The position numbers were made by a program, and so were the translations under genes. 64,000 nucleotides of DNA from Gordonia hankookensis. Lineage in GTDB: Bacteria > Actinomycetota > Actinomycetes > Mycobacteriales > Mycobacteriaceae. Positions 1 to 64,000 of the stretch are shown one piece after another (position 1 is the first letter of the stretch; the number at the start of each line of letters is the position of its first letter). Under the pieces are notes generated by a model. The model was not told the DNA's origin and did not search any database. It worked only from the letters and a program-made list of their open reading frames with translations. The stretch lies in the NCBI RefSeq assembly GCF_014673215.1, contig NZ_JACWMS010000002.1, positions 248,001 through 312,000 on the forward strand, read 5' to 3'.

Positions 1-470
1 GCCGCCGTGGTCCCGGAGGTGTAGATGATCACGGCAGGTGCATCGATGCCGTCAGACGGCCCGTCCGTGACGGAGGCCGGTGTGGTGGTTCGCGTCTGAT
101 CCAGCCACTGCTCGGTGGTGAGCGCCCGGAGACCGGCCTGCTCGAGGATCGAGACATGCTCGGGATCGGCAATCGCCAGGGCCGAGCGGTGATTCGCGAG
201 AAGGGCATCGAGTTGTTCACGCCCCAGCCGGTAGTTGACCGGCACCAACGGCACTCCGGCACGCGCCGCCGAGAACATCGCCACCGGAAAAGCCGGTCCG
301 TTCACCGCGAGATAGACAACTGCGTCGGCGCGCGCCCTCCGGATGACCTCCGCACCCGCGGTGGACATCGAACGTAGGTCCATCGCGGTGATCCCCGCGT
401 CCCGGGTACCCACGACGACCCGGTCCCCGAAGCCATCCGCGGCCATGTCCGACAACAACGCGATGTTCAT
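1..470 (-). CDS. Acyl-CoA synthetase (AMP-dependent ligase), N-terminal part
   Basis: An open frame starts with ATG at 470 and runs off the left edge, giving about 156 residues. It ends in the phosphate-binding motif IIYTSGTT of the ANL (acyl-CoA/aryl-CoA ligase) superfamily, preceded by the usual segment on reaching the substrate pocket (FPVAMFSAARAGVPLVPVNY). A GAGG stretch lies about 11 bases upstream of the start. Such enzymes activate a carboxylic acid as acyl-AMP and pass it to CoA in the cytoplasm. It is divergent from the SDR at 677 and close to acyl-CoA dehydrogenase and thiolase-like genes, so a steroid or side-chain acid is a plausible substrate, but the part that would decide specificity is outside the window. 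Confidence 0.85.
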   Translation of the reverse strand, partial: MNIALLSDMAADGFGDRVVVGTRDAGITAMDLRSMSTAGAEVIRRARADAVVYLAVNGPAFPVAMFSAARAGVPLVPVNYRLGREQLDALLANHRSALAIADPEHVSILEQAGLRALTTEQWLDQTRTTTPASVTDGPSDGIDAPAVIIYTSGTTA

Positions 471-586
471 CCGATACCTCAGTCCTCATCCCGGTTGGCG
501 CGCCGCCACACGACTCTCGCGCAGACGGTGACCGCGCCTCGTCACACGCTGATCGAGCCACGTCGTCCACTCTGCCCGACCGTCCG

Positions 587-612
587 ACATAGTTTAGATA
601 GTATTATAAGTC
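587..612. promoter_or_regulatory. AT-rich promoter island between divergent genes
   Basis: The 206-base gap between the ligase (start 470) and the SDR (start 677) contains an unusually AT-rich patch in otherwise GC-rich DNA, including TATTATAA near 602. GTCCGAC (582-588) and GTCAGAC (610-616) flank it. This is where divergent promoters are expected. The ACATAGTT beginning at 587 resembles the ACATAGTT of the palindrome at 6004, so the two GntR proteins nearby could act here; that is inference. Confidence 0.35.
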
Positions 613-676
613 AGACACAAGTGGAGGCCGCCCGCGTCGGCGGTCGAGAGCAGATGCACAGAGGGCGAGGATCAGC

Positions 677-1435
677 ATGGACATCGCAGGGAAATCGGCC
701 GTCGTCGTCGGCGGAGCATCCGGGATGGGTCGCGCGACCGCGCAGGCCCTGGCACAGGCGGGCGCGCGGGTCGCCATCCTCGATCGCGAGGGCAGCGATG
801 GCAAAGACCTCGCCACCGAGATCGGCGGAGTCTTCCATGCCACCGACATCACGGATTTCGACGGCATGGAGGACACACTCTCCGCCGCGGTGGCCGACCT
901 CGGCGGGCTCCACATCGCGGTCAACACCGCCGGCGGCGGCAAAGTACAGAAAACCCTGGGCCGCAACGGCCCTCATGACCTCGACATGTTCCGCCAGGTG
1001 ATCGATCTGAATCTGGTGGGGACCTTCAACCTGAACCGTCTGCAGGCTCTGCACATGAGCGTCAACGAACCGGTCGACGATGAACGAGGGGTCATCGTCA
1101 ACACCTCGTCCCTCGCGGCATTCGAAGGCCAGATCGGTCAGGTCGCCTACGCGGCCGCCAAGGCGGGGATCGCCGGCAGCGCTCTGGTGATGGCGCGCGA
1201 CCTCGGACCTCTCGGAATCCGGGTCCTCGCGATCGCGCCCAGCCTGTTCTCCACCGGCGCCACAGCGGCATTCACCGACGAGCAGGTGGCCCCACTGGTG
1301 AAGGATGCCGCCTTCCCCAAACGGATGGGACGGCCGGAGGAGTACGCGAAACTCGCGCTGGCAATCGTCGACAACCCGATGCTCAACGGCCAGTGCATCC
1401 GACTCGACGCCGGACAACGGTTCGCACCACGCTAG
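677..1435 (+). CDS. Short-chain dehydrogenase, HSD10-like
   Basis: A 252-residue classical SDR. The N-terminal cofactor site reads GGASGMG (about residues 12-18), followed by the NTAG-type motif (VNTAGGG) and the catalytic set of Ser in NTSSLA, then YAAAK. Length and the long '[17 protein letters not shown]' segment resemble HSD10 / 3-hydroxy-2-methylacyl-CoA dehydrogenases, which oxidise 3-hydroxyacyl-CoA thioesters or hydroxysteroids with NAD+. The start has GAGGA about 9 bases upstream. It stands alone on the plus strand, convergent with a GntR gene 10 bases downstream. Given the neighbours, a beta-oxidation-like or hydroxysteroid step is likely; the exact substrate cannot be read from sequence. 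Confidence 0.88.
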
Positions 1436-1445
1436 CGCGGTGGCC

Positions 1446-2243
1446 TCAGTCCAGCAGATCCTGGACCCGGAGGTCTTCACGGCCGAGCATCACGAACTCC
1501 CGCGCAACGCCCATGTGCTTCTGCCAGTGGGCGGACGCCCCTGCACCGTCGCGGGCCCGCAGCAACTTGATGAAGCGTCGCTGGGATCGAACGAACAGCT
1601 TGTAGTTCGATTCATGTTGGGCACGACCGGAATCGAGGCGTTCCTTGGCAAACGCCACATGATTGCGTTCGAAGATCTCGTGCACCATGCCGGAGATCAG
1701 GGCCAGCGTCGGGCTTCCCGACAGCTGAACCATCCGCAGGTGGAAATCCGCTGCGGCGCGGCCCAGGTGGCCGGACGCGAACTCGGCGGGGACCACTTCG
1801 TCGACGAACTGCTCCAACTCGTCGAACGCCTCCTCGGGTCCCTCCTCCGCGAGCAAGCGGGCAGCCGTGGGCTCGACCGCCTCGAGCGCACGGTACACAT
1901 CGGCGACGGTTGCTCCGGACAACTCCAGCAGAAGCGACGCAGGGCGTGCGACCACCTCTGGACCGGGCACACACACCTTGGCTCCCGATCGTGAGCCGCG
2001 ACGGACCTCGACAAGTCGCTCTGCCTCGAGCACCCGGATCGCCTCGCGGAGCGTTGGCCGACTGACCGAGAAGAGCTCCATCAGCTCGGCTTCGTTCGGC
2101 AGGTGATCGCCGGCCTTGAGTTCGCCGTCGACGACCATCCCCCGCAACCTCCGGGCAACGAGCTCGGCGGTTTTCGGCGTCCGGATACCACGCTCGGCAT
2201 CATGGCGCGTCGCGAAGACCCGGACAGTCGAGTTGTCGGTCAC
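1446..2243 (-). CDS. GntR-family regulator, FadR/FCD type
   Basis: A 265-residue protein with an N-terminal winged helix (about residues 22-90; VSRPTLREAIRVLEAERLVEV is the recognition region in part) and a helical C-terminal FCD ligand domain. FCD regulators typically bind small organic acids or acyl-CoA and release DNA. The start is GTG at 2243 with a GGAGAGG stretch upstream. It lies next to the DUF35-thiolase gene on the same strand. A second, similar GntR gene (4091-4897) is in the same 4-kb block, so two related repressors may share control of this small operon. The ligand is unknown; a steroid side-chain CoA ester is a reasonable guess only. Confidence 0.88.
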   Translation of the reverse strand: MTDNSTVRVFATRHDAERGIRTPKTAELVARRLRGMVVDGELKAGDHLPNEAELMELFSVSRPTLREAIRVLEAERLVEVRRGSRSGAKVCVPGPEVVARPASLLLELSGATVADVYRALEAVEPTAARLLAEEGPEEAFDELEQFVDEVVPAEFASGHLGRAAADFHLRMVQLSGSPTLALISGMVHEIFERNHVAFAKERLDSGRAQHESNYKLFVRSQRRFIKLLRARDGAGASAHWQKHMGVAREFVMLGREDLRVQDLLD

Positions 2244-2274
2244 GTGGGGGTGTCCTCTCCAGTCGACAACGATT

Positions 2275-2285
2275 ACTTGTTAAGT
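2275..2285. promoter_or_regulatory. Candidate GntR operator upstream of the first gntR
   Basis: ACTTGTTAAGT is a small dyad (ACTT/AAGT around GTT) 32 bases upstream of the GntR start at 2243, followed by TACCTCACC. TTGGTTACCTTACC at 4043 has a similar look. The match is short, so this is tentative. Confidence 0.3.
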
Positions 2286-2340
2286 TACCTCACCAGCGCC
2301 ATTGACAGCGCCTGCCGGCGATCCGCGCCTCGTGTGGCGG

Positions 2341-3993
2341 TCAACTGCGGAGCAGGATCGCCCCCGAGGGGACACCTCCGCCGGACGTGACGACGGCCAG
2401 TCGCGCGTCGTCGACCTGGCGACCGTCCGCCTCCTGCCGCAGCTGCAGCACCGCCTCCCGGACGAACCCGTATCCGTGCAACCGGCCCGCGGAGAGCTGT
2501 CCACCATGTGGGTTGAGCGGCAGCCGCCCGCCGAGGGATATCGCACTCCCGTCACCGATGAAATCGGCTGCTCCGCCGGGTTCGCAGAAACCGAGCCCTT
2601 CCAGCCAGGAGAGCGCGTTGAAGGTGAAGCCGTCGTACAGGAGTCCGACGTCCACGTCCCCCGGCCCGAAATCGGTACGCGACCAGAGGTGCGCCGACGG
2701 GCCGAGACTCTGTGGGAGATGTGTCAACGTGCCCTGATCCCACGACAGCGTCTCCATGATCTGGGTACCCACCGCCTCGACGAACACCGGCGGATGCGGG
2801 CAGTCGAGCGCCGCGTCGACCGCCGAGACGATCACCGCGACCGCGCCGTCGACGGGCACGTCGCAGTCATAGAGCCCGAACGGGCTCGAGATCATCCGCG
2901 CGGAGAAATAGTCGTCGAGTGTGATCGGGTCCCGGTACACCGCTTCGGGGTTGGCTGCCGCATGTGTCCGTGCGGTGACCGCGATCCGACCGAGCGTCTC
3001 CCGACCACCACCGTAACGGTGGAAATAGTGGCTGGCGCACAGGGCGATCCAATTCGCCGCCGACATCGCGCCATACGGCGCACGGCCTTCCATCATCCCG
3101 GTCGCCCGCGCATTCGGCGTGTGCCACCGGCCCTCCCGGACCAGCGACGCATGGCTGGACTCCCACACGGTCCGATAACAGAGCACGTGGCGACACAGGC
3201 CTGCCGCGACGGCGAGCATCGCCGCGACGATCGAGCCGTTCTGGCCGGGGAACTCGTTGCCGCCGTTGACCCAGGTTGGCCGGATCCGGAGGATCTCCTC
3301 GACCGGCATGATCCCACCCTCGGTGAGCCCACCCGCGCTCGCGCCGCCGGGATAGGTCACCAGGCCGTCGATGTCATCGAACGTCAGGCCAGCATCGGCG
3401 ACCGCGGCCTCGCAGGCATCCACTGTCAGCGTCAGCGGGTCGACCATGAGCCTGCGCCCCACGCGTGACTGCCCGATCCCGGTGATCGCCACCGCCTCTT
3501 CGAACTTCGACGACGACGGGCTTGCGCGCAGACGCCCGGACAGGTCCTCCGGTTCCGGCACGGTCCCCCGGTCGGTGGCCTGCGGATCCAGTTCGAACAG
3601 CGGAATCCAGATGTCGTCGTCGGCCTTCTCGAAGGTCACCCGTACCCGTGACCCGATGCTCACATCGGCGGCGTCACAGCCGACGATGTTGGTGGTCAGT
3701 CGGACGGCCGGATCGTCGTCGAGTGCCACGATGGCGATGACATACGGCGGCGGAAAGGACGGCAACCATTGCTGGTGGTTCACCGTCAACCCCACCACCA
3801 CCGCGTGCCCCGACACCGCGACCATCTCGATATCGCGACTTCGGCAGTGCGGGCATGCCGCCGGCCGCGGATGGGTCAGTCGCGCACATCGTCCACAGCC
3901 GGCGACCCGCAGCACCCCGTCCGCACCGGATGCCCAGAACTCGGCGGAACGCAGTGTGGGCTGCGGCACAGGGCGTCCCGACGGACTGGTCAC
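2341..3993 (-). CDS. DUF35 OB-fold/zinc ribbon fused to a thiolase-like lipid-transfer protein
   Basis: A 550-residue two-domain protein. Residues 20-140 form a DUF35 module: a rubredoxin-like zinc ribbon with Cys33, Cys36, Cys47 and Cys50, then an OB-fold. Residues about 165-550 are a thiolase-superfamily domain of the Ltp/SCPx kind (ITGIGQSRVGRR at its start; SGGGVPSGAILL at its end). In the known steroid aldolase, the thiolase-like Ltp2 works with a DUF35 domain carried by ChsH2 as a separate chain, releasing propionyl-CoA by retro-aldol cleavage. Here both parts are on one chain, in reverse order. Its neighbours are an acyl-CoA dehydrogenase and GntR regulators on the same strand. I infer a retro-aldolase acting on a side-chain CoA thioester; a plain thiolase role is the alternative. 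Confidence 0.85.
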   Translation of the reverse strand: MTSPSGRPVPQPTLRSAEFWASGADGVLRVAGCGRCARLTHPRPAACPHCRSRDIEMVAVSGHAVVVGLTVNHQQWLPSFPPPYVIAIVALDDDPAVRLTTNIVGCDAADVSIGSRVRVTFEKADDDIWIPLFELDPQATDRGTVPEPEDLSGRLRASPSSSKFEEAVAITGIGQSRVGRRLMVDPLTLTVDACEAAVADAGLTFDDIDGLVTYPGGASAGGLTEGGIMPVEEILRIRPTWVNGGNEFPGQNGSIVAAMLAVAAGLCRHVLCYRTVWESSHASLVREGRWHTPNARATGMMEGRAPYGAMSAANWIALCASHYFHRYGGGRETLGRIAVTARTHAAANPEAVYRDPITLDDYFSARMISSPFGLYDCDVPVDGAVAVIVSAVDAALDCPHPPVFVEAVGTQIMETLSWDQGTLTHLPQSLGPSAHLWSRTDFGPGDVDVGLLYDGFTFNALSWLEGLGFCEPGGAADFIGDGSAISLGGRLPLNPHGGQLSAGRLHGYGFVREAVLQLRQEADGRQVDDARLAVVTSGGGVPSGAILLRS

Positions 3994-4042
3994 CCGATCT
4001 CCTCACTCCTGCGGTACAGATCACGCCCCTGAGTTATCTATC

Positions 4043-4056
4043 TTGGTTACCTTACC
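4043..4056. promoter_or_regulatory. Candidate GntR operator upstream of the DUF35-thiolase gene
   Basis: TTGGTTACCTTACC lies about 50 bases upstream of the start at 3993, between it and the second GntR gene. It contains GGT-T-ACC, a compact dyad compatible with GntR/FadR-type sites, and resembles the sequence at 2275-2290. Support is by similarity only. Confidence 0.28.
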
Positions 4057-4090
4057 CACCATGGCCGATTGACCATGCATGCGTTCCCGC

Positions 4091-4897
4091 TCAGTCGACG
4101 AGATCGACCAACGACCGCGGATCCTGATTCCGGTACGTGAGGCGGGCCGACCGCTGCAGGTGTGCGCGCCAATGCCGCTCGGCCTCGGCACCGTCGCGTG
4201 CCCGGACCAGGTCCAGCAGCTTCGAGTAGTCCCCGATCAGCTCCGAGGCCAGCTGTGGCGTACTCGGCCGGAAATTCACCGACCGGAGGCTCCGCCGATG
4301 GTGCGCCCGCAACATCTCGCCGAGCGCCCGGGCCTGCACAGCCAACGTGTTGTTGCCGCAGTGGTCGGCGATCGATTCGTGGAACTCGCGCGTCATGTCG
4401 ACCCACGCCGCATATGCGGAGTCCGTTGCGAAGCCGGTGTCGGCGACCTGCCGGAGATCATCGAGTAGAGCGTCGAGTTCGCGCAGCGCGCCTCGCGTAC
4501 GTCGTTCGGCCAGCAAACGCACGCAGATCGGTTCGAACTCCTGGCGCGCCTCCAGCAGATCCTTGAGGGTTGTCTGCTTGATCTGCAGGTAGTAGCCGAT
4601 CTGACGGGACACCACACCGAGGTCGGGCACCTGCACGCGCGGCCCGCCGCCCGCGCCGGTCACCACGACGATCAAGCCCTCGCTCTCGAGGATCCGGAAT
4701 GCCTCACGCAGCGTCGGCCTCGACACACCGAACTCCACCAGGAGTTCCCTCTCGGGCTTGAGCTTCGAGCCGGGGGCCAACTCGCCGCGAACGATCCTCC
4801 CGCGCAACCTGCCCGCGATCTGCTCGGCCGCCTTCGGCGCCCGTACCGCGCCGTCCACGGCCAGGGAGTCACGCACTCGGTCACGGTCGGATTGCAC
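4091..4897 (-). CDS. GntR-family regulator, FadR/FCD type
   Basis: I place the start at GTG 4897, which has a GGGAGC stretch just upstream and follows the dehydrogenase stop by 10 bases; a longer frame to 4984 would overlap that gene and adds a non-conserved tail. The product is 268 residues: a winged helix (VSRPTLREAFRILESEGLI region, about residues 45-70) and a C-terminal FCD domain with the His-containing segments expected for metal or acid binding (REFHESIADHCGN). The GG-rich stretch TGAGGGPRV follows the helix-turn-helix. It is likely translated with the upstream acyl-CoA dehydrogenase and may autoregulate the operon. Confidence 0.88.
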   Translation of the reverse strand: MQSDRDRVRDSLAVDGAVRAPKAAEQIAGRLRGRIVRGELAPGSKLKPERELLVEFGVSRPTLREAFRILESEGLIVVVTGAGGGPRVQVPDLGVVSRQIGYYLQIKQTTLKDLLEARQEFEPICVRLLAERRTRGALRELDALLDDLRQVADTGFATDSAYAAWVDMTREFHESIADHCGNNTLAVQARALGEMLRAHHRRSLRSVNFRPSTPQLASELIGDYSKLLDLVRARDGAEAERHWRAHLQRSARLTYRNQDPRSLVDLVD

Positions 4898-4907
4898 GCT
4901 CCCGATA

Positions 4908-5978
4908 CTAATCCGCTGCCACCACCTGCAGGTCGACGATGCGACGCCGATGATCGTCCACGGAACCGTCGAGGAGCTCGTCAACCTTGATCCGCCGGAT
5001 CATGAGGTGAACGTCGTGCTCCCAGGTGAATCCGATTCCGCCGTGGACCTGGAGCGCGAGCTGCGCGACATCGCTTGCGCTCTGACAGGCGAACGCGACA
5101 GCCGAGGACACCGCGCGAGCGCGCACCGTGGCATCGTCGCCGTCGAGCGCGAGCGCGGCCGCCCAGAGCGTCGAACGCGACGCCTCCACCGCGAGGGCCA
5201 TGTTGGCCAGGTGGTGCTTCACCGCCTGGAAAGAACCGATCGGTTTGTCGAATTGTGCTCTCTGGCCGGCATACTCGACAGCAAGGCCGAGGAGCCGATC
5301 GGCACAGCCGAGTGCATCGACGGCCCGGAATGTCGCCAGCTGGTCGGTGACGGTACCCACCGTGCCGGTCGGCATCGATGCCCAGTGTTCGGCCGCGATG
5401 CTGACGTCGATGTCGACGACCGCCCACGACCGAAGGAGATCGAGGGTGTCGCGCACCCGGATCTCGACGTCGCGAACGGGGATGACCGCCACGACATCAC
5501 CGCCGTCGGCCGTTTGTGCCACCAGCACGATGCGGTCGGCGTCGACCAAGCCCGTTGCCGGAGCGGTCGTCCCACGAATCCGGAGTCCATCACCCACCTG
5601 TTCGGCGTCGAGACGGCCCGACGTCGGCGGACGGACCGGGATGACGATCTCGTCACCGGCCGCGGCGGCCTCCCACGCCCGGTGTCCCATGGTTTCGAGC
5701 AGCCCCACGGCGATGGCCACCTCCGCGAGCGGCACCGGGCTGCCCGCCCACCCGTGCGCCTCCACGAGGACCAGGAGGTCGACGTTGGTCGCGCCGACCT
5801 CCTTGGTCAGCAACCCCGCGTAGCCGGCCTCGGTCACGTGCCTGCGCATGGTCGACGACACGGCGGCGGGTCCGTCGTCGATCGACGGTCGCCGCTCCAG
5901 GATCGGATCATGTTTCTGCAACCACGCACGCTCGGCGTCGGCCAGATCCTGCCGGTCGGTGCTCAGCGCGAAATCCAT
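4908..5978 (-). CDS. Acyl-CoA dehydrogenase subunit, steroid ChsE-like
   Basis: The start chosen is ATG 5978 (MDFALSTDRQ), 5 bases after a GGGAGGG ribosome site; five further in-frame residues upstream are unlikely to be used. The 356-residue product has the C-terminal ACAD signature with GSFQAVKHHLANMA and QVHGGIGFTWEHDVHL, as in the FadE subunits that oxidise steroid side-chain CoA thioesters. Many of these enzymes are alpha2beta2 heterotetramers made from two adjacent genes. Here only one subunit is present and no partner lies beside it, so it either works as a homomer or pairs with a subunit made elsewhere. It is the first gene of a minus-strand unit with a GntR gene and the DUF35-thiolase fusion. 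Confidence 0.88.
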   Translation of the reverse strand: MDFALSTDRQDLADAERAWLQKHDPILERRPSIDDGPAAVSSTMRRHVTEAGYAGLLTKEVGATNVDLLVLVEAHGWAGSPVPLAEVAIAVGLLETMGHRAWEAAAAGDEIVIPVRPPTSGRLDAEQVGDGLRIRGTTAPATGLVDADRIVLVAQTADGGDVVAVIPVRDVEIRVRDTLDLLRSWAVVDIDVSIAAEHWASMPTGTVGTVTDQLATFRAVDALGCADRLLGLAVEYAGQRAQFDKPIGSFQAVKHHLANMALAVEASRSTLWAAALALDGDDATVRARAVSSAVAFACQSASDVAQLALQVHGGIGFTWEHDVHLMIRRIKVDELLDGSVDDHRRRIVDLQVVAAD

Positions 5979-6003
5979 CGACCCTCCCGTCATCCGTTAT
6001 CAC

Positions 6004-6019
6004 ACATAGTTAACCATGT
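6004..6019. promoter_or_regulatory. Palindromic operator upstream of the acyl-CoA dehydrogenase
   Basis: ACATAGTTAACCATGT is a 16-base dyad with a single mismatched pair, centred on GTTAAC, 26 bases upstream of the start at 5978. Its position and symmetry fit a GntR operator controlling the acyl-CoA dehydrogenase-gntR-thiolase unit. Confidence 0.5.
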
Positions 6020-6063
6020 GACCGGGTGATGCGACACCTCTGGAATTGCGGAGGGTTCCCCGT

Positions 6064-6144
6064 ACGCGGGTCGACCATGCAGACGCGGGTCGTCGACCAC
6101 CCGCGTTCGACAGGCCGACCCGCGTTTGCTCGGACGACCCGCGT
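6064..6144. repeat. Cluster of five ACGCGGGT octamers, left flank
   Basis: The octamer ACGCGGGT or its complement occurs at 6064, 6083, 6099 (inverted), 6118 (inverted) and 6137 (inverted). The copies at 6083 and 6099 form a 24-base near-palindrome (6083-6106) that is repeated base for base at 7195-7218 on the other side of the gene at 6211. The function is unknown: protein-binding sites, a REP-like element or transfer boundaries are possible. Confidence 0.75.
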
Positions 6145-6169
6145 CAGTCGAGTTGATCCGCGTTCCGAT

Positions 6170-6185
6170 ATCGGTGGGCACCGAT
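6170..6185. promoter_or_regulatory. Short perfect inverted repeat before the AbiEi-like gene
   Basis: ATCGGT and ACCGAT flank GGGC, ending 25 bases before the ATG at 6211. No Shine-Dalgarno sequence is visible there, so this hairpin or dyad may be an operator near the transcription start. Confidence 0.35.
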
Positions 6186-6210
6186 CTCAGCGCTGCTGCG
6201 TCCTACGTTC

Positions 6211-7137
6211 ATGACACCCTTCCCCACCGATCGCCATGGCCTGATCCATCGCGCTGCCGTTCTGTCCGCCCACTTCTCGGCCGACGAGTACCGGCGTGCA
6301 CTGCACACCAAAGAGACCATCTCCGTCGGCCGAGGCGTGTGTGTACCCGCGGGCCAGCGGTCCCCCACCGAATGGCACCGGCTGAAGGCCGTCGCGGCGT
6401 CGGTCACGAGCGATGTCGCCGCGACCCTCAGCCACCAGTCGGCCGCAGCGATCCACGGAGTCGAGATGCTGAGACCGAACCTGCGCCGCATCCACATGAC
6501 CACCGGCTCGCCGGACGGCGGCTATCGAACCACCACTCAACATCGACATGTCGGCACCTTCGGCCCCGACGAGGTAGTCGAGATCGAGGGTCTCCGAGTG
6601 ACCTCCCTGGAACGCACCGCGGTCGACGTTGCCTGTTCGAGTCCCATGGGATTCGCCGGGGCGTTGGCTGTTTTCGATTCCGCGTTGCGCAAAGGCGCAG
6701 ACCGCGAGGTGATGGCGGGGCTACTCGGCAGCAGGCGGCGCGGCGCGGCGCACGCGAGGCGGGCACTGCACCACGCGGACGGACTGTCGGAGAATCCGGG
6801 CGAATCCTGGGGACGCGCCCAGATGATCGAGGCAGGTCTACCGGTCCCCCGACTTCAGCACGAGTTCCGTGGCACCGGCGCGAACGTCATCGCGCGCACC
6901 GACTATGACTGGGCCGGACTTCTGGTCGGTGAGTTCGACGGAAGGGTCAAGTACGAGAAGCTGGTCCGTCCCGGCGAGAGCACCTCCGACGTCGTCATCC
7001 GCGAGAAGGCTCGCGAAGACGCACTACGTCGACTCGGCATCGTGGTGGTGCGCTGGACCTGGTCCGACCTGGAGAACGGTCGCGTCGTGGGCGTCATCCG
7101 AGAGTGGTTGACCCGACTCGCCATCATCGCGGCGTGA
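6211..7137 (+). CDS. AbiEi-antitoxin-like protein with DUF559/endonuclease-like C-terminus
   Basis: A 308-residue protein. The first 200 residues resemble the AbiEi-type antitoxin fold found in many actinobacterial orphan proteins (an N-terminal winged helix, then VTSLERTAVDVACSS). The C-terminal 100 residues (GEFDGRVKYEK, then VIREKAREDALRRLG and VVRWTW) look like the core of a DUF559/PD-(D/E)XK nuclease-like domain, with D, E and K in the expected order. No AbiEii nucleotidyltransferase toxin is adjacent, so it is not a complete AbiE pair. No clear ribosome site precedes the ATG. It sits between the dehydrogenase unit and hsaEGF with no metabolic link, bracketed by clusters of the same octamer repeat. 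Gain by transfer is possible; its role is unknown. Confidence 0.75.
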   Translation: MTPFPTDRHGLIHRAAVLSAHFSADEYRRALHTKETISVGRGVCVPAGQRSPTEWHRLKAVAASVTSDVAATLSHQSAAAIHGVEMLRPNLRRIHMTTGSPDGGYRTTTQHRHVGTFGPDEVVEIEGLRVTSLERTAVDVACSSPMGFAGALAVFDSALRKGADREVMAGLLGSRRRGAAHARRALHHADGLSENPGESWGRAQMIEAGLPVPRLQHEFRGTGANVIARTDYDWAGLLVGEFDGRVKYEKLVRPGESTSDVVIREKAREDALRRLGIVVVRWTWSDLENGRVVGVIREWLTRLAIIAA

Positions 7138-7156
7138 TCGGCAGCAGGCGACGCAC

Positions 7157-7256
7157 ACGCGGGTGCTGTTGTGGGACGCGGGTCGTCGGGCCTCACGCGG
7201 GTCGTCGACCACCCGCGTGGGCCGAACCCACCCGCGCGAGAGAAGACGACCCGCGT
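7157..7256. repeat. Cluster of five ACGCGGGT octamers, right flank
   Basis: ACGCGGGT or its complement is at 7157, 7176, 7195, 7211 (inverted) and 7249 (inverted), with a near-copy at 7230. Positions 7195-7218 are identical to 6083-6106. The cluster fills the whole gap between the AbiEi-like gene and hsaF, so it also covers the expected terminator region of both convergent genes. Confidence 0.75.
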
Positions 7257-7264
7257 GTTGGCAC

Positions 7265-8338
7265 TCAGACGCCGGCGTTCGCGTCCTGCTTCTTCTTCAG
7301 TTCCAGCGCGATGTCTATGAGCTGATCCTCTTGGCCGCCGACGAGTTTGCGGTTGCCCGCCTCCAGCAGGATCTCGGCCGCCGACACGTTGTAGCGCTCG
7401 GCGTGCCCCTCGGCATGTTTCAGGAAGGAGCTGTAGCACCCGGCGTAGCCCATCATCATCGCCGAGCGGTCGACCAGACATTCCGACGGCATCGCCGGGC
7501 GTACCACGTCCTGGGCGGCGTCGGCGATCTTCATGAAGTCCACGCCCGTGGAGATGCCCAGCTTGTCGCACACCCCGACGAAGGCCTCGGTCGGCGTGTT
7601 GCCTGCACCCGCGCCGAATCGACGGATCGAGCCGTCGATCTGCTGCGCTCCGGCGCGGATCGCGTTGATGGAGTTGGCAACCGCGATGTCGAGGTTCTCG
7701 TGTCCATGGAAACCGATCTGGGCGTCGTCACCCAGCTCCGCGCGCAACGCCTGCACCCGAACGGTGACGTCTTCGAGCACCAACGCGCCGGCCGAGTCGA
7801 CAACGTAGACGCACTGGCAGCCCGCATCGGCCATGATCCGGGCCTGCTCGGCCAACTTCTCCGGCGGCTGCGAGTGGCTCATCATCAAGAAGCCGACCGT
7901 CTCCAGTCCGAGGTCGCGCGCCAGGCCGAAATGCTGGATCGACACATCGGCCTCGGTGCAGTGCGTGGCGATCCGGCAGATCTGCCCGCCGTTGTCCTGC
8001 GCGGCCCGGATGTCGTCCTTGGTCCCGAGGCCCGGCAGCATGAGAAACGCGATCTTGGCCTGCTTCGCCGTCTCGGCGGCAGCCTTGATCAGTTGCTGCT
8101 CAGGGGTTTTCGAGAATCCGTAGTTGAACGACGACCCGCCCAACCCGTCACCGTGGGTCACTTCGATCACCGGCACGCCCGAGGCATCGAGGGCCGCGAC
8201 GATATCGCGCACCTCCTGCTCGGTGAACTGATGCCGCTTGTGATGGCTGCCATCGCGCAACGACGAGTCGGTGATGCGGATGTCGAGGGTGTCGGAATAC
8301 TTGCGTGCGTTCGCCATCATATCGATTGCCGTGGTCAT
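7265..8338 (-). CDS. hsaF: 4-hydroxy-2-oxovalerate/oxohexanoate aldolase
   Basis: A 357-residue DRE-TIM metallolyase. It opens with [16 protein letters not shown], giving the catalytic Arg/Asp pair, and has the metal-binding [11 protein letters not shown] motif. It cleaves the 4-hydroxy-2-oxo acid from the steroid meta-cleavage route (and similar aromatic routes) to pyruvate and an aldehyde, which is channelled to the dehydrogenase HsaG with which it forms a complex. The ATG at 8338 overlaps the hsaG stop by four bases, as usual for this pair. In the same frame a longer open frame extends far upstream but only antisense-like residues are encoded there. The order hsaE-hsaG-hsaF matches M. tuberculosis Rv3536c-Rv3534c. 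Confidence 0.95.
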
Positions 8339-9240
8339 GCCGAGACTCCCAACTTCTGCTTCGCGATCTCTTCGCCGACCTTGGTGGCGGCGGCGGTCAT
8401 GATGTCGAGGTTGCCGGCGTACGGCGGCAGGAAGTCGCCTGCGCCCTCGACCTCGACGAAAATCGAGACCCGCGCGTGGCCACCGTTGAGCACCGACGGC
8501 GGATCGAACTGTGGATCCTGCAGCAGCCGGTAGCCCGGCACGTACGCCTGGATCTCCTTCTCGCGCTTGTGGATCGACTCGGCGATCGCGTCGGTGTCGG
8601 CATCCTCCGGGATCGCGCAGAAGATGGTGTCGCGCATGATCATCGGCGGATCGGCCGGGTTCAGGATGATGATCGCCTTGCCGCGGGCCGCCCCGCCGAT
8701 GGTCTCCACACCCTTCGACGTGGTCGCCGTGAACTCGTCGATGTTCGCGCGTGTCCCCGGGCCTGCCGACACCGATGCGACCGACGCGACGATCTCGGCG
8801 TAGGGCACCGGGACCACCGACGACACCGCGTGCACCATGGGGATCGTCGCCTGGCCACCGCAGGTGATCATGTTGGTGTTCGGTGCGTCGAGGTGCTCGC
8901 GGAGGTTCGCCGGCGGGACGACCGCCGGACCGACCGCGGCAGGGGTGAGATCCACCGCGGTGATCCCGGCCGCCTCGTACTTCGGGGCGTACTCGCGATG
9001 CACGTAGGCCGACGTCGCCTCGAAGATGAAGTCCGGATGTTCCGACGACGACAGGAGCTCGTCGGCCCCGCCGCTCATGGTGATCAGGCCGTGGTCGGCG
9101 GCCCGCTTCATGCCCTCGGAGTCGGCGTCGATGCCGACCATCCACCTCGGTTCGATGACCTCGGATCGTTCCAGCTTGTACATCAGGTCGGTGCCGATGT
9201 TGCCCGACCCGATGATCGCTGCGGTCAGCTTGGCTGCCAC
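8335..9240 (-). CDS. hsaG: Acylating acetaldehyde/propionaldehyde dehydrogenase
   Basis: Start chosen at GTG 9240 ([16 protein letters not shown]), 6 bases after AAGGAGG; upstream residues are not conserved. The 301-residue product has the NAD-binding [12 protein letters not shown] motif and the catalytic Cys in [12 protein letters not shown]. It oxidises the aldehyde handed over by HsaF to acetyl- or propionyl-CoA. It overlaps hsaF by four bases and follows hsaE by 86 bases, in one minus-strand operon behind KstR boxes. Confidence 0.95.
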
Positions 9241-9326
9241 CTGCGCCTCCTTGCTCGTTCGTACATGTCGAAGTTCAGTTGTTCCGTTGTCGGCCGCCGG
9301 CCGAGTCGGCACCGCCGCCGGTCGGG

Positions 9327-10115
9327 CTAGTCGAAGTCCAGGGTCACGCTGCCCAGCCCCTCGAACTCGGCGACGAAATGGTCACCCGAGCTGATGTCGA
9401 TCGCGCGGGTCGCGGTGCCGGGCAAGATCACGTCGCCCTTGCGGAGTCGCACGCCGAAGCCCTCGACCTTGCGGGCCAGCCAGGAGACCGCGTTCAGCGG
9501 GTGCCCCAATACCGCCGACGAGTTGCCCTTGGCGATCACCTCACCATTACGGTGCAGCACGGCGTCGATGTTCCCGGTGTCGATCTCGCTGATCGGGACA
9601 CGTTGTTCGCCGAGAATCCAGCCACACGACGATGCGTTGTCGGCGATGGTGTCACACAGGGTGATCTTCCAGTCCTTGATGCGCGAGTCGATCAGCTCGA
9701 TCGACGGCACCACCCACTCGACCGCCTCGATCACGTCCTCGTTGGTACAACCCTCGCCGGGCAGATCGGCGCCGAGGATGAAGCCGACCTCCACCTCGAC
9801 ACGCGGAAAACAGAGCTTCTGCGCGTCGATCGGGGTCTTCTCGAAGTACTGCATCTCGTCGAGCAGATGGCCGTAGTCCGGCTCGTCGACGTTCATCATC
9901 TTCTGCATGGCCTCGGAGGCGAGGCCAACCTTGTGACCGGCAACCTTCGCGCCGGCATCGAGCCGTTTGCGGATGTTGATCAGCTGGATCTCGTAGGCGT
10001 CGACGACATCCAGGTCGGGATGGGTGTCGGTCGGCCGGTCGATCGCGACCGCGGTCTTCTCCGCGTTCCACAGATCGGCCGCGATCTGCTCACGAATTGC
10101 CTGGTCGACCGCCAC
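9327..10115 (-). CDS. hsaE: 2-hydroxypenta/hexa-2,4-dienoate hydratase
   Basis: A 262-residue member of the fumarylacetoacetate hydrolase/hydratase family (2-keto-4-pentenoate hydratase type). Typical segments are AGHKVGLAS, the acidic metal site [15 protein letters not shown] and [12 protein letters not shown]. It adds water to the hydroxydienoate made after HsaC/HsaD ring cleavage, giving the substrate of HsaF. The start is GTG 10115 with AAGGAG upstream. It is the first gene of the hsaE-hsaG-hsaF operon. Confidence 0.95.
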
Positions 10116-10170
10116 TTCGTCTCCTTCTCCGTTGCCTTCGGCCCGCCCGATGCGCTCCGGGCGCCATCGA

Positions 10171-10201
10171 GTGAACGTGTTCTAGTTTAGAACATGTTGC
10201 A
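10171..10201 (-). promoter_or_regulatory. Two KstR boxes upstream of hsaEGF
   Basis: TAGAACATGTTGCA at 10188-10201 matches the KstR core pattern TnnAACnnGTTnnA fully. GTGAACGTGTTCTA at 10171-10184 matches at all but the first base. They lie 56-86 bases upstream of the hsaE start at 10115, where a repressor would block the promoter. KstR is encoded in this window at 50082. Confidence 0.85.
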
Positions 10202-10257
10202 GATTCGCGACATGCCGCCGCCACTCCCCATCGGTCGAATGACGTCGCCAGATGAGG

Positions 10258-11082
10258 TCAGGCGTGCGAACCGCCGTCGACCCTCAGCTCGGTGCCGGTG
10301 ATGAACGCCGCGTCCTCGCTGGCCAGCATCGCGACCACACCCGCCACCACCTCCGGCGGAGCGAAACCACCACCGGCCAGCAGCGGCGTGGGGAACAGTG
10401 AGTAGTCGGCATCCTCGGGCAGGCCCGGTCCAACACTCTGTCCGCTCGCCCCGCTGCCGTCGGTCATCCCCGACGAGATCGATCCGGGCTGTACCGCGTT
10501 GAACCGGATGCCCGCCTTCCCGTATTCGGAGGCCAGGGCGTGGGTCATCGCCTGGATGCCCCCCTTGCTCGCCGCGTACGCGGCCATGTAGGGATGCGCG
10601 AATGCCGCAGAGGTCGAGCTGAAGTTCACCACCGCGGGTGACGATCCCTCGCGCAATGCCGGGATGGACTCACGGATCATCAGGAAGGTACCCGTGAGAT
10701 TGATCCGGATGACGCTCTCGAACAAATCCACCGACATCTCGTGGCTGTGCGCCGAACGCAGGATTCCCGCGGCGTTGACCAGGACGTCCAGGCCACCGAG
10801 CGACTCGACCGCCGCGGCAACACCCGCCCGGACCGATGCCTCGTCGGACACGTCGACGACAACAGTGGTCAGGGTCGCCGAGGCACCCGCCTTGTCCTTG
10901 GTGTCGGCCAGGCCAGCCTCGCTCACATCGGCCGCGACAACCTGCGCCCCTTCCTCGAGCATCCGCAGTGTGGTCGCCTGACCGATCCCCGAACCCGCAC
11001 CGGTGATCAGGACCCGGCGTCCCCCATACCGCTGTCCCACGCGGTGTCGTCCACCGTGTTGCTGTCCGCTGCCTGGCTGCAT
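10258..11082 (-). CDS. Short-chain dehydrogenase, possibly hydroxysteroid-type
   Basis: Start set at ATG 11082, preceded by AAAGGGAGAA; a longer frame to 11157 carries a Trp- and Arg-rich tail that looks non-coding. The 274-residue product has the classical SDR features: TGAGSGIG cofactor motif, NAAG, Ser in FSSTSA and YAASK. A glycine-rich insert after the active site (GSGASGQSVGPG) is unusual. It is divergent from kshA with a 188-base regulatory gap. A hydroxysteroid dehydrogenase role is likely from context; the position of the hydroxyl cannot be told. Confidence 0.87.
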   Translation of the reverse strand: MQPGSGQQHGGRHRVGQRYGGRRVLITGAGSGIGQATTLRMLEEGAQVVAADVSEAGLADTKDKAGASATLTTVVVDVSDEASVRAGVAAAVESLGGLDVLVNAAGILRSAHSHEMSVDLFESVIRINLTGTFLMIRESIPALREGSSPAVVNFSSTSAAFAHPYMAAYAASKGGIQAMTHALASEYGKAGIRFNAVQPGSISSGMTDGSGASGQSVGPGLPEDADYSLFPTPLLAGGGFAPPEVVAGVVAMLASEDAAFITGTELRVDGGSHA

Positions 11083-11154
11083 CGCAGTTCTCCCTTTCTC
11101 GGCGCTACCCCAGCGATACCACCAGACGACGTCGTCGCGGGTGCAATCGGCATC

Positions 11155-11194
11155 CACTCAGCGGGAAGCCGGAATTCCCGCCCACTGACCGGGA
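11155..11194. promoter_or_regulatory. Motif pair in the kshA promoter region
   Basis: CACTCAGCGGGA (11155-11166) and the related CACTGACCGGGA (11183-11194) lie 28 bases apart in the gap between the divergent SDR and kshA. An inverted repeat GCGGGAA/TTCCCGC (11161-11181) overlaps them. The first 12-mer recurs exactly at 17347 before hsaB, and a near-copy is before kshB at 30597. No KstR box is visible in this gap. I infer a local regulator site. Confidence 0.45.
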
Positions 11195-11270
11195 AGGAGC
11201 CGTTCGGTTGCGACGGGTTCCGACCACCATCGAGAACGTCACCAGTCCGCCTGGAGAGTTGGAGGTCTCG

Positions 11271-12446
11271 ATGCTGGGTCACACGACGAATGGTCAATCC
11301 CCCTCGGAAACGGAGGGGTTCAGAACAATCGAAGCGGCGGCCGCACCTGCCCGCTTCGCCCGCGGCTGGCACTGCCTCGGGCTGCTCGACACCTTCCGGG
11401 ACGGTCGACCTCACCAGGTGAAGGCCTTCGGCACCACGCTGGTGGTCTTCGCGGCGCAGGAGACCGGCAAGCTCCACATCCTCGACGCCTACTGCCGGCA
11501 CATGGGCGGAAACCTCGCGCTCGGCACCATCAAGGGCGACTCGATCGCCTGCCCCTTCCACGACTGGCGGTGGGGCGGCAACGGTCGCTGCACCGACATC
11601 CCCTACGCCAAACGGGTCCCCCCGGTGGCGAAGACCCGGTCGTGGCCGACGCTCGAGCGCAACGGTCAGCTCTTCGTGTGGCATGACCCGCAGGGCAGCA
11701 AGCCAACCGACGACGTGACGATCCCCGAGATCGAGGGATTCGGAAGTCCGGAATGGACCGGCTGGACGTGGAACTCATTGCTTGTCGAAGGGTCTCACTG
11801 CCGCGAGATCGTCGACAACGTGGTGGACATGGCGCACTTCTTCTACGTTCACTACGCATTCCCCCGCTACTTCAAGAACGTCTTCGAGGGCCACGTCGCC
11901 ACGCAGTACATGCGATCCACTCCTCGCCAGGACATCGAGGTGGGGACGAACTACGACGATCCGAACTCCACGTTGCGTTCCGACGCATCGTATTTCGGTC
12001 CGTCTTACATGATCGACTGGCTGTGGAGCGAGGCCCAGGGCATGACGATCGAGACCGTCTTGATCAACTGCCACTATCCCGTAACGTCGAATTCCTTTGT
12101 GCTGCAGTACGGCGCGATGGTCAAGAAGCCCGAGGGCATGTCCGACGAGGCGGCGGCCGGCATGGCCGCGCAGTTCGCGCAGGGGGTGGAGATGGGCTTC
12201 GAGCAGGACATCGAGATCTGGAAGAACAAGGCGCCCATCGACAACCCCCTGCTATCCGAGGAGGACGGTCCGGTGTACCAGCTGCGCCGCTGGTACGAGC
12301 AGTTCTATGTCGACGTCGACGAGGTCACCGACGACATGACCAACCGCTTCGAGTTCGAGATCGACACCGAGCGGGCGGTACAGAGTTGGGAGGCCGAGGT
12401 CGCCGAGAACATCGCCAACAGCAACACAGTGCAAGCGCACGCCTGA
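11271..12446 (+). CDS. kshA: 3-ketosteroid 9-alpha-hydroxylase, oxygenase (Rieske) component
   Basis: ATG 11271 is preceded by GGAGG at good spacing, giving 391 residues, close to known KshA. The Rieske cluster site is Cys75-x-His77 and Cys94-x2-His97 (CRHMGG, CPFHDW). The mononuclear iron site has His189 and His194 in DMAHFFYVHYAFP, with a later acidic ligand expected near FEQDIE. KshA hydroxylates C9 of a 3-ketosteroid; with the delta-1 double bond made by KstD this opens ring B spontaneously. Electrons come from the KshB reductase (30704-31771). It heads an operon with hsaA (58-base gap) and hsaC. The family has several paralogues with different steroid preference, so the preferred side chain is open. 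Confidence 0.93.
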   Translation: MLGHTTNGQSPSETEGFRTIEAAAAPARFARGWHCLGLLDTFRDGRPHQVKAFGTTLVVFAAQETGKLHILDAYCRHMGGNLALGTIKGDSIACPFHDWRWGGNGRCTDIPYAKRVPPVAKTRSWPTLERNGQLFVWHDPQGSKPTDDVTIPEIEGFGSPEWTGWTWNSLLVEGSHCREIVDNVVDMAHFFYVHYAFPRYFKNVFEGHVATQYMRSTPRQDIEVGTNYDDPNSTLRSDASYFGPSYMIDWLWSEAQGMTIETVLINCHYPVTSNSFVLQYGAMVKKPEGMSDEAAAGMAAQFAQGVEMGFEQDIEIWKNKAPIDNPLLSEEDGPVYQLRRWYEQFYVDVDEVTDDMTNRFEFEIDTERAVQSWEAEVAENIANSNTVQAHA

Positions 12447-12504
12447 CCGCTCCGACCACGGGCGCCGGTTTCACCGAACACCACACGAGCACGAGGACAC
12501 GAAC

Positions 12505-13683
12505 ATGAACGAAGCACTCGAGAACATCACCGCGCTGGCCGAGGAGATCCGCGGTCAGGCGGACGAAGCCGAGCGGATCGGCCGGCTGCCCGACGAGACC
12601 GCGAAGAAACTCAAGGCCGCCGGACCCATCCGCCTGTTGCAGCCCAAGAAGTACGGCGGCTATGAAGCTCATCCGCGGGAGTTCGCCGAAACCGTGATGG
12701 CGGCCGCCGCACTCGACGGCGCGACCGGCTGGGTCTGCGGCATCGTCGGCGTCCACCCGTGGCAGTTGGCTTTCGCGGATCCGAAGGTCCAGGAAGAGGT
12801 CTGGGGTACCGACAACGACACCTGGATGGCGTCACCGTATGCCCCGACGGGGCTGGCCGTCCCGGTCGACGGCGGATACGTCTTCAACGGCCGCTGGCAA
12901 TTCAGTTCCGGCACCGATCACTGCGACTGGATCTTCCTCGGTGCGCTGCTCGGCACGGCCGACGGCTCGATCGCCGACCCCCCGACGATGTTGCACATGA
13001 TCCTTCCCCGCAGCGACTACCAGATCGTCGACGACTCATGGAATGTGGTCGGCCTCAAGGGAACCGGTTCCAAGGACATCATCGTCAAGGATGCGTTCGT
13101 CCCCTCGTACCGCGTGATGAACGGCGACCAGGTGATCGACGGCAGCGCGCAGCGCGAGTACGGCGTCACCGAGACCCTCTACAAGATGCCGTGGTCCAAC
13201 ATGTTCCCGCTGGGCATCTCCTCGGCGGTCATCGGGATCGCCGAGGGCGCGCTCGCCGCCCACCTCGACTATCAGCGCGAACGTGTCGGCGCCCAGGGGG
13301 CCGCCATCAAGGACGACCCCTACGTCCTGTTCGCGGTCGGCGAGGCCGCAGCAGACATCAACGCGGCCCGGCAGGAGCTGCTGGCCACCGTCGACACCAT
13401 GTGGGACATCGTCGACGCCGGCAAGGAGGTGTCGTTCGACCAGAGGGCTGCCGGGCGACGGACCCAGGTGCGGGCCGCATGGCGGGCCGTGATGGCGGTC
13501 GATCAGATCTTTGCGCGCTCCGGGGGCAACGCCCTGCGCATGGACAAGCCACTGCAGCGATTCTGGCGCGACGCACACGCCGGACTGAACCACGCAATTC
13601 ACGTGCCGAGCACGGTCTATCACGCCTCTGCCCTCAGCTCGCTCGGCATCGAGCCGCCCGAGCCGCTGCAGAAGATGATCTGA
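12505..13683 (+). CDS. hsaA: Flavin-dependent 3-HSA monooxygenase, oxygenase component
   Basis: A 392-residue member of the group D flavin monooxygenases with an acyl-CoA dehydrogenase fold. Diagnostic stretches are GRLPDETAKKLKAAG, LLQPKKYGGYE, GWVCGIVGVHPW, GLKGTGSKDI and QRFWRDAHAGLNHA with the conserved C-terminal His. HsaA hydroxylates the phenol 3-HSA to the catechol 3,4-DHSA using reduced flavin from HsaB. It lies between kshA and hsaC on the plus strand. Compared with my recollection of the M. tuberculosis protein it is clearly homologous but diverged, which fits a second, paralogous hsa set. Confidence 0.9.
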   Translation: MNEALENITALAEEIRGQADEAERIGRLPDETAKKLKAAGPIRLLQPKKYGGYEAHPREFAETVMAAAALDGATGWVCGIVGVHPWQLAFADPKVQEEVWGTDNDTWMASPYAPTGLAVPVDGGYVFNGRWQFSSGTDHCDWIFLGALLGTADGSIADPPTMLHMILPRSDYQIVDDSWNVVGLKGTGSKDIIVKDAFVPSYRVMNGDQVIDGSAQREYGVTETLYKMPWSNMFPLGISSAVIGIAEGALAAHLDYQRERVGAQGAAIKDDPYVLFAVGEAAADINAARQELLATVDTMWDIVDAGKEVSFDQRAAGRRTQVRAAWRAVMAVDQIFARSGGNALRMDKPLQRFWRDAHAGLNHAIHVPSTVYHASALSSLGIEPPEPLQKMI

Positions 13684-13725
13684 CCGGAAATCACACGGAA
13701 CAACATGACCGACAAAGGAATCGAC

Positions 13726-14631
13726 ATGACAGAGATCAAAGGACTGGGCTACCTCAAGATCCAGACCAACGACATCGACCGATGGCGCACCTTCGCCTTC
13801 GACGTGTTGGGGTTCGCCCAGGGCAGCGGTCCCGACGAGAACGCCCTGTACCTCCGCATGGATGAGCGCGCAGCCCGCATCGTCGTCGTCGCGGGAGACA
13901 CCGACGAGGTCGTCGAGATCGGCTGGGAGGTCCGCGACGGAGCGGCGCTCGCGCGAGTCCAGTCCGCGCTGGAACGGGCCGGCGTTGCCGTGAAGCCGTT
14001 GTCCGTCGAAGAGGCCGAGGTCCGCCGCGTCGAGCAGGTCATCTCCTTCACAGATCCGACCGGGGCCAACGTCGAGGTGTTCCACGGACCGGTCCTGGAT
14101 CACAGCCCGATCGTCACCCCGTTCGGAGCGACCTTCGTCACCGGCGCACAGGGCCTCGGACACGTCGTACTGCCCACCACGGACCCCGTCGGGGCGCTCG
14201 ATTTCTATACCGATGTCCTCGGGTTCCTGCCTCGCGGAGCGATGCGCCTCCCGGCGCCACCGGAGTTCGGCCCGATGCGAATCCGGTTCCTCGGCATCAA
14301 CGAGCGCCACCACAGCCTCGCCCTCTGCCCCGCGCCCCACGGCGGAGCACCGGGTCTCATCCACGTGATGGTCGAGGTCGACTCCCTCGACGCGGTCGGC
14401 CAGGCCCTCGACCGTGTCGTCAAGGACGGCTTCTCCGTCTCGTCCACGCTGGGCAGGCACACCAACGACAAGATGGTGTCGTTCTACGTCCGAGCCCCCG
14501 GTGGGTGGGACATCGAGTTCGGTACCGACGGCATGAAGGTGGACGAGGCCCACTACACGGCCGAGGAGATCACCGCCGACAGCTACTGGGGTCACGACTG
14601 GTCGGGCAGCGAGCCGCTGGCCGCGATGTAG
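13726..14631 (+). CDS. hsaC: Extradiol dioxygenase cleaving 3,4-DHSA
   Basis: ATG 13726 follows AAAGGA; the upstream ATG at 13705 lacks a site. The 301-residue type I extradiol dioxygenase has two vicinal-oxygen-chelate halves. The iron ligands are His146 (GLGHVVLP), His213 (LIHVMVE) and Glu264 (WDIEFGTD), with the active-site stretch RHHSLALCPAPHG. It splits the steroid catechol ring A between C4 and C5, giving 4,9-DSHA for HsaD. It is the last gene of kshA-hsaA-hsaC and is followed by a terminator-like hairpin. Confidence 0.93.
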   Translation: MTEIKGLGYLKIQTNDIDRWRTFAFDVLGFAQGSGPDENALYLRMDERAARIVVVAGDTDEVVEIGWEVRDGAALARVQSALERAGVAVKPLSVEEAEVRRVEQVISFTDPTGANVEVFHGPVLDHSPIVTPFGATFVTGAQGLGHVVLPTTDPVGALDFYTDVLGFLPRGAMRLPAPPEFGPMRIRFLGINERHHSLALCPAPHGGAPGLIHVMVEVDSLDAVGQALDRVVKDGFSVSSTLGRHTNDKMVSFYVRAPGGWDIEFGTDGMKVDEAHYTAEEITADSYWGHDWSGSEPLAAM

Positions 14632-14656
14632 CAGCGATCTGCAGTCATGAGACAGG

Positions 14657-14688
14657 CGGGGCGTTTCACCTGAGGGTGGGACGCCCCG
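14657..14688 (+). terminator. Rho-independent-like hairpin after hsaC
   Basis: CGGGGCGT and ACGCCCCG form a perfect 8-base stem around a 16-base loop, followed by TCTT. It sits 26 bases after the hsaC stop. Confidence 0.6.
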
Positions 14689-14754
14689 TCTTCGTCACGA
14701 GGTGCCGGCCGGGGCCGCCCGAGATTTGTGTGACAGCGCCCACATTATGTGTTA

Positions 14755-14779
14755 CTAATAGGCATATGCCTATTAGGCA
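14755..14779. promoter_or_regulatory. Double palindromic operator upstream of the IclR gene
   Basis: Positions 14755-14776 are a perfect 22-base palindrome centred on GGCATATGCC. It overlaps a second dyad, ATGCCTATTAGGCAT (14765-14779). The half-site TGCCTA/TAGGCA is thus present three times. It starts 69 bases upstream of the IclR start, as expected for an autoregulated IclR operator, and is 124 bases downstream of hsaC. Confidence 0.75.
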
Positions 14780-14823
14780 TAGCGTGCAGCCCGCACTCCT
14801 CACCGCTCCCCCATGGAGGTGTC

Positions 14824-15684
14824 ATGACCCTCGAGATGGAGACATCCACCCCGAATGCCGTACTCGACCGCGTATCCCTCGTCCTCGACGCATTCGACGG
14901 ACCAGGCCGGCTCACCCTCGCCCAGATCGTGCGGCGCACCGGCCTCCCGCGATCGTCGGCCCATCGAATGTTGGAACGTCTGGTCGCGCTGAGGTGGCTA
15001 CGTCGGCAGGGACGTGACTACGAACTGGGTATCCGCTTGATGGAACTGGGCTCGATCGCAGTCCATCAGGATCGCCTTCACGAGGCGGCCCTCCCGTTCC
15101 TGCACGAGTTGCACCGGACCACAGGATTCGTCGTCCATCTCGCGATCCTCGACGGATCCGACGTGGTGTACCTGGAGAAGATCGGTGGCACCCTCGCGGC
15201 CGCCATCCCGACCCGGGTGGGCGGCCGCCAGCCGGCTCACTGCACCGCGGTCGGCAAGGCGATCCTCGCGCACTCGGGGCAGGTGGACACCCGGGAACCC
15301 GAAGCAGGCGGACCGCTGCCCCAGAAGACGCGCTACTCCATCTCGACGCGCTCTCGGCTCGAAACCGAACTCGTCAAGATCCGCACCCACGGAATCGCCT
15401 ACGAGCGTGAAGAGTCGCTCCCCGGCATCGGCTGTGTCGCGGCGCCGATCGGCGACATCGACGAGGCCGTCGCCGCGGTATCGGTCTGCGGTCCCGCAGA
15501 TCGGATGAACTTCGATCACCGGCTGGCGGCACCCGTGCGCATGACGGCCTTGGCCATCTGGCGCAACCTGGAGGGCGGATCGGGCCGGGTGGTGCCCACC
15601 CTGCAGCGCAGGCATCAGCATCTCGGGATGCGTAGGGCGTCGGTCTCCCCGATCAGCGGCGCGCCGACCCGCGTGGCGCGATGA
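14824..15684 (+). CDS. IclR-family transcriptional regulator
   Basis: ATG 14824 has GGAGG just upstream; a second ATG at 14836 is possible. The 286-residue protein has an N-terminal winged helix (TLAQIVRRTGLPRSSAHRML) and a C-terminal IclR effector domain (AHCTAVGKAIL; GIAYEREESLPGIGCVAAPI). IclR proteins often control aromatic-acid and catabolic operons. The gene overlaps the following hydrolase by four bases, so they are co-transcribed. Its perfect operator just upstream suggests autoregulation, and its position directly after kshA-hsaA-hsaC suggests it may also act on that operon. Confidence 0.92.
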   Translation: MTLEMETSTPNAVLDRVSLVLDAFDGPGRLTLAQIVRRTGLPRSSAHRMLERLVALRWLRRQGRDYELGIRLMELGSIAVHQDRLHEAALPFLHELHRTTGFVVHLAILDGSDVVYLEKIGGTLAAAIPTRVGGRQPAHCTAVGKAILAHSGQVDTREPEAGGPLPQKTRYSISTRSRLETELVKIRTHGIAYEREESLPGIGCVAAPIGDIDEAVAAVSVCGPADRMNFDHRLAAPVRMTALAIWRNLEGGSGRVVPTLQRRHQHLGMRRASVSPISGAPTRVAR

Positions 15685-16613
15685 TCGACCCGGGAGTCGC
15701 GGCCATCCTGCCTCGCCTGAACGGGGGATTTCCGCGCGTGGAGACGATGTCGGCCCCGGCGGCGCGGGCAGCCATCCGTGCCCGGCTACAAACCGGTCCG
15801 GAGCCCGTGCCGGTGGCCCGCGTCCATGATCGGACGGTCCCCGGGCCTGGTGGCGAGATCCCGGTCCGGATCTACTGGCCCCTGGACGACGACGTCGAGA
15901 CCGCACGAGCGCTGATCGTGTTCGCCCACGGCGGCGGTTTCGTGTTCTGTGACCTCGACAGTCATGACGACCTCTGTCGTTCGATGGCGAACGGGACCGG
16001 CGCCGTCGTCGTGTCCGTCGACTATCGTCGCGCTCCCGAACATCCGTGGCCGGCTGCTGCCCATGATGTCCACGCCGTCACGATGTGGGCGTCCGAGGTG
16101 GCCTCCGACCTGGGCGCGGATCCGGAGCGCCTGATCGTGGCCGGTGACAGCGCAGGCGGGAATCTCGCCGCCGTCGCGTCGCTGCTGGCCCGCGAGGCAG
16201 GCAAACCCCGTATTCGTGCGCAGGCGCTGCTCTACCCGGTCGTTGCCGCTGACTTCACCAGTGACTCATACGTCCGGTTCGCCGACGGCCACTACAACAC
16301 GGCAGCCGCGATGAGATGGTACTGGGATCAGTACGTCCCGAACCCCGAGGACCGCACACACCCCCACGCCTCTCCCATTCGCGCGGACCTCGCAGGCCTG
16401 CCCCCGACACTCGTGATCACTGCCGGGCATGACCCGCTGTGGTCGGAAGGCGCCGACCTCGCGCGTGCGCTCGACGCGGCCGGGGTCCGCACCGTCCACC
16501 ATGACCACGCAGGCGCCATCCACGGATTCATGACGATGCCCGTTCTCGACCTGTGTGAAACCGCACGCATACAGGCTTGGGCCGATCTTCGCGCCCTGGT
16601 GGATCAGGTCTGA
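15681..16613 (+). CDS. Alpha/beta-hydrolase, hormone-sensitive-lipase type esterase
   Basis: A 310-residue HSL-family enzyme. The oxyanion motif HGGGF, the nucleophile in GDSAGG, the Asp in GHDPLWSEG and the His in AIHGFM make a complete catalytic set. No signal peptide is seen, so it is cytoplasmic. The ATG overlaps the IclR stop by four bases. In this context it could hydrolyse steroid esters or a lactone formed by the Baeyer-Villiger enzyme at 18010; that is inference. It is convergent with the PadR gene, six bases apart. Confidence 0.9.
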   Translation: MIDPGVAAILPRLNGGFPRVETMSAPAARAAIRARLQTGPEPVPVARVHDRTVPGPGGEIPVRIYWPLDDDVETARALIVFAHGGGFVFCDLDSHDDLCRSMANGTGAVVVSVDYRRAPEHPWPAAAHDVHAVTMWASEVASDLGADPERLIVAGDSAGGNLAAVASLLAREAGKPRIRAQALLYPVVAADFTSDSYVRFADGHYNTAAAMRWYWDQYVPNPEDRTHPHASPIRADLAGLPPTLVITAGHDPLWSEGADLARALDAAGVRTVHHDHAGAIHGFMTMPVLDLCETARIQAWADLRALVDQV

Positions 16614-16619
16614 GATCGA

Positions 16620-17297
16620 TCAGTCGTCGTGTTCGGTTGCGCGGACCTGCTTCTCGACCTCGCGCCAGTGTCCCGGTCGTGGGCGGGGGAAGCTCTCACC
16701 GTGCTTGCCCGCGGTGAAAATCTCTTCGGCGCCGTCGATCTCGTCGATCAGCTCCAGCGCCAGTTCCCGTTCGTTGGCGTAATAGCGCTCGGCCCATCGC
16801 ATCGCGATCCGTGCGTACGCCCACGCCGGTTCCGCCTCGGCAGCGGCGGCATCGACGGCGACCCTGTGCTGCAACGCCTCAACCCGCTCCACATGTTCAC
16901 GGAGCATCGCCTTGACTGTCTCCGGCGTACTGAGGTGGCCGAATGCGGTCCGCAGCAACACGCCGTGCTTGAGCATCGGAGGATCCACCGGTGCATCGAG
17001 CGCCCAGATGCGCACCGCCCGCCGGCCGGTATCGGTGATCTTGTAGACCCTACGATTGCGGCCACCATCGCCGGTGGCCATCCGCGACGTGGCGTACCCG
17101 TGGTTCTCGATCCGTTTGAGCTCGGAATAGACCTGGCTGAACGACGGACTCCAGTAATAGTGACGAAGGCTCCAGTCCGCCCACTTCTTGATGTCGTACC
17201 CGGAGACCTCTTCCTCGTACGCGAGCATGCAGAGGACAGCCCATGAGGTCGGAGGAAGATTGGGCAGGTCCTCGAAGTCGACTTTTTCCGAGGTCAC
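16620..17297 (-). CDS. PadR-family transcriptional regulator
   Basis: Start proposed at GTG 17297 (VTSEKVDFED), giving 225 residues; the frame stays open further upstream but runs antisense to hsaB. The N-terminal winged helix (SWAVLCMLAYEEEVSGYDIKK in part, then WSPSFSQVYSELKRIENHGY) is typical of PadR, followed by a C-terminal helical dimerisation domain (LREHVERVEALQHRVAVDAAAAEAEPAW). PadR proteins respond to phenolic acids or drugs. It is divergent from hsaB, whose promoter it probably controls. No good ribosome site precedes the GTG, so translation may be leaderless. Confidence 0.87.
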   Translation of the reverse strand: MTSEKVDFEDLPNLPPTSWAVLCMLAYEEEVSGYDIKKWADWSLRHYYWSPSFSQVYSELKRIENHGYATSRMATGDGGRNRRVYKITDTGRRAVRIWALDAPVDPPMLKHGVLLRTAFGHLSTPETVKAMLREHVERVEALQHRVAVDAAAAEAEPAWAYARIAMRWAERYYANERELALELIDEIDGAEEIFTAGKHGESFPRPRPGHWREVEKQVRATEHDD

Positions 17298-17346
17298 GCG
17301 CAAAATGCTACCAACCTGGTGGCCGGAGGCTCGCGACGTGGCCGCG

Positions 17347-17358
17347 CACTCAGCGGGA
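17347..17358. promoter_or_regulatory. CACTCAGCGGGA motif upstream of hsaB
   Basis: This 12-mer is identical to 11155-11166 before kshA. It lies 66 bases upstream of the hsaB start, in the gap shared with the PadR gene. It is a candidate common operator for the two components of ring hydroxylation. Confidence 0.45.
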
Positions 17359-17423
17359 CAGCCCGTTGATTCGTCGACGCGCGGAACTGATTCTGTTGTA
17401 ACACGGCAACTTTCGGAGGAATC

Positions 17424-17939
17424 ATGAGTCACGACAAAGTGATCACCAGGCAGCTCGACATCGATGAGGGCAGCCTGCGGCGGGTGTGGGGCAACTTCGC
17501 GACCGGCGTGGCGGTGATCACCGCCCACGACGGGACGGAACCCATCGGCTTCACCTGCCAATCCGTCGTGTCCGTCTCCTTGACACCGCCGCTCATGTCG
17601 TTCTGCCCGTCCGCGACATCCACGAGCTGGCCTCGGATCCGTGCGATCGGCGAGTTCTGCATCAACATCCTCGCCGACGATCAGCACGAGATGTGCCGCC
17701 AGTTCGCCCGAACCGGGACCGAGAAGTTCCGGGGCGTCGGCTGGCGACCCGGTCTCGCCGGTGCTCCCGCACTCGATGACGCGCTGGCCCACATCGACGC
17801 CCGTCTGGACGCCGAGCACGACGCCGGTGATCACACCATCGTGGTCGCGCGGATCACCGGGTTGTCGGCGCAGGAAGCCAAGGGCCCGTTGCTCTTCTTC
17901 CGGGGTGACCTCGGCACCTTCGGCGATCTCGACGGGTGA
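17424..17939 (+). CDS. hsaB: Flavin reductase component of 3-HSA monooxygenase
   Basis: A 171-residue flavin reductase-like protein (split-barrel FMN-binding fold). Diagnostic parts are VWGNFATGVAVITAHDG, GFTCQSVVSVSLTPPLMSFCPS and NILADDQHEMCRQFA. It supplies reduced flavin to HsaA. A GGAGGA site precedes the ATG. Unlike in M. tuberculosis, where hsaA-hsaB are close, here it is separated from hsaA by about 3.7 kb containing an IclR, a hydrolase and a PadR gene. A strong hairpin follows. Confidence 0.92.
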   Translation: MSHDKVITRQLDIDEGSLRRVWGNFATGVAVITAHDGTEPIGFTCQSVVSVSLTPPLMSFCPSATSTSWPRIRAIGEFCINILADDQHEMCRQFARTGTEKFRGVGWRPGLAGAPALDDALAHIDARLDAEHDAGDHTIVVARITGLSAQEAKGPLLFFRGDLGTFGDLDG

Positions 17940-17943
17940 CCGA

Positions 17944-17979
17944 CGGCGCTCCCCGCTGTGCAACCAACGGGGAGCGCCG
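17944..17979. terminator. Bidirectional hairpin between hsaB and the BVMO gene
   Basis: CGGCGCTCCCC (17944-17954) pairs perfectly with GGGGAGCGCCG (17969-17979) around a 14-base loop. It lies between convergent genes ending at 17939 and 18010. Confidence 0.7.
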
Positions 17980-18009
17980 GTGTGGTCGGTCGATCTGACC
18001 GCGAGCAGG

Positions 18010-19653
18010 TCAGCCGGGTTCGGGCCGGCTACGGATCAACTCGAAGCCGCGGTACCCGTCCGCCGCCACTTGCTCGACGATGTCGCGATATACACCGAAT
18101 CCGCCGACGAACGGCATGAACACCCTGGGCTTTCCCGGGATGTTCGCACCCAGGTACCAGGAGTTCGCCTCGGGCATCAATGTCCGAGCAGCACGCTCCG
18201 AGCACTCCCGGACCCAACCGTCGACCGCGTCGGGCCGGGCCTCGATGGCGTCGGCCCCGACGGAGTCGAGAGCCGTGAGTGCGTCGGCCACCCAATCCAC
18301 GTGAAGTTCGGAGTGCAGCACCATGTTCGCCAGGACCGACGGGCTGCCGGGACCGGTCAGGTTGAACAGGTTGGGGAATCCGGCGACACCCAGACCGAGG
18401 TAGGTTCGCGGTCCTTCGCTCCAGGCCTGCTTCAGGGTCTCCCCATCACGCCCGACGACATTGATCCGTTCCACCGAGCCGGTCATCGCATCGAATCCGG
18501 TGGCCAGCACCAGCGAATCCAGCTCGATAGATCGACCGCCGACGTCGATACCCGAGGGTGTGATCCGGTCGATCGGTGCCGCGCGCACATCGATGAGGTG
18601 CACATTGGGACGGTTGAACGTCTGGAAGTAATTGTCGTCGGTGCAGATCCGCTTCGCACCGATCGGATGGTCGCGGGGGATCAGGAGATCGGCCACCGCC
18701 GGGTCGTCGATCACGGAACGGATCTGCTGCTCCCAGAACTCCTGGGCAGTCCGGTTCGCGTCGAGATCGGTCAACTGGTCCGGGAAGGTCTTGCTGAACA
18801 GCACTCCGCCCAGGAGCCAACGCTTTTCATATGCCTCACGGCGTTCGTCGTCGGACACGTCCAGCGCCGACCGCGGGTGCGGCTGGTGTGGTGAGCCCCC
18901 GCCACTCTCCATCGATCGGCGACGACGCTCCGGGTAGCCGGCCTTGTGGGCCGCCCGCGTCGCGTGGTCGACCGGCACGTTTCCGGCCGGGATGCTGTAG
19001 TTCGGTGTCCGCTGGAAGACATGGAGCTCCGCCGCGGTCTCGGCGATGCGCGGAATCGCCTGTATGCCCGACGATCCCGTACCGATGACCCCGACACGTC
19101 GCCCGGCGAAGTCGACGCCGTCGTGCGGCCACGACGATGTGTGGTGGACATCGCCTGCAAACGATGTCAGGCCGGGGATCTGCGGGATGTTCGCACTCGA
19201 GAGCGGTCCGAGCGCGAGTACACAGAACCTGGCCGACACCTCCTCACCGGTATCGGTCCGCACCAGCCAGCGAAGTGTCGACTCGTCGAGCGTCACGTCG
19301 ATGACCCGGGTGTTCAATGCGATGTCGCGCCGGAGGTCGAATCGGTCCGCCACATGGTTGAGGTATCGGAGGATCTCGGGCTGGGTGGCGTACTTCTCAC
19401 TCCAGTCCCAGTCCTGCTGCAGCTGTTCGTCGAAAGAGTAAGAGTAGTCGACACTCTCGACGTCACAACGCGCGCCAGGATAGCGGTTCCAGTACCAGAC
19501 GCCGCCCACCCCGCCGCCGGCCTCGTAGACCTGGACGGAATGTCCGTCACGTCGGAATCGCTGCAGTGCATACAATCCCGCGATTCCCGCACCGACCACG
19601 ACGACGTCGACGGTACGCACATGTGCGGCTGCTGCTGAGTTGGTGCTCTCCAC
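18010..19653 (-). CDS. Baeyer-Villiger flavin monooxygenase
   Basis: A 547-residue class B flavoprotein. FAD motif GAGIAG at residues 21-26, the RYPGARCD stretch, and the Baeyer-Villiger fingerprint FxGxxxHxxxWP at 165-176 (FAGDVHHTSSWP), followed by the NADPH motif GTGSSG at 191-196. Such enzymes insert oxygen next to a ketone, giving an ester or lactone. In a steroid island a C20 or C17 ketone (progesterone- or androstenedione-like) is a natural guess, but cyclohexanone-type substrates are also possible. Start is GTG 19653 without a strong ribosome site. It is divergent from the KstD-like gene at 19850. Confidence 0.9.
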   Translation of the reverse strand: MESTNSAAAAHVRTVDVVVVGAGIAGLYALQRFRRDGHSVQVYEAGGGVGGVWYWNRYPGARCDVESVDYSYSFDEQLQQDWDWSEKYATQPEILRYLNHVADRFDLRRDIALNTRVIDVTLDESTLRWLVRTDTGEEVSARFCVLALGPLSSANIPQIPGLTSFAGDVHHTSSWPHDGVDFAGRRVGVIGTGSSGIQAIPRIAETAAELHVFQRTPNYSIPAGNVPVDHATRAAHKAGYPERRRRSMESGGGSPHQPHPRSALDVSDDERREAYEKRWLLGGVLFSKTFPDQLTDLDANRTAQEFWEQQIRSVIDDPAVADLLIPRDHPIGAKRICTDDNYFQTFNRPNVHLIDVRAAPIDRITPSGIDVGGRSIELDSLVLATGFDAMTGSVERINVVGRDGETLKQAWSEGPRTYLGLGVAGFPNLFNLTGPGSPSVLANMVLHSELHVDWVADALTALDSVGADAIEARPDAVDGWVRECSERAARTLMPEANSWYLGANIPGKPRVFMPFVGGFGVYRDIVEQVAADGYRGFELIRSRPEPG

Positions 19654-19730
19654 GTGAGTTCGCCTTCCGATCGCTACGTTTCACTGACCGCCGACGCTAG
19701 GATCGCGAGCCCGCCTGCTGCCAGTGGTCC

Positions 19731-19739
19731 TCCCGCTGA
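19731..19739. promoter_or_regulatory. Inverted partial copy of the shared motif
   Basis: TCCCGCTGA is the complement of TCAGCGGGA, the core of the motif before kshA and hsaB. It lies in the 196-base gap between the divergent BVMO and KstD-like genes. A nine-base match alone is weak evidence. Confidence 0.25.
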
Positions 19740-19849
19740 TCGGCACACCCGACGGCGGGCACATCACCCTCCCGATCATCGGGACAACGCACCTCCGCAA
19801 CTCGCCCTGCTCACCTACCGTCGGCAGTGGTTCACAGAAGGGGAACAGC

Positions 19850-21436
19850 ATGCACTGGGACGACGAAGTAGATGTGCTCGTCGCGGGATCGGGTGGCGGA
19901 CTCGCCGGCGCCTACACCGCGGCACGTGAAGGACTGCGTGTGGCCGTGGTCGAGGCCACCGACAAGTTCGGGGGTACCACCGCGTATTCCGGCGGCGGCG
20001 GGATGTGGTTCCCGTGTAACCCGGCATTGCGCCGAGCAGGCACCGACGACACCCTCGATGCGGCACTCGAATACTTCCACGCCGTGGTCGGCGATCGCAC
20101 TCCGGCCGATGTCCAGCAGACCTACATCCGTCGCGGATCCGACGTGATCGAGTACCTGGAGAGCGACCCCGCATTCGCCTTCGAGATGTTCCCCTGGCCC
20201 GACTATTTCGGGAAAGCACCGGCCGCTCGGCTCGACGGTCAGCGCCACATCACTCCCGTACCTCTGCCCGCGTCGGAACTCGGCGACCTACGTGACTCGT
20301 TGCGCGGACCGCTCGACACCGATCGGCTCGGCGCGCCACCGCCGGATCTGCTCATCGGCGGACAAGCGCTCATCGGACGATTCCTCAAGGCCATCAGCCG
20401 GTTCCCCAATGCGTCACTGCACCTCGACTCGCCACTGGTCGACCTCGTCGTCGAGGACGGTTCGGTGGTCGGGGCGATCGTCGAACACGACGGGACCCGC
20501 CGCGCGATCCGGACCTTCCGTGGCGTGCTGCTGGCTGCCGGTGGTTTCGAGCAGAACGCCGAGATGCGTGATCGGTTCGGGGTTCCCGGCTCGGCGCGCG
20601 ACACGATGGGCCCGTGGGGGAATCTGGGCCGCGCACACCAGGCCGCGATCACCGCGGGCGCAGACCTCGACCTCATGGATCAGGCGTGGTGGTCGCCCGG
20701 GATGACCCATCCGGACGGGCGCTCGGCGTTTGCGTTGTGGTTCACCGGCGGCATCTTCGTGAATCAGCATGGGCAGCGATTCGTCAACGAGTCCGCACCG
20801 TATGACCGACTGGGCCGCGAGGTCATCGAGTACCTCGAACAGGAATCGCTGACTCTGCCGTTCTGGATGGTCTACGACGACAAGGAAGGTGTGGTCCCGC
20901 CGGTCAAGGCGTCCAACGTGTCCATGGTGGAGACCGAGGACTACGAGTCAGCAGGACTGTGGCACTCCGCCGACACGCTGGAGGAACTCGCCGCCAAGAT
21001 CGGTGTCGACCCGGCGGGACTCGTGGCGACCGTCGAACGCTTCAACAAGTTCGTGGCCGACGGCGTCGATCCGGACTTCGGCCGAGGCGACGAAGCGTAC
21101 GACCGCGCGTTCTCCGGCGGGGAGCCGCCGATGGTGCCGCTCGATCAGCCGCCCTATCACGCAGCAGCCTTCGGAATCTCCGACCTCGGCACCAAGGGCG
21201 GAGTGCGCACCGACAGCGCCGGAGCCGCCCTCGACACAACGGGCCGACGAATCGGTGGCCTCTACGCCGCGGGCAACACGATGGCCGCGGTGAGCGGGAC
21301 AACCTATCCGGGCGGCGGCAACCCCATCGGCGCCTCGGTCCTGTTCAGTCACCTCGCCGTGCTCGACATGCTCTCCCGCACCGGAGATCCCGACCCCGAC
21401 ATCACGATCTCGAGGAGTTCCGATGAATCCGAATGA
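19850..21436 (+). CDS. 3-ketosteroid delta-1-dehydrogenase-like flavoprotein
   Basis: ATG 19850 follows GAAGGGGAA; the frame is open upstream without conservation. The 528-residue protein has the FAD motif VAGSGGGLAG near residue 12-20 and the FGGTTAYSGGGGMW motif of the KstD family. Tyrosines matching the three KstD catalytic ones are visible in PWPDYFGK, NESAPYDRLG and TTYPGGGNPIG. KstD enzymes remove two hydrogens across C1-C2 of a 3-ketosteroid. The sequence differs from the canonical kstD at 32863 (PIG instead of TIG, shorter), so it is probably a paralogue with another steroid preference. It overlaps the KSI gene by 14 bases, implying translational coupling. Confidence 0.85.
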   Translation: MHWDDEVDVLVAGSGGGLAGAYTAAREGLRVAVVEATDKFGGTTAYSGGGGMWFPCNPALRRAGTDDTLDAALEYFHAVVGDRTPADVQQTYIRRGSDVIEYLESDPAFAFEMFPWPDYFGKAPAARLDGQRHITPVPLPASELGDLRDSLRGPLDTDRLGAPPPDLLIGGQALIGRFLKAISRFPNASLHLDSPLVDLVVEDGSVVGAIVEHDGTRRAIRTFRGVLLAAGGFEQNAEMRDRFGVPGSARDTMGPWGNLGRAHQAAITAGADLDLMDQAWWSPGMTHPDGRSAFALWFTGGIFVNQHGQRFVNESAPYDRLGREVIEYLEQESLTLPFWMVYDDKEGVVPPVKASNVSMVETEDYESAGLWHSADTLEELAAKIGVDPAGLVATVERFNKFVADGVDPDFGRGDEAYDRAFSGGEPPMVPLDQPPYHAAAFGISDLGTKGGVRTDSAGAALDTTGRRIGGLYAAGNTMAAVSGTTYPGGGNPIGASVLFSHLAVLDMLSRTGDPDPDITISRSSDESE

Positions 21437-21800
21437 CCTGATCCGCTCTCGGGTCCTGCAATATCTGTCGGCGATCGGAGCCGGAACGGCCGCAGACATC
21501 GCTGCCCTCTACGCCGACGACGCCACCGTCGAGGACCCCGTGGGTTCCGACATCCGAGCCGGCCGAACGGCGATCGAAGAATTCTACGGCGCGCTCAGTG
21601 GCGCCGACTGCGACGCCGAACTCCTCACCCTGCGCGTGTCCGGCAACACCGCTGCATTCGGATTCCGCGTCACCACACGCACTCCCGACCAGGTCATCGT
21701 CGTCGAACCCATCGACATCATGACGTTCGACGACGACGCCCAGATCACCAGCATGCGTGCGATCTGGGGGCCCGACGACCTGACCATCAAGAACCGATAG
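21423..21800 (+). CDS. ksi: Steroid delta-5-isomerase (ketosteroid isomerase)
   Basis: A 125-residue NTF2-fold protein, exactly the length of the Comamonas testosteroni enzyme and clearly alignable to it. The catalytic residues are in place: Tyr14 (VLQYLSAIGAG), Asp38 (ATVEDPVGS) and Asp98 (EPIDIMTF), equivalent to Tyr14, Asp38 and Asp99. It moves the C5-C6 double bond of 3-oxo-delta-5 steroids into conjugation at C4-C5 by proton transfer. The first codons overlap the end of the upstream KstD-like gene and the next KstD-like gene starts 12 bases on. This is one of the clearest functional calls in the window. Confidence 0.93.
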   Translation: MNPNDLIRSRVLQYLSAIGAGTAADIAALYADDATVEDPVGSDIRAGRTAIEEFYGALSGADCDAELLTLRVSGNTAAFGFRVTTRTPDQVIVVEPIDIMTFDDDAQITSMRAIWGPDDLTIKNR

Positions 21801-21811
21801 AGAGACCGGAC

Positions 21812-23476
21812 ATGACCACAGATGACCTGAAGTGGGATCGCGACGTCGATTTCGTCGTCGTCGGGAGCGGGGCCGGCGGGCTCACCGGTGCCCTGGCCGC
21901 CGCCGCGGAAGGACTGGACACACTCATCATCGAGAAGGCCTCGGTCTTCGGCGGAAGCACGGCACTGTCAGGCGGCGGGGTCTGGATTCCGAACAACGCA
22001 ACGCTCCGCCGCGAGGGGATCGTCGATTCACGCGAGAGTGTCCGCGCGTATCTCGACGCCGTCGTCGGCGACCGGGTTCCCTCGGCCAACGTCGACGCCT
22101 TCATCGACGAGGGACCGCGAATGGTCGAATTCCTGGAGAAGACCAGCTCACACATGCGTTTCCAGTGGTGTCCGGGGTACTCCGACTATCATCCGGAGCG
22201 GCCCGGCGGTCGTCCGGAGGGCCGGTCGATCGAGCCACTGCCTGTCGATCTCAGGCAACTCGGCGAGGACGAGGACCGGTTGCGCCCGGCCGCCCTGGCC
22301 ACGCCTCCCGGACTGTTCATCACGTCGAAGGACTTCGTCGCGCTCAACATGGTGATGCGCACCTGGAAGGGCAGACGTACCGCGTTGATGACGGGGCTCC
22401 GGGCAATCAAAGCGGTTGTCCTGCGACGTCATATGGACACGCTCGGCCGGGCACTCGTGGCCCGGCTCCGACTGGCGCTGAAGGATGCCGGCGTGCCGCT
22501 GCTCCTCGACACACCCTTGCAGTCACTCATCACCGACGCATCCGGCGGCGTGATCGGCGTCGTCGCCGACCATCGCGGCGAACAGATCCGCATCCGGGCG
22601 CGTGCCGGAGTGCTGCTGGCGACCGGAGGTTTCGAACACAACGACGAGATGCGCAAACGCCATCTGCCGTCCGGAGGCCAGGACGACTACAGCGCGGCGT
22701 CGAACGACAACACGGGAGACGGGATCGTCGCAGGCGTCGACGTCGGTGCCGCGGTGGACCTCATGGATGACGCCTGGTGGATGCCGTCCTTCCAACGCCC
22801 CGACGGCATCAACCAGGTCCTGGTGTCCGAGCGATCGATTCCGCGTTCGATCATCGTCGATCAATACGGCCGACGGTTCACCAACGAGGCGGCGCCCTAC
22901 GTGACGTTCGTACACGCGCAGCTGGCCGGCGGTCACGAACCGACCTGGTTCATCTTCGATCGCACCGCGAAGAACCGGTACCCGGTCGGCGGCATCATGC
23001 CCGGACAATCGTTCCCCGCCGACTGGTCACAGAGCGGTCTCCTGGTGAAGGCGAGCACCCTCGGCGAGCTCGCGCTCGCCATCGGCGTCGACCCGGCCAC
23101 CTTCACCGGAACCGTCGAGCGCTACAACGGTTTTGCCCGCAGTGGCAAGGATCTCGATCATGGCAGGGGCGACAGCGCGTACGACAACTACTACGGCGAC
23201 CCCAGTCTCGACCACCCCACACTCGACGTTCTCGATCGCGGCCCGTTCTATGCGCTCCGCATGCGGGCCGGCGACCTCGGCACCAAGGGAGGTCTCGTGT
23301 ACAACGCCGACGCACAGGTCCTCCGCGACGACCGAACCGTCATCGACGGCCTGTTCGCGACCGGCAACACCTCGGCCGCGGTGATGGGCAACGACTATGC
23401 GGGCGCAGGCGCAACCATCGGCCCGGCCATGGTCTTCGGCTACGTCGCCGCGCGGCGCGCCGCCGCCGACCGCTGA
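21812..23476 (+). CDS. 3-ketosteroid delta-1-dehydrogenase-like flavoprotein
   Basis: A 554-residue KstD-family protein. FAD motif VVGSGAGGLTG at 17-27; FGGSTALSGGGVWIPNNA; tyrosines matching the catalytic triad in GYSDYHPERPGG, NEAAPYVTF and GNDYAGAGATIG. All signature residues of delta-1 dehydrogenation are kept, so it should be active. It is nearer to the canonical kstD (32863) than the 19850 paralogue is. It follows KSI closely in the same plus-strand unit, which continues through the small gene, an SDR, hsaD and kst4D. Having three KstD-like genes within 15 kb suggests separate substrate ranges. Confidence 0.87.
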   Translation: MTTDDLKWDRDVDFVVVGSGAGGLTGALAAAAEGLDTLIIEKASVFGGSTALSGGGVWIPNNATLRREGIVDSRESVRAYLDAVVGDRVPSANVDAFIDEGPRMVEFLEKTSSHMRFQWCPGYSDYHPERPGGRPEGRSIEPLPVDLRQLGEDEDRLRPAALATPPGLFITSKDFVALNMVMRTWKGRRTALMTGLRAIKAVVLRRHMDTLGRALVARLRLALKDAGVPLLLDTPLQSLITDASGGVIGVVADHRGEQIRIRARAGVLLATGGFEHNDEMRKRHLPSGGQDDYSAASNDNTGDGIVAGVDVGAAVDLMDDAWWMPSFQRPDGINQVLVSERSIPRSIIVDQYGRRFTNEAAPYVTFVHAQLAGGHEPTWFIFDRTAKNRYPVGGIMPGQSFPADWSQSGLLVKASTLGELALAIGVDPATFTGTVERYNGFARSGKDLDHGRGDSAYDNYYGDPSLDHPTLDVLDRGPFYALRMRAGDLGTKGGLVYNADAQVLRDDRTVIDGLFATGNTSAAVMGNDYAGAGATIGPAMVFGYVAARRAAADR

Positions 23477-23484
23477 GGCCTGCT

Positions 23485-25467
<1,983 letters not shown>

Positions 25468-25494
25468 CGAGAGCTATCCCGCAGGAGGCCAGGC

Positions 25495-26964
25495 ATGCAC
25501 GCCACGACCAGATCCGTCCGACCGCTGGCAGCATCCGAGGTCGACGAGTTCACCCACGAAACCGACGTGCTGGTGATCGGATTCGGCTGTGCCGGTGCGG
25601 CCGCCGCCCTCGAGGCCGACACCGCCGGCGCCCGCACAATCCTCCTCGAGCGGCAGAGCGGTGGCGGAGGATCGGCCGCGTTGTCCGGCGGCGAGATCTA
25701 TCTGGGTGGCGGAACCGGGATCCAGCAGGCGTGCGGATTCACCGATACGCCTGCGGAAATGGAGAAGTTCCTGCTCGCGGCCCTAGGCCCGGACGCCGAC
25801 GCCGACAAGGTCCGCCACTACTGCCACGGCAGTGTCGAGCACTACGAATGGCTGGTCGCACAGGGCGTTCCGTTCACGCCGTCGCTGTGGGACTCACCCA
25901 CCTGGGTCCCACCGACCGACGACGGCCTGATGTGGATGGGAGAGAACGCGTATCCCTTCTGTGACCTCGCGACACCGGCACCGCGCGGTCACCGCGTCAC
26001 GTCGGATGGCTTCGGCGGCAAGGTCCTGATGGCGGTGCTCAGTGACGCGATCGCGGCATCGGGAGTGGCCGTCCACACCGATACCGCGGTCCAACGACTC
26101 ATGGTCGAGGGCGATCGCGTCGTCGGCGTATCCGCCCGTCATTTCGGCGAGACCGTCACCTACCGGGCGCGACGCGGGGTCGTGATCACCACCGGCGGAT
26201 TCGCGGACAACACCGCGATGCTCGCTCAGCACGCCCCACAGCTCGTCAGCCTGGGCGTGAACAGCGACGGCGGCGACGACGGTCGCGGTATCCGGATGGC
26301 ACAGGCCGCCGGTGCCGCGATCCGACACATGTCGGCCGGCCAGGTCGGCATCTCGTTGATCCCCGGAATGATGGTCCGCGGAATGATCGTGAACGAACTG
26401 GGCCAACGCTTCATCAACGAGGACGTGTACCCCGGCCTGGTCGGTCAGGCCGCTCTGTTCAAGCACGGATTGCGGGTCTGGGTGATTCTCGACGAGAAAG
26501 GGTACGAGGAGGTCCCGGAGAACGAGAGATGGGGTGTGGTACCTCATTTCGTCGCCGAGTCCGTCTCGGAGCTCGAACGCGAGGTCGGCATGCCCGACGG
26601 AGCCCTGCAGAACACCGTGGCCGAGTACAACCGGTATGCCGGTGAGGGCATCGATCCCTACTTCCACAAGTCTGCGCGGTGGCTACGGCCATTGCAGGCT
26701 CCATTCGCCGCCATCGACGTCCGCAAGGGCATCGCCCCACCGGAATACGGAGCCGCCGGTGGCGGTGGTGCAGAGGTCTTCACCCTCGGGGGCCTGTGCA
26801 CCACGGTCGACGGCGCGGTTCTGGATCTCGACGGAGAGGCGATACCAGGACTCTTCGCGGCCGGGCGCGCGACGTCGGGGCTGCACTCCTGGGGCTACAT
26901 CAGTGGCACCTCGCTGGGCGACGGCACGTTCTTCGGCCGACGCGCAGGCGCCGCTGCCTCCTGA
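25495..26964 (+). CDS. kst4D: 3-ketosteroid delta-4-(5-alpha)-dehydrogenase-like flavoprotein
   Basis: A 489-residue FAD enzyme. FAD motif VIGFGCAGAAAA near 27-38. The C-terminal active-site stretch HSWGYISGTSLGDG gives Tyr468 and Ser470, matching Tyr466 and Ser468 reported for Rhodococcus Kst4D, and a Tyr in EDVYPG at 312 may be the third residue (Tyr319 there). Kst4D introduces the C4-C5 double bond into 5-alpha-reduced 3-ketosteroids. With KSI in the same unit, both 5-alpha and delta-5 steroids could be brought to the 4-ene-3-one. It is the last gene before a convergent MFS transporter. The residue match is from memory, so another fumarate-reductase-like oxidoreductase remains possible. 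Confidence 0.8.
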   Translation: MHATTRSVRPLAASEVDEFTHETDVLVIGFGCAGAAAALEADTAGARTILLERQSGGGGSAALSGGEIYLGGGTGIQQACGFTDTPAEMEKFLLAALGPDADADKVRHYCHGSVEHYEWLVAQGVPFTPSLWDSPTWVPPTDDGLMWMGENAYPFCDLATPAPRGHRVTSDGFGGKVLMAVLSDAIAASGVAVHTDTAVQRLMVEGDRVVGVSARHFGETVTYRARRGVVITTGGFADNTAMLAQHAPQLVSLGVNSDGGDDGRGIRMAQAAGAAIRHMSAGQVGISLIPGMMVRGMIVNELGQRFINEDVYPGLVGQAALFKHGLRVWVILDEKGYEEVPENERWGVVPHFVAESVSELEREVGMPDGALQNTVAEYNRYAGEGIDPYFHKSARWLRPLQAPFAAIDVRKGIAPPEYGAAGGGGAEVFTLGGLCTTVDGAVLDLDGEAIPGLFAAGRATSGLHSWGYISGTSLGDGTFFGRRAGAAAS

Positions 26965-27026
26965 GACACGACGTCGCTCCTCCATCCCGAACACTCTCCC
27001 TCGATCGAAGCAGCGGGAACGAAACA

Positions 27027-27112
27027 CCACACGGTGTCGCGTATCCGACGCCCACCCATATCACGGTCCTTCGACCCTTCGTGAGTGGTGCACGATACGC
27101 GACACCGTATGG
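27027..27112. repeat. Long inverted repeat between convergent genes
   Basis: ACGGTGTCGCGTATC (27031-27045) is inverted perfectly at 27094-27108; with flanks the arms are 19 bases with one mismatch. The 48-base interior holds a smaller imperfect dyad (CACGGTCCTTCG / CTTCGTGAG). It lies between kst4D and the MFS gene, so it could be a two-way terminator, but it is longer and less GC-biased than the other terminators here and could be a mobile-repeat remnant. Confidence 0.7.
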
Positions 27113-27124
27113 CGTCGTTGCCGA

Positions 27125-28627
27125 TCAGGCAGCGCCCAGAACTCCAGCGGTCTCGGCGATTTCGTCAGTCGCGCGTCGTGGCATGGCGAGCGCTGTCAGC
27201 GCGCCGACCACCGAGACGATCGCACCGATCACGAAGGCCACCGTGAACCCGTCCGAGTCATAGAACGTGGCGCCTTGCGCAACCATCGCCACGTGCGAAT
27301 TGTTCAGCACGGTGAACGCGACCACCGACAGCACCGCCGGGAAGATGCTCTGACTCACCGCAACGATGCTGGCCGTACTCGCCTGCAGCGTTGGTGACAC
27401 GGCCTCGATCACCAGGTTCGGCACGGCCGCATACGACATACCCTGTCCCAGGCCGAGAATCACCGCTCCCAGGATGATCGTCGACTTCTCCGAATGGTTG
27501 AACGCCACCACGAGCATGCCGATCGCCATCAAGGAGAGGCCCGCGAGCATGAGCAGCCGCGGAGCGAATCCGCGGCTCACCAACACACCGACGAGCAGTC
27601 CGCCTGCCACGATTGCGATCACCATCGGCAGCTGGAACAGCGCGAAATCCTCAGCCGACAGACCCCAGCCGTACCCGAGTCCCATGATGCCGGGAACCAT
27701 CACCATCATCGGCAACAGAACCGCGAACAGCCCGGAGATCCCATAGGCGACACCGGCACTGATGGTCGTGAGATACACCGGACGACGACGCAGAACGTCC
27801 AGATCGACCAGCGGCGCGGCAACTGTTCTCGCCGACACCAGCCATGCCATGAGCAACGCGGCCCCACCGAGGAGGTAGGTGAGGGTCGATGCTGCGGTCC
27901 AGCCCCAGGACGGCCCGAAGCTGACGCCGACCAGCACTCCGGCCAGGCCCGCACCGAGCAGCACCGCGCCGACCAGGTCGACGGTTGTCCGCACCCTCAG
28001 CGGCGACTCGTCGACCGTGACCAGGATCGCGAAGCCGATCGCGACCACCACGGCGAAGAGAAACCAGAAGATGCTGCGGAATCCGAAGTCGTCGATCAGC
28101 CAGCCGGTGAGGAACGGCGCAGGCACCGCAACCAGGCCCATCCCGGTCGTCGCGATGCTGACCGCCAGTGCGACGGCTTTCGGCGGGAACACATCTCGGA
28201 TCAACGAATAGCCGAGAAACAGGCACGGGACGAGGAATCCGGCCAATGCACGGCCGGCGATCATCACGCCGTACGAGGGTGCGATCGCCGACAACAGGCA
28301 TCCGGCCGCGGCGAGAGCGACACAGGCGAGCAGGAGCCGCCGCTTGCCGAACATGTCCGAGAGGCGACCGATGACGGGCGCCGTGACCGCGCCGGTGAGC
28401 AGGAATGCTGTGAGCAGCCAGGCCCCCTGAGTCGTCTGATAATGCGTGACGATGAACGGTAGTGCCGTCGAGATCATCAGATAGCTGATCGCGAGGACCT
28501 CCAGCAACAGCACGATGGACACGAGACCGAGCACGAGCCGGGGCGTCCAGACGCGCTGATGGTCGTCCGATGTCGTCGCGCCAGGCGTGACGCTCGAGCC
28601 CTCGCTCGGAGTGGGTTGTACAGGCAT
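27125..28627 (-). CDS. MFS transporter, 14-helix DHA2 type
   Basis: A 500-residue membrane protein with about fourteen hydrophobic segments (first at residue 30-50). DHA2-type motifs are present: GRLSDMFGKRRLL in the first loop, GRALAGFLVPCLF and GYSLIRDVFPP. These proton-driven pumps usually export drugs or hydrophobic compounds; in a steroid island it may export inhibitory intermediates or move substrates. A GGAAGG site precedes ATG 28627. It is convergent with kst4D and upstream of nothing on its strand but two SDR genes ending at 28898. Confidence 0.9.
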   Translation of the reverse strand: MPVQPTPSEGSSVTPGATTSDDHQRVWTPRLVLGLVSIVLLLEVLAISYLMISTALPFIVTHYQTTQGAWLLTAFLLTGAVTAPVIGRLSDMFGKRRLLLACVALAAAGCLLSAIAPSYGVMIAGRALAGFLVPCLFLGYSLIRDVFPPKAVALAVSIATTGMGLVAVPAPFLTGWLIDDFGFRSIFWFLFAVVVAIGFAILVTVDESPLRVRTTVDLVGAVLLGAGLAGVLVGVSFGPSWGWTAASTLTYLLGGAALLMAWLVSARTVAAPLVDLDVLRRRPVYLTTISAGVAYGISGLFAVLLPMMVMVPGIMGLGYGWGLSAEDFALFQLPMVIAIVAGGLLVGVLVSRGFAPRLLMLAGLSLMAIGMLVVAFNHSEKSTIILGAVILGLGQGMSYAAVPNLVIEAVSPTLQASTASIVAVSQSIFPAVLSVVAFTVLNNSHVAMVAQGATFYDSDGFTVAFVIGAIVSVVGALTALAMPRRATDEIAETAGVLGAA

Positions 28628-28840
28628 CGCGTACCTTCCAGGAAAACCGGCCCGCAGACCGCGGGTCGGAACAAAAGTGATCGACGACCACCGGATGTGG
28701 TGCCAGTCACATCACACCGGCACCGAACCACCTGCACCAGCCGAGGTTCCCGCTGTTCGGGACAGATGGTCATCCCAACGCGTCACGAGATGATCTGCAC
28801 TGCAACATGATCACGGATGGCAAAGTCTTCGACGCAAACG

Positions 28841-28874
28841 ACGACGTGGCCCCGCTGCACACGGGCCACGTCGT
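28841..28874 (-). terminator. Hairpin after the SDR pair
   Basis: ACGACGTGGCCC (28841-28852) and GGGCCACGTCGT (28863-28874) form a perfect 12-base stem with a 10-base loop, 24 bases past the minus-strand SDR stop at 28898. No long T run follows. The rest of the 270-base gap 28628-28897 holds the MFS promoter region and nothing else I could name. Confidence 0.65.
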
Positions 28875-28897
28875 CGGTCAGGGTGCGAGTCGCGCTG

Positions 28898-29725
28898 TCA
28901 GCTTTGCGTCGACCCCGCATCGACGGGCAGCGTGACCGCCGTGATGTATCGCGCCTCGTCCGAGGCGAGGAACAACGCGGCGTTCGCGATGTCGACCGAT
29001 TCGATCCACGGGACCGGCAACATGTTCATCGTCTGGGCCGCGGCTGCGAACTCCTCGCGGGTGGGATTCTCCAGATCTGGCCGGAACGCTTTTCGGACCA
29101 TGGGGTTCTGGATCATCGGCGTGTCGACGTTGGTCGGGTGTACCGAGTTCACCCGAATGCCGTAGGGCGCCAGTTCATGTGCCAGCGACCGCATCAGGCC
29201 GACGACGCCGTGCTTGGCCGACACGTAGTGGGCCACTCCGGAGAGTCCACGCAACCCTGCGATGGAACTGGTCAGGATCATCGCACCACCACCCTGCTCG
29301 ATGAGGTGGGGCGCGGACGCCTTGCAGGTCTGCCACACTCCCGTGAGATTGACATCGAGCATCGTGTCCCACTCGTCATCTCCGAGTTCGACCGCGGCCC
29401 CCTTCGAGGTGATACCCGCTGTGGCGCACACGATGTCGAGGCCACCGAGATCGGCAACGGCAGCATCGACGGTGCCGCGGAGGGCCTCGCCGTCGCGAAC
29501 GTCGACGACGGCGGAGACCACCCGTGCGCCCAGCTTCTCGGCAAGCACTGTCACCTCGGCGAGATCCTCGGGAGTCGATGGCGGTGTCACCGTCGTCTCC
29601 ACTGACCGGCAGATGTCGACGGCGATGATGTCGGCCCCTTCTTCGGCGAAGCGCAAGACCTGAGCCCGCCCGATGCCGCGCGCCGCACCTGTCACCAAGG
29701 CCACCCGCCCTGCCACGCGGCCCAT
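28898..29725 (-). CDS. SDR of the mycofactocin-coupled type
   Basis: Start ATG 29725 (MGRVAGRVALVTG), overlapping the upstream SDR stop by one base; 275 residues. The cofactor motif is TGAARGIG and the active site YVSAK. The long insert after the second strand (VDICRSVETTVTPPSTPEDL) and the C-terminal pattern RPDLENPTREEF...LPVPW...DEARYITA are the hallmarks of the SDR subfamily that binds NAD so tightly that mycofactocin is needed as electron acceptor. It should oxidise an alcohol, perhaps a hydroxysteroid. The gene pair is convergent with the MFS region and divergent from kshB. Confidence 0.87.
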   Translation of the reverse strand: MGRVAGRVALVTGAARGIGRAQVLRFAEEGADIIAVDICRSVETTVTPPSTPEDLAEVTVLAEKLGARVVSAVVDVRDGEALRGTVDAAVADLGGLDIVCATAGITSKGAAVELGDDEWDTMLDVNLTGVWQTCKASAPHLIEQGGGAMILTSSIAGLRGLSGVAHYVSAKHGVVGLMRSLAHELAPYGIRVNSVHPTNVDTPMIQNPMVRKAFRPDLENPTREEFAAAAQTMNMLPVPWIESVDIANAALFLASDEARYITAVTLPVDAGSTQS

Positions 29726-30525
29726 CACGAGACCTTCGCCACGAGGCCGGCGTCGACCACGACATTCGTCCCGGTGACGTAGCGTGCCTCCGCGGACAAC
29801 AGGAACAGCACGGCGTTGCTGACGTCTACGGGGCTGACCCACGGCACGCCGAGCAGATTGCGGGCGGCGAGCGCGACTGCCGCGTCGTCCTCGACGGGTG
29901 CAGCGAGGTCGGGACGCAGCTTCGCGAAGACGCGCTCGTTGAGGATCATCGACGTACCGACCGATCCCGGATGGACGGCGTTCACCCGAATACCGTTCGG
30001 GCCGAGTTCGTTCGCCAACGTCTGGGTCAGCCCGACGACACCGTGCTTGCTCGCGCAGTAGTGCGCCGTCCCGGCCATCCCCTTGAGCCCGTTGGTCGAA
30101 CCGATGATCACCAGCGATCCGCCCGGTTGCATCAAGGGCACCGTCGCCTTGACCGTGTGCCACGCTCCGGTCAGATTGATGTCGACGACTCGGCGCCAGT
30201 CGTCCTCGTCGATCTCCCAGGATGGGCGGGCCTCCGGGTAGACACCTGCGTTGGCGACCACGGCGTCGAGGCGGCCGAGCTCGTCGACGCCGTGACCAAC
30301 AGCCGCAGCGAGGCTCTCGAAGTCGCGGATGTCGGCACAAGCAGTGACGCAGCGCCCACCCACCCAGTCGACCTCGCGTACCGTGCCGGCCAGGTCGTCG
30401 GCCGACGCCTCGAGATCGACCGCGATGACACTCGCGCCCTCCTCGGCGAGCCGCACGCAGTGGCTTCGCCCCATCCCCTTGGCCGCGCCGGTGACCAGGA
30501 CGACCTGGTCACGCATGCGATTCAT
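29725..30525 (-). CDS. SDR, likely mycofactocin-coupled subfamily
   Basis: Start ATG 30525 after GGGAGAA (MNRMRDQVVLVTG), giving 266 residues. Motifs: TGAAKGMG, NAG, and the active site YCASK. The C-terminal half shares the pattern RPDLAAP...GVPWVSPVDVSNA...EARYVTG with the neighbouring SDR, so the two are relatives, though the insert after strand two is shorter here. The pair may have arisen by duplication and could act on related hydroxyl groups. It is the first gene of the two-gene unit. Confidence 0.87.
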   Translation of the reverse strand: MNRMRDQVVLVTGAAKGMGRSHCVRLAEEGASVIAVDLEASADDLAGTVREVDWVGGRCVTACADIRDFESLAAAVGHGVDELGRLDAVVANAGVYPEARPSWEIDEDDWRRVVDINLTGAWHTVKATVPLMQPGGSLVIIGSTNGLKGMAGTAHYCASKHGVVGLTQTLANELGPNGIRVNAVHPGSVGTSMILNERVFAKLRPDLAAPVEDDAAVALAARNLLGVPWVSPVDVSNAVLFLLSAEARYVTGTNVVVDAGLVAKVS

Positions 30526-30596
30526 TCGGTTCTCCCGGAGCACCTGTGCATGGCCGCGACCCTAAGGCCGTCACCCCCGGACGAGGCCGCACGCCT

Positions 30597-30609
30597 CCCA
30601 CTCAGTGGG
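30597..30609. promoter_or_regulatory. Palindromic CCCACTCAGTGGG upstream of kshB
   Basis: A 13-base dyad with CCCACT/AGTGGG arms in the gap between the divergent SDR pair and kshB. It contains CACTCAGTGGG, one base different from the CACTCAGCGGG found before kshA and hsaB. Confidence 0.45.
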
Positions 30610-30703
30610 CGGCCACCGACATCTCTCCCGGACAACAGAATCCGCCACTGCGCGGGGCCGACCCACCACACACCATGACGTCATCACAACGAAGGAGGTT
30701 GGT

Positions 30704-31771
30704 ATGACGACGGTTGCCGCCGGCGTGGCCCCGCCGCGTCCAGCGTCGGCCCGGGTCGCACGAGTCATCGACGAGACCCGGGACGCGAAGTCCATCGTGT
30801 TCGAGGTGCCGTCCCACCGCGCGCACGACTTCATCTATCGTCCCGGGCAGTTCCTCACTCTGCGCATCCCGAGCGACACGACAGGGTCGGTGGCCCGCTG
30901 CTACTCCCTCGCCAGTTGCCCGGTGAGCGACGACGAACTGATGGTCACGGTCAAGCGCACCGAAGATGGCTATGGCTCCAACTGGTTGTGCGACAACGTG
31001 TCCGAAGGAGACATCGTCGACCTTCTCCCGCCGTCCGGCGTCTTCACGCCGGCGTCGGTGCACGAGGACCTCCTCCTCTGGGGAGCCGGTGGTGGCATCA
31101 CCCCGCTGTTCTCGATTCTCAAGTCCACCCTCGCGACCGGGAGCGGGCACGTCACGCTCATCTACGCCAACCGCGACGCCGATTCGATCATCTTCGATGG
31201 GCGACTACGCGACCTCGCAGCCCGGCACCCGAACCGGTTGGTCGTGATCCACTGGCTCGAATCCGTCCGGGGACAACCCACCGCCGACGAACTCGCACGG
31301 TTGGCCGAACCGTTCGCCGATCGCCATTCCTTCATGTGTGGTCCCGCGGGGTTCATGGCAACGGTTCGCGACGCGATGGCAGGCCTCGGCGTACCGCGGT
31401 CACGGGTGCACGCCGAGGTCTTCGCATCTCTGCGCGGCGATCCCTTCGCCGAGAGCGCGTCGGAACCCACCGCGGAGTCTGATCCACTCGCCGCGACCGA
31501 CGCGGCGACCGCGCAGGTCGTCAGCGATGGGAACACCCACACCATCGACTGGCCGCGATCGCAGAATCTCGTGGAAGCGATGCTCGCCCACGGGATCGAC
31601 GTCCCCTATTCCTGCCGCGAAGGGCAATGCGGCACCTGTGCGTGCGTCGTCGTCGACGGCGACGTGACGATGACCGACACCGGCGTGCTCGACGAGGACG
31701 ACCTGGAAGCCGGCTACGTCCTGGCATGCCAGGCCCGTCCGCACAGTGATTTCGCCCGGATCAGATTCTGA
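30704..31771 (+). CDS. kshB: 3-ketosteroid 9-alpha-hydroxylase, reductase component
   Basis: ATG 30704 with AAGGAGG upstream; 355 residues. Domains in order: FAD-binding barrel with RCYSLAS (65-71), NAD-binding domain with GGGITPL (129-135), and a C-terminal plant-type 2Fe-2S ferredoxin with Cys304, Cys309, Cys312 and Cys342. It passes electrons from NADH to the Rieske centre of KshA. It is about 19 kb from kshA, so the two subunits are not co-transcribed, but both have the CACTCAG motif upstream. A general ferredoxin reductase for another oxygenase is the alternative. Confidence 0.92.
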   Translation: MTTVAAGVAPPRPASARVARVIDETRDAKSIVFEVPSHRAHDFIYRPGQFLTLRIPSDTTGSVARCYSLASCPVSDDELMVTVKRTEDGYGSNWLCDNVSEGDIVDLLPPSGVFTPASVHEDLLLWGAGGGITPLFSILKSTLATGSGHVTLIYANRDADSIIFDGRLRDLAARHPNRLVVIHWLESVRGQPTADELARLAEPFADRHSFMCGPAGFMATVRDAMAGLGVPRSRVHAEVFASLRGDPFAESASEPTAESDPLAATDAATAQVVSDGNTHTIDWPRSQNLVEAMLAHGIDVPYSCREGQCGTCACVVVDGDVTMTDTGVLDEDDLEAGYVLACQARPHSDFARIRF

Positions 31772-31805
31772 TCGGCATTCCACTCGAGAAAGAGGTAACC
31801 ATCCC

Positions 31806-32765
31806 GTGTTGACCACCATTCGCCGTCGTAACGGCATCCGCCTCGCCGTTGCGGCCGTCAGCATCTGCCTGACGTCCGTCGGCATCGCCACGATTCCGGA
31901 GTCCGCACCGTCGGCATCCGCGGCTCCGGTCGCCGGCGCGAGCCTCGGGATCTCGGCCGTCAATGCGCGTGATGTCGGCGGTTACGCGACCCGGGACGGT
32001 TCCACCGTCCGCACCGGCGTCGTCTATCGCAGCAATGCACTCAACACGCTGACCGATGCGGACAAGCAGAAGCTCGTCGCACTCGGCGTCACCGATGTCG
32101 TCGACGTCCGGTCACCCAACGAGGTCGCCGCGAGCCCCGACAGTCTGCCGCCGGTCCGGTACACCAAGCGACCGATCTGGGATCCCGACAACGATTTCTA
32201 TCTGACGGTCAACCGGATCATCGGCAGTGGCCCGGCGGCCCAGCAGCAGGCCCTCGGCGGGGGCGGGGCAGCGCGGATGATGCAGGACTACTACCGCTGG
32301 ATGATCACGGACGCTGCGGCCCGTCGCCAGGTCGGATCGACCCTGCGTGACATCGCCACGTCCACCACACCGCTGCTCTATCACTGCACCTCGGGTAAGG
32401 ACCGAACCGGTCTCATCTCGGCTTTCCTGCTGACCGCCCTCGGCGTACCCGAGCGGACCGTCTTCCAGGACTACCTCGCATCGAACTCTCGCCTGGCCGC
32501 GAGCAACCAGGCGCAGATGACATACCTCGTCGACCGCGGGCTGGTGACCGACCCCTCGCTGTTCACCCCGATTCTCGGCGTCCAGAGGAGCTTCCTCGCT
32601 GCTTCGTTCGACCAGGTCCGCCAGTCGTACGGCTCGTTCGATCGCTTCCTGGATCGCGGACTGGGCGTCGACGCAGCGACCGTGAAGGCCCTCCGGACCA
32701 AGATGCTGCACCGCGGGGGTCTGCCTCCGCTGTTCGGATCGCTCGACGTCGGGAGCTCTCGTTGA
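31806..32765 (+). CDS. Exported PtpB-like tyrosine phosphatase
   Basis: A 319-residue protein starting at GTG 31806. Residues 5-39 form a signal peptide (RRR, hydrophobic core to about 30, cleavage near PSASA-AP). The mature part begins with the N-x-RDVGGY motif (53-60) and carries the phosphatase loop HCTSGKDRTG with Cys194 and Arg200, as in the dual/triple-specificity PtpB family. It should remove phosphate from Tyr/Ser or lipids outside the membrane. It lies between kshB (34 bases upstream) and the KstR-controlled kstD, an odd partner for steroid genes; it may be a passenger. Confidence 0.88.
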   Translation: MLTTIRRRNGIRLAVAAVSICLTSVGIATIPESAPSASAAPVAGASLGISAVNARDVGGYATRDGSTVRTGVVYRSNALNTLTDADKQKLVALGVTDVVDVRSPNEVAASPDSLPPVRYTKRPIWDPDNDFYLTVNRIIGSGPAAQQQALGGGGAARMMQDYYRWMITDAAARRQVGSTLRDIATSTTPLLYHCTSGKDRTGLISAFLLTALGVPERTVFQDYLASNSRLAASNQAQMTYLVDRGLVTDPSLFTPILGVQRSFLAASFDQVRQSYGSFDRFLDRGLGVDAATVKALRTKMLHRGGLPPLFGSLDVGSSR

Positions 32766-32800
32766 CCCGGAGTTGCGGGCCTCCTCTGGCGTACCATTTC

Positions 32801-32837
32801 TGCAACGTGTTCTAATTCAGAACGAGAACTTGTTGCA
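32801..32837. promoter_or_regulatory. Two KstR boxes upstream of kstD
   Basis: TGCAACGTGTTCTA (32801-32814) matches TnnAACnnGTTnnA fully; GAGAACTTGTTGCA (32824-32837) misses only the first base. They end 25 bases before the kstD start, so binding would block transcription start. Confidence 0.85.
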
Positions 32838-32862
32838 CCCCGCGGCGCACGAAGGGACTTCC

Positions 32863-34614
32863 ATGGCCGGCGCGATCGATCCTGCACACCAGAACACCAC
32901 GGCACAGTCGACAGAGGGCGAGACGTACGACGTCATCGTCGTCGGCGCCGGGGCGGCCGGCTTGAGTGCGGCCATCACGGCCGCCGCGAGCGGTCTGAAG
33001 ACCGTCATCATCGAGAAGTCCCCGTACTGGGGTGGCTCGACGTCGCGCTCGGGCGGTGGCGTCTGGATCCCGAACAACTCGGTGCTGAAGCGCGACGGTG
33101 TCGACGACACCACCGACAAGGCCCGCGAGTATGTGCACGCGATCATCGGCGACCATGCGCCCGCCGAGCGCATCGACGCCTACATCGACCGTGGGCCCGA
33201 GGCACTGGACTTCCTCATGAAGAACGCCCCGCTCGACCTCGAATGGGTGAAGAACTATTCCGACTACTACCCCGAGGCCCCCGGTGGCCGCCTCGGCGGT
33301 CGGTCCGTCGAGCCCCGCCCGTTCGACGCCCGCAAACTCGGCGATGACCTGAAGACCCTGCATCCGCAGTACACCAAGGCTCCACTGAACATGGTGGTGC
33401 TGCAGTCGGACTACCGCTGGCTCAACACCGGTCTCCGGCACTGGCGGGGGCCGTTGCGGATGGCCAAGGTCGGTAGTCGGTTCTTCTGGGCCCGCTCGCG
33501 CGGCAAGAAGCTCATCGCGATGGGCGCCGCACTCGCGGCCGAACTCCTTCTCGGGGTCCGTCAGCTCGGCGTCCCGCTCCGTCTCAACACCGGTCTCACC
33601 GATCTGCTGACCGAGGACGGCCGCGTGGTCGGCGTGGTCGCCGAGTCCGACGGCGCGACCTTCCCCATCCACGCTCGGCACGGTGTGATCCTGGCGTGCG
33701 GCGGCTTCGAGAACAATGCCGAGATGCGGCGCAAGTACCAGCGGGAGCCGATCGGTTCGGACTGGACCACCGGCGCACCGTCCAACACCGGCGACGGCAT
33801 CAGTGCGGGACAGAAGATCGGCGCTGCGGTCTCGCTGATGGACGACGCCTGGTGGGGCCCGACGATCCCGCTGCCCCGCGGTCCGTGGTTCGCGCTGTCG
33901 GAACGGTCCGTTCCCGGCACCTTCATCGTCAACGAGCAGGGACAACGATTCATGAACGAATCGTTGCCGTACGTGGAGGCGGTGCATCAGATGTACGGCG
34001 GCGAGTTCGGTCAGGGCGAGGGGCCCGGCACCAACGTGCCGTCGTGGCTGATCTTCGACCAGACCTGCCGCAACCGCTATTTGTTCGCGGGAATCAATGC
34101 ACGCCAACCGCTTCCGAAGAAATGGCTGGAGTCGGGCGTGGTGGTCAAGGCCGACACCATCGCCGAGCTCGCCGAGAAGACCGGCCTGCCTGCCGACGCC
34201 CTCGCGGCGACGACGGAGCGATTCAACGGCTTTGCACGCTCGGGTGTGGACGCCGACTTCGGACGTGGCAAGAGCGGTTACGACCACTACTACGGCGACA
34301 TCACCAACAAGCCGAACCCGAGCCTCGGCGCGGTGGCCAAGGCGCCGTTCTATGCGGCCAAGATGGTTCCCGGCGACCTCGGCACCAAGGGCGGCATCGA
34401 CACCGACGCATCCGGTCGCGCACTGCGAGCCGACGGGTCGGTCATCGACGGCCTCTATGCCGCAGGCAACACCAGCGCACCGGTGATGGGCCACACCTAC
34501 GCCGGCCCGGGCGCCACCATCGGTCCGGCCCTGGTCTTCGGATATCTCGCAGCCCTCGATGCTGCGGCAAAAGCGCAGACCGCCGCACCGTCCACGAGCA
34601 CCACAGGAGCCTGA
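32863..34614 (+). CDS. kstD: 3-ketosteroid delta-1-dehydrogenase (canonical)
   Basis: ATG 32863 follows GAAGGGA; 583 residues. FAD motif VVGAGAAG at 26-33, GGSTSRSGGGVWIPNNS, and the three KstD tyrosines in NYSDYYPEAPGG (about 135), NESLPYVEAVHQM and HTYAGPGATIG. The alignment with M. tuberculosis KstD (Rv3537) is close along the whole length. It makes the 1,2 double bond of 3-ketosteroids, which together with KshAB opens ring B. The next gene is hsd4B six bases on, as Rv3537-Rv3538. A 20-residue N-terminal extension precedes the FAD motif. Confidence 0.95.
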   Translation: MAGAIDPAHQNTTAQSTEGETYDVIVVGAGAAGLSAAITAAASGLKTVIIEKSPYWGGSTSRSGGGVWIPNNSVLKRDGVDDTTDKAREYVHAIIGDHAPAERIDAYIDRGPEALDFLMKNAPLDLEWVKNYSDYYPEAPGGRLGGRSVEPRPFDARKLGDDLKTLHPQYTKAPLNMVVLQSDYRWLNTGLRHWRGPLRMAKVGSRFFWARSRGKKLIAMGAALAAELLLGVRQLGVPLRLNTGLTDLLTEDGRVVGVVAESDGATFPIHARHGVILACGGFENNAEMRRKYQREPIGSDWTTGAPSNTGDGISAGQKIGAAVSLMDDAWWGPTIPLPRGPWFALSERSVPGTFIVNEQGQRFMNESLPYVEAVHQMYGGEFGQGEGPGTNVPSWLIFDQTCRNRYLFAGINARQPLPKKWLESGVVVKADTIAELAEKTGLPADALAATTERFNGFARSGVDADFGRGKSGYDHYYGDITNKPNPSLGAVAKAPFYAAKMVPGDLGTKGGIDTDASGRALRADGSVIDGLYAAGNTSAPVMGHTYAGPGATIGPALVFGYLAALDAAAKAQTAAPSTSTTGA

Positions 34615-34619
34615 TCACC

Positions 34620-35480
34620 GTGCCCATCGATCCATCCGTAGCCGTCGGCGCCGATCTCGGCGAGGTCTCCTTCGAATGGTCGGCCTCCGACGTCGCGCTG
34701 TATCACCTCGCCGTCGGCGCAGCGGCCGACCCGATGGACACCACCGGGCTCGCCTACGTCGACGACATCGCGCCGAAGGTACTGCCGACGTTCGCCGCTG
34801 TCGCCGCGTCGTTCCACATGACCGAGCCCCCGACAGTCAACTTTCCCGGCATCGACATCGATCTCGCGAAGGTGGTGCACGGGAGCGAGAAGATCACCGC
34901 ACACCGCCCATTGCCTGCGGCAGGCAAGGCGACAAGCCGGACACGGATCATCGAGGTCCAGGACAAGGGCTCCGCGGCGGTCGTCATCCTGGAAGCAGCG
35001 ACGTCCGACGAGGCCGGGCCGCTGTGGACCACCCAGTGGTCGATCTTCGCCAAGGGCGAGGGCGGCTTCGGCGGCGAACGCGGCGCGTCCGCCAAAGTGA
35101 CCTACCCGGATCGCGAGCCCGATCATCGGCTGTCGGTGCCGACGCTCCCCCAACAGGCACTGCTCTATCGGCTGTGCGGCGACCGTAATCCGTTGCACTC
35201 GGACCCGGAGTTCGCCGCGAATGCCGGTTTCCCGCGTCCGATCCTGCATGGCCGCTGCACCTACGGCTCAGTCTGCCGCGCCGTCACGGATGCCGTACTC
35301 GGTGGCGATGTCACCACGGTCCGCGACTACTCGGCGTCCTTCGCCGGTGTTGTGTTCCCCGGTGAGACGCTGGACGTGAATGTCTGGGACGAGGGCGGGC
35401 AACTTCTCGTCACGGCGACCGTCGCCGACCGCGACGGCGCGCCGGCACTGGCGAACGTGGTACTCACCGTCGCGCGCTGA
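34620..35480 (+). CDS. hsd4B: MaoC-like 2-enoyl-CoA hydratase of sterol side-chain degradation
   Basis: GTG 34620 after AGGAG; 286 residues, the same length as M. tuberculosis Rv3538. It is a double hot-dog protein: the second half has the hydratase-2 motif with the catalytic Asp/His in CGDRNPLHSDPEFA and the HGRCTYGSV stretch. It hydrates the 2-enoyl-CoA formed in sterol side-chain beta-oxidation. It is co-transcribed with kstD behind the KstR boxes. The following 190 bases hold only a repeat patch. Confidence 0.92.
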   Translation: MPIDPSVAVGADLGEVSFEWSASDVALYHLAVGAAADPMDTTGLAYVDDIAPKVLPTFAAVAASFHMTEPPTVNFPGIDIDLAKVVHGSEKITAHRPLPAAGKATSRTRIIEVQDKGSAAVVILEAATSDEAGPLWTTQWSIFAKGEGGFGGERGASAKVTYPDREPDHRLSVPTLPQQALLYRLCGDRNPLHSDPEFAANAGFPRPILHGRCTYGSVCRAVTDAVLGGDVTTVRDYSASFAGVVFPGETLDVNVWDEGGQLLVTATVADRDGAPALANVVLTVAR

Positions 35481-35537
35481 CGACACGAGACGCGTTCGGC
35501 AACACGGGGTCTCGATACGTCGACTCGCTACGCTCGC

Positions 35538-35661
35538 CGACTACTCGACCGGCGGTTCGACCGACTACTCGACCGGCGGTAGGTAACTCACCACTCACCG
35601 GCGGTAGGGATCTCACCACTGACCGGGGGTGGATATCTCACCGGCGGTGGGTATCTCACCG
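35538..35661. repeat. Degenerate GGCGGT repeat patch
   Basis: A 19-base unit CGACTACTCGACCGGCGGT occurs at 35538 and again at 35562. It is followed by shorter units of the form CTCACC..(A/G)CCGGCGGT.GG (near 35588, 35612, 35637). Upstream lies CTCGATACGTCGACTCGC. Patches of CTCGATACG...CTACTCGACCGGCGG are common between genes in Gordonia-like genomes as I recall. It fills the gap between hsd4B and the TetR gene and may act as a terminator or REP-type element. Confidence 0.7.
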
Positions 35662-35670
35662 CTGTCGACA

Positions 35671-36243
35671 TCATCCCGCGGGCAACAGGCCGACGAGCCG
35701 GCGCAGGTCGTCGTCGGACGGCACCACGCGGACCAACACGATCTGATAGATCAGGTAGCCCGTCCAGCTGTCGACGATGACGTCGATCGGCAGGTCGGCA
35801 GGCAGCTCCGATCGTGAGATCCCCCGACGCAGGACCTCTGCTGCCGGCTCGTTCCATGCGCGGAGGATCTCACGCAATTCGAGCTGCCCGGCCTCGCCGC
35901 GCTCGGCGAGCGCGCCTGCGACCACGGACGGCCCACCCAGGAGCGTCAGCGCGTGCCTGAGGTCGCGCAGGTAGCCCAGGGCGTCCCCGCCGACCGAACC
36001 CGTGTCCGGAGCCGGGGGCGCGGCGAGGTCGGCGGCGACGGCGTCGGTGATGACCGCGGCCTTCGTCGGCCAGCGCCGGTACAAGGACGCCTTGCCAACG
36101 CCCGCATGGGCGGCGATGGCATCCATCGTGGTCTGGTGATATCCGACCTCGTCGATGAGCGCCCGGGTGGCATCGAGGATCTTCTCGCCGAGTCGCTCGT
36201 CGCGCGGACGACCTCGCCCTCGCACAACCTCATCGTCGACCAT
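35671..36243 (-). CDS. TetR-family regulator
   Basis: Start ATG 36243 after GGAGGG; 190 residues. The N-terminal helix-turn-helix (TTMDAIAAHAGVGKASLYRRWP) follows a basic arm RGRGRPRDERL. The C-terminal ligand domain has the TetR_C-type pattern (LRRGISRSELPADLPIDVIVDSW). It is divergent from an SDR gene 101 bases away and a dyad lies between them, so it probably represses that gene and itself. Ligand unknown. Confidence 0.9.
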   Translation of the reverse strand: MVDDEVVRGRGRPRDERLGEKILDATRALIDEVGYHQTTMDAIAAHAGVGKASLYRRWPTKAAVITDAVAADLAAPPAPDTGSVGGDALGYLRDLRHALTLLGGPSVVAGALAERGEAGQLELREILRAWNEPAAEVLRRGISRSELPADLPIDVIVDSWTGYLIYQIVLVRVVPSDDDLRRLVGLLPAG

Positions 36244-36270
36244 CTCAGCTGCCCTCCGGAATAACGGAAC

Positions 36271-36286
36271 CATAAGTCTCGTTATG
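36271..36286. promoter_or_regulatory. Dyad between TetR and SDR genes
   Basis: CATAA and TTATG arms flank GTCTCG, and ATAACG at 36261 repeats part of the right arm. This AT-rich dyad in the divergent promoter region is the likely TetR operator. Confidence 0.5.
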
Positions 36287-36344
36287 ACGACTGTACGACC
36301 CGCCAATGGGACGGGCCGGCCTTTCACGGAAGAAGGTTCGCACC

Positions 36345-37130
36345 ATGACTGCTCGATTCAGCGACAAGATCGTACTCATCACGGGCGCGGGTTCGGGGCT
36401 CGGCAGGGCCGCCGCGACTCGGGTCGCCGGCGAAGGGGCCTCGTTGGCTCTGGTGGACGTCAGCGAGACGGGCCTGGCCGGGACTGCAGAGGCCATTGCC
36501 GAGGTCGCCTCCGACACCAAGGTGATCCAGATCGTCGCTGACGTCGCCGACGAAGATGCGGTCAGAGGCTACGTCGCCCGGACCGTCGAGACCTTCGGTC
36601 GTATCGACGCGTTCTTCAACAACGCAGGTATCGAGGGAAAGCAGGATCTCACCCAGGACTTCGGCACCGACGAGTTCGACAAGGTGCTCTCGATCAACCT
36701 GCGCGGAGTGTTCCTCGGGCTCAAGCACGTACTCGCGGTCATGAAGGAGCAGGGATCGGGCAGTGTCGTGAACACGGCATCGGTCGGCGGCATCCGCGGC
36801 GTCGGCAACCAGTCGGGCTATGCCGCCGCCAAGCACGGGGTGGTCGGCCTGACCCGTAATTCGGGAATCGAGTACGGGCAGTACGGCGTCTCGGTCAAGG
36901 CCATCGCACCGGGAGCCATCATGACCCCGATGGTCGAGGGTTCGCTCAAGCAGCTGGATCCGGAGAACTGGGAAGAAGCCGGCCGACAGTTCGTGAGCGT
37001 GAACCCGATGAAGCGATTCGGCCGACCCGAGGAGGTCGGTCACCTGGTCGCCTTCCTGCTCTCCGACGAGTCGTCGTTCATCAATGCGACCGTCATCCCC
37101 ATCGACGGAGGACAGTCCGAGAAGTACTGA
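36345..37130 (+). CDS. Short-chain dehydrogenase, 3-oxoacyl reductase-like
   Basis: ATG 36345 follows AGAAGG; 261 residues. Motifs: TGAGSGLG, NNAG, and YAAAK in the active site; the C-terminus ends in IPIDGGQSEKY. The ring of motifs is that of FabG-like and cyclohexanol-dehydrogenase-like SDRs. It is likely controlled by the divergent TetR. It lies between the KstR-controlled blocks but has no KstR box. Substrate unknown. Confidence 0.88.
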   Translation: MTARFSDKIVLITGAGSGLGRAAATRVAGEGASLALVDVSETGLAGTAEAIAEVASDTKVIQIVADVADEDAVRGYVARTVETFGRIDAFFNNAGIEGKQDLTQDFGTDEFDKVLSINLRGVFLGLKHVLAVMKEQGSGSVVNTASVGGIRGVGNQSGYAAAKHGVVGLTRNSGIEYGQYGVSVKAIAPGAIMTPMVEGSLKQLDPENWEEAGRQFVSVNPMKRFGRPEEVGHLVAFLLSDESSFINATVIPIDGGQSEKY

Positions 37131-37260
37131 TCGAGGAGTTCGAGTGGTCTGCGCCACAGCACGGTGCGCGTGACCCCAACCCGGTCGGCCGGGCAGTAAT
37201 CTCGACGCGGACAACCGCCGTCGACTTTGCCCGGCCGCCGGGCATCCGCGAGGAGAACTC

Positions 37261-37692
37261 ATGAGTGATTCGCTGCAGTCCCTGCTCGACAACGATCGCC
37301 CCGCCGTGGTCGCCGACCTTGTCGAGGTGATCGATGCCGAGGTGTCGGACCAGAAGGGACTCGGCGGCGCCGCCGTGAAGACGGCCTACGCGGCCGCCCA
37401 GAAGGTCAAGCCCGGCATCACCGCATCGGCGACCGACAAGATGCTCCCGGACTTCCTGTCGGCGCTTGCACCGCTGTGGGACTCGAAGCCTGCCGGGGTC
37501 GCCTTCGGCGATCACCTCGTCGCCAACGGCGATACCGCGTCCGAGGCACTGTTGACAGTCACCGATGATCAGGCTGCGACCGCGAAGCCGTCGCTGGCCA
37601 AGGCATACAACTCGTTGCGAGGCAAGGCCAAAGGCTATGTCATCGCGGCGCTCCCGCGAGTGGGCGCCGCAATCGAGAAGCACGCAGGCTGA
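37261..37692 (+). CDS. DUF6918-like conserved protein
   Basis: A 143-residue, Ala- and Lys-rich, mostly helical protein with no signal or membrane segment (begins MSDSLQSLLDNDRPAVVADL, ends AAIEKHAG). It resembles the uncharacterised DUF6918 family of mycolata. A GAGGAGAA site precedes the start. It is followed by a strong hairpin. Function unknown; no link to the neighbouring genes is evident. Confidence 0.7.
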   Translation: MSDSLQSLLDNDRPAVVADLVEVIDAEVSDQKGLGGAAVKTAYAAAQKVKPGITASATDKMLPDFLSALAPLWDSKPAGVAFGDHLVANGDTASEALLTVTDDQAATAKPSLAKAYNSLRGKAKGYVIAALPRVGAAIEKHAG

Positions 37693-37707
37693 TTCCACCC
37701 GCCACAC

Positions 37708-37742
37708 GCGCGCGTCGCCGAGGAGTCCTCGGCGGCGCGCGT
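37708..37742. terminator. Strong bidirectional hairpin
   Basis: The arms GCGCGTCGCCGAGG and CCTCGGCGGCGCGC pair over about 15 bases (two G-U pairs) around a tiny loop at 37725, followed by GTTAT. It separates the convergent genes ending at 37692 and 37750. Confidence 0.75.
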
Positions 37743-37749
37743 TATCGTG

Positions 37750-37890
37750 TCAGGCGGCAGATGTGACGATGACGAGCAGGCCGACGACCACCGCGACCAA
37801 CGCCGCCACCATCGAGAGCACACGCCATACGTGCACGCGCACAGGCGAGTAGTCGGTACCTTGTGAAGAGGCGACACGGGATGACGCCAT
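37750..37890 (-). CDS. 46-residue single-pass membrane protein
   Basis: ATG 37890 is preceded by GGGAGA at good spacing. The product MASSRVASSQGTDYSPV... has a polar, basic N-terminus and one hydrophobic helix (about residues 24-43, VLSMVAALVAVVVGLLVIV) ending at SAA. The shared terminator on its 3' side and divergent promoter region to the MFS gene support a real gene. Similar tiny membrane proteins are common and mostly uncharacterised; it could be an accessory of the nearby transporter. Confidence 0.65.
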   Translation of the reverse strand: MASSRVASSQGTDYSPVRVHVWRVLSMVAALVAVVVGLLVIVTSAA

Positions 37891-38065
37891 GATCTCCCAC
37901 TTTCGGTTGTCCGGGTCATGGTCGACCGAACGGCCGACAATCGCCGGGATTTGTTACTGCAGTGATAAATGTGTCACATGTTGCGCTCAGGTTGACGTCG
38001 CCGACACCGCGTGTCTCGATTACGAAACAGCAACACCGCGACCGGGGATCTGATGAGGTGAGGCG

Positions 38066-39754
38066 ATGCGCCCGAGTATGAGTCGAGACGACCTCCGGTC
38101 TGCGTGGTTGATCTCGATCGCGTGCGCGGCGGTGAGCATGGTCGTCGCGGCGATGGCCGCGCTGAACACGGCACTCCCCGACATCGCCATCGACGTCGGC
38201 GCCGACGCCGGACAGATGACCTGGATAGTCGACGGATACACCCTTGCGCTGGCCGCGCTGTTGCTGCCGGCGGGCGCCGTCGGTGATCGATTCGGCCGTC
38301 GCGGCGTTCTGATCGCCGGTCTCGTGTTCTTCGGCATCGCATCCCTGCTCGCCATCTGGGTGAGCAGCCCCACCGAGTTGATCGCGACGCGCTGCCTTGC
38401 CGGCGCGGCCGCCGCGCTCATCATGCCGACCACCCTCTCGTTGATCACCTCCGGCGTGCCGGAGTCGCGGCGCGCGATGGCTGTCAGCATCTGGGCGGCT
38501 GTCGCAGGCGGTGGCGCCATCGCGGGCTTCCTGGTGACCGGCATCTTGCTCGAATTCTTCTCGTGGCACTCGATCTTCATCACCTTCGCCGCGTCATCGG
38601 TGATATCGGCGGCGTTGTGCTTCACCATCGGCACCTCACGAGACCGCAATCCCGGCGCATTCGACTATCTCGGCACCGTGTCGTCGGTGCTTGCGGTGAC
38701 GGCCATCGTGTTCGGTCTCCTCGAAGCGCCGCATCGCGGATGGGATGATCCCGTCGTTCTGGTCTGTCTCGTCGGCGGCATCGCGCTCGTCGGGGTGTTC
38801 TGCATCATCGAGTTGCGGCGGGAGTCACCGCTGCTCGACATCCGCCTGTTTGCCAACCGCGCCTTCGGGGCGGGTTCCCTGTCGGTGGCGATACAGTTCC
38901 TCGGCTCCTTCGGCATGTTCTATCTGCTGCTGCAGCAACTCCAATTGGTGTTCGGATACTCCGCGCTCAAGTCCGCTCTCGCCCTGCTTCCTTTCGTCGT
39001 GGGCGTCGGCATATTTTCACTGGTCGGCAACTGGGCCGCTGTCCGCTTCCACATGGTGAAGTACTTCATCGGCGGCGGCGTCCTGCTCTCCGGGGTCGGC
39101 ATCATCCTCATGGGGGCCATCGACTACGACGACTATCTCTCGGTCGCATGGATTCTCGGGATCTTCGCCAGCGGTATCGGGCTGGCGAACGCGACGTCGA
39201 CCACGGCGATCATGTCGAATACTCCCCTGGACAACCAGGGCATCGGGTCCGCGGTCAACGACACGTCTCGCGAAGTCGGCGCGGCCATCGGGATCGCATT
39301 GGCGGGGAGCATCGTGGCGGCCGGCTGGTCGTCACGGATCGGCCCGGTGGCCGATGAGACGCGCGCCCAGATGGTCGAGGCCGGTCAGCAGAGAATCGCC
39401 GCCGGTGACGCTGCCGGCGGGCAGGCACTGGTTACGCAGGCCGATGCCGTAGCCGACACCATTCGCCGGTCCCTCGCCGAGGCGAGCGCCGTCGCCGACC
39501 GTCTCGCCGATCAGGCGGGGCCACTCGCCGCCCGCATCCTCGATGGCGCCCGCGAGGCGTTCATGGGCCCGCTCAGCCAGGCCTACATCGTGCTCGGATC
39601 GGTGATCGTCGCCAGTTCACTGGTTCTGTTCTGGCTGGCGCCGATGCGCATCGTGGCGGAATCTCCTGAGGCCACCGACGATTCCGGCCTCGCGGACGCC
39701 GACGATGCCGCCCCCGAGGACGCCGGAGCCGTCGACACGCGGCCAGGCGGCTGA
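38066..39754 (+). CDS. MFS transporter, 14-helix DHA2/QacA type
   Basis: A 562-residue protein with about fourteen membrane helices. DHA2 features: WIVDGYTLALAALLLPAGAVGDRFGRRG and MPTTLSLITSGVPESRRAMAV in part. An alanine-rich soluble stretch after about residue 420 (EAGQQRIAAGDAAGGQAL) lies before the last helix, and the C-terminus is acidic. These are proton antiporters for drugs and dyes. The 175-base gap before it contains the divergent promoter with the small membrane gene. GAGGTGAGG precedes ATG 38066. Confidence 0.9.
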   Translation: MRPSMSRDDLRSAWLISIACAAVSMVVAAMAALNTALPDIAIDVGADAGQMTWIVDGYTLALAALLLPAGAVGDRFGRRGVLIAGLVFFGIASLLAIWVSSPTELIATRCLAGAAAALIMPTTLSLITSGVPESRRAMAVSIWAAVAGGGAIAGFLVTGILLEFFSWHSIFITFAASSVISAALCFTIGTSRDRNPGAFDYLGTVSSVLAVTAIVFGLLEAPHRGWDDPVVLVCLVGGIALVGVFCIIELRRESPLLDIRLFANRAFGAGSLSVAIQFLGSFGMFYLLLQQLQLVFGYSALKSALALLPFVVGVGIFSLVGNWAAVRFHMVKYFIGGGVLLSGVGIILMGAIDYDDYLSVAWILGIFASGIGLANATSTTAIMSNTPLDNQGIGSAVNDTSREVGAAIGIALAGSIVAAGWSSRIGPVADETRAQMVEAGQQRIAAGDAAGGQALVTQADAVADTIRRSLAEASAVADRLADQAGPLAARILDGAREAFMGPLSQAYIVLGSVIVASSLVLFWLAPMRIVAESPEATDDSGLADADDAAPEDAGAVDTRPGG

Positions 39755-39771
39755 ATGGTGCCGACTCATCC

Positions 39772-41055
39772 ATGATCTCGCCTGACAACGCGTTCGGCGC
39801 GGGGGTGTCGATCGCGCTGCTCGTCGTGGTCATCGCGTTCACCATGACCGCCCGTCGGCTCCCCCCGGCCGTCGCCGCGGTGCCCGCTGCGGTTCTGGTG
39901 GTCGCCACAGGGCTCGCGTCGTGGTCGAGCGCCGCCGACGAACTCCACTTCATGGCGCCCACCATCGGGTTTCTGGCGGCAATGCTGGTCGTCGCGGACA
40001 TCTGCGCTCGCACGGGGGTCTTCGCGTGGGTGGGTTCCCTCATGTCCCGATGGAGCCGGGATTCACCGAACCGTCTGTTGCGCATCGTGTTCGCTGCGGC
40101 CGCGATCGTCACAGCAATCCTCAGCCTCGACGCGACCATCGTCTTGTTGACACCCCTCGCGGTCGACACCGCGCGACGTATCGGAGCCCGGGTCGCCCCG
40201 GTCGGTTACGCGAGTGCGCACCTGGCGAACAGCGCCTCGACATTGATGCCGGTGTCGAACCTGACCAACCTCATCGCGTTCTCGGCCACCGGGCTGACCT
40301 TCCTGGGCTTCACCGCCACCATGGCAGCGCCCTGGGTCGTCGCGATCGTGGTGGAGTTCATCGTTTTCCGAGTGTTCTTCGCCGACGATCTCCGCGCCCG
40401 GCCGACGACGTCCGGATCGTCGGGGACGCCGTCGAGCGGCGGCGAAAGCGACACACCCCGTCCGCCACGCTGGACTCTCACCTGCCTGGGGATTCTGTTG
40501 ATCGGATTTCTCGTCGCCGAACCGTTCGGCATCCCACTGGTGGGCGTCGCCACCAGCGGGGCCGTCTTGATGACGGTACCGCTGCTGGTGGCGGCTCCCC
40601 GCTCGAGCACGATCCACGTGCTTCGGGCGGCCAACGTCCCGTTCCTTGCCTTCGTCGCGGCTCTCGGTGTGGTCATCCTGCCTGTGCGCGATGGACCGCT
40701 CGGCGACGCGGTCGCAGACCTGATCCCCTCTGGCTCAGGCCTGTTGGCACTGCTTGCCGTCGCGGCCCTCGCCGCAGTGCTGGCCAACGTCCTCAACAAC
40801 CTGCCTGCCACCCTGCTGCTGGTACCGCTGGTCGCTGATCAGCCCGCGCTGGTACTCGCGGTGCTGCTCGGAGTCAACATCGGACCCAACCTCGGCTACT
40901 TCGGCTCGCTCGCGACCTTGCTGTGGCGCGACGTGATGCACCGCCACGCCCTGCCGCCGCCATCGCGGCGCTACCTACAGCTCGGGTTGTTGTCGGTGCC
41001 GCCCACCCTGATCGCGGCGGTCGTCGCGCTGTGGATCAGTCTGCAGGTCAGCTGA
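39772..41055 (+). CDS. ArsB/NhaD ion-transporter superfamily permease
   Basis: A 427-residue polytopic protein with about 11 helices. Typical features are SLDATIVLLTPLAVD and NLTNLIAFSA in the first half and ANVLNNLPATLLL and GVNIGPNLGYFGS in the second, the mirrored helix-hairpin pattern of ArsB-type arsenite and NhaD-type sodium/proton transporters. No ars genes are adjacent, so the cargo is uncertain. It follows the MFS gene by 17 bases and is probably co-transcribed with it. Confidence 0.82.
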   Translation: MISPDNAFGAGVSIALLVVVIAFTMTARRLPPAVAAVPAAVLVVATGLASWSSAADELHFMAPTIGFLAAMLVVADICARTGVFAWVGSLMSRWSRDSPNRLLRIVFAAAAIVTAILSLDATIVLLTPLAVDTARRIGARVAPVGYASAHLANSASTLMPVSNLTNLIAFSATGLTFLGFTATMAAPWVVAIVVEFIVFRVFFADDLRARPTTSGSSGTPSSGGESDTPRPPRWTLTCLGILLIGFLVAEPFGIPLVGVATSGAVLMTVPLLVAAPRSSTIHVLRAANVPFLAFVAALGVVILPVRDGPLGDAVADLIPSGSGLLALLAVAALAAVLANVLNNLPATLLLVPLVADQPALVLAVLLGVNIGPNLGYFGSLATLLWRDVMHRHALPPPSRRYLQLGLLSVPPTLIAAVVALWISLQVS

Positions 41056-41096
41056 CCCCGCCGACCGCGAGGTGTCAGTGGTGACAGACGGCGCGT

Positions 41097-42740
41097 CTAC
41101 GTGGCGGCGCCGGCCGTCTCACTGGCGTCGGCGGCGGCGTTCTTCGCCCACCGGTAATCTGCCTTGCCCGCCGGGGTCCGCTTGACCTCGTCGACGAACA
41201 CCACGGTTCGCGGAACCTTGTAGCGGGCGAGGCTCTTTCGGCAATGTTCCTGGATCTCCTCCAGCGTCGGCTCGATCGAGCCGTCGGCCACCTGGATGAC
41301 GGCCGCCACGCGCTGACCGTAACGCTCGTCGGGCACCGGGACGACCAGCGCGTCGGCGACTGCGGGGTGCGCGTGGAGTTCGGCTTCGACCTCTTCGGCG
41401 TACACCTTCTCGCCGCCGGTGTTGATGCACTGCGACCCGCGACCGAGGAACACGATCGTGCCGTCGGCCTCCACCGTGCCCATGTCGCCGAGGATCGAGA
41501 TCCGGGTGCCGTCCGGCAGGGTCGGGAAGGTCTTCGCAGTCTTCGCCTCGTCCTTGTAGTAGCCCAGCGGGACGTTGCCGATGCGCGCGATGTAGCCGAC
41601 ATCACCGGAACCGGGTTCGATCTTGTTGAGCGACTCGTCGACCACCATCATCCGGTCGGTCGGCGGCACCCGGAGGTTCCCGTTGTCGTCCATCATGATC
41701 TCGCCGTCGTTGCCCGACTCCGATGCACCGAAGTTGTCGCGCAGCACCAGATCCGACTTCACCGCCAAGAAGCGGTCACGCACATGCTGCGACCAGATCG
41801 CGCCACCGGACGTGACCGAGAACAGCGATGACAGGTCGACTTCTCCGGTGCGACGTTCGAACTCCTCGACGAGTGGCATTCCCATGGCGTCGCCGACGAT
41901 GAGGATGATCTGAACCTTCTCCGCCTCGACCGCGGACACGATGGCGACGGGGTCGAAGTCCCGCTCGATGACCAGCCGCCCGCCGAGGGTGAAGAAGGTG
42001 AACAGTGAGTACGACGCGGCACCATGCATCAGCGGCGCCGCAAGCAAGAAGGCGATCGACGGGAAACCCTTGACCGCAGTGGCGATCTCGGCCAGGTCCT
42101 GGCGAGCCTCACCATACGGGTTCCCGCCCGACAGCGGCTTCCGGAAGAAGTCGTCGTGCTGCCACATGACGCCCTTGGGGTAGCCCGTGGTGCCACCGGT
42201 GTAGAGGAGGTACAGCTCCTCACCGTTGCGCGCCTCGAAGTCACGCTCGGTCGACTTCGTGTCCGCATCGGCGAACGACACGATCTCCACGGATCGGTCA
42301 CCCGGGAGATCGACTGCGGCGTCCGACAACTCGTTCTCGACCTCACCGATCACCAGAACGGTGCGGACCGAGGGCAGTTCGGGCAACAGGGCCGCGACGC
42401 TGCGCTGGTGTTCGGGCAGCTCGACGATGATCGCGCGCGAATCCGAGTTGTCGAAGATGTACTGCAGCTCGGGATTGGTGTAGCGGTAGTTGATGTTCAC
42501 CGGCACAGCGCGGATCTTCAGCAGACCCAGCAGGCTCGTCACGTGCTCGACGCTGTTCTTCAGGAACAACGAGACATTGTCGTGGGCACCGATACCCGAA
42601 CCGGCCAACAGATGTGCGACCTGATTGGCGAGCCCGTCGAGTTCGGCGTAGCTGATCTGACGCCCCTGGTAGCTCAGCGCGATGCGCTCGGGCACCGAAT
42701 CGGCGACTGTCTCGAACACGTCGGCCAGATTGAACTTCAT
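41097..42740 (-). CDS. fadD19: Steroid side-chain acyl-CoA synthetase, FadD19-like
   Basis: ATG 42740 after GGGAGAAAG; 547 residues, against 548 for M. tuberculosis FadD19. ANL motifs: YLLYTGGTTGYPKGVMW, FGASESGNDGE, GDMGTVE, and the C-terminal lysine region VKRTPAGKADYRWAK shared with FadD19. FadD19 makes CoA thioesters of C24 branched or C24 steroid acids. It is the last gene of the KstR-controlled chsE1-chsE2-chsH2-chsH1-ltp2-fadD19 operon (28 bases after ltp2). FadD17 is the nearest alternative. Confidence 0.85.
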   Translation of the reverse strand: MKFNLADVFETVADSVPERIALSYQGRQISYAELDGLANQVAHLLAGSGIGAHDNVSLFLKNSVEHVTSLLGLLKIRAVPVNINYRYTNPELQYIFDNSDSRAIIVELPEHQRSVAALLPELPSVRTVLVIGEVENELSDAAVDLPGDRSVEIVSFADADTKSTERDFEARNGEELYLLYTGGTTGYPKGVMWQHDDFFRKPLSGGNPYGEARQDLAEIATAVKGFPSIAFLLAAPLMHGAASYSLFTFFTLGGRLVIERDFDPVAIVSAVEAEKVQIILIVGDAMGMPLVEEFERRTGEVDLSSLFSVTSGGAIWSQHVRDRFLAVKSDLVLRDNFGASESGNDGEIMMDDNGNLRVPPTDRMMVVDESLNKIEPGSGDVGYIARIGNVPLGYYKDEAKTAKTFPTLPDGTRISILGDMGTVEADGTIVFLGRGSQCINTGGEKVYAEEVEAELHAHPAVADALVVPVPDERYGQRVAAVIQVADGSIEPTLEEIQEHCRKSLARYKVPRTVVFVDEVKRTPAGKADYRWAKNAAADASETAGAAT

Positions 42741-42768
42741 AGTCTTTCTCCCTTTTTGCTGAACTCGC

Positions 42769-43953
42769 CTAGTTGACCTGAGACCGCGTGAGCACCAGAC
42801 CGCTGGTGGGGACCCCCGTACCCGCGGTGACCACGATCTTGTCGGCGTTCTCGACCTGATTGACCGAATCGCCACGTATCTGCCGGACCGCCTCCGCGAT
42901 CCCGTTCATCCCGTGAATGTAGGCCTCACCGAGTTGTCCCCCATGGGTGTTCAGAGGAAGCTCGCCACCGACCTCGAGCGCGCCCGGGCGCCGGACGAAG
43001 TCCTTCGCCTCTCCTCGACCACAGAAACCCAACTCCTCGAGCTGCATCAGCGTGTACGGAGTGAAGTGGTCGTAGAGGATGGCCATGTCCATGTCGGACG
43101 GACCGAGCCCCGACTGCTTCCACAGCTGCCGGCCCACCAGGCCCATCTCCGGAAGGCCCGCGAGATCGTCGCGGTAGTAACTCGACATGATGAACTGGTC
43201 GTCGGCGCTGCCGGCCGCTGCCGCCGAGATCAGCGCGGGCACCTGCGGCAGGTCGCGGGCCCGCTCGGCCGACACGACCACGATGGCGACACCACCGTCG
43301 GATTCCTGACAGCAGTCGAGCAGGTGCAACGGCTCGGCGATGTAACGGGAGGATTGGTGATCCTCCAGGGTGATCGGCTTGCCGTGGAAGAACGCGTTGG
43401 GATTGACCGCCGCATGTTTGCGATCGACCACCGCGATTCGCCCGAAATCCTCACTGGTCGCGCCATATTCGTGCATGTACCGCTGTGCGACCATCGCGAC
43501 GAAGGCAGCAGGCGTTGACAGCCCGTGCGGGTAGGAGAACGCATTGTCGGTGCCCGACGAATTCTCTTGATTGGCGACGGCACTGTTGACCTGACCGAAT
43601 CGGAGGCCGGACCGTTCGTTGAAGGCCCGGTAGGCGACCACGACGTCGGCCACTCCGGTCGCAACGGCCATCGCCGCCTGTTGCACGGTCGCGCAGGCCG
43701 CACCACCGCCGTAGTGGATACGCGAGAAGTAGGTCATCTCCTTGATGCCCACCGCACGCGCCACCGCGATCTCGGCGTTGGTGTCCATCGTGAAAGAGAC
43801 CAGACCGTCGACGTCGGCCGGGGTGAGCCCGGCATCGGCAACCGCGGCCGACACCGCCTCGGCCGCCAGTCGCAACTCGCTGCGCCCGGAGTCCTTCGAG
43901 AACTCGGTGGCGCCGATGCCGGCGATCGCGGCCTGTCCGGACAGCCCCGCCAT
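42769..43953 (-). CDS. ltp2: Steroid side-chain aldolase, thiolase-like Ltp2
   Basis: The ATG at 43953 shares one base with the chsH1 stop (TGATG). The 394-residue product aligns closely with Ltp2 (Rv3540c): MDTNAEIAVARAVGI, IHYGGGAACATVQ, RAFNERSGLRFGQV, LYDHFTPYTLMQLEELGFC, INTHGGQLGEAYIHG-like NTHGGQLGEAYIHG, and AGTGVPTSGL. With the DUF35 domain of ChsH2 it cleaves 17-hydroxy-3-oxo-4-pregnene-20-carboxyl-CoA to androstenedione and propionyl-CoA by a retro-aldol step. It ends the last side-chain cycle. Confidence 0.94.
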   Translation of the reverse strand: MAGLSGQAAIAGIGATEFSKDSGRSELRLAAEAVSAAVADAGLTPADVDGLVSFTMDTNAEIAVARAVGIKEMTYFSRIHYGGGAACATVQQAAMAVATGVADVVVAYRAFNERSGLRFGQVNSAVANQENSSGTDNAFSYPHGLSTPAAFVAMVAQRYMHEYGATSEDFGRIAVVDRKHAAVNPNAFFHGKPITLEDHQSSRYIAEPLHLLDCCQESDGGVAIVVVSAERARDLPQVPALISAAAAGSADDQFIMSSYYRDDLAGLPEMGLVGRQLWKQSGLGPSDMDMAILYDHFTPYTLMQLEELGFCGRGEAKDFVRRPGALEVGGELPLNTHGGQLGEAYIHGMNGIAEAVRQIRGDSVNQVENADKIVVTAGTGVPTSGLVLTRSQVN

Positions 43954-44378
43954 CACGCCGTCCTTTCCGTGGTCTGCTCGTGGGTGAGCGTGACCGTCGA
44001 GATCACGTGCTTTCCCAGGGAATTCGTTCCGGTCACCGACACCGTGATCACTCCGTCGGTGATGTCGGTGACCTCACCGGCGAAGGTCACCGAGTCGTAG
44101 GCGTACCACGGCACGCCGAGTTTCAGGGAGATCGATCGAATCCGCGCGGTCGGGCCTGCCCAATCGGTGACAAAACGCTCCACCAGACCGGTGTCGGTCA
44201 GGATGTTGACGAAGATGTCCTTGGAACCCTTGGCCTGGGCGAGATCCCGGTCGTGGTGCACGTCCTGGAAGTCGCGGGTGGCCAGCGCGGTCGCGACGAC
44301 GAACGTCGGTGTCGCCTCGATGGTCAGCGACGGCAAGACATCTGCCACCTGAACCGTTTGGGGTGCAAGGGCTGTCAC
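43953..44378 (-). CDS. chsH1: Steroid enoyl-CoA hydratase, MaoC subunit ChsH1
   Basis: GTG 44378 follows GGAGGG and overlaps the chsH2 stop (GTGA). The 141-residue single hot-dog protein contains ATRDFQDVHHDRDLA and GSKDIFVNILTDTGLVERF, nearly as in Rv3541c, with the catalytic Asp/His of MaoC hydratases. It forms a heterotetramer with ChsH2 and hydrates the C22 steroid enoyl-CoA. A longer frame upstream is not conserved and overlaps chsH2. Confidence 0.94.
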   Translation of the reverse strand: MTALAPQTVQVADVLPSLTIEATPTFVVATALATRDFQDVHHDRDLAQAKGSKDIFVNILTDTGLVERFVTDWAGPTARIRSISLKLGVPWYAYDSVTFAGEVTDITDGVITVSVTGTNSLGKHVISTVTLTHEQTTERTA

Positions 44379-45394
44379 GACTGTCCCTCCTCGACGGGTG
44401 TGAATGCGTACAGGGTCCACGGGGAGGTTCCGCGATCGCCGTCGGCCGGGAAATCGAGATATGTCGCTTCGACCGGCAGGCCCACCCGCACCTGTTCCGG
44501 CGTGATACCGCGGAGTTCGCCCAGCATGCGCACACCTTCGTCGAGTTCGACGAGGGCCACCACGAAGGGCAACTGACGACCCGGCACCTTGGGCGCGTGG
44601 TGGACGACATAGCTGTACACGGTCCCACGGCCCGTCGAGACGACGTAATCCGTCTCCGGCACAACGCCATCCGCCCCGCGTGTTTTCCAGGTGGCCGGGA
44701 TCGGCGGATGCCGCAACGACCCGTCGGCCACTTTCTGAATCCGCAACTCGTGCTGCGCGACGCCGTCCCAGAAGAACGTGGTGTCGCGTGAAGCGCTCGG
44801 CTTGAGCATTTGGGTCGGGTCGAGATCCTCGGGAACCGTCGAGGCCACATCTGCGTCCGCGTCCGCCGATGGCGGCCGGAACTTCAGGATGCGGAAGGAC
44901 ATCTCGGCGACCACCTCGTCGCCGACGGACCACACGTTGCGGGTGGTGAAGAACCATCCCTCGCCGAGCGCCGTGGTCTTGGGGCCGACGACGTCTACGA
45001 GTTCAGCGGACAGGTTGACCTCTTCGCCTGGCTCGGTGTAGCGGTGATAGACGGTGTCGCAGTTGGTCGCGACGACCGAGGTGTAGCCCGCGTCGTCGAA
45101 CAGTTCGCTGGCGCGACCGAGCGGATCGTCGGTGGTGCGCTGTCCGTGCAGTCCACGCATCGTCCAGACCTGCGCCATGGCCGGCGGCGCGACCACGCCC
45201 GGATGCCCCGCGGCGCGTGCCACCGATTCGTCGACGTAGATGGGGTTCGCGTCCCCCATCGCCTCGACCCAGTTGTTGATCATCGGCTGGTTGATCGGGT
45301 CACGCCCGGTGACCGGTGCGCTGCGGCCGTCGGCCTTGATGGCTTCTGCGGCGGCGCGGATCTCGTCGGCACTCACCGTATCCGGTGCGCTCAT
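44375..45394 (-). CDS. chsH2: Steroid enoyl-CoA hydratase ChsH2 (MaoC plus DUF35)
   Basis: A 339-residue two-domain protein. Residues 30-180 are a MaoC-like hot-dog (INNWVEAMGDANPIYVDE; HPGVVAPPAMAQVWTM). After an acidic linker (DADADV) residues 210-330 form a DUF35 OB-fold (FFWDGVAQHELRIQKVADG; TYLDFP). The MaoC part pairs with ChsH1 for hydration and the DUF35 part binds Ltp2 to form the aldolase. It overlaps chsE2 and chsH1 by four bases. The DUF35 zinc Cys set of the 2341 fusion is not seen here. Confidence 0.93.
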   Translation of the reverse strand: MSAPDTVSADEIRAAAEAIKADGRSAPVTGRDPINQPMINNWVEAMGDANPIYVDESVARAAGHPGVVAPPAMAQVWTMRGLHGQRTTDDPLGRASELFDDAGYTSVVATNCDTVYHRYTEPGEEVNLSAELVDVVGPKTTALGEGWFFTTRNVWSVGDEVVAEMSFRILKFRPPSADADADVASTVPEDLDPTQMLKPSASRDTTFFWDGVAQHELRIQKVADGSLRHPPIPATWKTRGADGVVPETDYVVSTGRGTVYSYVVHHAPKVPGRQLPFVVALVELDEGVRMLGELRGITPEQVRVGLPVEATYLDFPADGDRGTSPWTLYAFTPVEEGQS

Positions 45395-46554
45395 CGCTTT
45401 GCCCTCGGCAATCCCAGTCCGGAGGTCGCGATCATGTCGCGCATGACCTCGTTGACACCACCGCCGAATGTGATCACCACATTGCGCTTCTGCTGGACGT
45501 CCAGCCAGTCAACCAGCGCCGCGGTCTCGGGATCGGTGAAATCTCCATAGCGCCCGACGATCTCGTTGATGAGGCGGCCGATGTGCTGGAGACGCTCGGT
45601 GGCGAAGACCTTGGTCGCGGCGGCATCGGCCATCGAGATCGCCTCTCCGGTGGATGCGACCTGCCAGTTCAGCAACTCGTTGATCCGGGCGTAGGCCTCG
45701 ATCTCGGCCAGCGCGCGACGGACGTCGGGATGCTTCGCGATCACCGTGCCGTCGGATCCGGGCTGTTGAGACCATGCCCTGATCCGGGCGGCCAGCCCGT
45801 CGATTCGGCCGGCGGGGCCGAGCATGACGCGTTCGTGGTTGAGTTGCGTGGTGATGAGCTTCCAGCCCCCGCCTTCGTCGCCGACACGCATCGACACCGG
45901 CACGCGGACGTCGTTGTAGTACGTCGCGTTCACATGGTGCGCTCCGTCGGCGGTGATGATCGGGGTCCAGCTGAAGCCAGGGTCCTTGGTGTCCACGATC
46001 AGGATCGAGATGCCCTTGTGTTTGGGGGCTTCCTTGTCGGTCCGGACGGCCAACCAGATGTAGTCCGCGTCGTGCGCACCGGTGGTGAAGATCTTCTGCC
46101 CGTTGACAACATAGTGATCCCCGTCGAGGACAGCACTCGTGGTCAGGGAGGCGAGGTCGGTGCCTGCCTCCGGCTCGGTGTACCCGATGGCGAAATGCAC
46201 CTCGCCCGCGAGGATGTCGGGCAGGAACTTGTCCTTGAGTTCCGGTGTGCCGTGAGCCTGCAACGTGGGTCCGACGGTCTGCAGTGTCACCGCAGGCAAG
46301 GGCACGTCGGCACGAACCGCCTCGTTGGTGAAGATCTGCTGCTCGATCTCACCGAAGCCCTTGCCGCTGTATTCTTTCGGCCATCCGACGCCGAGCCACC
46401 CGTCTTTGCCCATCTGCCGGATGACCTTGCGGTAGGTCTCGCCGTGGCGCTCGGTGAGCATGGCCTCGGCGTCGGCCGGGCTGACGAGGTTCGCGAAGTA
46501 CTCGCGGAGTTCGGCACGAAGGGACTTCTGTTCCGGCGTGAGATCAATGAACAT
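45391..46554 (-). CDS. chsE2: Steroid acyl-CoA dehydrogenase subunit FadE29 (ChsE2)
   Basis: ATG 46554 (MFIDLTPEQKSL) gives 387 residues, the same as M. tuberculosis FadE29, and matches it closely (VPLPAVTLQTVGPTLQA; GYTEPEAGTDLASL; INELLNWQVAS; ITFGGGVNEVMRDMIA). With ChsE1 it forms an alpha2beta2 FAD enzyme that desaturates the C22 steroid propionyl-CoA side chain. The two genes overlap by 11 bases, which suggests coupled translation of the two subunits. Confidence 0.95.
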   Translation of the reverse strand: MFIDLTPEQKSLRAELREYFANLVSPADAEAMLTERHGETYRKVIRQMGKDGWLGVGWPKEYSGKGFGEIEQQIFTNEAVRADVPLPAVTLQTVGPTLQAHGTPELKDKFLPDILAGEVHFAIGYTEPEAGTDLASLTTSAVLDGDHYVVNGQKIFTTGAHDADYIWLAVRTDKEAPKHKGISILIVDTKDPGFSWTPIITADGAHHVNATYYNDVRVPVSMRVGDEGGGWKLITTQLNHERVMLGPAGRIDGLAARIRAWSQQPGSDGTVIAKHPDVRRALAEIEAYARINELLNWQVASTGEAISMADAAATKVFATERLQHIGRLINEIVGRYGDFTDPETAALVDWLDVQQKRNVVITFGGGVNEVMRDMIATSGLGLPRAKR

Positions 46555-47656
46555 GTGCTGCCTGCGCTTTCGAATCGAGCCGCGCATCGGAATCGTCGGC
46601 GACCTCGTCCAGGCGGGCATCGGCACCGCCGATCAGCCGGGCGAGATCCTTGGCAATGGAGAAGTAGCGATGGAGAGGATAGGTCACGTCGACGCCGATC
46701 CCACCGTGCAGATGTGTCATGGTGCGCATGGTCGCCGGGATCTCCGCCGCGAGCCAATACGACGCGATCCCGAGATCCTGTGTGGCGTCGAGCCCTTCAG
46801 CCATTCGCCATGCTGCCGCGGTGGTTGCGAGATCCATCGAGCGCTCGATCACATAGATGTCGGCGAGCTGCTGCCCGACCGCCTGGAAGAGCGCGATCGG
46901 CTTGCCGAACTGCTCACGCCCGGTGACATGGTCGGCGGTCAGTCGGGTCGCGCCGGCCACCAGGCCGTCGGCATAGGCCGACAACACCAACCGGTAGCGA
47001 TCGCGCAGCACCGAGACATCCGAGGTGAGGACATCGGCCTCGTCGATCTCGACACCGTCGAACCGCACTGTGTACTCGCCCCACCCACTGGAGGTCGGCG
47101 TCCGCGAGATGGTGACGCCCGGCTTGTCGGCGGAAACCATCACGACGCCGCCGTCGGTCGACACCACGAGAGCCGTGGCACCGTCCGCGTGCAGCACACC
47201 CGTCTTCGTTCCGGTCAGCCGACCGTCGCGGATCGTGGTGCGCGGCGTCGGCGTCAGGGTGTCCCCCTGCTCGCCGATGGCCACCGCATGCCACGCCGCC
47301 CCCTGCAACGTCGGACCCCACGTGGCGCGAGATGTGTCCGATGCGTGGCGCAGCGTGAGCGCCGAGGTGAGCGTCCCCAGTGCCGGCGTGACCGCCGCGG
47401 ACTCACCCATCTTCCGCAACAGCGGCAGGAGATCGATCACGGCGACGTCGTCGCCGTCGAGATCCGCCGGGAGCGGCAACGCCATCAGTCCGGCGTCGGC
47501 GATCGATCGCCAGAGAACGTCGTCGAACGCACCCGTCACCTCAGGGCCGAAACCCCGCTGACCGAACTTGGTCTCCCAGTCCGGCTGGTGCCGGGCGAAA
47601 ACCTCCGCGGCGGCATCGCGTACCGCGACCGCCGTGTCGTCGAGGGCAAAGTCCAC
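46544..47656 (-). CDS. chsE1: Steroid acyl-CoA dehydrogenase subunit FadE28 (ChsE1)
   Basis: GTG 47656 (VDFALDDTAVAV) has AAGGAGG upstream; 370 residues. ACAD features: REQFGKPIALFQAVGQQLAD and MTHLHGGIGVDVTYPLHRYF. It is the partner of ChsE2. It is the first gene of the six-gene side-chain operon, and a perfect KstR box lies 23 bases upstream of the start. Confidence 0.93.
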   Translation of the reverse strand: MDFALDDTAVAVRDAAAEVFARHQPDWETKFGQRGFGPEVTGAFDDVLWRSIADAGLMALPLPADLDGDDVAVIDLLPLLRKMGESAAVTPALGTLTSALTLRHASDTSRATWGPTLQGAAWHAVAIGEQGDTLTPTPRTTIRDGRLTGTKTGVLHADGATALVVSTDGGVVMVSADKPGVTISRTPTSSGWGEYTVRFDGVEIDEADVLTSDVSVLRDRYRLVLSAYADGLVAGATRLTADHVTGREQFGKPIALFQAVGQQLADIYVIERSMDLATTAAAWRMAEGLDATQDLGIASYWLAAEIPATMRTMTHLHGGIGVDVTYPLHRYFSIAKDLARLIGGADARLDEVADDSDARLDSKAQAAHVH

Positions 47657-47678
47657 CCCACTGCCTCCTTGCCACAAT

Positions 47679-47692
47679 TAGAACCTGTTCTA
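47679..47692 (-). promoter_or_regulatory. KstR box of the chsE1 operon
   Basis: TAGAACCTGTTCTA is a full match to TnnAACnnGTTnnA with perfect six-base arms. It lies between the chsE1 start (47656) and the end of fadE34 (47774). Confidence 0.92.
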
Positions 47693-47773
47693 GTTGTATC
47701 AGACGGGTTTGCCCCCGTGTCCGCTACCGGCCCTCATCTGCCAATTCGTGCCGAATTGGCGGATTCGCCGGGG

Positions 47774-49960
47774 TCAGCCGCGGGGCAGACCGAGAATCCG
47801 TTCCGCTGCTGCGGTCCGCAGGATCTGCGTGGTGCCGCCCGCGATCGAAAGGCATCGGTTCTGGAGGAACACGTCCGATGCGTCACCCGCCACCACCGCG
47901 TCCGTGCCGAGGAGATCCAGGGCGAACTCCGGAACCGCCTGGCGGTGCTGGACGCCGATCAGCTTCCGCACACTCGACAGTGCACCCGGATCGTGCCCGG
48001 CCAACCGCTGGGTCACGGCACGCGCGTCGATCACCTGTCCGACGTGCGCCTCGGCGACGAGTCCGCCTAGGCGCACCATCTCGTCGGGTTCGAGGGACCT
48101 GGGCATGTCGATGACCTGCCGCAGCAGGGCGTCCATCTCCTTGCCCAGTCCCGATCCGCCCATGGCCACCCGTTCATTCGCGAGCGTGGTGCGCGCCAGC
48201 CGCCACCCCCCGTTGACCTCGCCGACCACGTGGTCGTCGGGAACGAACACATCATCGAGGAAGACCTCGTTGAAGTTGGCCCGGCCGGTGAGCTCACGCA
48301 GCGGCCGGATATCGATACCCGCCGAACTCATGTCGATGAGGAAGTAGGTGATGCCCTTGTGCTTCGGCGCATCCGGATCGGTCCGAGCGAGACAGACGCC
48401 CCAGGTGGCATTGTGCGCCTGTGACGTCCAGATCTTCTGCCCCTGCAATTGCCAGCCACCGTCGACTCGGGTTGCCCTGGTCCGCAGTGCGGCCAGGTCC
48501 GAACCGGCCTCGGGTTCGCTGAACAACTGACACCACACGATGTCACCGGCGAGCGTCGGCCCGACGAATCGGTCGCGCTGCGTGTCGGTGCCGTGTTCGA
48601 GGATCGTCGGGATCGCCCATGCACCGATCACCAGGTCCGGCCGCACGACTCCGGCCCGATCGAACTCGCCGTCGATCAGGAGTTGGAGGGCAGGCTCCGC
48701 CGACAGACCGTACGGCGTGGGCCAATGGGGCATCAGATAGCCCGATTCGGCCATCGCCTGACGGCGCGCTTCCGGTTCGGCTGCCTTGATCGCGGCCACC
48801 GCCTCCCGCACCTCGGGGCGCCGTTGCTCCACCGACGACAGGTCGATCTCGAAATCCCGCCGCGCACCCTCGACACCGAGTTGGCCCAGTTCGCGACGGG
48901 CATGGACGGCCTGGCCCAGTGCGGCTCGGGCATTCATCGCCGATCGCAGATACAGATGGGCGTCGTGCTCAAAGGTGAAACCGATCCCGCCGAGCACCTG
49001 GACGCAGTCCTTGGCGTTGGCGACCGCCGCCTCGGCGACGATCGTGTCCGCGGCGCATCTGCTGATCCGGAGTTGCCCATGTGCACGTTCGGGTTGCACG
49101 CCGAGGAGCACGTCGTCGACGGCGCGCGCGAGGTCCCAGGCCACCGCCGTGAGTTCTTCGCTCCGACAGAGCATGTCCGCGCAGATGTGTTTGATCGCCT
49201 GGAACGAGCCGATCGGCGCACCGAACTGCGTGCGCACCTTCGCGTAGTCAACCGCGGTGTCGAGAGCCCACCGGGCGACCCCGCTCTGATAGGCGGCCAG
49301 TGCCGCGGACAGCACGCCCGCCACGAGATCCGGGTCGTCGAGGGCGATGAGATCCGACGGTTCGACCGACGTGACGCGAACCCGCGAGACCGACTCGGTG
49401 CCACTGACGGACCCCTGGGGCGTCGCTTCGACGACGCCGATCCCGGGCGGCAGGATCCGCCATGCGAGGTCACCGTCGGCGGACCGCACCGGGATCAGCA
49501 GCGCACAGCCGTCTACATGGCCGGGGACCGATCCGAGATCGATCTGGCCGCCGCGGAGTTCCGCGACACCTACGCCCGCGAATGCGGTTGCCGGCGCCGC
49601 AACGGCCACTTCACCCGCCGCGAGACGCGCGAGCAGACCCCCAGCCCGGTCGTCGTCGGTGCTGCGGGAGAGTCCGAGAGCCGCTGCGACGATGGGACCG
49701 ATCGGTCCCGGCACGAGGCTGCGGCCACATTGTTCGATCATCGCGGCGACATCGGTGAAGGTGGCGCCGAAACCCCCATGTTCTTCGGGCAGCGCCGCCG
49801 CGAACACGCCGAATTCGGCGAGTTGGGCGAGCAGCCCGGTCCATTGATCCGCCGGTTTGTCGATATCCGCGCGGACCAGTTCGGTGGTCTGGACACCATG
49901 CGCCCAGGTTGCGATCGCGTCACAGACGGCGATCTGTTCGGTTGACGTGGCGATTGTCAC
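47774..49960 (-). CDS. chsE3: Fused double acyl-CoA dehydrogenase FadE34 (ChsE3)
   Basis: GTG 49960 with AGAGGA upstream gives 728 residues, about twice an ordinary ACAD. Two ACAD modules are joined: the first (residues 1-390) has GAPIGSFQAIKHICADML and QVLGGIGFTFEHDAHL; the second has LFSEPEAGSDLAALRTRA, WTSQAHNATWGVCLAR and AGGTTQILRTAAAERILGLPRG. FadE34 acts on the C24 (chol-24-oyl-CoA) side chain. As in M. tuberculosis it is divergent from kstR with a KstR box between them. Confidence 0.94.
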   Translation of the reverse strand: MTIATSTEQIAVCDAIATWAHGVQTTELVRADIDKPADQWTGLLAQLAEFGVFAAALPEEHGGFGATFTDVAAMIEQCGRSLVPGPIGPIVAAALGLSRSTDDDRAGGLLARLAAGEVAVAAPATAFAGVGVAELRGGQIDLGSVPGHVDGCALLIPVRSADGDLAWRILPPGIGVVEATPQGSVSGTESVSRVRVTSVEPSDLIALDDPDLVAGVLSAALAAYQSGVARWALDTAVDYAKVRTQFGAPIGSFQAIKHICADMLCRSEELTAVAWDLARAVDDVLLGVQPERAHGQLRISRCAADTIVAEAAVANAKDCVQVLGGIGFTFEHDAHLYLRSAMNARAALGQAVHARRELGQLGVEGARRDFEIDLSSVEQRRPEVREAVAAIKAAEPEARRQAMAESGYLMPHWPTPYGLSAEPALQLLIDGEFDRAGVVRPDLVIGAWAIPTILEHGTDTQRDRFVGPTLAGDIVWCQLFSEPEAGSDLAALRTRATRVDGGWQLQGQKIWTSQAHNATWGVCLARTDPDAPKHKGITYFLIDMSSAGIDIRPLRELTGRANFNEVFLDDVFVPDDHVVGEVNGGWRLARTTLANERVAMGGSGLGKEMDALLRQVIDMPRSLEPDEMVRLGGLVAEAHVGQVIDARAVTQRLAGHDPGALSSVRKLIGVQHRQAVPEFALDLLGTDAVVAGDASDVFLQNRCLSIAGGTTQILRTAAAERILGLPRG

Positions 49961-49995
49961 GCTATTCCTCTGTATGTCAGGTTGTGACGGGCAAT

Positions 49996-50009
49996 TAGAA
50001 CCTGTTCTA
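49996..50009. promoter_or_regulatory. KstR box between fadE34 and kstR
   Basis: TAGAACCTGTTCTA, identical to the box at 47679, with extra symmetric A/T bases on both sides. It serves two divergent promoters and implies KstR autoregulation. Confidence 0.92.
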
Positions 50010-50081
50010 ATATGCCATGGGTGGTTGCCAACCGGTAGGCACCCTTCAGGAACCGAAATACGTGAGGATGTCTTCGACCAC

Positions 50082-50744
50082 ATGGCACGTTCTGCACCGG
50101 CAAGCGCCTCCGTCGACACGGCGGCGAACCCCGCCCCGACGGCAGGCACATCGTCGGGGGGAACCGAGACCGGATCGTCGGCCCAGCGCGAACGGCGCCG
50201 TCGCATCCTCGACGCCACGTTGGCGCTGGCATCCAAGGGCGGCTACGACGCAGTCCAAATGCGGACCGTCGCCGACAAGGCCGATGTCGCCGTCGGCACG
50301 CTCTATCGGTACTTTCCGTCCAAGGTCCACCTGCTCGTGACTGCGCTGGCCAGGGAGTTCGAGCGGGTCGAGGCACGCGTCGATCGCTCGCAACTGCGCG
50401 GCGACACCGCGGTCGAACGCCTGCGGCATGTCCTCGACATGATCACGTATGCGATGCAGCGCGACCCCCTGCTCACTGAAGCCATGACGCGCGCATTCAT
50501 GTTCGCCGACGCCTCTGCGACCGCGGAGGTCGATCAGGTGGCCGGCATCATCGATCGCCTTCTCGCGGGCGCCATGGTCGGCAGCGGCGAGCCAGGTGAA
50601 GAAGACCTCGCAATCGCGCGCGTCCTGTCGGACGTCTGGATGTCGAATCTGGTGCAGTGGCTGACGCGTCGCGCCTCGGCCACCGACGTCACCAACCGGC
50701 TCGAGCTGACCGTCCGGCTGCTCCTCAAGGACCGCGCCGACTAG
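50082..50744 (+). CDS. kstR: TetR-family repressor of cholesterol catabolism
   Basis: ATG 50082 gives 220 residues. After a 34-residue Ala/Ser-rich leader the sequence follows M. tuberculosis KstR (Rv3574) closely: QRERRRRILDATLALASKGG, ADVAVGTLYRYFPSKVHLL, MQRDPLLTEAMTRAFMFADAS and WLTRRASATDVTNRL. KstR is released from its boxes by 3-oxo-steroid-CoA thioesters. It should control at least the four box-bearing sites in this window. The leader is longer than in the mycobacterial protein, and the ribosome site is weak, so a shorter start is possible. Confidence 0.95.
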   Translation: MARSAPASASVDTAANPAPTAGTSSGGTETGSSAQRERRRRILDATLALASKGGYDAVQMRTVADKADVAVGTLYRYFPSKVHLLVTALAREFERVEARVDRSQLRGDTAVERLRHVLDMITYAMQRDPLLTEAMTRAFMFADASATAEVDQVAGIIDRLLAGAMVGSGEPGEEDLAIARVLSDVWMSNLVQWLTRRASATDVTNRLELTVRLLLKDRAD

Positions 50745-50828
50745 TCACCGGGCCGCCTCGGTACCGATGCGGCCGAATCACTTTCGCCGAGCGGGCACAG
50801 CACCCTCGCCCAAATCGTCGAGGCGAGG

Positions 50829-51896
50829 TCAGTGGGCGGAGCGAGCCGCGGGCTTCGCCGCCGCCACCTTCCGGTTCAGATCGGCCGAGAGCATCGGCCA
50901 GGTACGCCGCAGATCGGACTCCCAGTACTCCCAGGAATGCGTGCCGGTCGGACGCGAAATGGTCTGCATCGGAACGCGGAGACCACGCATCCGGGTCGCC
51001 ATCTGTTGCGTACACGAGTTGACCGCGGCCTCGATGACACCGCCGAGCACAACCTGGTTGGCCAATGTCAGAGGATTGCCCTGGATCAGGCGCGCCTCCG
51101 GACGGTCGTACGGGCCGGGCAGCCCTGTACCTGCCGTCATGTACACCTTGGTACTCCGCAGCTTGGCGGCGTTGACGAAGGGGTCGTTTTCCCGCCAGCC
51201 CGATCCGCCGACCGGTCCCCACATGTTGTCGAGATTGCCCTGGCCGCGGTCGGCGACCACCATGCGGATGTACGCCTGGCCCACCGGATCACTGGTCCGC
51301 GCGCACCCGCTGTACGCCGCGACCGACCGATAGAGGTGCGGAGCCGCGATCGCGAGATTCAGCACCGAGGTGCCTGCCATCGAGATCCCGGCAATCGCAT
51401 TGACCTTCGTCGTACCGAATTCCTTGTCGATCAACGGCGGCAATTCCTTGGTCAGAAAGGTCTGCCACTTGTTTCGCCCCAACACCGGATCGTCGTGTCG
51501 CCAGTCGGTGTAATAGGAGAATGCGCCACCGATCGGGGTCACGACGTTGACGTTCTTGTCCGCGAAGAACTTCACGTAGTCGGTCTTGGCCGCCCAGGTC
51601 GCCGAGTCCTCACCGCCGCCCGCCCCGTTGAGCAGATAAAAGGTCGGCCGCGGCTTGCTCGTGTCGCGCGGCCGGAGCACGGTGATCGGGATCATCCGTC
51701 GCATCGACGCCGAATAGACGATGGCCGTGACCTGCTGCTTGCTGTCGTGGATCACCGTGTCGATTCGGGACACCGCCGGGTCCGGCACCGGGGCGGCCGA
51801 CGCAGCTGCCGCCCCCATCGTGAGCGCCACGGCCACCGTGGCTGCGGCACTGACCCACGTACCCCATCGAGGACCCCACCGTGTGTCCACCGCCAT
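50829..51896 (-). CDS. Secreted antigen-85/mycolyltransferase-like esterase
   Basis: ATG 51896 after GAAGGGA; 355 residues. A signal peptide covers residues 1-35 (hydrophobic core ATVAVALTMGAAAASA). The alpha/beta hydrolase domain has the nucleophile in GISMAGTSVLN, an Asp/Glu later and a His in GTHSWEYW, as in the antigen 85 family that transfers mycolic acids to trehalose and arabinogalactan. TFYLLNGAGGGEDSATW is the usual region near the oxyanion hole. It indicates a mycolic-acid cell wall. It is not part of the steroid route. Confidence 0.9.
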   Translation of the reverse strand: MAVDTRWGPRWGTWVSAAATVAVALTMGAAAASAAPVPDPAVSRIDTVIHDSKQQVTAIVYSASMRRMIPITVLRPRDTSKPRPTFYLLNGAGGGEDSATWAAKTDYVKFFADKNVNVVTPIGGAFSYYTDWRHDDPVLGRNKWQTFLTKELPPLIDKEFGTTKVNAIAGISMAGTSVLNLAIAAPHLYRSVAAYSGCARTSDPVGQAYIRMVVADRGQGNLDNMWGPVGGSGWRENDPFVNAAKLRSTKVYMTAGTGLPGPYDRPEARLIQGNPLTLANQVVLGGVIEAAVNSCTQQMATRMRGLRVPMQTISRPTGTHSWEYWESDLRRTWPMLSADLNRKVAAAKPAARSAH

Positions 51897-51917
51897 TCCC
51901 TTCAGCCACAAAAGTCA

Positions 51918-51932
51918 CATCTGTCACAGATG
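51918..51932. promoter_or_regulatory. Perfect palindrome upstream of the esterase gene
   Basis: CATCTGTCACAGATG has seven-base perfect arms around a central C and lies 22 bases before the start. It could be an operator or a start-site hairpin in the leader. Confidence 0.5.
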
Positions 51933-51975
51933 CTAGCCGTGGCCCCTCGCAGCCCCAAGTCGTGGAACAGGCTTG

Positions 51976-52617
51976 TTAGTCAGTTGTGACGTCCCGAGCG
52001 CGCGGGACCATCAGTGCGAACATCGGTCGCAGACACTCGGCGAGCCGCGCATCGGGGTCCGCCAACCAGCGTTCGTGGCCAGCCGACGACGCAGCCATCA
52101 CGGCATACGCGACGGCGAGGGGGTATTCGTCGTCACGCGTTCGGCTCGTCCGTTCCGCCACGAATTCGGCGATCACGATGCGCCATTGTCGATACACCGC
52201 GGCGGCCTGGGCCTGCACGGCCGGGACGTACAAGATCAGTTCCGCGCGGTGCCGGGCCCACTCATCTTCGGCGAGGCCGTGGTCGATCGACGCGATGAAG
52301 GCGTTTTCGATGACGTCCACGGGGTGAATCGATGCGTCCGACGCCGCGAGAACTCCTCGAAAGTGCTCGAGCTCGGCATCCGACTCGAGCCACACCACGT
52401 CGGCCTTGGTGGCGAAGTAGCGGAAGAACGTCCGCCTGCTCACACCGACGGCGGCCGCGATGTCCTCCACCGTCGTCTGATCGAAGCCGTCGCCGAGGAA
52501 CAACCGCTGCGCCGCGGCCGCCAGCGCGCGGGCACTGGTACTCGCGGGTCGTCCGCCCCGATCGACCTCGACATCCGAGGAAACTCCAGCACCGCTCGGC
52601 GTGACCTCGCGACTCAT
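51976..52617 (-). CDS. TetR-family regulator, mycofactocin-system MftR-like
   Basis: A 213-residue TetR protein. The helix-turn-helix region (FDQTTVEDIAAAVGVSRRTF, then FRYFATKADVVW) and the linker SDAELEHFRGVLAA resemble the regulators that accompany mycofactocin genes and control redox-linked SDRs. It is divergent from an SDR of the mycofactocin-coupled type (52743), with a dyad between them. No mft biosynthesis genes are in the window, so this pair is a satellite of a system elsewhere. Confidence 0.82.
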   Translation of the reverse strand: MSREVTPSGAGVSSDVEVDRGGRPASTSARALAAAAQRLFLGDGFDQTTVEDIAAAVGVSRRTFFRYFATKADVVWLESDAELEHFRGVLAASDASIHPVDVIENAFIASIDHGLAEDEWARHRAELILYVPAVQAQAAAVYRQWRIVIAEFVAERTSRTRDDEYPLAVAYAVMAASSAGHERWLADPDARLAECLRPMFALMVPRARDVTTD

Positions 52618-52673
52618 CGGACCATCGTCTCACCCGTCCGGCCGTCGGCACCGGAATCGACACCCTGGCGTTT

Positions 52674-52688
52674 TGTCACCGTGTGACA
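52674..52688. promoter_or_regulatory. Operator between TetR and the mycofactocin-type SDR
   Basis: TGTCAC and GTGACA are perfect arms around CGT, midway between the divergent starts at 52617 and 52743. It is the natural binding site for the adjacent TetR protein. Confidence 0.65.
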
Positions 52689-52742
52689 TAGCCTCGAACT
52701 GAGATGTGGATCACACGTCCGCAGCGAAAGGGAGTGCGTCAG

Positions 52743-53570
52743 ATGGGCAAATTGGCGAACAAGGTCGCCTTCATCACCGGTGCGGCACGTGGCCAGGGAC
52801 GAAGTCACGCGATCCGGCTGGCCGAGGAAGGCGCCGACATCATCGCGGTCGACGTCACCGAGCAGGTCTCGACGGTCCCCTATGACACCGCCCGGCCGGG
52901 CGACATGGAACAGACCGTCAAGGAGGTCGAGGCGCTCGACCGCCGCATCATCGCCGCCGCGGTCGACGTGCGTGATCTCGCCGGGCTGCAGAAAGCAGCG
53001 GCAGACGGCATGGCCGCGTTGGGGCGCATCGACATCGTCCTCGCCAACGCCGGTATCAACACCATGGCGCCCACCCTCGAGATGGACGAGGAGATGTGGG
53101 ACACGATGATCGACATCAATCTCACCGGCGCATGGAAAACGGTGCGCGCGGCCGTTCCCCACATCGTCGAAGGAGGGCGCGGCGGTTCGGTGGTACTCAC
53201 GAGCTCACTCGCGTCACTCGTGGCGAACGAGAACATCGCGCACTACACGGCCGCCAAGCACGGACTGGTCGGTTTGATGAGGGTTCTCGCGAAAGAGTTG
53301 GGTCCGCAGAGCATTCGGGTCAACACCGTGCACCCCACAACGGTCGCCACGGAGATGGTCCTCAACGATGCGACCTACCGCCTGTTCCGACCGGACCTCC
53401 CGACACCGACCCGAGAGGACTATGAAGTCGCCGCCCGCGAGATGAATCGACTACCGGTCCCGGCGCTCGACCCGGTCGACATCTCGAACGCCATCGTCTA
53501 TCTCGTCTCCGACGACGGGCGTTATGTGACCGGCACGACCCAGGTGATCGACGCAGGTGGCAGCCTCTGA
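52743..53570 (+). CDS. SDR of the mycofactocin-coupled type
   Basis: ATG 52743 follows AAAGGGAGTG; 275 residues. TGAARGQG cofactor motif, NAGI, TSSLASLV and the active site YTAAK. The insert after strand two (VDVTEQVSTVPYDTARP) and the tail RPDLPTPTREDY...LPVPALDPVDISNA are the hallmarks of the subfamily that keeps its NAD and passes electrons to mycofactocin. It resembles carveol dehydrogenase-type enzymes. It is the third member of this type in the window. Confidence 0.9.
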   Translation: MGKLANKVAFITGAARGQGRSHAIRLAEEGADIIAVDVTEQVSTVPYDTARPGDMEQTVKEVEALDRRIIAAAVDVRDLAGLQKAAADGMAALGRIDIVLANAGINTMAPTLEMDEEMWDTMIDINLTGAWKTVRAAVPHIVEGGRGGSVVLTSSLASLVANENIAHYTAAKHGLVGLMRVLAKELGPQSIRVNTVHPTTVATEMVLNDATYRLFRPDLPTPTREDYEVAAREMNRLPVPALDPVDISNAIVYLVSDDGRYVTGTTQVIDAGGSL

Positions 53571-53651
53571 CGCGGATCGACCCGTGGTCTCGACAATCGG
53601 CGCGCCTGCCGGCTCACCGCCATGCGACTCTCGGATCGGCGTGATCGAGGG

Positions 53652-54428
53652 TCAGCTGTGCGTGAACTTCGGGTCGCGCTTCTCCACGAAGGCCGCCATG
53701 CCCTCGGTCTGGTCGTCGGTGGCGAACGTGGAGTAGAACAGTGCCCGCTCGGCACGTATCCCCTCGCCGAGACCGGATTCAAAGGCCCGGTTCACCGCAT
53801 CCTTGGCCAGCGAGGCAGCGATGAACGACTTCGACGCGATCGTGGCGGCCACGTCCTTGGCCGTGTCCAGCGCATCTTCGGCAGGAACGACCCTGGACAC
53901 CAGTCCGAGCCGGTCGGCCTCGTCGACCTTCATGTTCCTGCCGGTGAGGATCATGTCCATCGCCTTGGCCTTGCCGACAGCCCGTGTGAGTCGTTGGGAG
54001 CCACCGATTCCCGGGATCACGCCGAGGTTGATCTCGGGCTGACCGAACACGGCGTTGTCGCCGGCGATGACGATGTCGCAGATCATCGCGAGTTCGCAGC
54101 CACCCCCGAGTGCGTAGCCGGTGACGGCCGCGACAATGGGCGTGCGCAGCCGGGACAGTTCGTCCCACGCACCGAAGAAGGATTCCGTCACCACTGCGCT
54201 GTAGGACTTCGACGACATCTCCTTGATGTCGGCACCTGCCGCGAACGCCCGGTCGGAGCCGGTGATCACGATGGCGCCGATATCCGGATCGTGATCGAAC
54301 TCGGTTGCCGCACCGACCACCTCGTTCATCAGGGTGGTATTGAGAGCGTTCAGCGCCTTCGGCCGATTGAGCGTGATGAGACCGACCCGTCCATCGCGCT
54401 CTACGATGATCGTCTCCAGATCAGACAC
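53652..54428 (-). CDS. Enoyl-CoA hydratase (crotonase family)
   Basis: A 258-residue crotonase. Motifs: the CoA-site [11 protein letters not shown] and the hydratase pair of glutamates in [14 protein letters not shown] and [13 protein letters not shown]. It hydrates 2-enoyl-CoA in beta-oxidation and resembles EchA8/short-chain enoyl-CoA hydratase. GTG 54428 with GGAGGA upstream overlaps the upstream gene by eight bases, so the pair is translated together. Confidence 0.92.
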
Positions 54429-55521
54429 TCGAATCCTCCTGTGGTGCAGTGTCGATGGTCAATTCCAGCTCGTCGGGAAGTGGGGCGAAGAATGCGTCGA
54501 CCTCCGCTGCGGTCACCGCCGAATGGTCGGTAGGTCGCCACGACGGTGTGCGGTCCTTGTCGATCACCTGCGCGCGAATCCCCTCGGCCATGTCCGGATG
54601 CCGGAGGCTGCGCAACGAGACGCGGTACTCGCGCGCCAATGTCTCCTCCAGCGTGGGCTTTTCGTCTCGCAACGACCTCAAGGTCACCGCCAGGGCGGTC
54701 GGGCTCTTGGCGGCGATCGTGTCCGCCACCTTGGCCGCCTCGTCGGCGCCGACGGCTCGGCAGCGCTCGATGATCTCTGCGACGGTCTCCGCCGCGAACG
54801 CCGTACCGATCCAGTTCCGCTGCCCGTCGAGCGCCGACTCCGGTGGCCGCTGCGCATATTCGCCGAGCGCGTCCTCGAGCGGCATCGTGTGGAGAGCCCG
54901 CTGGAAAGCCTCGAGGTCGCCTGCGGGCACGAAATGATCGGCAAGGCCGAGCGCGATGGCATCCGCACCCGACAACGAACGGGCGGTGAGGGCGGCATAG
55001 GCCCCGAGGCCCTGTGGCACCCGCGCGAGCAGATGGGTCCCGCCGACGTCGGGGACGAACCCGATGCCCACCTCGGGCATGGCAAGGCGGGTGCGGTCGG
55101 TGACGACCCGGGTGTTCGCATGCGCGGCGATGCCGACCCCACCACCCATCACGATGCCGTCCATGATCGCTACATACGGCTTCGGGTAGCGCGCGATGTC
55201 GGCGTTCAGCCGGTACTCGTCGCGCCAGAACGCTGCAGACGGGCAGGCCGCCGCCTCGGCGTCCCCGGCTGTCGCATCACCGCTCAGTGCGGCGGCGTCG
55301 CGGTGGATCGTGACGATGTCGCCGCCGGCACAGAGGCCGCGCTCACCAGCACCGACAAGGACCACCGCGGCGATCGCGTCGTCGGCCGCCCAGGCGCGTA
55401 ACCGCTGGTCCAGTGCGGTCACCATCGAATGGTCGAGCGCGTTGATCGACTTGGGCCGGTTGAGCGTCAGCGTCGCGACCCGCCCGTCCACCGCGGACAA
55501 CACCGATGGTTCGTCCACCAT
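54421..55521 (-). CDS. 3-hydroxyisobutyryl-CoA hydrolase-like crotonase
   Basis: ATG 55521 after GAGGAG; 366 residues. The crotonase fold is longer than a hydratase and carries [25 protein letters not shown] and [13 protein letters not shown], the pattern of 3-hydroxyisobutyryl-CoA hydrolase in valine breakdown and of EchA9-type proteins. It may release CoA from a branched 3-hydroxyacyl-CoA. Co-translated with the following hydratase. Confidence 0.88.
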
Positions 55522-55624
55522 CACCTACTCCTCGAACGTCGTCAGATAGTCCACCAGATACTTGCATATCCTAGTAATGAAGTACAGGGCAGACCACTGC
55601 AGGCGTTCGGAGTCGGGAGGCCGA

Positions 55625-56077
55625 CTACGGCTGCACGCGCACAAATGCCTCGACGACGAGGGTCATGACGCGCTCGCCGCGCTGGTTGACGAGCTCGGCC
55701 CTCGTGGTCACCAACGCCCGACCACGCTCGTCGAAATCGATCGCCTCGATGACGATCGAACCGGTGAGGGTGTCGTCGGGCCGGACCGGCCGCAGGAACC
55801 GGACGTCGGTGAGACTCTTACCCGCGATCACACTCCAGCCCCCGAAGACGCCGGATACCGCCAACCGCTGGTAGATGGCCAGCGTGTGGATCCCACTCGC
55901 GATGAGGCCTCCATAGGCGCCGGCCTCGGCGATCTCCTTGTCGATGTGGAAGCTCTGCGGGTCCCAGGCCGTGGCGTAGTCGATCACCTCGGATTCGGTG
56001 ACGGTGTACGTGTCGAGCGGATACCGATCACCGACCTGCAGATCGTCGGCGTAGGTGATATCGGGAGCGTGTTTCAC
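55625..56077 (-). CDS. MaoC-like dehydratase
   Basis: A 150-residue hot-dog protein (VTESEVIDYATAWDPQSFHI; YGGLIASGIHTLAIYQRL). The hydratase-2 Asp/His pair is partly visible in DPQSFH. It probably hydrates an enoyl-CoA or serves as an R-hydratase. It lies between the crotonase pair and the globin gene and starts at ATG 56077. Specific substrate unknown. Confidence 0.87.
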   Translation of the reverse strand: MKHAPDITYADDLQVGDRYPLDTYTVTESEVIDYATAWDPQSFHIDKEIAEAGAYGGLIASGIHTLAIYQRLAVSGVFGGWSVIAGKSLTDVRFLRPVRPDDTLTGSIVIEAIDFDERGRALVTTRAELVNQRGERVMTLVVEAFVRVQP

Positions 56078-56114
56078 GGTGGCCAGGGTAGCGATGGCCG
56101 ATCAGAGAGCCACC

Positions 56115-56525
56115 TCACGAGGTGGCCACGGCGCGGTGGCCGTCGAGCATGAGCGCGGAGACCACGCCGAGCGCCTCCTGCCAGGCATCGGTCATCGCGG
56201 GGGTCCAGCTGCCCCCGCCGATCTCGACCATCGCCGCGATCATGCATTCGCCTACCGCGTCATACATCTCTGCCGTGACACCCATGTCGCCGTGACGACG
56301 CCCCAGCGCGTGCAGGTTGTCGGTCAGCCAGTCGCCGTCGTCGAGGTGGTCCAGTACCGACACGATCGCGGTCCTGAGCATGGCGGCTTGAACCTTGTTG
56401 TCGCGACGGAACATCGGCTCGACTGCTGGATACCGGTCGAACAGGATCTGGTAGAACCGGACGGTCAACCCGTCGTCGGGAAGATCGACGAGCAACAGAC
56501 CGTCGTCGAGCGCTTGTCTGTCCAT
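56115..56525 (-). CDS. Single-domain globin
   Basis: A 136-residue globin starting at ATG 56525. The heme-pocket region YPAVEPMFRRD and the proximal His78 in LGRRHGDMGV, followed by EMYDAVGECMIAAM, match bacterial haemoglobins of the flavohemoglobin-globin type without a reductase domain. It lies 4 bases after tatA and in the same direction as lcp, so it may be in one unit. It could buffer oxygen or handle nitric oxide, or serve the oxygen-dependent Lcp reaction; that last point is inference. Confidence 0.85.
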   Translation of the reverse strand: MDRQALDDGLLLVDLPDDGLTVRFYQILFDRYPAVEPMFRRDNKVQAAMLRTAIVSVLDHLDDGDWLTDNLHALGRRHGDMGVTAEMYDAVGECMIAAMVEIGGGSWTPAMTDAWQEALGVVSALMLDGHRAVATS

Positions 56526-56529
56526 CGGG

Positions 56530-56724
56530 TCAGACCCCCTCGGACCTGTTGTCACGTGGGTCCTCGCGACCATCGTCGTGCATCTCGTTGACCTCGCTCT
56601 TGAGAATGCGCAACGAGCTGCCCAGACCCCGCGCGGCGGCGGGCAACTTGCTCGAACCGAACAACACGAGAAACACGATCGCCACCACGACGATATGCCA
56701 CGGCTGGACCGCACCCATCACCAT
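56530..56724 (-). CDS. tatA: Small TatA-family protein
   Basis: A 64-residue protein from ATG 56724 with GGAGGAA upstream. One N-terminal membrane helix (WHIVVVAIVFLVLFG), the FGSSKLP hinge, and an amphipathic helix AAARGLGSSLRILKSEV, as in TatA/TatE. It is shorter than usual TatA. It lies 79 bases after lcp, which encodes a Tat-exported enzyme. No tatB or tatC is near, so this is a second or dedicated copy. Confidence 0.85.
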   Translation of the reverse strand: MVMGAVQPWHIVVVAIVFLVLFGSSKLPAAARGLGSSLRILKSEVNEMHDDGREDPRDNRSEGV

Positions 56725-56803
56725 CTCCGTTCCTCCACAAGACTATTCGCCGATAGCCGCTGACAACTGCCCGACATCAGCCGTCCGCTGACAAGGCCCG
56801 ACA

Positions 56804-58027
56804 TCAGCCGTACTTGGGATTGTTGATCACCGGGATCTCGATGTTGATGGGCATGTGAAGCTCGGACATGTAGAACAACACGAACTGCCTCAGGAACTCG
56901 TCGAAGAGCCAGTAGGCCTCTTTTGGTACGCCGACGTTCAGAGCGCCCTCACGGACTGCCACATAAGGGCCCCACGCGGTCTCCAGCAGCGGACTCCACA
57001 CCGGCTCCCTCGGGATGTCCAGCCAGTCGGCGATCTTGTCGCCGAGCATGAACCTGGTCAGCGCCCCCAGCACACCCCTCGAGAGCAGGGACAGATCGAG
57101 GTTGTAGCCGAGGCCGAGCAGGATGTCGGCCAGCTTCTTACCCTCCGGAGTGGGCGCGAGGATGGGGTCGAGCACCTGCTTTGCCTGCGAGTCCGCCGAA
57201 CTCCACGACGCCGGGATGTACTGGTCCTGAACGCCCAGCATGGCGGCGCTCACCTGCCACGAGTGCAGGAACCCCTCGGACTCATCCGGAGCGATCGGCA
57301 CATTCCACTTCTGCAGATTGCGCCACACCGTGGTCGGCAGGCTGTGCCAGGTGACCATGATGTCGGCCTGACTGATCGGCTTCTTCTCCGGCGCCACATG
57401 CACCCAGTGCGGCGACTGCGGCAGCAGGTGGCGAACGGCCGCATGCGCCATGCGCGTCTTCACACAGGTGACGATCATCTCGCCATCCGGCTGATAGGCA
57501 TTGAGGGACCCGATGTCGTATCCGAGCTTGGCGGTCTTGGTGATGCGGTCCTTCATGTCCGCGCCACCCTTGGAGTAGTAGACCGCTCGCGCCTCCTTGG
57601 GGATGACCGTGCTCATCATGCCGCTCGCAAAGCCGTACAGCACACCGAGATACGTGCCGCGCTTCTGGTTGAAACGGACCGCCGTCGCGAGCTTCTCGCG
57701 GTCGGTCCACGCCGGCAACTGCCGGGCATGCTCCATGAAGTCCCGCAGGTCCGCGGGCAAACCGGCGGGCAGCGGTTGCCCGTTCTTGGTCCACGACCGC
57801 AGGATCTTGTTGACCTTGGGCACCTCTCCGCGATCGAGCAACGCGGCGATCACGGCATCGGCCTCCGGATCCCACTCACCCTTCGGATCCGCGCCGCTGC
57901 CGACCCCCGGCACGGACTCCGCCGGCGACCACGTCCACGGCGTGGCCGGTGCGATGACCGTTGCCGCACCGAGGGCCCCCAACGTTCCCCCGGTTTTCAG
58001 CAGCGTGCGCCTGTTCAGATCTTCCAT
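56804..58027 (-). CDS. lcp: Latex-clearing protein, rubber oxygenase
   Basis: A 407-residue haem protein. The Tat signal NRRTLLKTGG at 5-14 is followed by a hydrophobic stretch. Arg161, Lys164, Thr165 (DRITKTAKLGYD) and His195 (MAHAAVRH) have the spacing of Arg164, Lys167, Thr168 and His198 of Streptomyces LcpK30, where Lys and His are axial or near-axial to haem. Lcp cleaves cis-1,4-polyisoprene (natural rubber) with oxygen to oligo-isoprenoid aldehydes, outside the cell. A TetR gene is divergent from it. The gene lies on the same strand as tatA and the globin. Confidence 0.93.
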   Translation of the reverse strand: MEDLNRRTLLKTGGTLGALGAATVIAPATPWTWSPAESVPGVGSGADPKGEWDPEADAVIAALLDRGEVPKVNKILRSWTKNGQPLPAGLPADLRDFMEHARQLPAWTDREKLATAVRFNQKRGTYLGVLYGFASGMMSTVIPKEARAVYYSKGGADMKDRITKTAKLGYDIGSLNAYQPDGEMIVTCVKTRMAHAAVRHLLPQSPHWVHVAPEKKPISQADIMVTWHSLPTTVWRNLQKWNVPIAPDESEGFLHSWQVSAAMLGVQDQYIPASWSSADSQAKQVLDPILAPTPEGKKLADILLGLGYNLDLSLLSRGVLGALTRFMLGDKIADWLDIPREPVWSPLLETAWGPYVAVREGALNVGVPKEAYWLFDEFLRQFVLFYMSELHMPINIEIPVINNPKYG

Positions 58028-58064
58028 TCTTCACTCCCGTCGAACGCCCGACTCGATGACGCGA

Positions 58065-58090
58065 TGTAACAATCTCTGTAACCCTGTAAC
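58065..58090. promoter_or_regulatory. TGTAAC repeats in the lcp promoter region
   Basis: TGTAAC occurs at 58065, 58077 and 58085 in the 158-base gap between divergent lcp (start 58027) and the TetR gene (start 58186). These direct repeats are candidate TetR half-sites controlling lcp. Confidence 0.5.
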
Positions 58091-58185
58091 ATTGCTACCA
58101 TGCTTGTGGTCCGCATCACAAGGGGCGGGTAGCCGATCGCGGTCGATAGGCTCATCGGCGAAGGCGGCCGCCGAGGAGGGAAATC

Positions 58186-58884
58186 GTGCAACCACGTCCG
58201 GCGGCGTCAGCGCCCTCCAAATCGCTCCTCGAGCGCGCCTACATCGGGTTGATCTCGCAGGACGACGACGACCCTGACGATCCCACGCGGACCCGCATTC
58301 TGGATTCCGCATACGATCAGTTCTGCCGCATGGGAATTCAGCGGTCATCGCTGGAGGAGGTCGCTCGTCGCGCCGGCGTCACGCGCATCACGATCTATCG
58401 GAAGTTCGACACGAAGGACACGCTCGTCGAGCAGGTCGTCATCCGCGAGTTCCGGAGATACTTCGCCCGGTTCCTCGACGACATCGCCGGCGCCGATACG
58501 GTCGCGGATCGCGTGGTGGCCGGTTTCGTCAGCTCGCTGCGCGCCATCTCCGACAATCCACTCATCGGCGGGCTGCTCGAGACCGAGCCGACCCTGCTGA
58601 TCGGCTCGATCATCGGCATCGGCGACAACGGGAGCCTGCTCGCCACCGTCCGCGGTTTCGTCGCCGGGCAGCTCCGTAGCGAACAGCAGGCGGGCACGGT
58701 CTCCGCTGACCTCGACACCGAACTCGCGGCCGAGATGATGGTCCGCGTCTCTGCTTCGTTCCTGACGGTGCCGAGCCGGATCATCGACCTCGACGACGAT
58801 GTCCAACTCGCCGACGTCGCACGGCAGTTCCTGGTTCCCATGTTGAACGCACCGGCCACCGGCGACACGATCTCGTCGACCTGA
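58186..58884 (+). CDS. TetR-family regulator, LcpR-like
   Basis: A 232-residue TetR protein starting at GTG 58186 after GAGGAGGG. The helix-turn-helix (SSLEEVARRAGVTRITIYRKF) is followed by a C-terminal domain with LIGSIIGIGDNGSLLATVR. A 30-residue acidic leader (DDDDPDDP) precedes the DNA-binding part. Divergent orientation from lcp and repeats between the genes suggest it represses lcp; in Gordonia polyisoprenivorans an LcpR repressor has such a role. This is inferred from position. Confidence 0.88.
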   Translation: MQPRPAASAPSKSLLERAYIGLISQDDDDPDDPTRTRILDSAYDQFCRMGIQRSSLEEVARRAGVTRITIYRKFDTKDTLVEQVVIREFRRYFARFLDDIAGADTVADRVVAGFVSSLRAISDNPLIGGLLETEPTLLIGSIIGIGDNGSLLATVRGFVAGQLRSEQQAGTVSADLDTELAAEMMVRVSASFLTVPSRIIDLDDDVQLADVARQFLVPMLNAPATGDTISST

Positions 58885-58953
58885 CCGGAACCTCATGCTT
58901 CATGCTGACGACGTCCGGCAGATCACTGACGTGATGACCGCACAAGTACACCT

Positions 58954-59889
58954 TCACGGCCGGACGACACGTCCCACCAACTCACGCAGGCGATCGTGCA
59001 GTCCGTCCCGAATCCATTCCGGCTCGACGATGCGAAACGTCGACTCCAGATAACCCATCCACAACACCCGCATCGCGTGATTACGATCGGCGAAGCTCAA
59101 CTGCAGACGAACACCTCCCGCCGTGTCGGCGCGCGTCACCACCTCGGCGAAGCCCGAAATGCGCTCCACATCGCTTGCAACACAGTCGATCACCACATCG
59201 ACCGAGTCGAACGTGGAGCGGAATGCGGCACGATGCCGCTCCCACACCTCCTCGAGATCCACCGAGGGCTCGCGTTGCGCCGGTTCGTCGAGCACCACCA
59301 CCCCTGACATCCGCGACACCCGGTACATCCGCTCCACGCCCTCCGAAGTGGCCACCAGATACCAGGTGTCACCCGCCACGATCAGCCCGATCGGATCCAG
59401 CACCCGCTCAGCCGACACGCCTCCCCGCCTCTCGTACACGAGACGTACGCGAAGACCCTCGAACACCGCCTGCTGGACGGGCGCCAACGCCTCCAGTTGC
59501 TGTGGCGGACGCACAAAACCTTCCGGCCGCACCAGAATCCGCTGATTGGCCTCCGCCACACCACCGCGATGCACTTCCGGCAACGACGCCGCCAACTTCC
59601 GCTTCGCACTGGCCGCCGCCGCAGAATCGATCCGACCGCCTCCCGACAACAGCGCGATGGCCTCCGGTAGCGTCAGTCCCGACAGGTCCGTCCGGTACCC
59701 CTGCACCAACGCGAATCCCCCATGGCGGCCACGCTCGGCATACACCGGCACGCCCGACAGCGACAGCGCCTCGATGTCCCGCAGGATCGTCCGCTCGGAG
59801 ACCTCCAACTCGAGCGCGAGTTCGGCTGCGGTCATGTGGCCTTTCGAGCGCAGCAACATCAGCACAGACAGCAGACGTTCGGCACGCAT
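58954..59889 (-). CDS. YafY/WYL-domain transcriptional regulator
   Basis: A 311-residue protein: a DeoR-like winged helix (residues 1-60; MTAAELALELEVSERTILRD in part), a helical region, and a WYL domain with GDTWYLVATSEG and the conserved RMYRVSRM. WYL domains sense nucleotide or other small ligands. It is divergent from the TIGR03086 gene with a perfect inverted repeat in the gap. This pairing is frequent in actinobacteria. Confidence 0.92.
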   Translation of the reverse strand: MRAERLLSVLMLLRSKGHMTAAELALELEVSERTILRDIEALSLSGVPVYAERGRHGGFALVQGYRTDLSGLTLPEAIALLSGGGRIDSAAAASAKRKLAASLPEVHRGGVAEANQRILVRPEGFVRPPQQLEALAPVQQAVFEGLRVRLVYERRGGVSAERVLDPIGLIVAGDTWYLVATSEGVERMYRVSRMSGVVVLDEPAQREPSVDLEEVWERHRAAFRSTFDSVDVVIDCVASDVERISGFAEVVTRADTAGGVRLQLSFADRNHAMRVLWMGYLESTFRIVEPEWIRDGLHDRLRELVGRVVRP

Positions 59890-59907
59890 GCCGAAATCAT
59901 CTCAAGA

Positions 59908-59932
59908 AAACATGACAGTAGATGTCATGTTT
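59908..59932. promoter_or_regulatory. Perfect inverted repeat operator of the WYL regulator
   Basis: AAACATGACA (59908-59917) and TGTCATGTTT (59923-59932) are perfect ten-base arms separated by GTAGA. It lies 19 bases upstream of the regulator start and 48 bases before the divergent gene, so one dimer could control both. Confidence 0.85.
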
Positions 59933-59979
59933 ACGCGATTGACTGGTCATCACCAGCCCGAACAACCGAAGGAACAGCG

Positions 59980-60579
59980 ATGACCAGCACCACACCCGCC
60001 GACCCCCGCCCCGCCTACGGTGCCGCCACCACGTGGGTCACCGGTCTTCTCGCCGCGGTGTCCGACGACCAGCTCACCTCGCCGACCCCGTGCGAGGAGT
60101 TCGACGTCCGCACGCTCGCGGCACATGTGATCGCGACCGCTCAGCGCGCCATCGTGTTGGCCGAAGGTGGCGACGTTCTTGCGGTGCCCCGGTTTGCCGA
60201 GACCCACGACGCCGAGTCTTATGCCGCCCTTGTCGCCCGGGCCGTCGAGCTGTGGTCAGACGACGCCAAACTCGGTGCCATGGTGCGCGTGCCGTGGGGC
60301 GAGGTCCCCGGGGCAGGCGCGCTCTGGGGCTATGTCAGCGAGACCTTGGTGCACGGATGGGATCTCGCGGTGGCCACCGGTCAACCCGCCGAGGCCGATC
60401 CCGAGTTCGTCGGCTCCGTACTGGCAGTGGCGCAGCAGTTCATCCCGGCAGAGATCCGGGGGGACGCCGAGGTCCCGTTCGGGCCCGTCGTCGAACCGCG
60501 GCCGGAGGCCGGGCCGACCGAGCGTCTCGCGAACTGGACGGGACGGGACGCGACGACATGGGTGCGACCGACCGCGTGA
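59980..60579 (+). CDS. TIGR03086-family metal-binding, mycothiol-type protein
   Basis: A 199-residue DinB-like four-helix protein. The metal-ligand His in RTLAAHVIATAQ and the later ETLVHGWDLAVATGQ match the family of mycothiol-dependent maleylpyruvate isomerase-related proteins. A GAAGGAA site precedes ATG 59980. It is likely derepressed by the WYL regulator. Its reaction is unknown; these proteins are thought to use mycothiol and a divalent metal. Confidence 0.87.
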   Translation: MTSTTPADPRPAYGAATTWVTGLLAAVSDDQLTSPTPCEEFDVRTLAAHVIATAQRAIVLAEGGDVLAVPRFAETHDAESYAALVARAVELWSDDAKLGAMVRVPWGEVPGAGALWGYVSETLVHGWDLAVATGQPAEADPEFVGSVLAVAQQFIPAEIRGDAEVPFGPVVEPRPEAGPTERLANWTGRDATTWVRPTA

Positions 60580-60603
60580 GGGTGTGGCCTCGATTCGACA
60601 TGT

Positions 60604-63600
60604 TCACTCCGACGCAGTCGGGCCCGTGACAACAGCGTGAAGGATCACCAGGAGTTCATCGGCGATCGCACGCGCTGTCTGCTCGTCATAGAGCGCTGTC
60701 GCATAGAGGATCTCGATGGCGGCCCGGTCGCGGACCGGAACAACCGATACGTGCAGGTCACACTTGGCGAAGTCCGTGGGCAGAGGCGTGACCGCCAATT
60801 CCGATCCGGTGAACGATTCAGTATTCGCCCCCGGGCTCGCGGCCGCATCACCGACGGACAGATCGTCCACGGTCAACATCGCCTGAAACAACGGGTGTGC
60901 ATTCGAGGCGTGACCACCGAGTTCCGCCGTAACCTCCGAGAACGGCGTCCGCGCATGGGCGTACGCGTGGAGTTCGGCGTCACGAACGGCCGCAATCGTT
61001 TCCGAGATGGTGTCTGCGACCGGGCAGACGACGGTCACGGTGTTGACGAACATGCCCACGACTCCGTCCCATCGGCGGTCGTCGCGACCGGATACGAGCG
61101 CACCGATGTGCACCGAATCCTGACCACCCCGGGCCGAGAGGCACGCAGCAAGGGCTGCCCGGACGACGGTCAGCCATGGAAGACGATGATGCCGTGCGTA
61201 ATCGAGCACACGCGACCAGAGTGATTCGGGCACCGTTAGCGTGAATCGACGGCCGTCGTGGTCCACCACAGTCGGCCGCGGCCGATCCGCTCCCGAGACG
61301 AGAAGACGCCCCGGTTGTACTGTCGACCGCCAGAAGCTCAGTTCCGACTCACGGACCCTGGCCTGTTCGCGACATGCGATCGGTGCGTAGTCGAGATAGT
61401 CGTACCCCGCTGGGGACATGTCTCCGCGGAGCGCAGCGGCCAGCGCCCGCAATGAGTCACCGTCGACCGCGACATGGTGGAACGCGACGGCTATGTGCGT
61501 GCACGCGTCACCGCGCCCGACACCGATGCGAAACGGGTACTGGTACGCGAGATCCATTGGACGGTGGAGAAACTCACGCGCCCAATCGAACCCGGAATCC
61601 GTGACGTGGACCTCGTCCACAGACCACCGGTCGTCCCGCGCGAGCCCGTCCACGAACATCCGATCGCCCGAATAGGTGGATCGCAGCATCTGGTGGCGTT
61701 CGACAGTGACACGCACCATCGCCCGAACGGCGCCGGCGGCGATCACACCCGGGACGGTCAGCACGAACGGGATCAGGTTGGCCGACGACCTGTCCGGTAG
61801 CGGGACGTTGCGCTGTGCCGGGGAGAGCGGGACGGGCGTCCCCGCGGTCGCCGTCCACGGTGCACGGAGTTCGTCATCGGGGCGCGGCGTGAGCCGCGCT
61901 GCCAGCTCGCGAGGGGTGGGTGCGTCGAAGACGTCACGCACCGAAACCTGGTACTGCGGAGCCAGTTCGGCGACCAACTCTGTGGCACTGAGCGAATTCC
62001 CACCGAGCTCGAAGAAATCGTCGTCGACGCCGATCTCATCGGCAACGTCGAGTCGCCGCTCGTACGCAGCGACCACCTGACGCTCCTGCATGGATCGGGG
62101 TGCCACGAAACGGGCACTCGAGGCGAACAGCGGATCCGGCAAGCGCGAGCGGTCGACCTTGTTGTTGGCGGTGACCGGGATGTCTGCGATCGGGGTGATG
62201 CTCGCCGGCAACAGATAGGTGGGCAGCTCCGACGACAACTCGGTCCGCAGCTGCACGAGTAGGTCTCGGGCCGGTGCCCGAGTGACCACATAAGAATGCA
62301 GTTCGGTCAGATCACGACGCCGCCGCGCCACGGTGACGCACGCTGCGACACGTCCGGTTCGGAGTATCGCGGCGTCGACTTCAGCCGGCTCCACACGGAA
62401 TCCGCGGATCTTGACCTGCTCGTCGGATCGGCCGACGTATTCCACTCGACCGTCTGCGCGGACGATCACCCGGTCCCCCGTCCGGTACATCCGGTTGCCC
62501 GGTTCACCCCATGGATGCGCTACGAAACGGGCGGCGGTGACGCCGAATTGCCGTAGATAGCCCAGCGCGAGACTGGGACCCGCGATGTACAGCTCGCCCT
62601 CTCCGAGGAGCGGTACCGGCCGCAGGTGTCTGTCCAGGACCAGCAGGCCGGCGCCACTCATCGGGCCGCCGAGCTCGATTCTTCGCCTGGCAGCGGTCGA
62701 CCCGATCGGCTCGGTCAGGGCCACACTGCATGTCGCCTCGGTGGGACCGTAGGCACATCGAACGATGTGATCCGCGGCCCAGAGTTCGATCAGGGGCGCT
62801 GGGCACACATCCCCTCCGACGACGAGATGGGTGACGGTGTCGATCTCGTCGATCGGGAGCGTCGCCAGTGCGGCGGGCGTGATGAGGAGATGGGTGACCC
62901 GGTGGCGATTGAGGAACTCCGCGAGTTCCGTCCCGCCGCGGATCTTGTCCGGCACCACGGCCAGGGCCGCTCCCACGAGAGCTGCGGCCAGCATCTCCAC
63001 CACGGCGGTGTCGAAGCCTGGTGCGGCAAGATGGGCGACCACGCAGCTCTCGTCGAGGTCATACGATCGGACGATCTCTGCGGCAAGATCGCCGATTCCA
63101 CGATGCGAGACCACCACTGCCCTGGGCTGCCCCGTGGAGCCGGACGTGTGGATGACGTACGACGGGGTGTCGGCTGCGACCGCCACGCGATCGTCCGGCA
63201 CCCAGCCGCCCGATGGCGACAAGAGCGGTACCGCGTCGACCAGTTCGATGCCGCCCAGCGCAGGCCGGGGGCCGGCGTGGAAGGCGATCGCCGGCCGAAC
63301 GGTGTCGATCATCTTCTGTTGCCGGCGAACAGGATGTGCGGGGTCGATCGGGACAAAACAGCCTCCCGCGTAGGCGACACCCCAGAACACTGCCACTTCC
63401 GCGACTCCGCGGGGCAGCACGGAGGCAACCATGTCTCCCGGGTGCACGCCGTGGCGGCGGCAGACGTCGGCGATTCGGCGCGCAGCTGAGTCGATGTCGG
63501 CATAGGTGTATTCGACGTCCGCGTCGACCACCGCAGGCGAGGCCTCACCGGCGTGACTCGCGACGCAGTCCCCGATGGTCGTGAGCCCTGCCTGCGGCCG

Positions 63601-64000
63601 CGGTTCCTCCGGCCTGGCCGGCCACGGTTGCAGGTCACCGACCACCGCGTCGGCCGCCGATTCCGACAGCGTCCGAACACATTGCAACACACCGTCGGCG
63701 ATGGCCGCCGCATCGGCGTCGTCGTATCGTCGTGGGTTCGCCTCGACGTCGAGGCGCCAGATGCCGGGCGTTGTCGCGTACAGGTCGATGTTGACATCCG
63801 CTACGGGACCCGTGGTCAGGACACGATGACGGGACGTGACCGCATCGCCGAGCTCGAGAGATCGGGCAACCGGTGCGATGTTGATCACCGGCGCGTCGTG
63901 CAACGGCGACGACATCCCCGGATGACGGTCGCGTCTCATCTCTTCGACACGAAATTGCTGGTGCCGCAGCACCTCTGAGAGCACCGTCGAAACCTCACCG
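60604..64000 (-). CDS. Nonribosomal peptide synthetase, C-terminal part (C*-A-T-C)
   Basis: The frame is open to the right edge, so the protein starts outside the window. Visible domains: the end of a condensation domain (EVLRHQQFRVEEMRRDR); an adenylation domain with YVIHTSGSTGQPRAVVV, AYGPTEATCSVA, YRTGDR and NNKVDRSRLP; a carrier domain with the phosphopantetheine serine in FFELGGNSLSATE; and a final condensation domain with HHVAVDGDS. It ends after that C domain without a thioesterase. The tentative specificity code read against GrsA is D-T-V-L-V-G-A-C-S-K, which I cannot assign. A terminal C domain can release the chain onto an amine or alcohol. It is convergent with the TIGR03086 gene 24 bases away. 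Confidence 0.92.
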   Translation of the reverse strand, partial: GEVSTVLSEVLRHQQFRVEEMRRDRHPGMSSPLHDAPVINIAPVARSLELGDAVTSRHRVLTTGPVADVNIDLYATTPGIWRLDVEANPRRYDDADAAAIADGVLQCVRTLSESAADAVVGDLQPWPARPEEPRPQAGLTTIGDCVASHAGEASPAVVDADVEYTYADIDSAARRIADVCRRHGVHPGDMVASVLPRGVAEVAVFWGVAYAGGCFVPIDPAHPVRRQQKMIDTVRPAIAFHAGPRPALGGIELVDAVPLLSPSGGWVPDDRVAVAADTPSYVIHTSGSTGQPRAVVVSHRGIGDLAAEIVRSYDLDESCVVAHLAAPGFDTAVVEMLAAALVGAALAVVPDKIRGGTELAEFLNRHRVTHLLITPAALATLPIDEIDTVTHLVVGGDVCPAPLIELWAADHIVRCAYGPTEATCSVALTEPIGSTAARRRIELGGPMSGAGLLVLDRHLRPVPLLGEGELYIAGPSLALGYLRQFGVTAARFVAHPWGEPGNRMYRTGDRVIVRADGRVEYVGRSDEQVKIRGFRVEPAEVDAAILRTGRVAACVTVARRRRDLTELHSYVVTRAPARDLLVQLRTELSSELPTYLLPASITPIADIPVTANNKVDRSRLPDPLFASSARFVAPRSMQERQVVAAYERRLDVADEIGVDDDFFELGGNSLSATELVAELAPQYQVSVRDVFDAPTPRELAARLTPRPDDELRAPWTATAGTPVPLSPAQRNVPLPDRSSANLIPFVLTVPGVIAAGAVRAMVRVTVERHQMLRSTYSGDRMFVDGLARDDRWSVDEVHVTDSGFDWAREFLHRPMDLAYQYPFRIGVGRGDACTHIAVAFHHVAVDGDSLRALAAALRGDMSPAGYDYLDYAPIACREQARVRESELSFWRSTVQPGRLLVSGADRPRPTVVDHDGRRFTLTVPESLWSRVLDYARHHRLPWLTVVRAALAACLSARGGQDSVHIGALVSGRDDRRWDGVVGMFVNTVTVVCPVADTISETIAAVRDAELHAYAHARTPFSEVTAELGGHASNAHPLFQAMLTVDDLSVGDAAASPGANTESFTGSELAVTPLPTDFAKCDLHVSVVPVRDRAAIEILYATALYDEQTARAIADELLVILHAVVTGPTASE

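Follow-up and report, generated by a model that had tools for sequence, protein, structure and literature searches.

A family of genes for a nuclease-like protein unrelated to RAYTs probably forms, with the palindromes that flank it, a system organized like the REPtrons. Comparison of genome sequences shows that most family genes lie between two copies of an inverted palindrome made of a private word phased at 19 bp; that solitary copies of many of these palindromes (solos) are dispersed, mostly between genes, with palindrome type and gene type largely found in the same genomes; and that solos as well as whole units are gained and lost at orthologous sites. The nuclease itself may mobilize the palindromes. 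The locus described first, in a window of 64,000 nucleotides (the whole stretch of Gordonia hankookensis DNA that was analyzed; genome G000), is, on these alignments, one case of a family-wide pattern.

The preliminary description reported ten copies of the octamer ACGCGGGT, five on each side of one gene, and this was borne out: the window holds 11 exact copies, five at 6064–6144 and five at 7157–7256. The total is unremarkable (shuffles of the 64 kb give a mean of 6.07, and 5 of 100 reach 11), but the clustering is not, with a post hoc Poisson estimate of 6e-25 for ten copies in these two stretches. The 24-base near-palindrome ACGCGGGTCGTCGACCACCCGCGT, described as identical on both sides, is so (Table 1), and the pattern ACGCGGGT-N8-ACCCGCGT occurs at just these two places in the whole 5.22 Mb genome. 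Inside each orientation block the words are spaced by 19 or 38 bp, an exact period of 19 bp, and each array contains a one-mismatch word in register. Both arrays invert internally, the left one as two plus four words and the right one as three plus three. The left array ends 47–67 bp upstream of the start codon, and the right array starts 20 bp past the stop codon. Folded as single-stranded DNA, the left array (6064–6144) has a z of −6.2; the fold of the right array is modest (z −2.8), and its words are kept nonetheless. Chance clustering of GC-rich octamers is ruled out by the Poisson estimate together with the counts of the 19-bp period against shuffles given below. The phasing, the private words, the internal inversion, the words that fill the register with one mismatch, the dispersed solos, and the nuclease-like fold all go beyond the preliminary description.

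Table 1. Features of the window locus (positions in the 64-kb window)
Feature	Position	Strand	Basis or detail
AbiEi-like and Vsr/homing-endonuclease-like protein, 308 aa	6211..7137	+	profiles, fold comparison, alignment
AbiEi-type DNA-binding and NTase-like region, codons 1–190	6211..6780	+	
Nuclease-like domain, codons 195–305	6793..7125	+	E198, D231, E241, D243, K247 invariant in 47/47 aligned sequences
Left palindromic array	6064..6163	.	ACGCGGGT at 6064, 6083 (+); 6099, 6118, 6137 (−); one-mismatch sixth word ATCCGCGT at 6156–6163 (−)
Left array inversion	between 6083 and 6099	.	period 19 bp
Left-array 24-base near-palindrome core	6083..6106	.	identical to 7195–7218; two genome places only
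Right palindromic array	7157..7256	.	ACGCGGGT at 7157, 7176, 7195 (+); 7211, 7249 (−); one-mismatch word ACCCGCGC at 7230–7237 (−)
Right-array 24-base near-palindrome core	7195..7218	.	two genome places only

The AlphaFold model of the window protein has a pLDDT of 93.9. AbiEi profiles match residues 1–190, and in a fold comparison confined to Foldseek's own candidates these residues have an AbiEi fold and the C-terminal domain is of the Vsr/I-Bth0305I type (homing-endonuclease-like), with conserved acidic residues. Searching the PDB sequences with the 47-member profile gave no match at E ≤ 1, so it is the fold comparison that places the protein. The underlying alignment consists of the window protein and 46 relatives, from 52 of the best 80 that were offered; L025 was excluded for a stop codon, and L010, L022, L052, L060, and L086 were left out to shorten the list. 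DUF559 (PF04480) was found at E ≤ 0.01 in one of the 47 family members; the window protein has no match to it, and L007, a paralog in the same genome, reaches 12.1 bits against a gathering cutoff of 20.6. The gene's neighbors encode catabolic enzymes (an aldolase, an acetaldehyde dehydrogenase, a hydratase-like protein, and an acyl-CoA-dehydrogenase-like protein) and the unit holds a single gene, in agreement with the early remark that the gene is unrelated to its metabolic neighbors and lacks AbiEii. The median distance from the inner end of one palindrome to that of the other is 1002 bp (67 matched units), enough for one gene but too short to accommodate another of AbiEii size. An ordinary AbiE toxin–antitoxin pair is ruled out, as no second gene fits in these units and the window neighbors are catabolic.

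Pattern scanning of genome contigs confirmed at least 577 relatives, of which the best 80 were kept; the genera of these 80 we take to be actinobacterial throughout. Within the genus, 58 of 59 genomes have a family match at E ≤ 1e-10, and the window genome itself holds five copies (100, 51, 39, 33, and 34% identity to the window protein), all with palindromic flanks within about 190 bp. Four of these carry a matching left and right pair of palindromes, distinct from those found at the other paralogs; the fifth, L007, has two palindromic flanks that differ from each other. By eye, the 19-bp words of the other paralogs are GCGACCTC (L004), CCGCGACGG (L005), and CACCT (L006). No near-identical whole units occur among the five.

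This correspondence between flanks extends well beyond the window genome. After L001, L002, and L088 had been dropped as duplicates and L015, L036, and L041 for short flanks, 111 of 114 loci were usable, and their left–right alignment score has a median of 35.5, as compared with 9.5 for pairs from mismatched loci and 10.5 for stretches about 700 bp further out. Seventy-five of the 111 exceed the 99th percentile of the mismatched-pair control and 10 exceed its maximum, a value that stems from near-duplicate loci. With 29 near-duplicates removed, 67 of 82 nonredundant loci (164 flanks) lie above the 99th percentile and 43 above the 99.9th; the match fails in the remaining 15. Both flanks are palindromic in themselves at 54 of the 82 loci, compared with 8 of 162 stretches in the shifted control. 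A sample of the phylum, in which 33 of 296 genomes were positive at E ≤ 1e-30 (at most eight candidates scored per genome), supplied 29 further loci, 19 of which pass the same kind of test. Flank likeness (score above 20) holds for all 54 pairs of proteins at least 80% identical, many of them the same or orthologous loci, for 43% of 28 pairs at 70–80% identity, and for a fraction of 0.00 of pairs below 50%; the palindrome therefore changes along with protein divergence.

The 19-bp period is likewise a property of the family. A 7-base word recurs at a spacing of 19 bp with at most one mismatch in 131 of the 164 flanks; dinucleotide shuffles give 57.0, and stretches shifted by about 700 bp give 38.5 (scaled). 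The next largest spacing, 18 bp, is found in 83 flanks, against 51.0 in shuffles and 94.1 in shifted stretches. Distances between inverted words show broad peaks near 17, 36, and 54, that is, in steps of 19. The signal is weaker in the phylum draw, where 21 of 58 flanks show it against 5 shifted stretches, and a spacing of 21 bp has 25. Among 21 palindromes of the L005 type, conservation of the words (0.95–1.00) exceeds that of the spacers (0.905) and the loop (0.60). The 74-nt palindrome is about 87% alike among solos and flanks (solos average 86%), and 95.6% of its cells pair. Changes on both sides of a pair occur in 4 of 29 pairs, a number reached by 28 of 500 shuffles; the covariation score was reached by 0 of 500. 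As DNA hairpins, the six palindromes tested have z values from −2.8 to −13.7. Many L005-type solos (L178–L188, L199, L234–L244) carry a C-rich tract before the 74-nt consensus and a G-rich tract after it; since both are missing at L199-orthologous sites without the solo, the tracts arrived with or after it.

Queries with the palindromes of the window genome's own paralogs matched many other places in that genome and its near relatives. Counts for the L005-type palindrome, its two flanks included, are at least 13 (G000), 15 (G041), and 14 (G049), leaving at least 11, 13, and 12, respectively, beyond the flanks; with up to 15 candidates scored in each genome, the other 56 of the 59 genus genomes lacked any match at E ≤ 1e-8. 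G000, G041, and G049 are also the only ones of the 59 with the L005-type gene (E ≤ 1e-75), one copy in each; as these three form one clade, the coupling counts as a single event. When 12 palindromes were compared with 12 named genomes, every one of the matches listed was to the genome's own palindrome, except for four rows from Williamsia limnetica; these are of the L047 type, and an L047-type gene (80% identity) lies there between two copies. Counted by eye, there are at least 36 places beyond the flanks in Pseudonocardia spinosispora (L068), at least 32 in Nakamurella silvestris (L053), and at least 16, 6, 5, and 4 for L085, L047, L084, and L032, respectively. For L049, the matches listed in the same comparison comprise the two flanks only, and for L006, the query of its own genome and near relatives found no places beyond the flanks. 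By a GC3-based heuristic, 24 of 26 solos lie outside predicted genes, 11 of the 26 between convergent genes, 6 between genes of the same direction, 7 between divergent genes, and 2 in a setting that the heuristic did not assign. A counter-case is G024, which lacks a unit at the aldolase site yet has at least two ACGCGGGT-type solos (76–78% identity; two read). Among its nine family copies, the four that were read all have flanking palindromes built of other words, nearly perfect as a pair at L319 (CCACATGGGGAACTGACATCCAC), and none has ACGCGGGT words. Loss of the matching gene, leaving solos behind, would fit.

In these alignments most solos are old: 11 of 18 G000 solos, plus L193, have a counterpart at the same position in G049. 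The alignment covered eleven solo sites (L187, L189, L190, L192, L193, L194, L199, L238, L241, L242, and L244; L195, L234, and L236 fell outside the set). L199 is best read as a gain in G049, where the solo occupies a site that holds a homologous terminator-like hairpin both in G000 and in the more distant G041. L189 is a copy of the right end of the window unit, from just past the stop codon to the last word; it is flanked by 11-bp direct repeats (ACTGTATGAGG at both ends). The corresponding place in G049 is empty and has one sequence similar to the repeat. L189 is the only case with a clear direct repeat, and there is no constant target duplication. L187, L190, L192, L194, and L199 are polymorphic with messy ends. 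L187 in G041 looks like a deletion remnant, and L192 and L194, present in G000 and G041 and missing from G049, are best read as losses in G049. At L238, L242, and L244, solos of G041, the orthologous gaps hold other sequence or repeats, and for L241 the upstream side alone was found in the alignment. The flanks of solo L195 are 0.18 kb apart in G000, 0.8 kb in G041 (L229), and 4.3 kb in G049 (L230).

Whole units vary in the same way. At the aldolase site, the family gene is present in 8 of 30 loci (the G030 match covers just 199 residues), a single palindrome with a related outer word stands in G024 and in G033, G037 has a 17-bp gap, and 19 of the 30 lack both a family match and the fadE neighbor in the stretch read. 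The G024 and G033 solos between fadE and the aldolase share only the outer word ACGCG(G/A)G(C/T)C and not the 19-bp word pair, and are therefore not counted as proven remnants. The metG site was read in 30 of the 59 genomes: two have units (G000, G049), one a frame-broken unit without the right palindrome (G050), and one a solo with CCACCT words 19 bp apart (G040); seven are empty, with gaps of 9–84 bp, some with a short hairpin (G041, G017, G024, G054, G012, G033, G004). Four more have gaps of 1177–1366 bp without a family match, and 15 lack the same upstream neighbor and are not comparable. Empty sites, which the preliminary description had suggested seeking, thus exist in relatives, at metG in seven genomes and at the aldolase in G037. 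The two outcomes that it named as speaking against the idea were not found: the octamer clusters are dispersed, yet palindrome type largely follows gene type (G024 being the counter-case), and relatives do not all have the gene at one conserved position.

REPtrons (RAYT/TnpA-REP with REP palindromes) resemble this arrangement in having one gene per palindrome family, a palindrome-flanked gene, and dispersed intergenic copies, and are reported not to transpose as a unit (PMC6006769; PMC3733652). In both, several palindrome types can share one genome. Here, too, the gene is flanked by a palindrome type dispersed in the same genome, except for L006 and L049, for which no solos were found. The REPtron enzyme, however, is an HUH/Y1 transposase, whereas the family protein is of AbiEi plus PD-(D/E)XK/Vsr-like type, and its palindromes are, unlike REP, 19-bp-phased word arrays of roughly 50–150 bp. 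The five Pfam families found at E ≤ 0.01 in the 47 members do not include a Y1 transposase, which rules out RAYT identity; no HxH motif is invariant across the 47, and the GT[AG]G foot of REP palindromes is absent by eye from 19 L005-type solos and the window arrays.

The AbiE type IV toxin–antitoxin systems share with the family the AbiEi-type N-terminal DNA-binding and C-terminal domain, residues 1–190 having both the fold and the profiles. AbiE differs in its AbiEii toxin partner, for which the units here have no room, and the family differs from AbiEi in its added nuclease-like domain; AbiEi has two or four 23-bp repeats, whereas here words occur every 19 bp in arrays on both sides of the gene and at dispersed sites. 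AbiEi binds inverted repeats by its own gene, and neither AbiEi nor Rv2827c bound the other's repeats (PMC7319586). The catalytic fold and conserved acidic residues are common to the family, the Vsr-like homing endonucleases (I-Bth0305I), and the Vsr mismatch nicking enzyme. In the EDxHD pattern of Vsr-like enzymes a histidine stands where this family has lysine. Homing endonuclease genes lie in an intron or intein, or invade by cleavage an allele that lacks them; here the units sit between genes, and relatives have empty and solo alleles. Unlike Vsr-like homing endonucleases, the nuclease is fused to an AbiEi-type reader and its genes are free-standing, intergenic, and placed between palindromes. 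Titles and the starts of abstracts in open-access PubMed Central yielded no tie of AbiEi or DUF559 genes to flanking palindromes.

Three other explanations compete with a REPtron-like system. It is unlikely that the palindromes are operators only, the protein being an orphan AbiEi-type regulator with a vestigial nuclease that represses its own gene, with the copies downstream and at dispersed sites as targets of a small private regulon. Binding of AbiEi and Rv2827c to inverted repeats in their own promoters (PMC7319586) speaks for operators, as do the short distance between the left window array and the start codon and the 7 of 26 solos between divergent genes, where a promoter is possible. 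But in most units a second array comes right after the stop codon (median 4 bp in 67 units), solos between convergent genes outnumber the divergent ones, and the nuclease-type residues are invariant in 47 of 47 sequences. Least probable of the three is that the palindromes are bidirectional terminators, where the gene landed as a passenger and like sequences spread by ordinary recombination. Terminators have no need of a 19-bp word period, or of a private 74-nt sequence with about 87% likeness among solos and flanks; the right window array keeps its words though it folds modestly, and palindrome type largely tracks gene type. These points outweigh, in our reading, the intergenic and often convergent setting of the solos, the G049 solo standing in place of a terminator-like hairpin (L199), the strong hairpins, and the two-sided changes in L005-type pairs.

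That the unit is an ordinary small insertion sequence, having terminal inverted repeats and a PD-(D/E)XK transposase, with the solos as MITEs, seems a little less likely than operators alone. A length of about 1.2 kb, one gene, matching ends, and nonautonomous copies are all in keeping with it, and L189 combines 11-bp direct repeats with an empty site. Yet each end is itself a palindrome, so that in many loci the ends match in both orientations; the L005-type gene is single copy per genome, and the five paralogs of the window genome include no near-identical units; and target duplication is not constant. Mobile replicons argue against it as well: none of 50,697 phage records and 4 of 72,556 plasmid records have a family match, and no viral contig was confirmed. 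The same counts rule out a plasmid- or phage-borne module. Three Tsukamurella tyrosinosolvens plasmids (NZ_LR134451.1, NZ_LR134463.1, NZ_LR134465.1) carry distant protein relatives (31–38% identity), one of them annotated as an AbiEi family antitoxin.

In the REPtron-like reading that we prefer, several protein molecules would recognize the words by means of their AbiEi-type N-terminal halves, one molecule for every 19 bp; this would account for the phased array, and the inversion would set two rows of nuclease domains face to face. The Vsr/homing-endonuclease-like C-terminal domain may nick or cut at or beside the palindrome, with duplex, cruciform, or extruded hairpin as possible substrate. 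Repair or copying of the processed palindrome could then seed new copies at gene ends, sometimes replacing a terminator hairpin. Repression of the family gene by the upstream array, in the manner of AbiEi operators, is also probable. Of the steps in this mechanism, the one that leads from cutting to a palindrome at a new site is the least secure. Were the specificity of a protein to change, its palindromes would follow and the pairs would stay separate. Both ideas of the preliminary description, a small mobile or selfish unit and binding or cleavage sites of the protein itself, fit and are partly supported: the recurrence of arrays with private sequence and the unit, broken, solo, and absent states speak for a mobile unit, whereas movement by its own nuclease would be a further step; the fold, an AbiEi-type DNA binder joined to a homing-endonuclease-like domain, agrees with putative binding and cleavage.

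More generally, we lean towards the view that actinobacteria have evolved, independently of RAYTs, a class of nuclease–palindrome pairs, in which the reader would see an 8–9 base word every 19 bp, each paralog would have a private word, and the nuclease would seed palindromes between genes, reshaping gene ends and terminators. Private words would allow several orthogonal pairs to coexist in one genome. To our knowledge, the precedent for an enzyme maintained next to dispersed palindromes is that of REP elements and RAYTs, and the persistence of such pairs is an open question; a second, unrelated protein with REPtron organization would make it comparative and testable. The private words also offer a natural series of protein–DNA specificities, comprising dozens of diverged proteins with a presumed recognition sequence on both sides of each gene, and the pattern may account for genes that annotation calls orphan AbiEi antitoxins and for actinobacterial intergenic palindromes that so far lack an explanation.

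Some units are decaying, as family genes with internal stops indicate: L025 (5001–5912) has an in-frame stop codon, and eight further listed copies in the genus have one internal stop each. Several of the compared gaps hold repeats of other kinds. The G049 ortholog of the L190 site, which in G000 has a ACGCGGGT-type solo, contains a different repeat with CCCTTCGTGAC words (L224), and a GTCGAGTAGCCGCGAGCC-like sequence in the downstream flank of L194 recurs at many places in G000, G049, and G041 as another dispersed repeat. Long palindromes with CCTCGAAACC/GGTTTCGAGGCTC-like arms adjoin the aldolase in G004 (L128) and G032 (L126), neither of which yielded a family gene at this site. At two sites with L005-type solos in G041, G000 and G049 have other repeats (GACAGCAACCGATTTCCCG and GTTGCTGTCGGCGG; L249/L250 and L252/L253), as if gene-end sites were reused by different repeat families.
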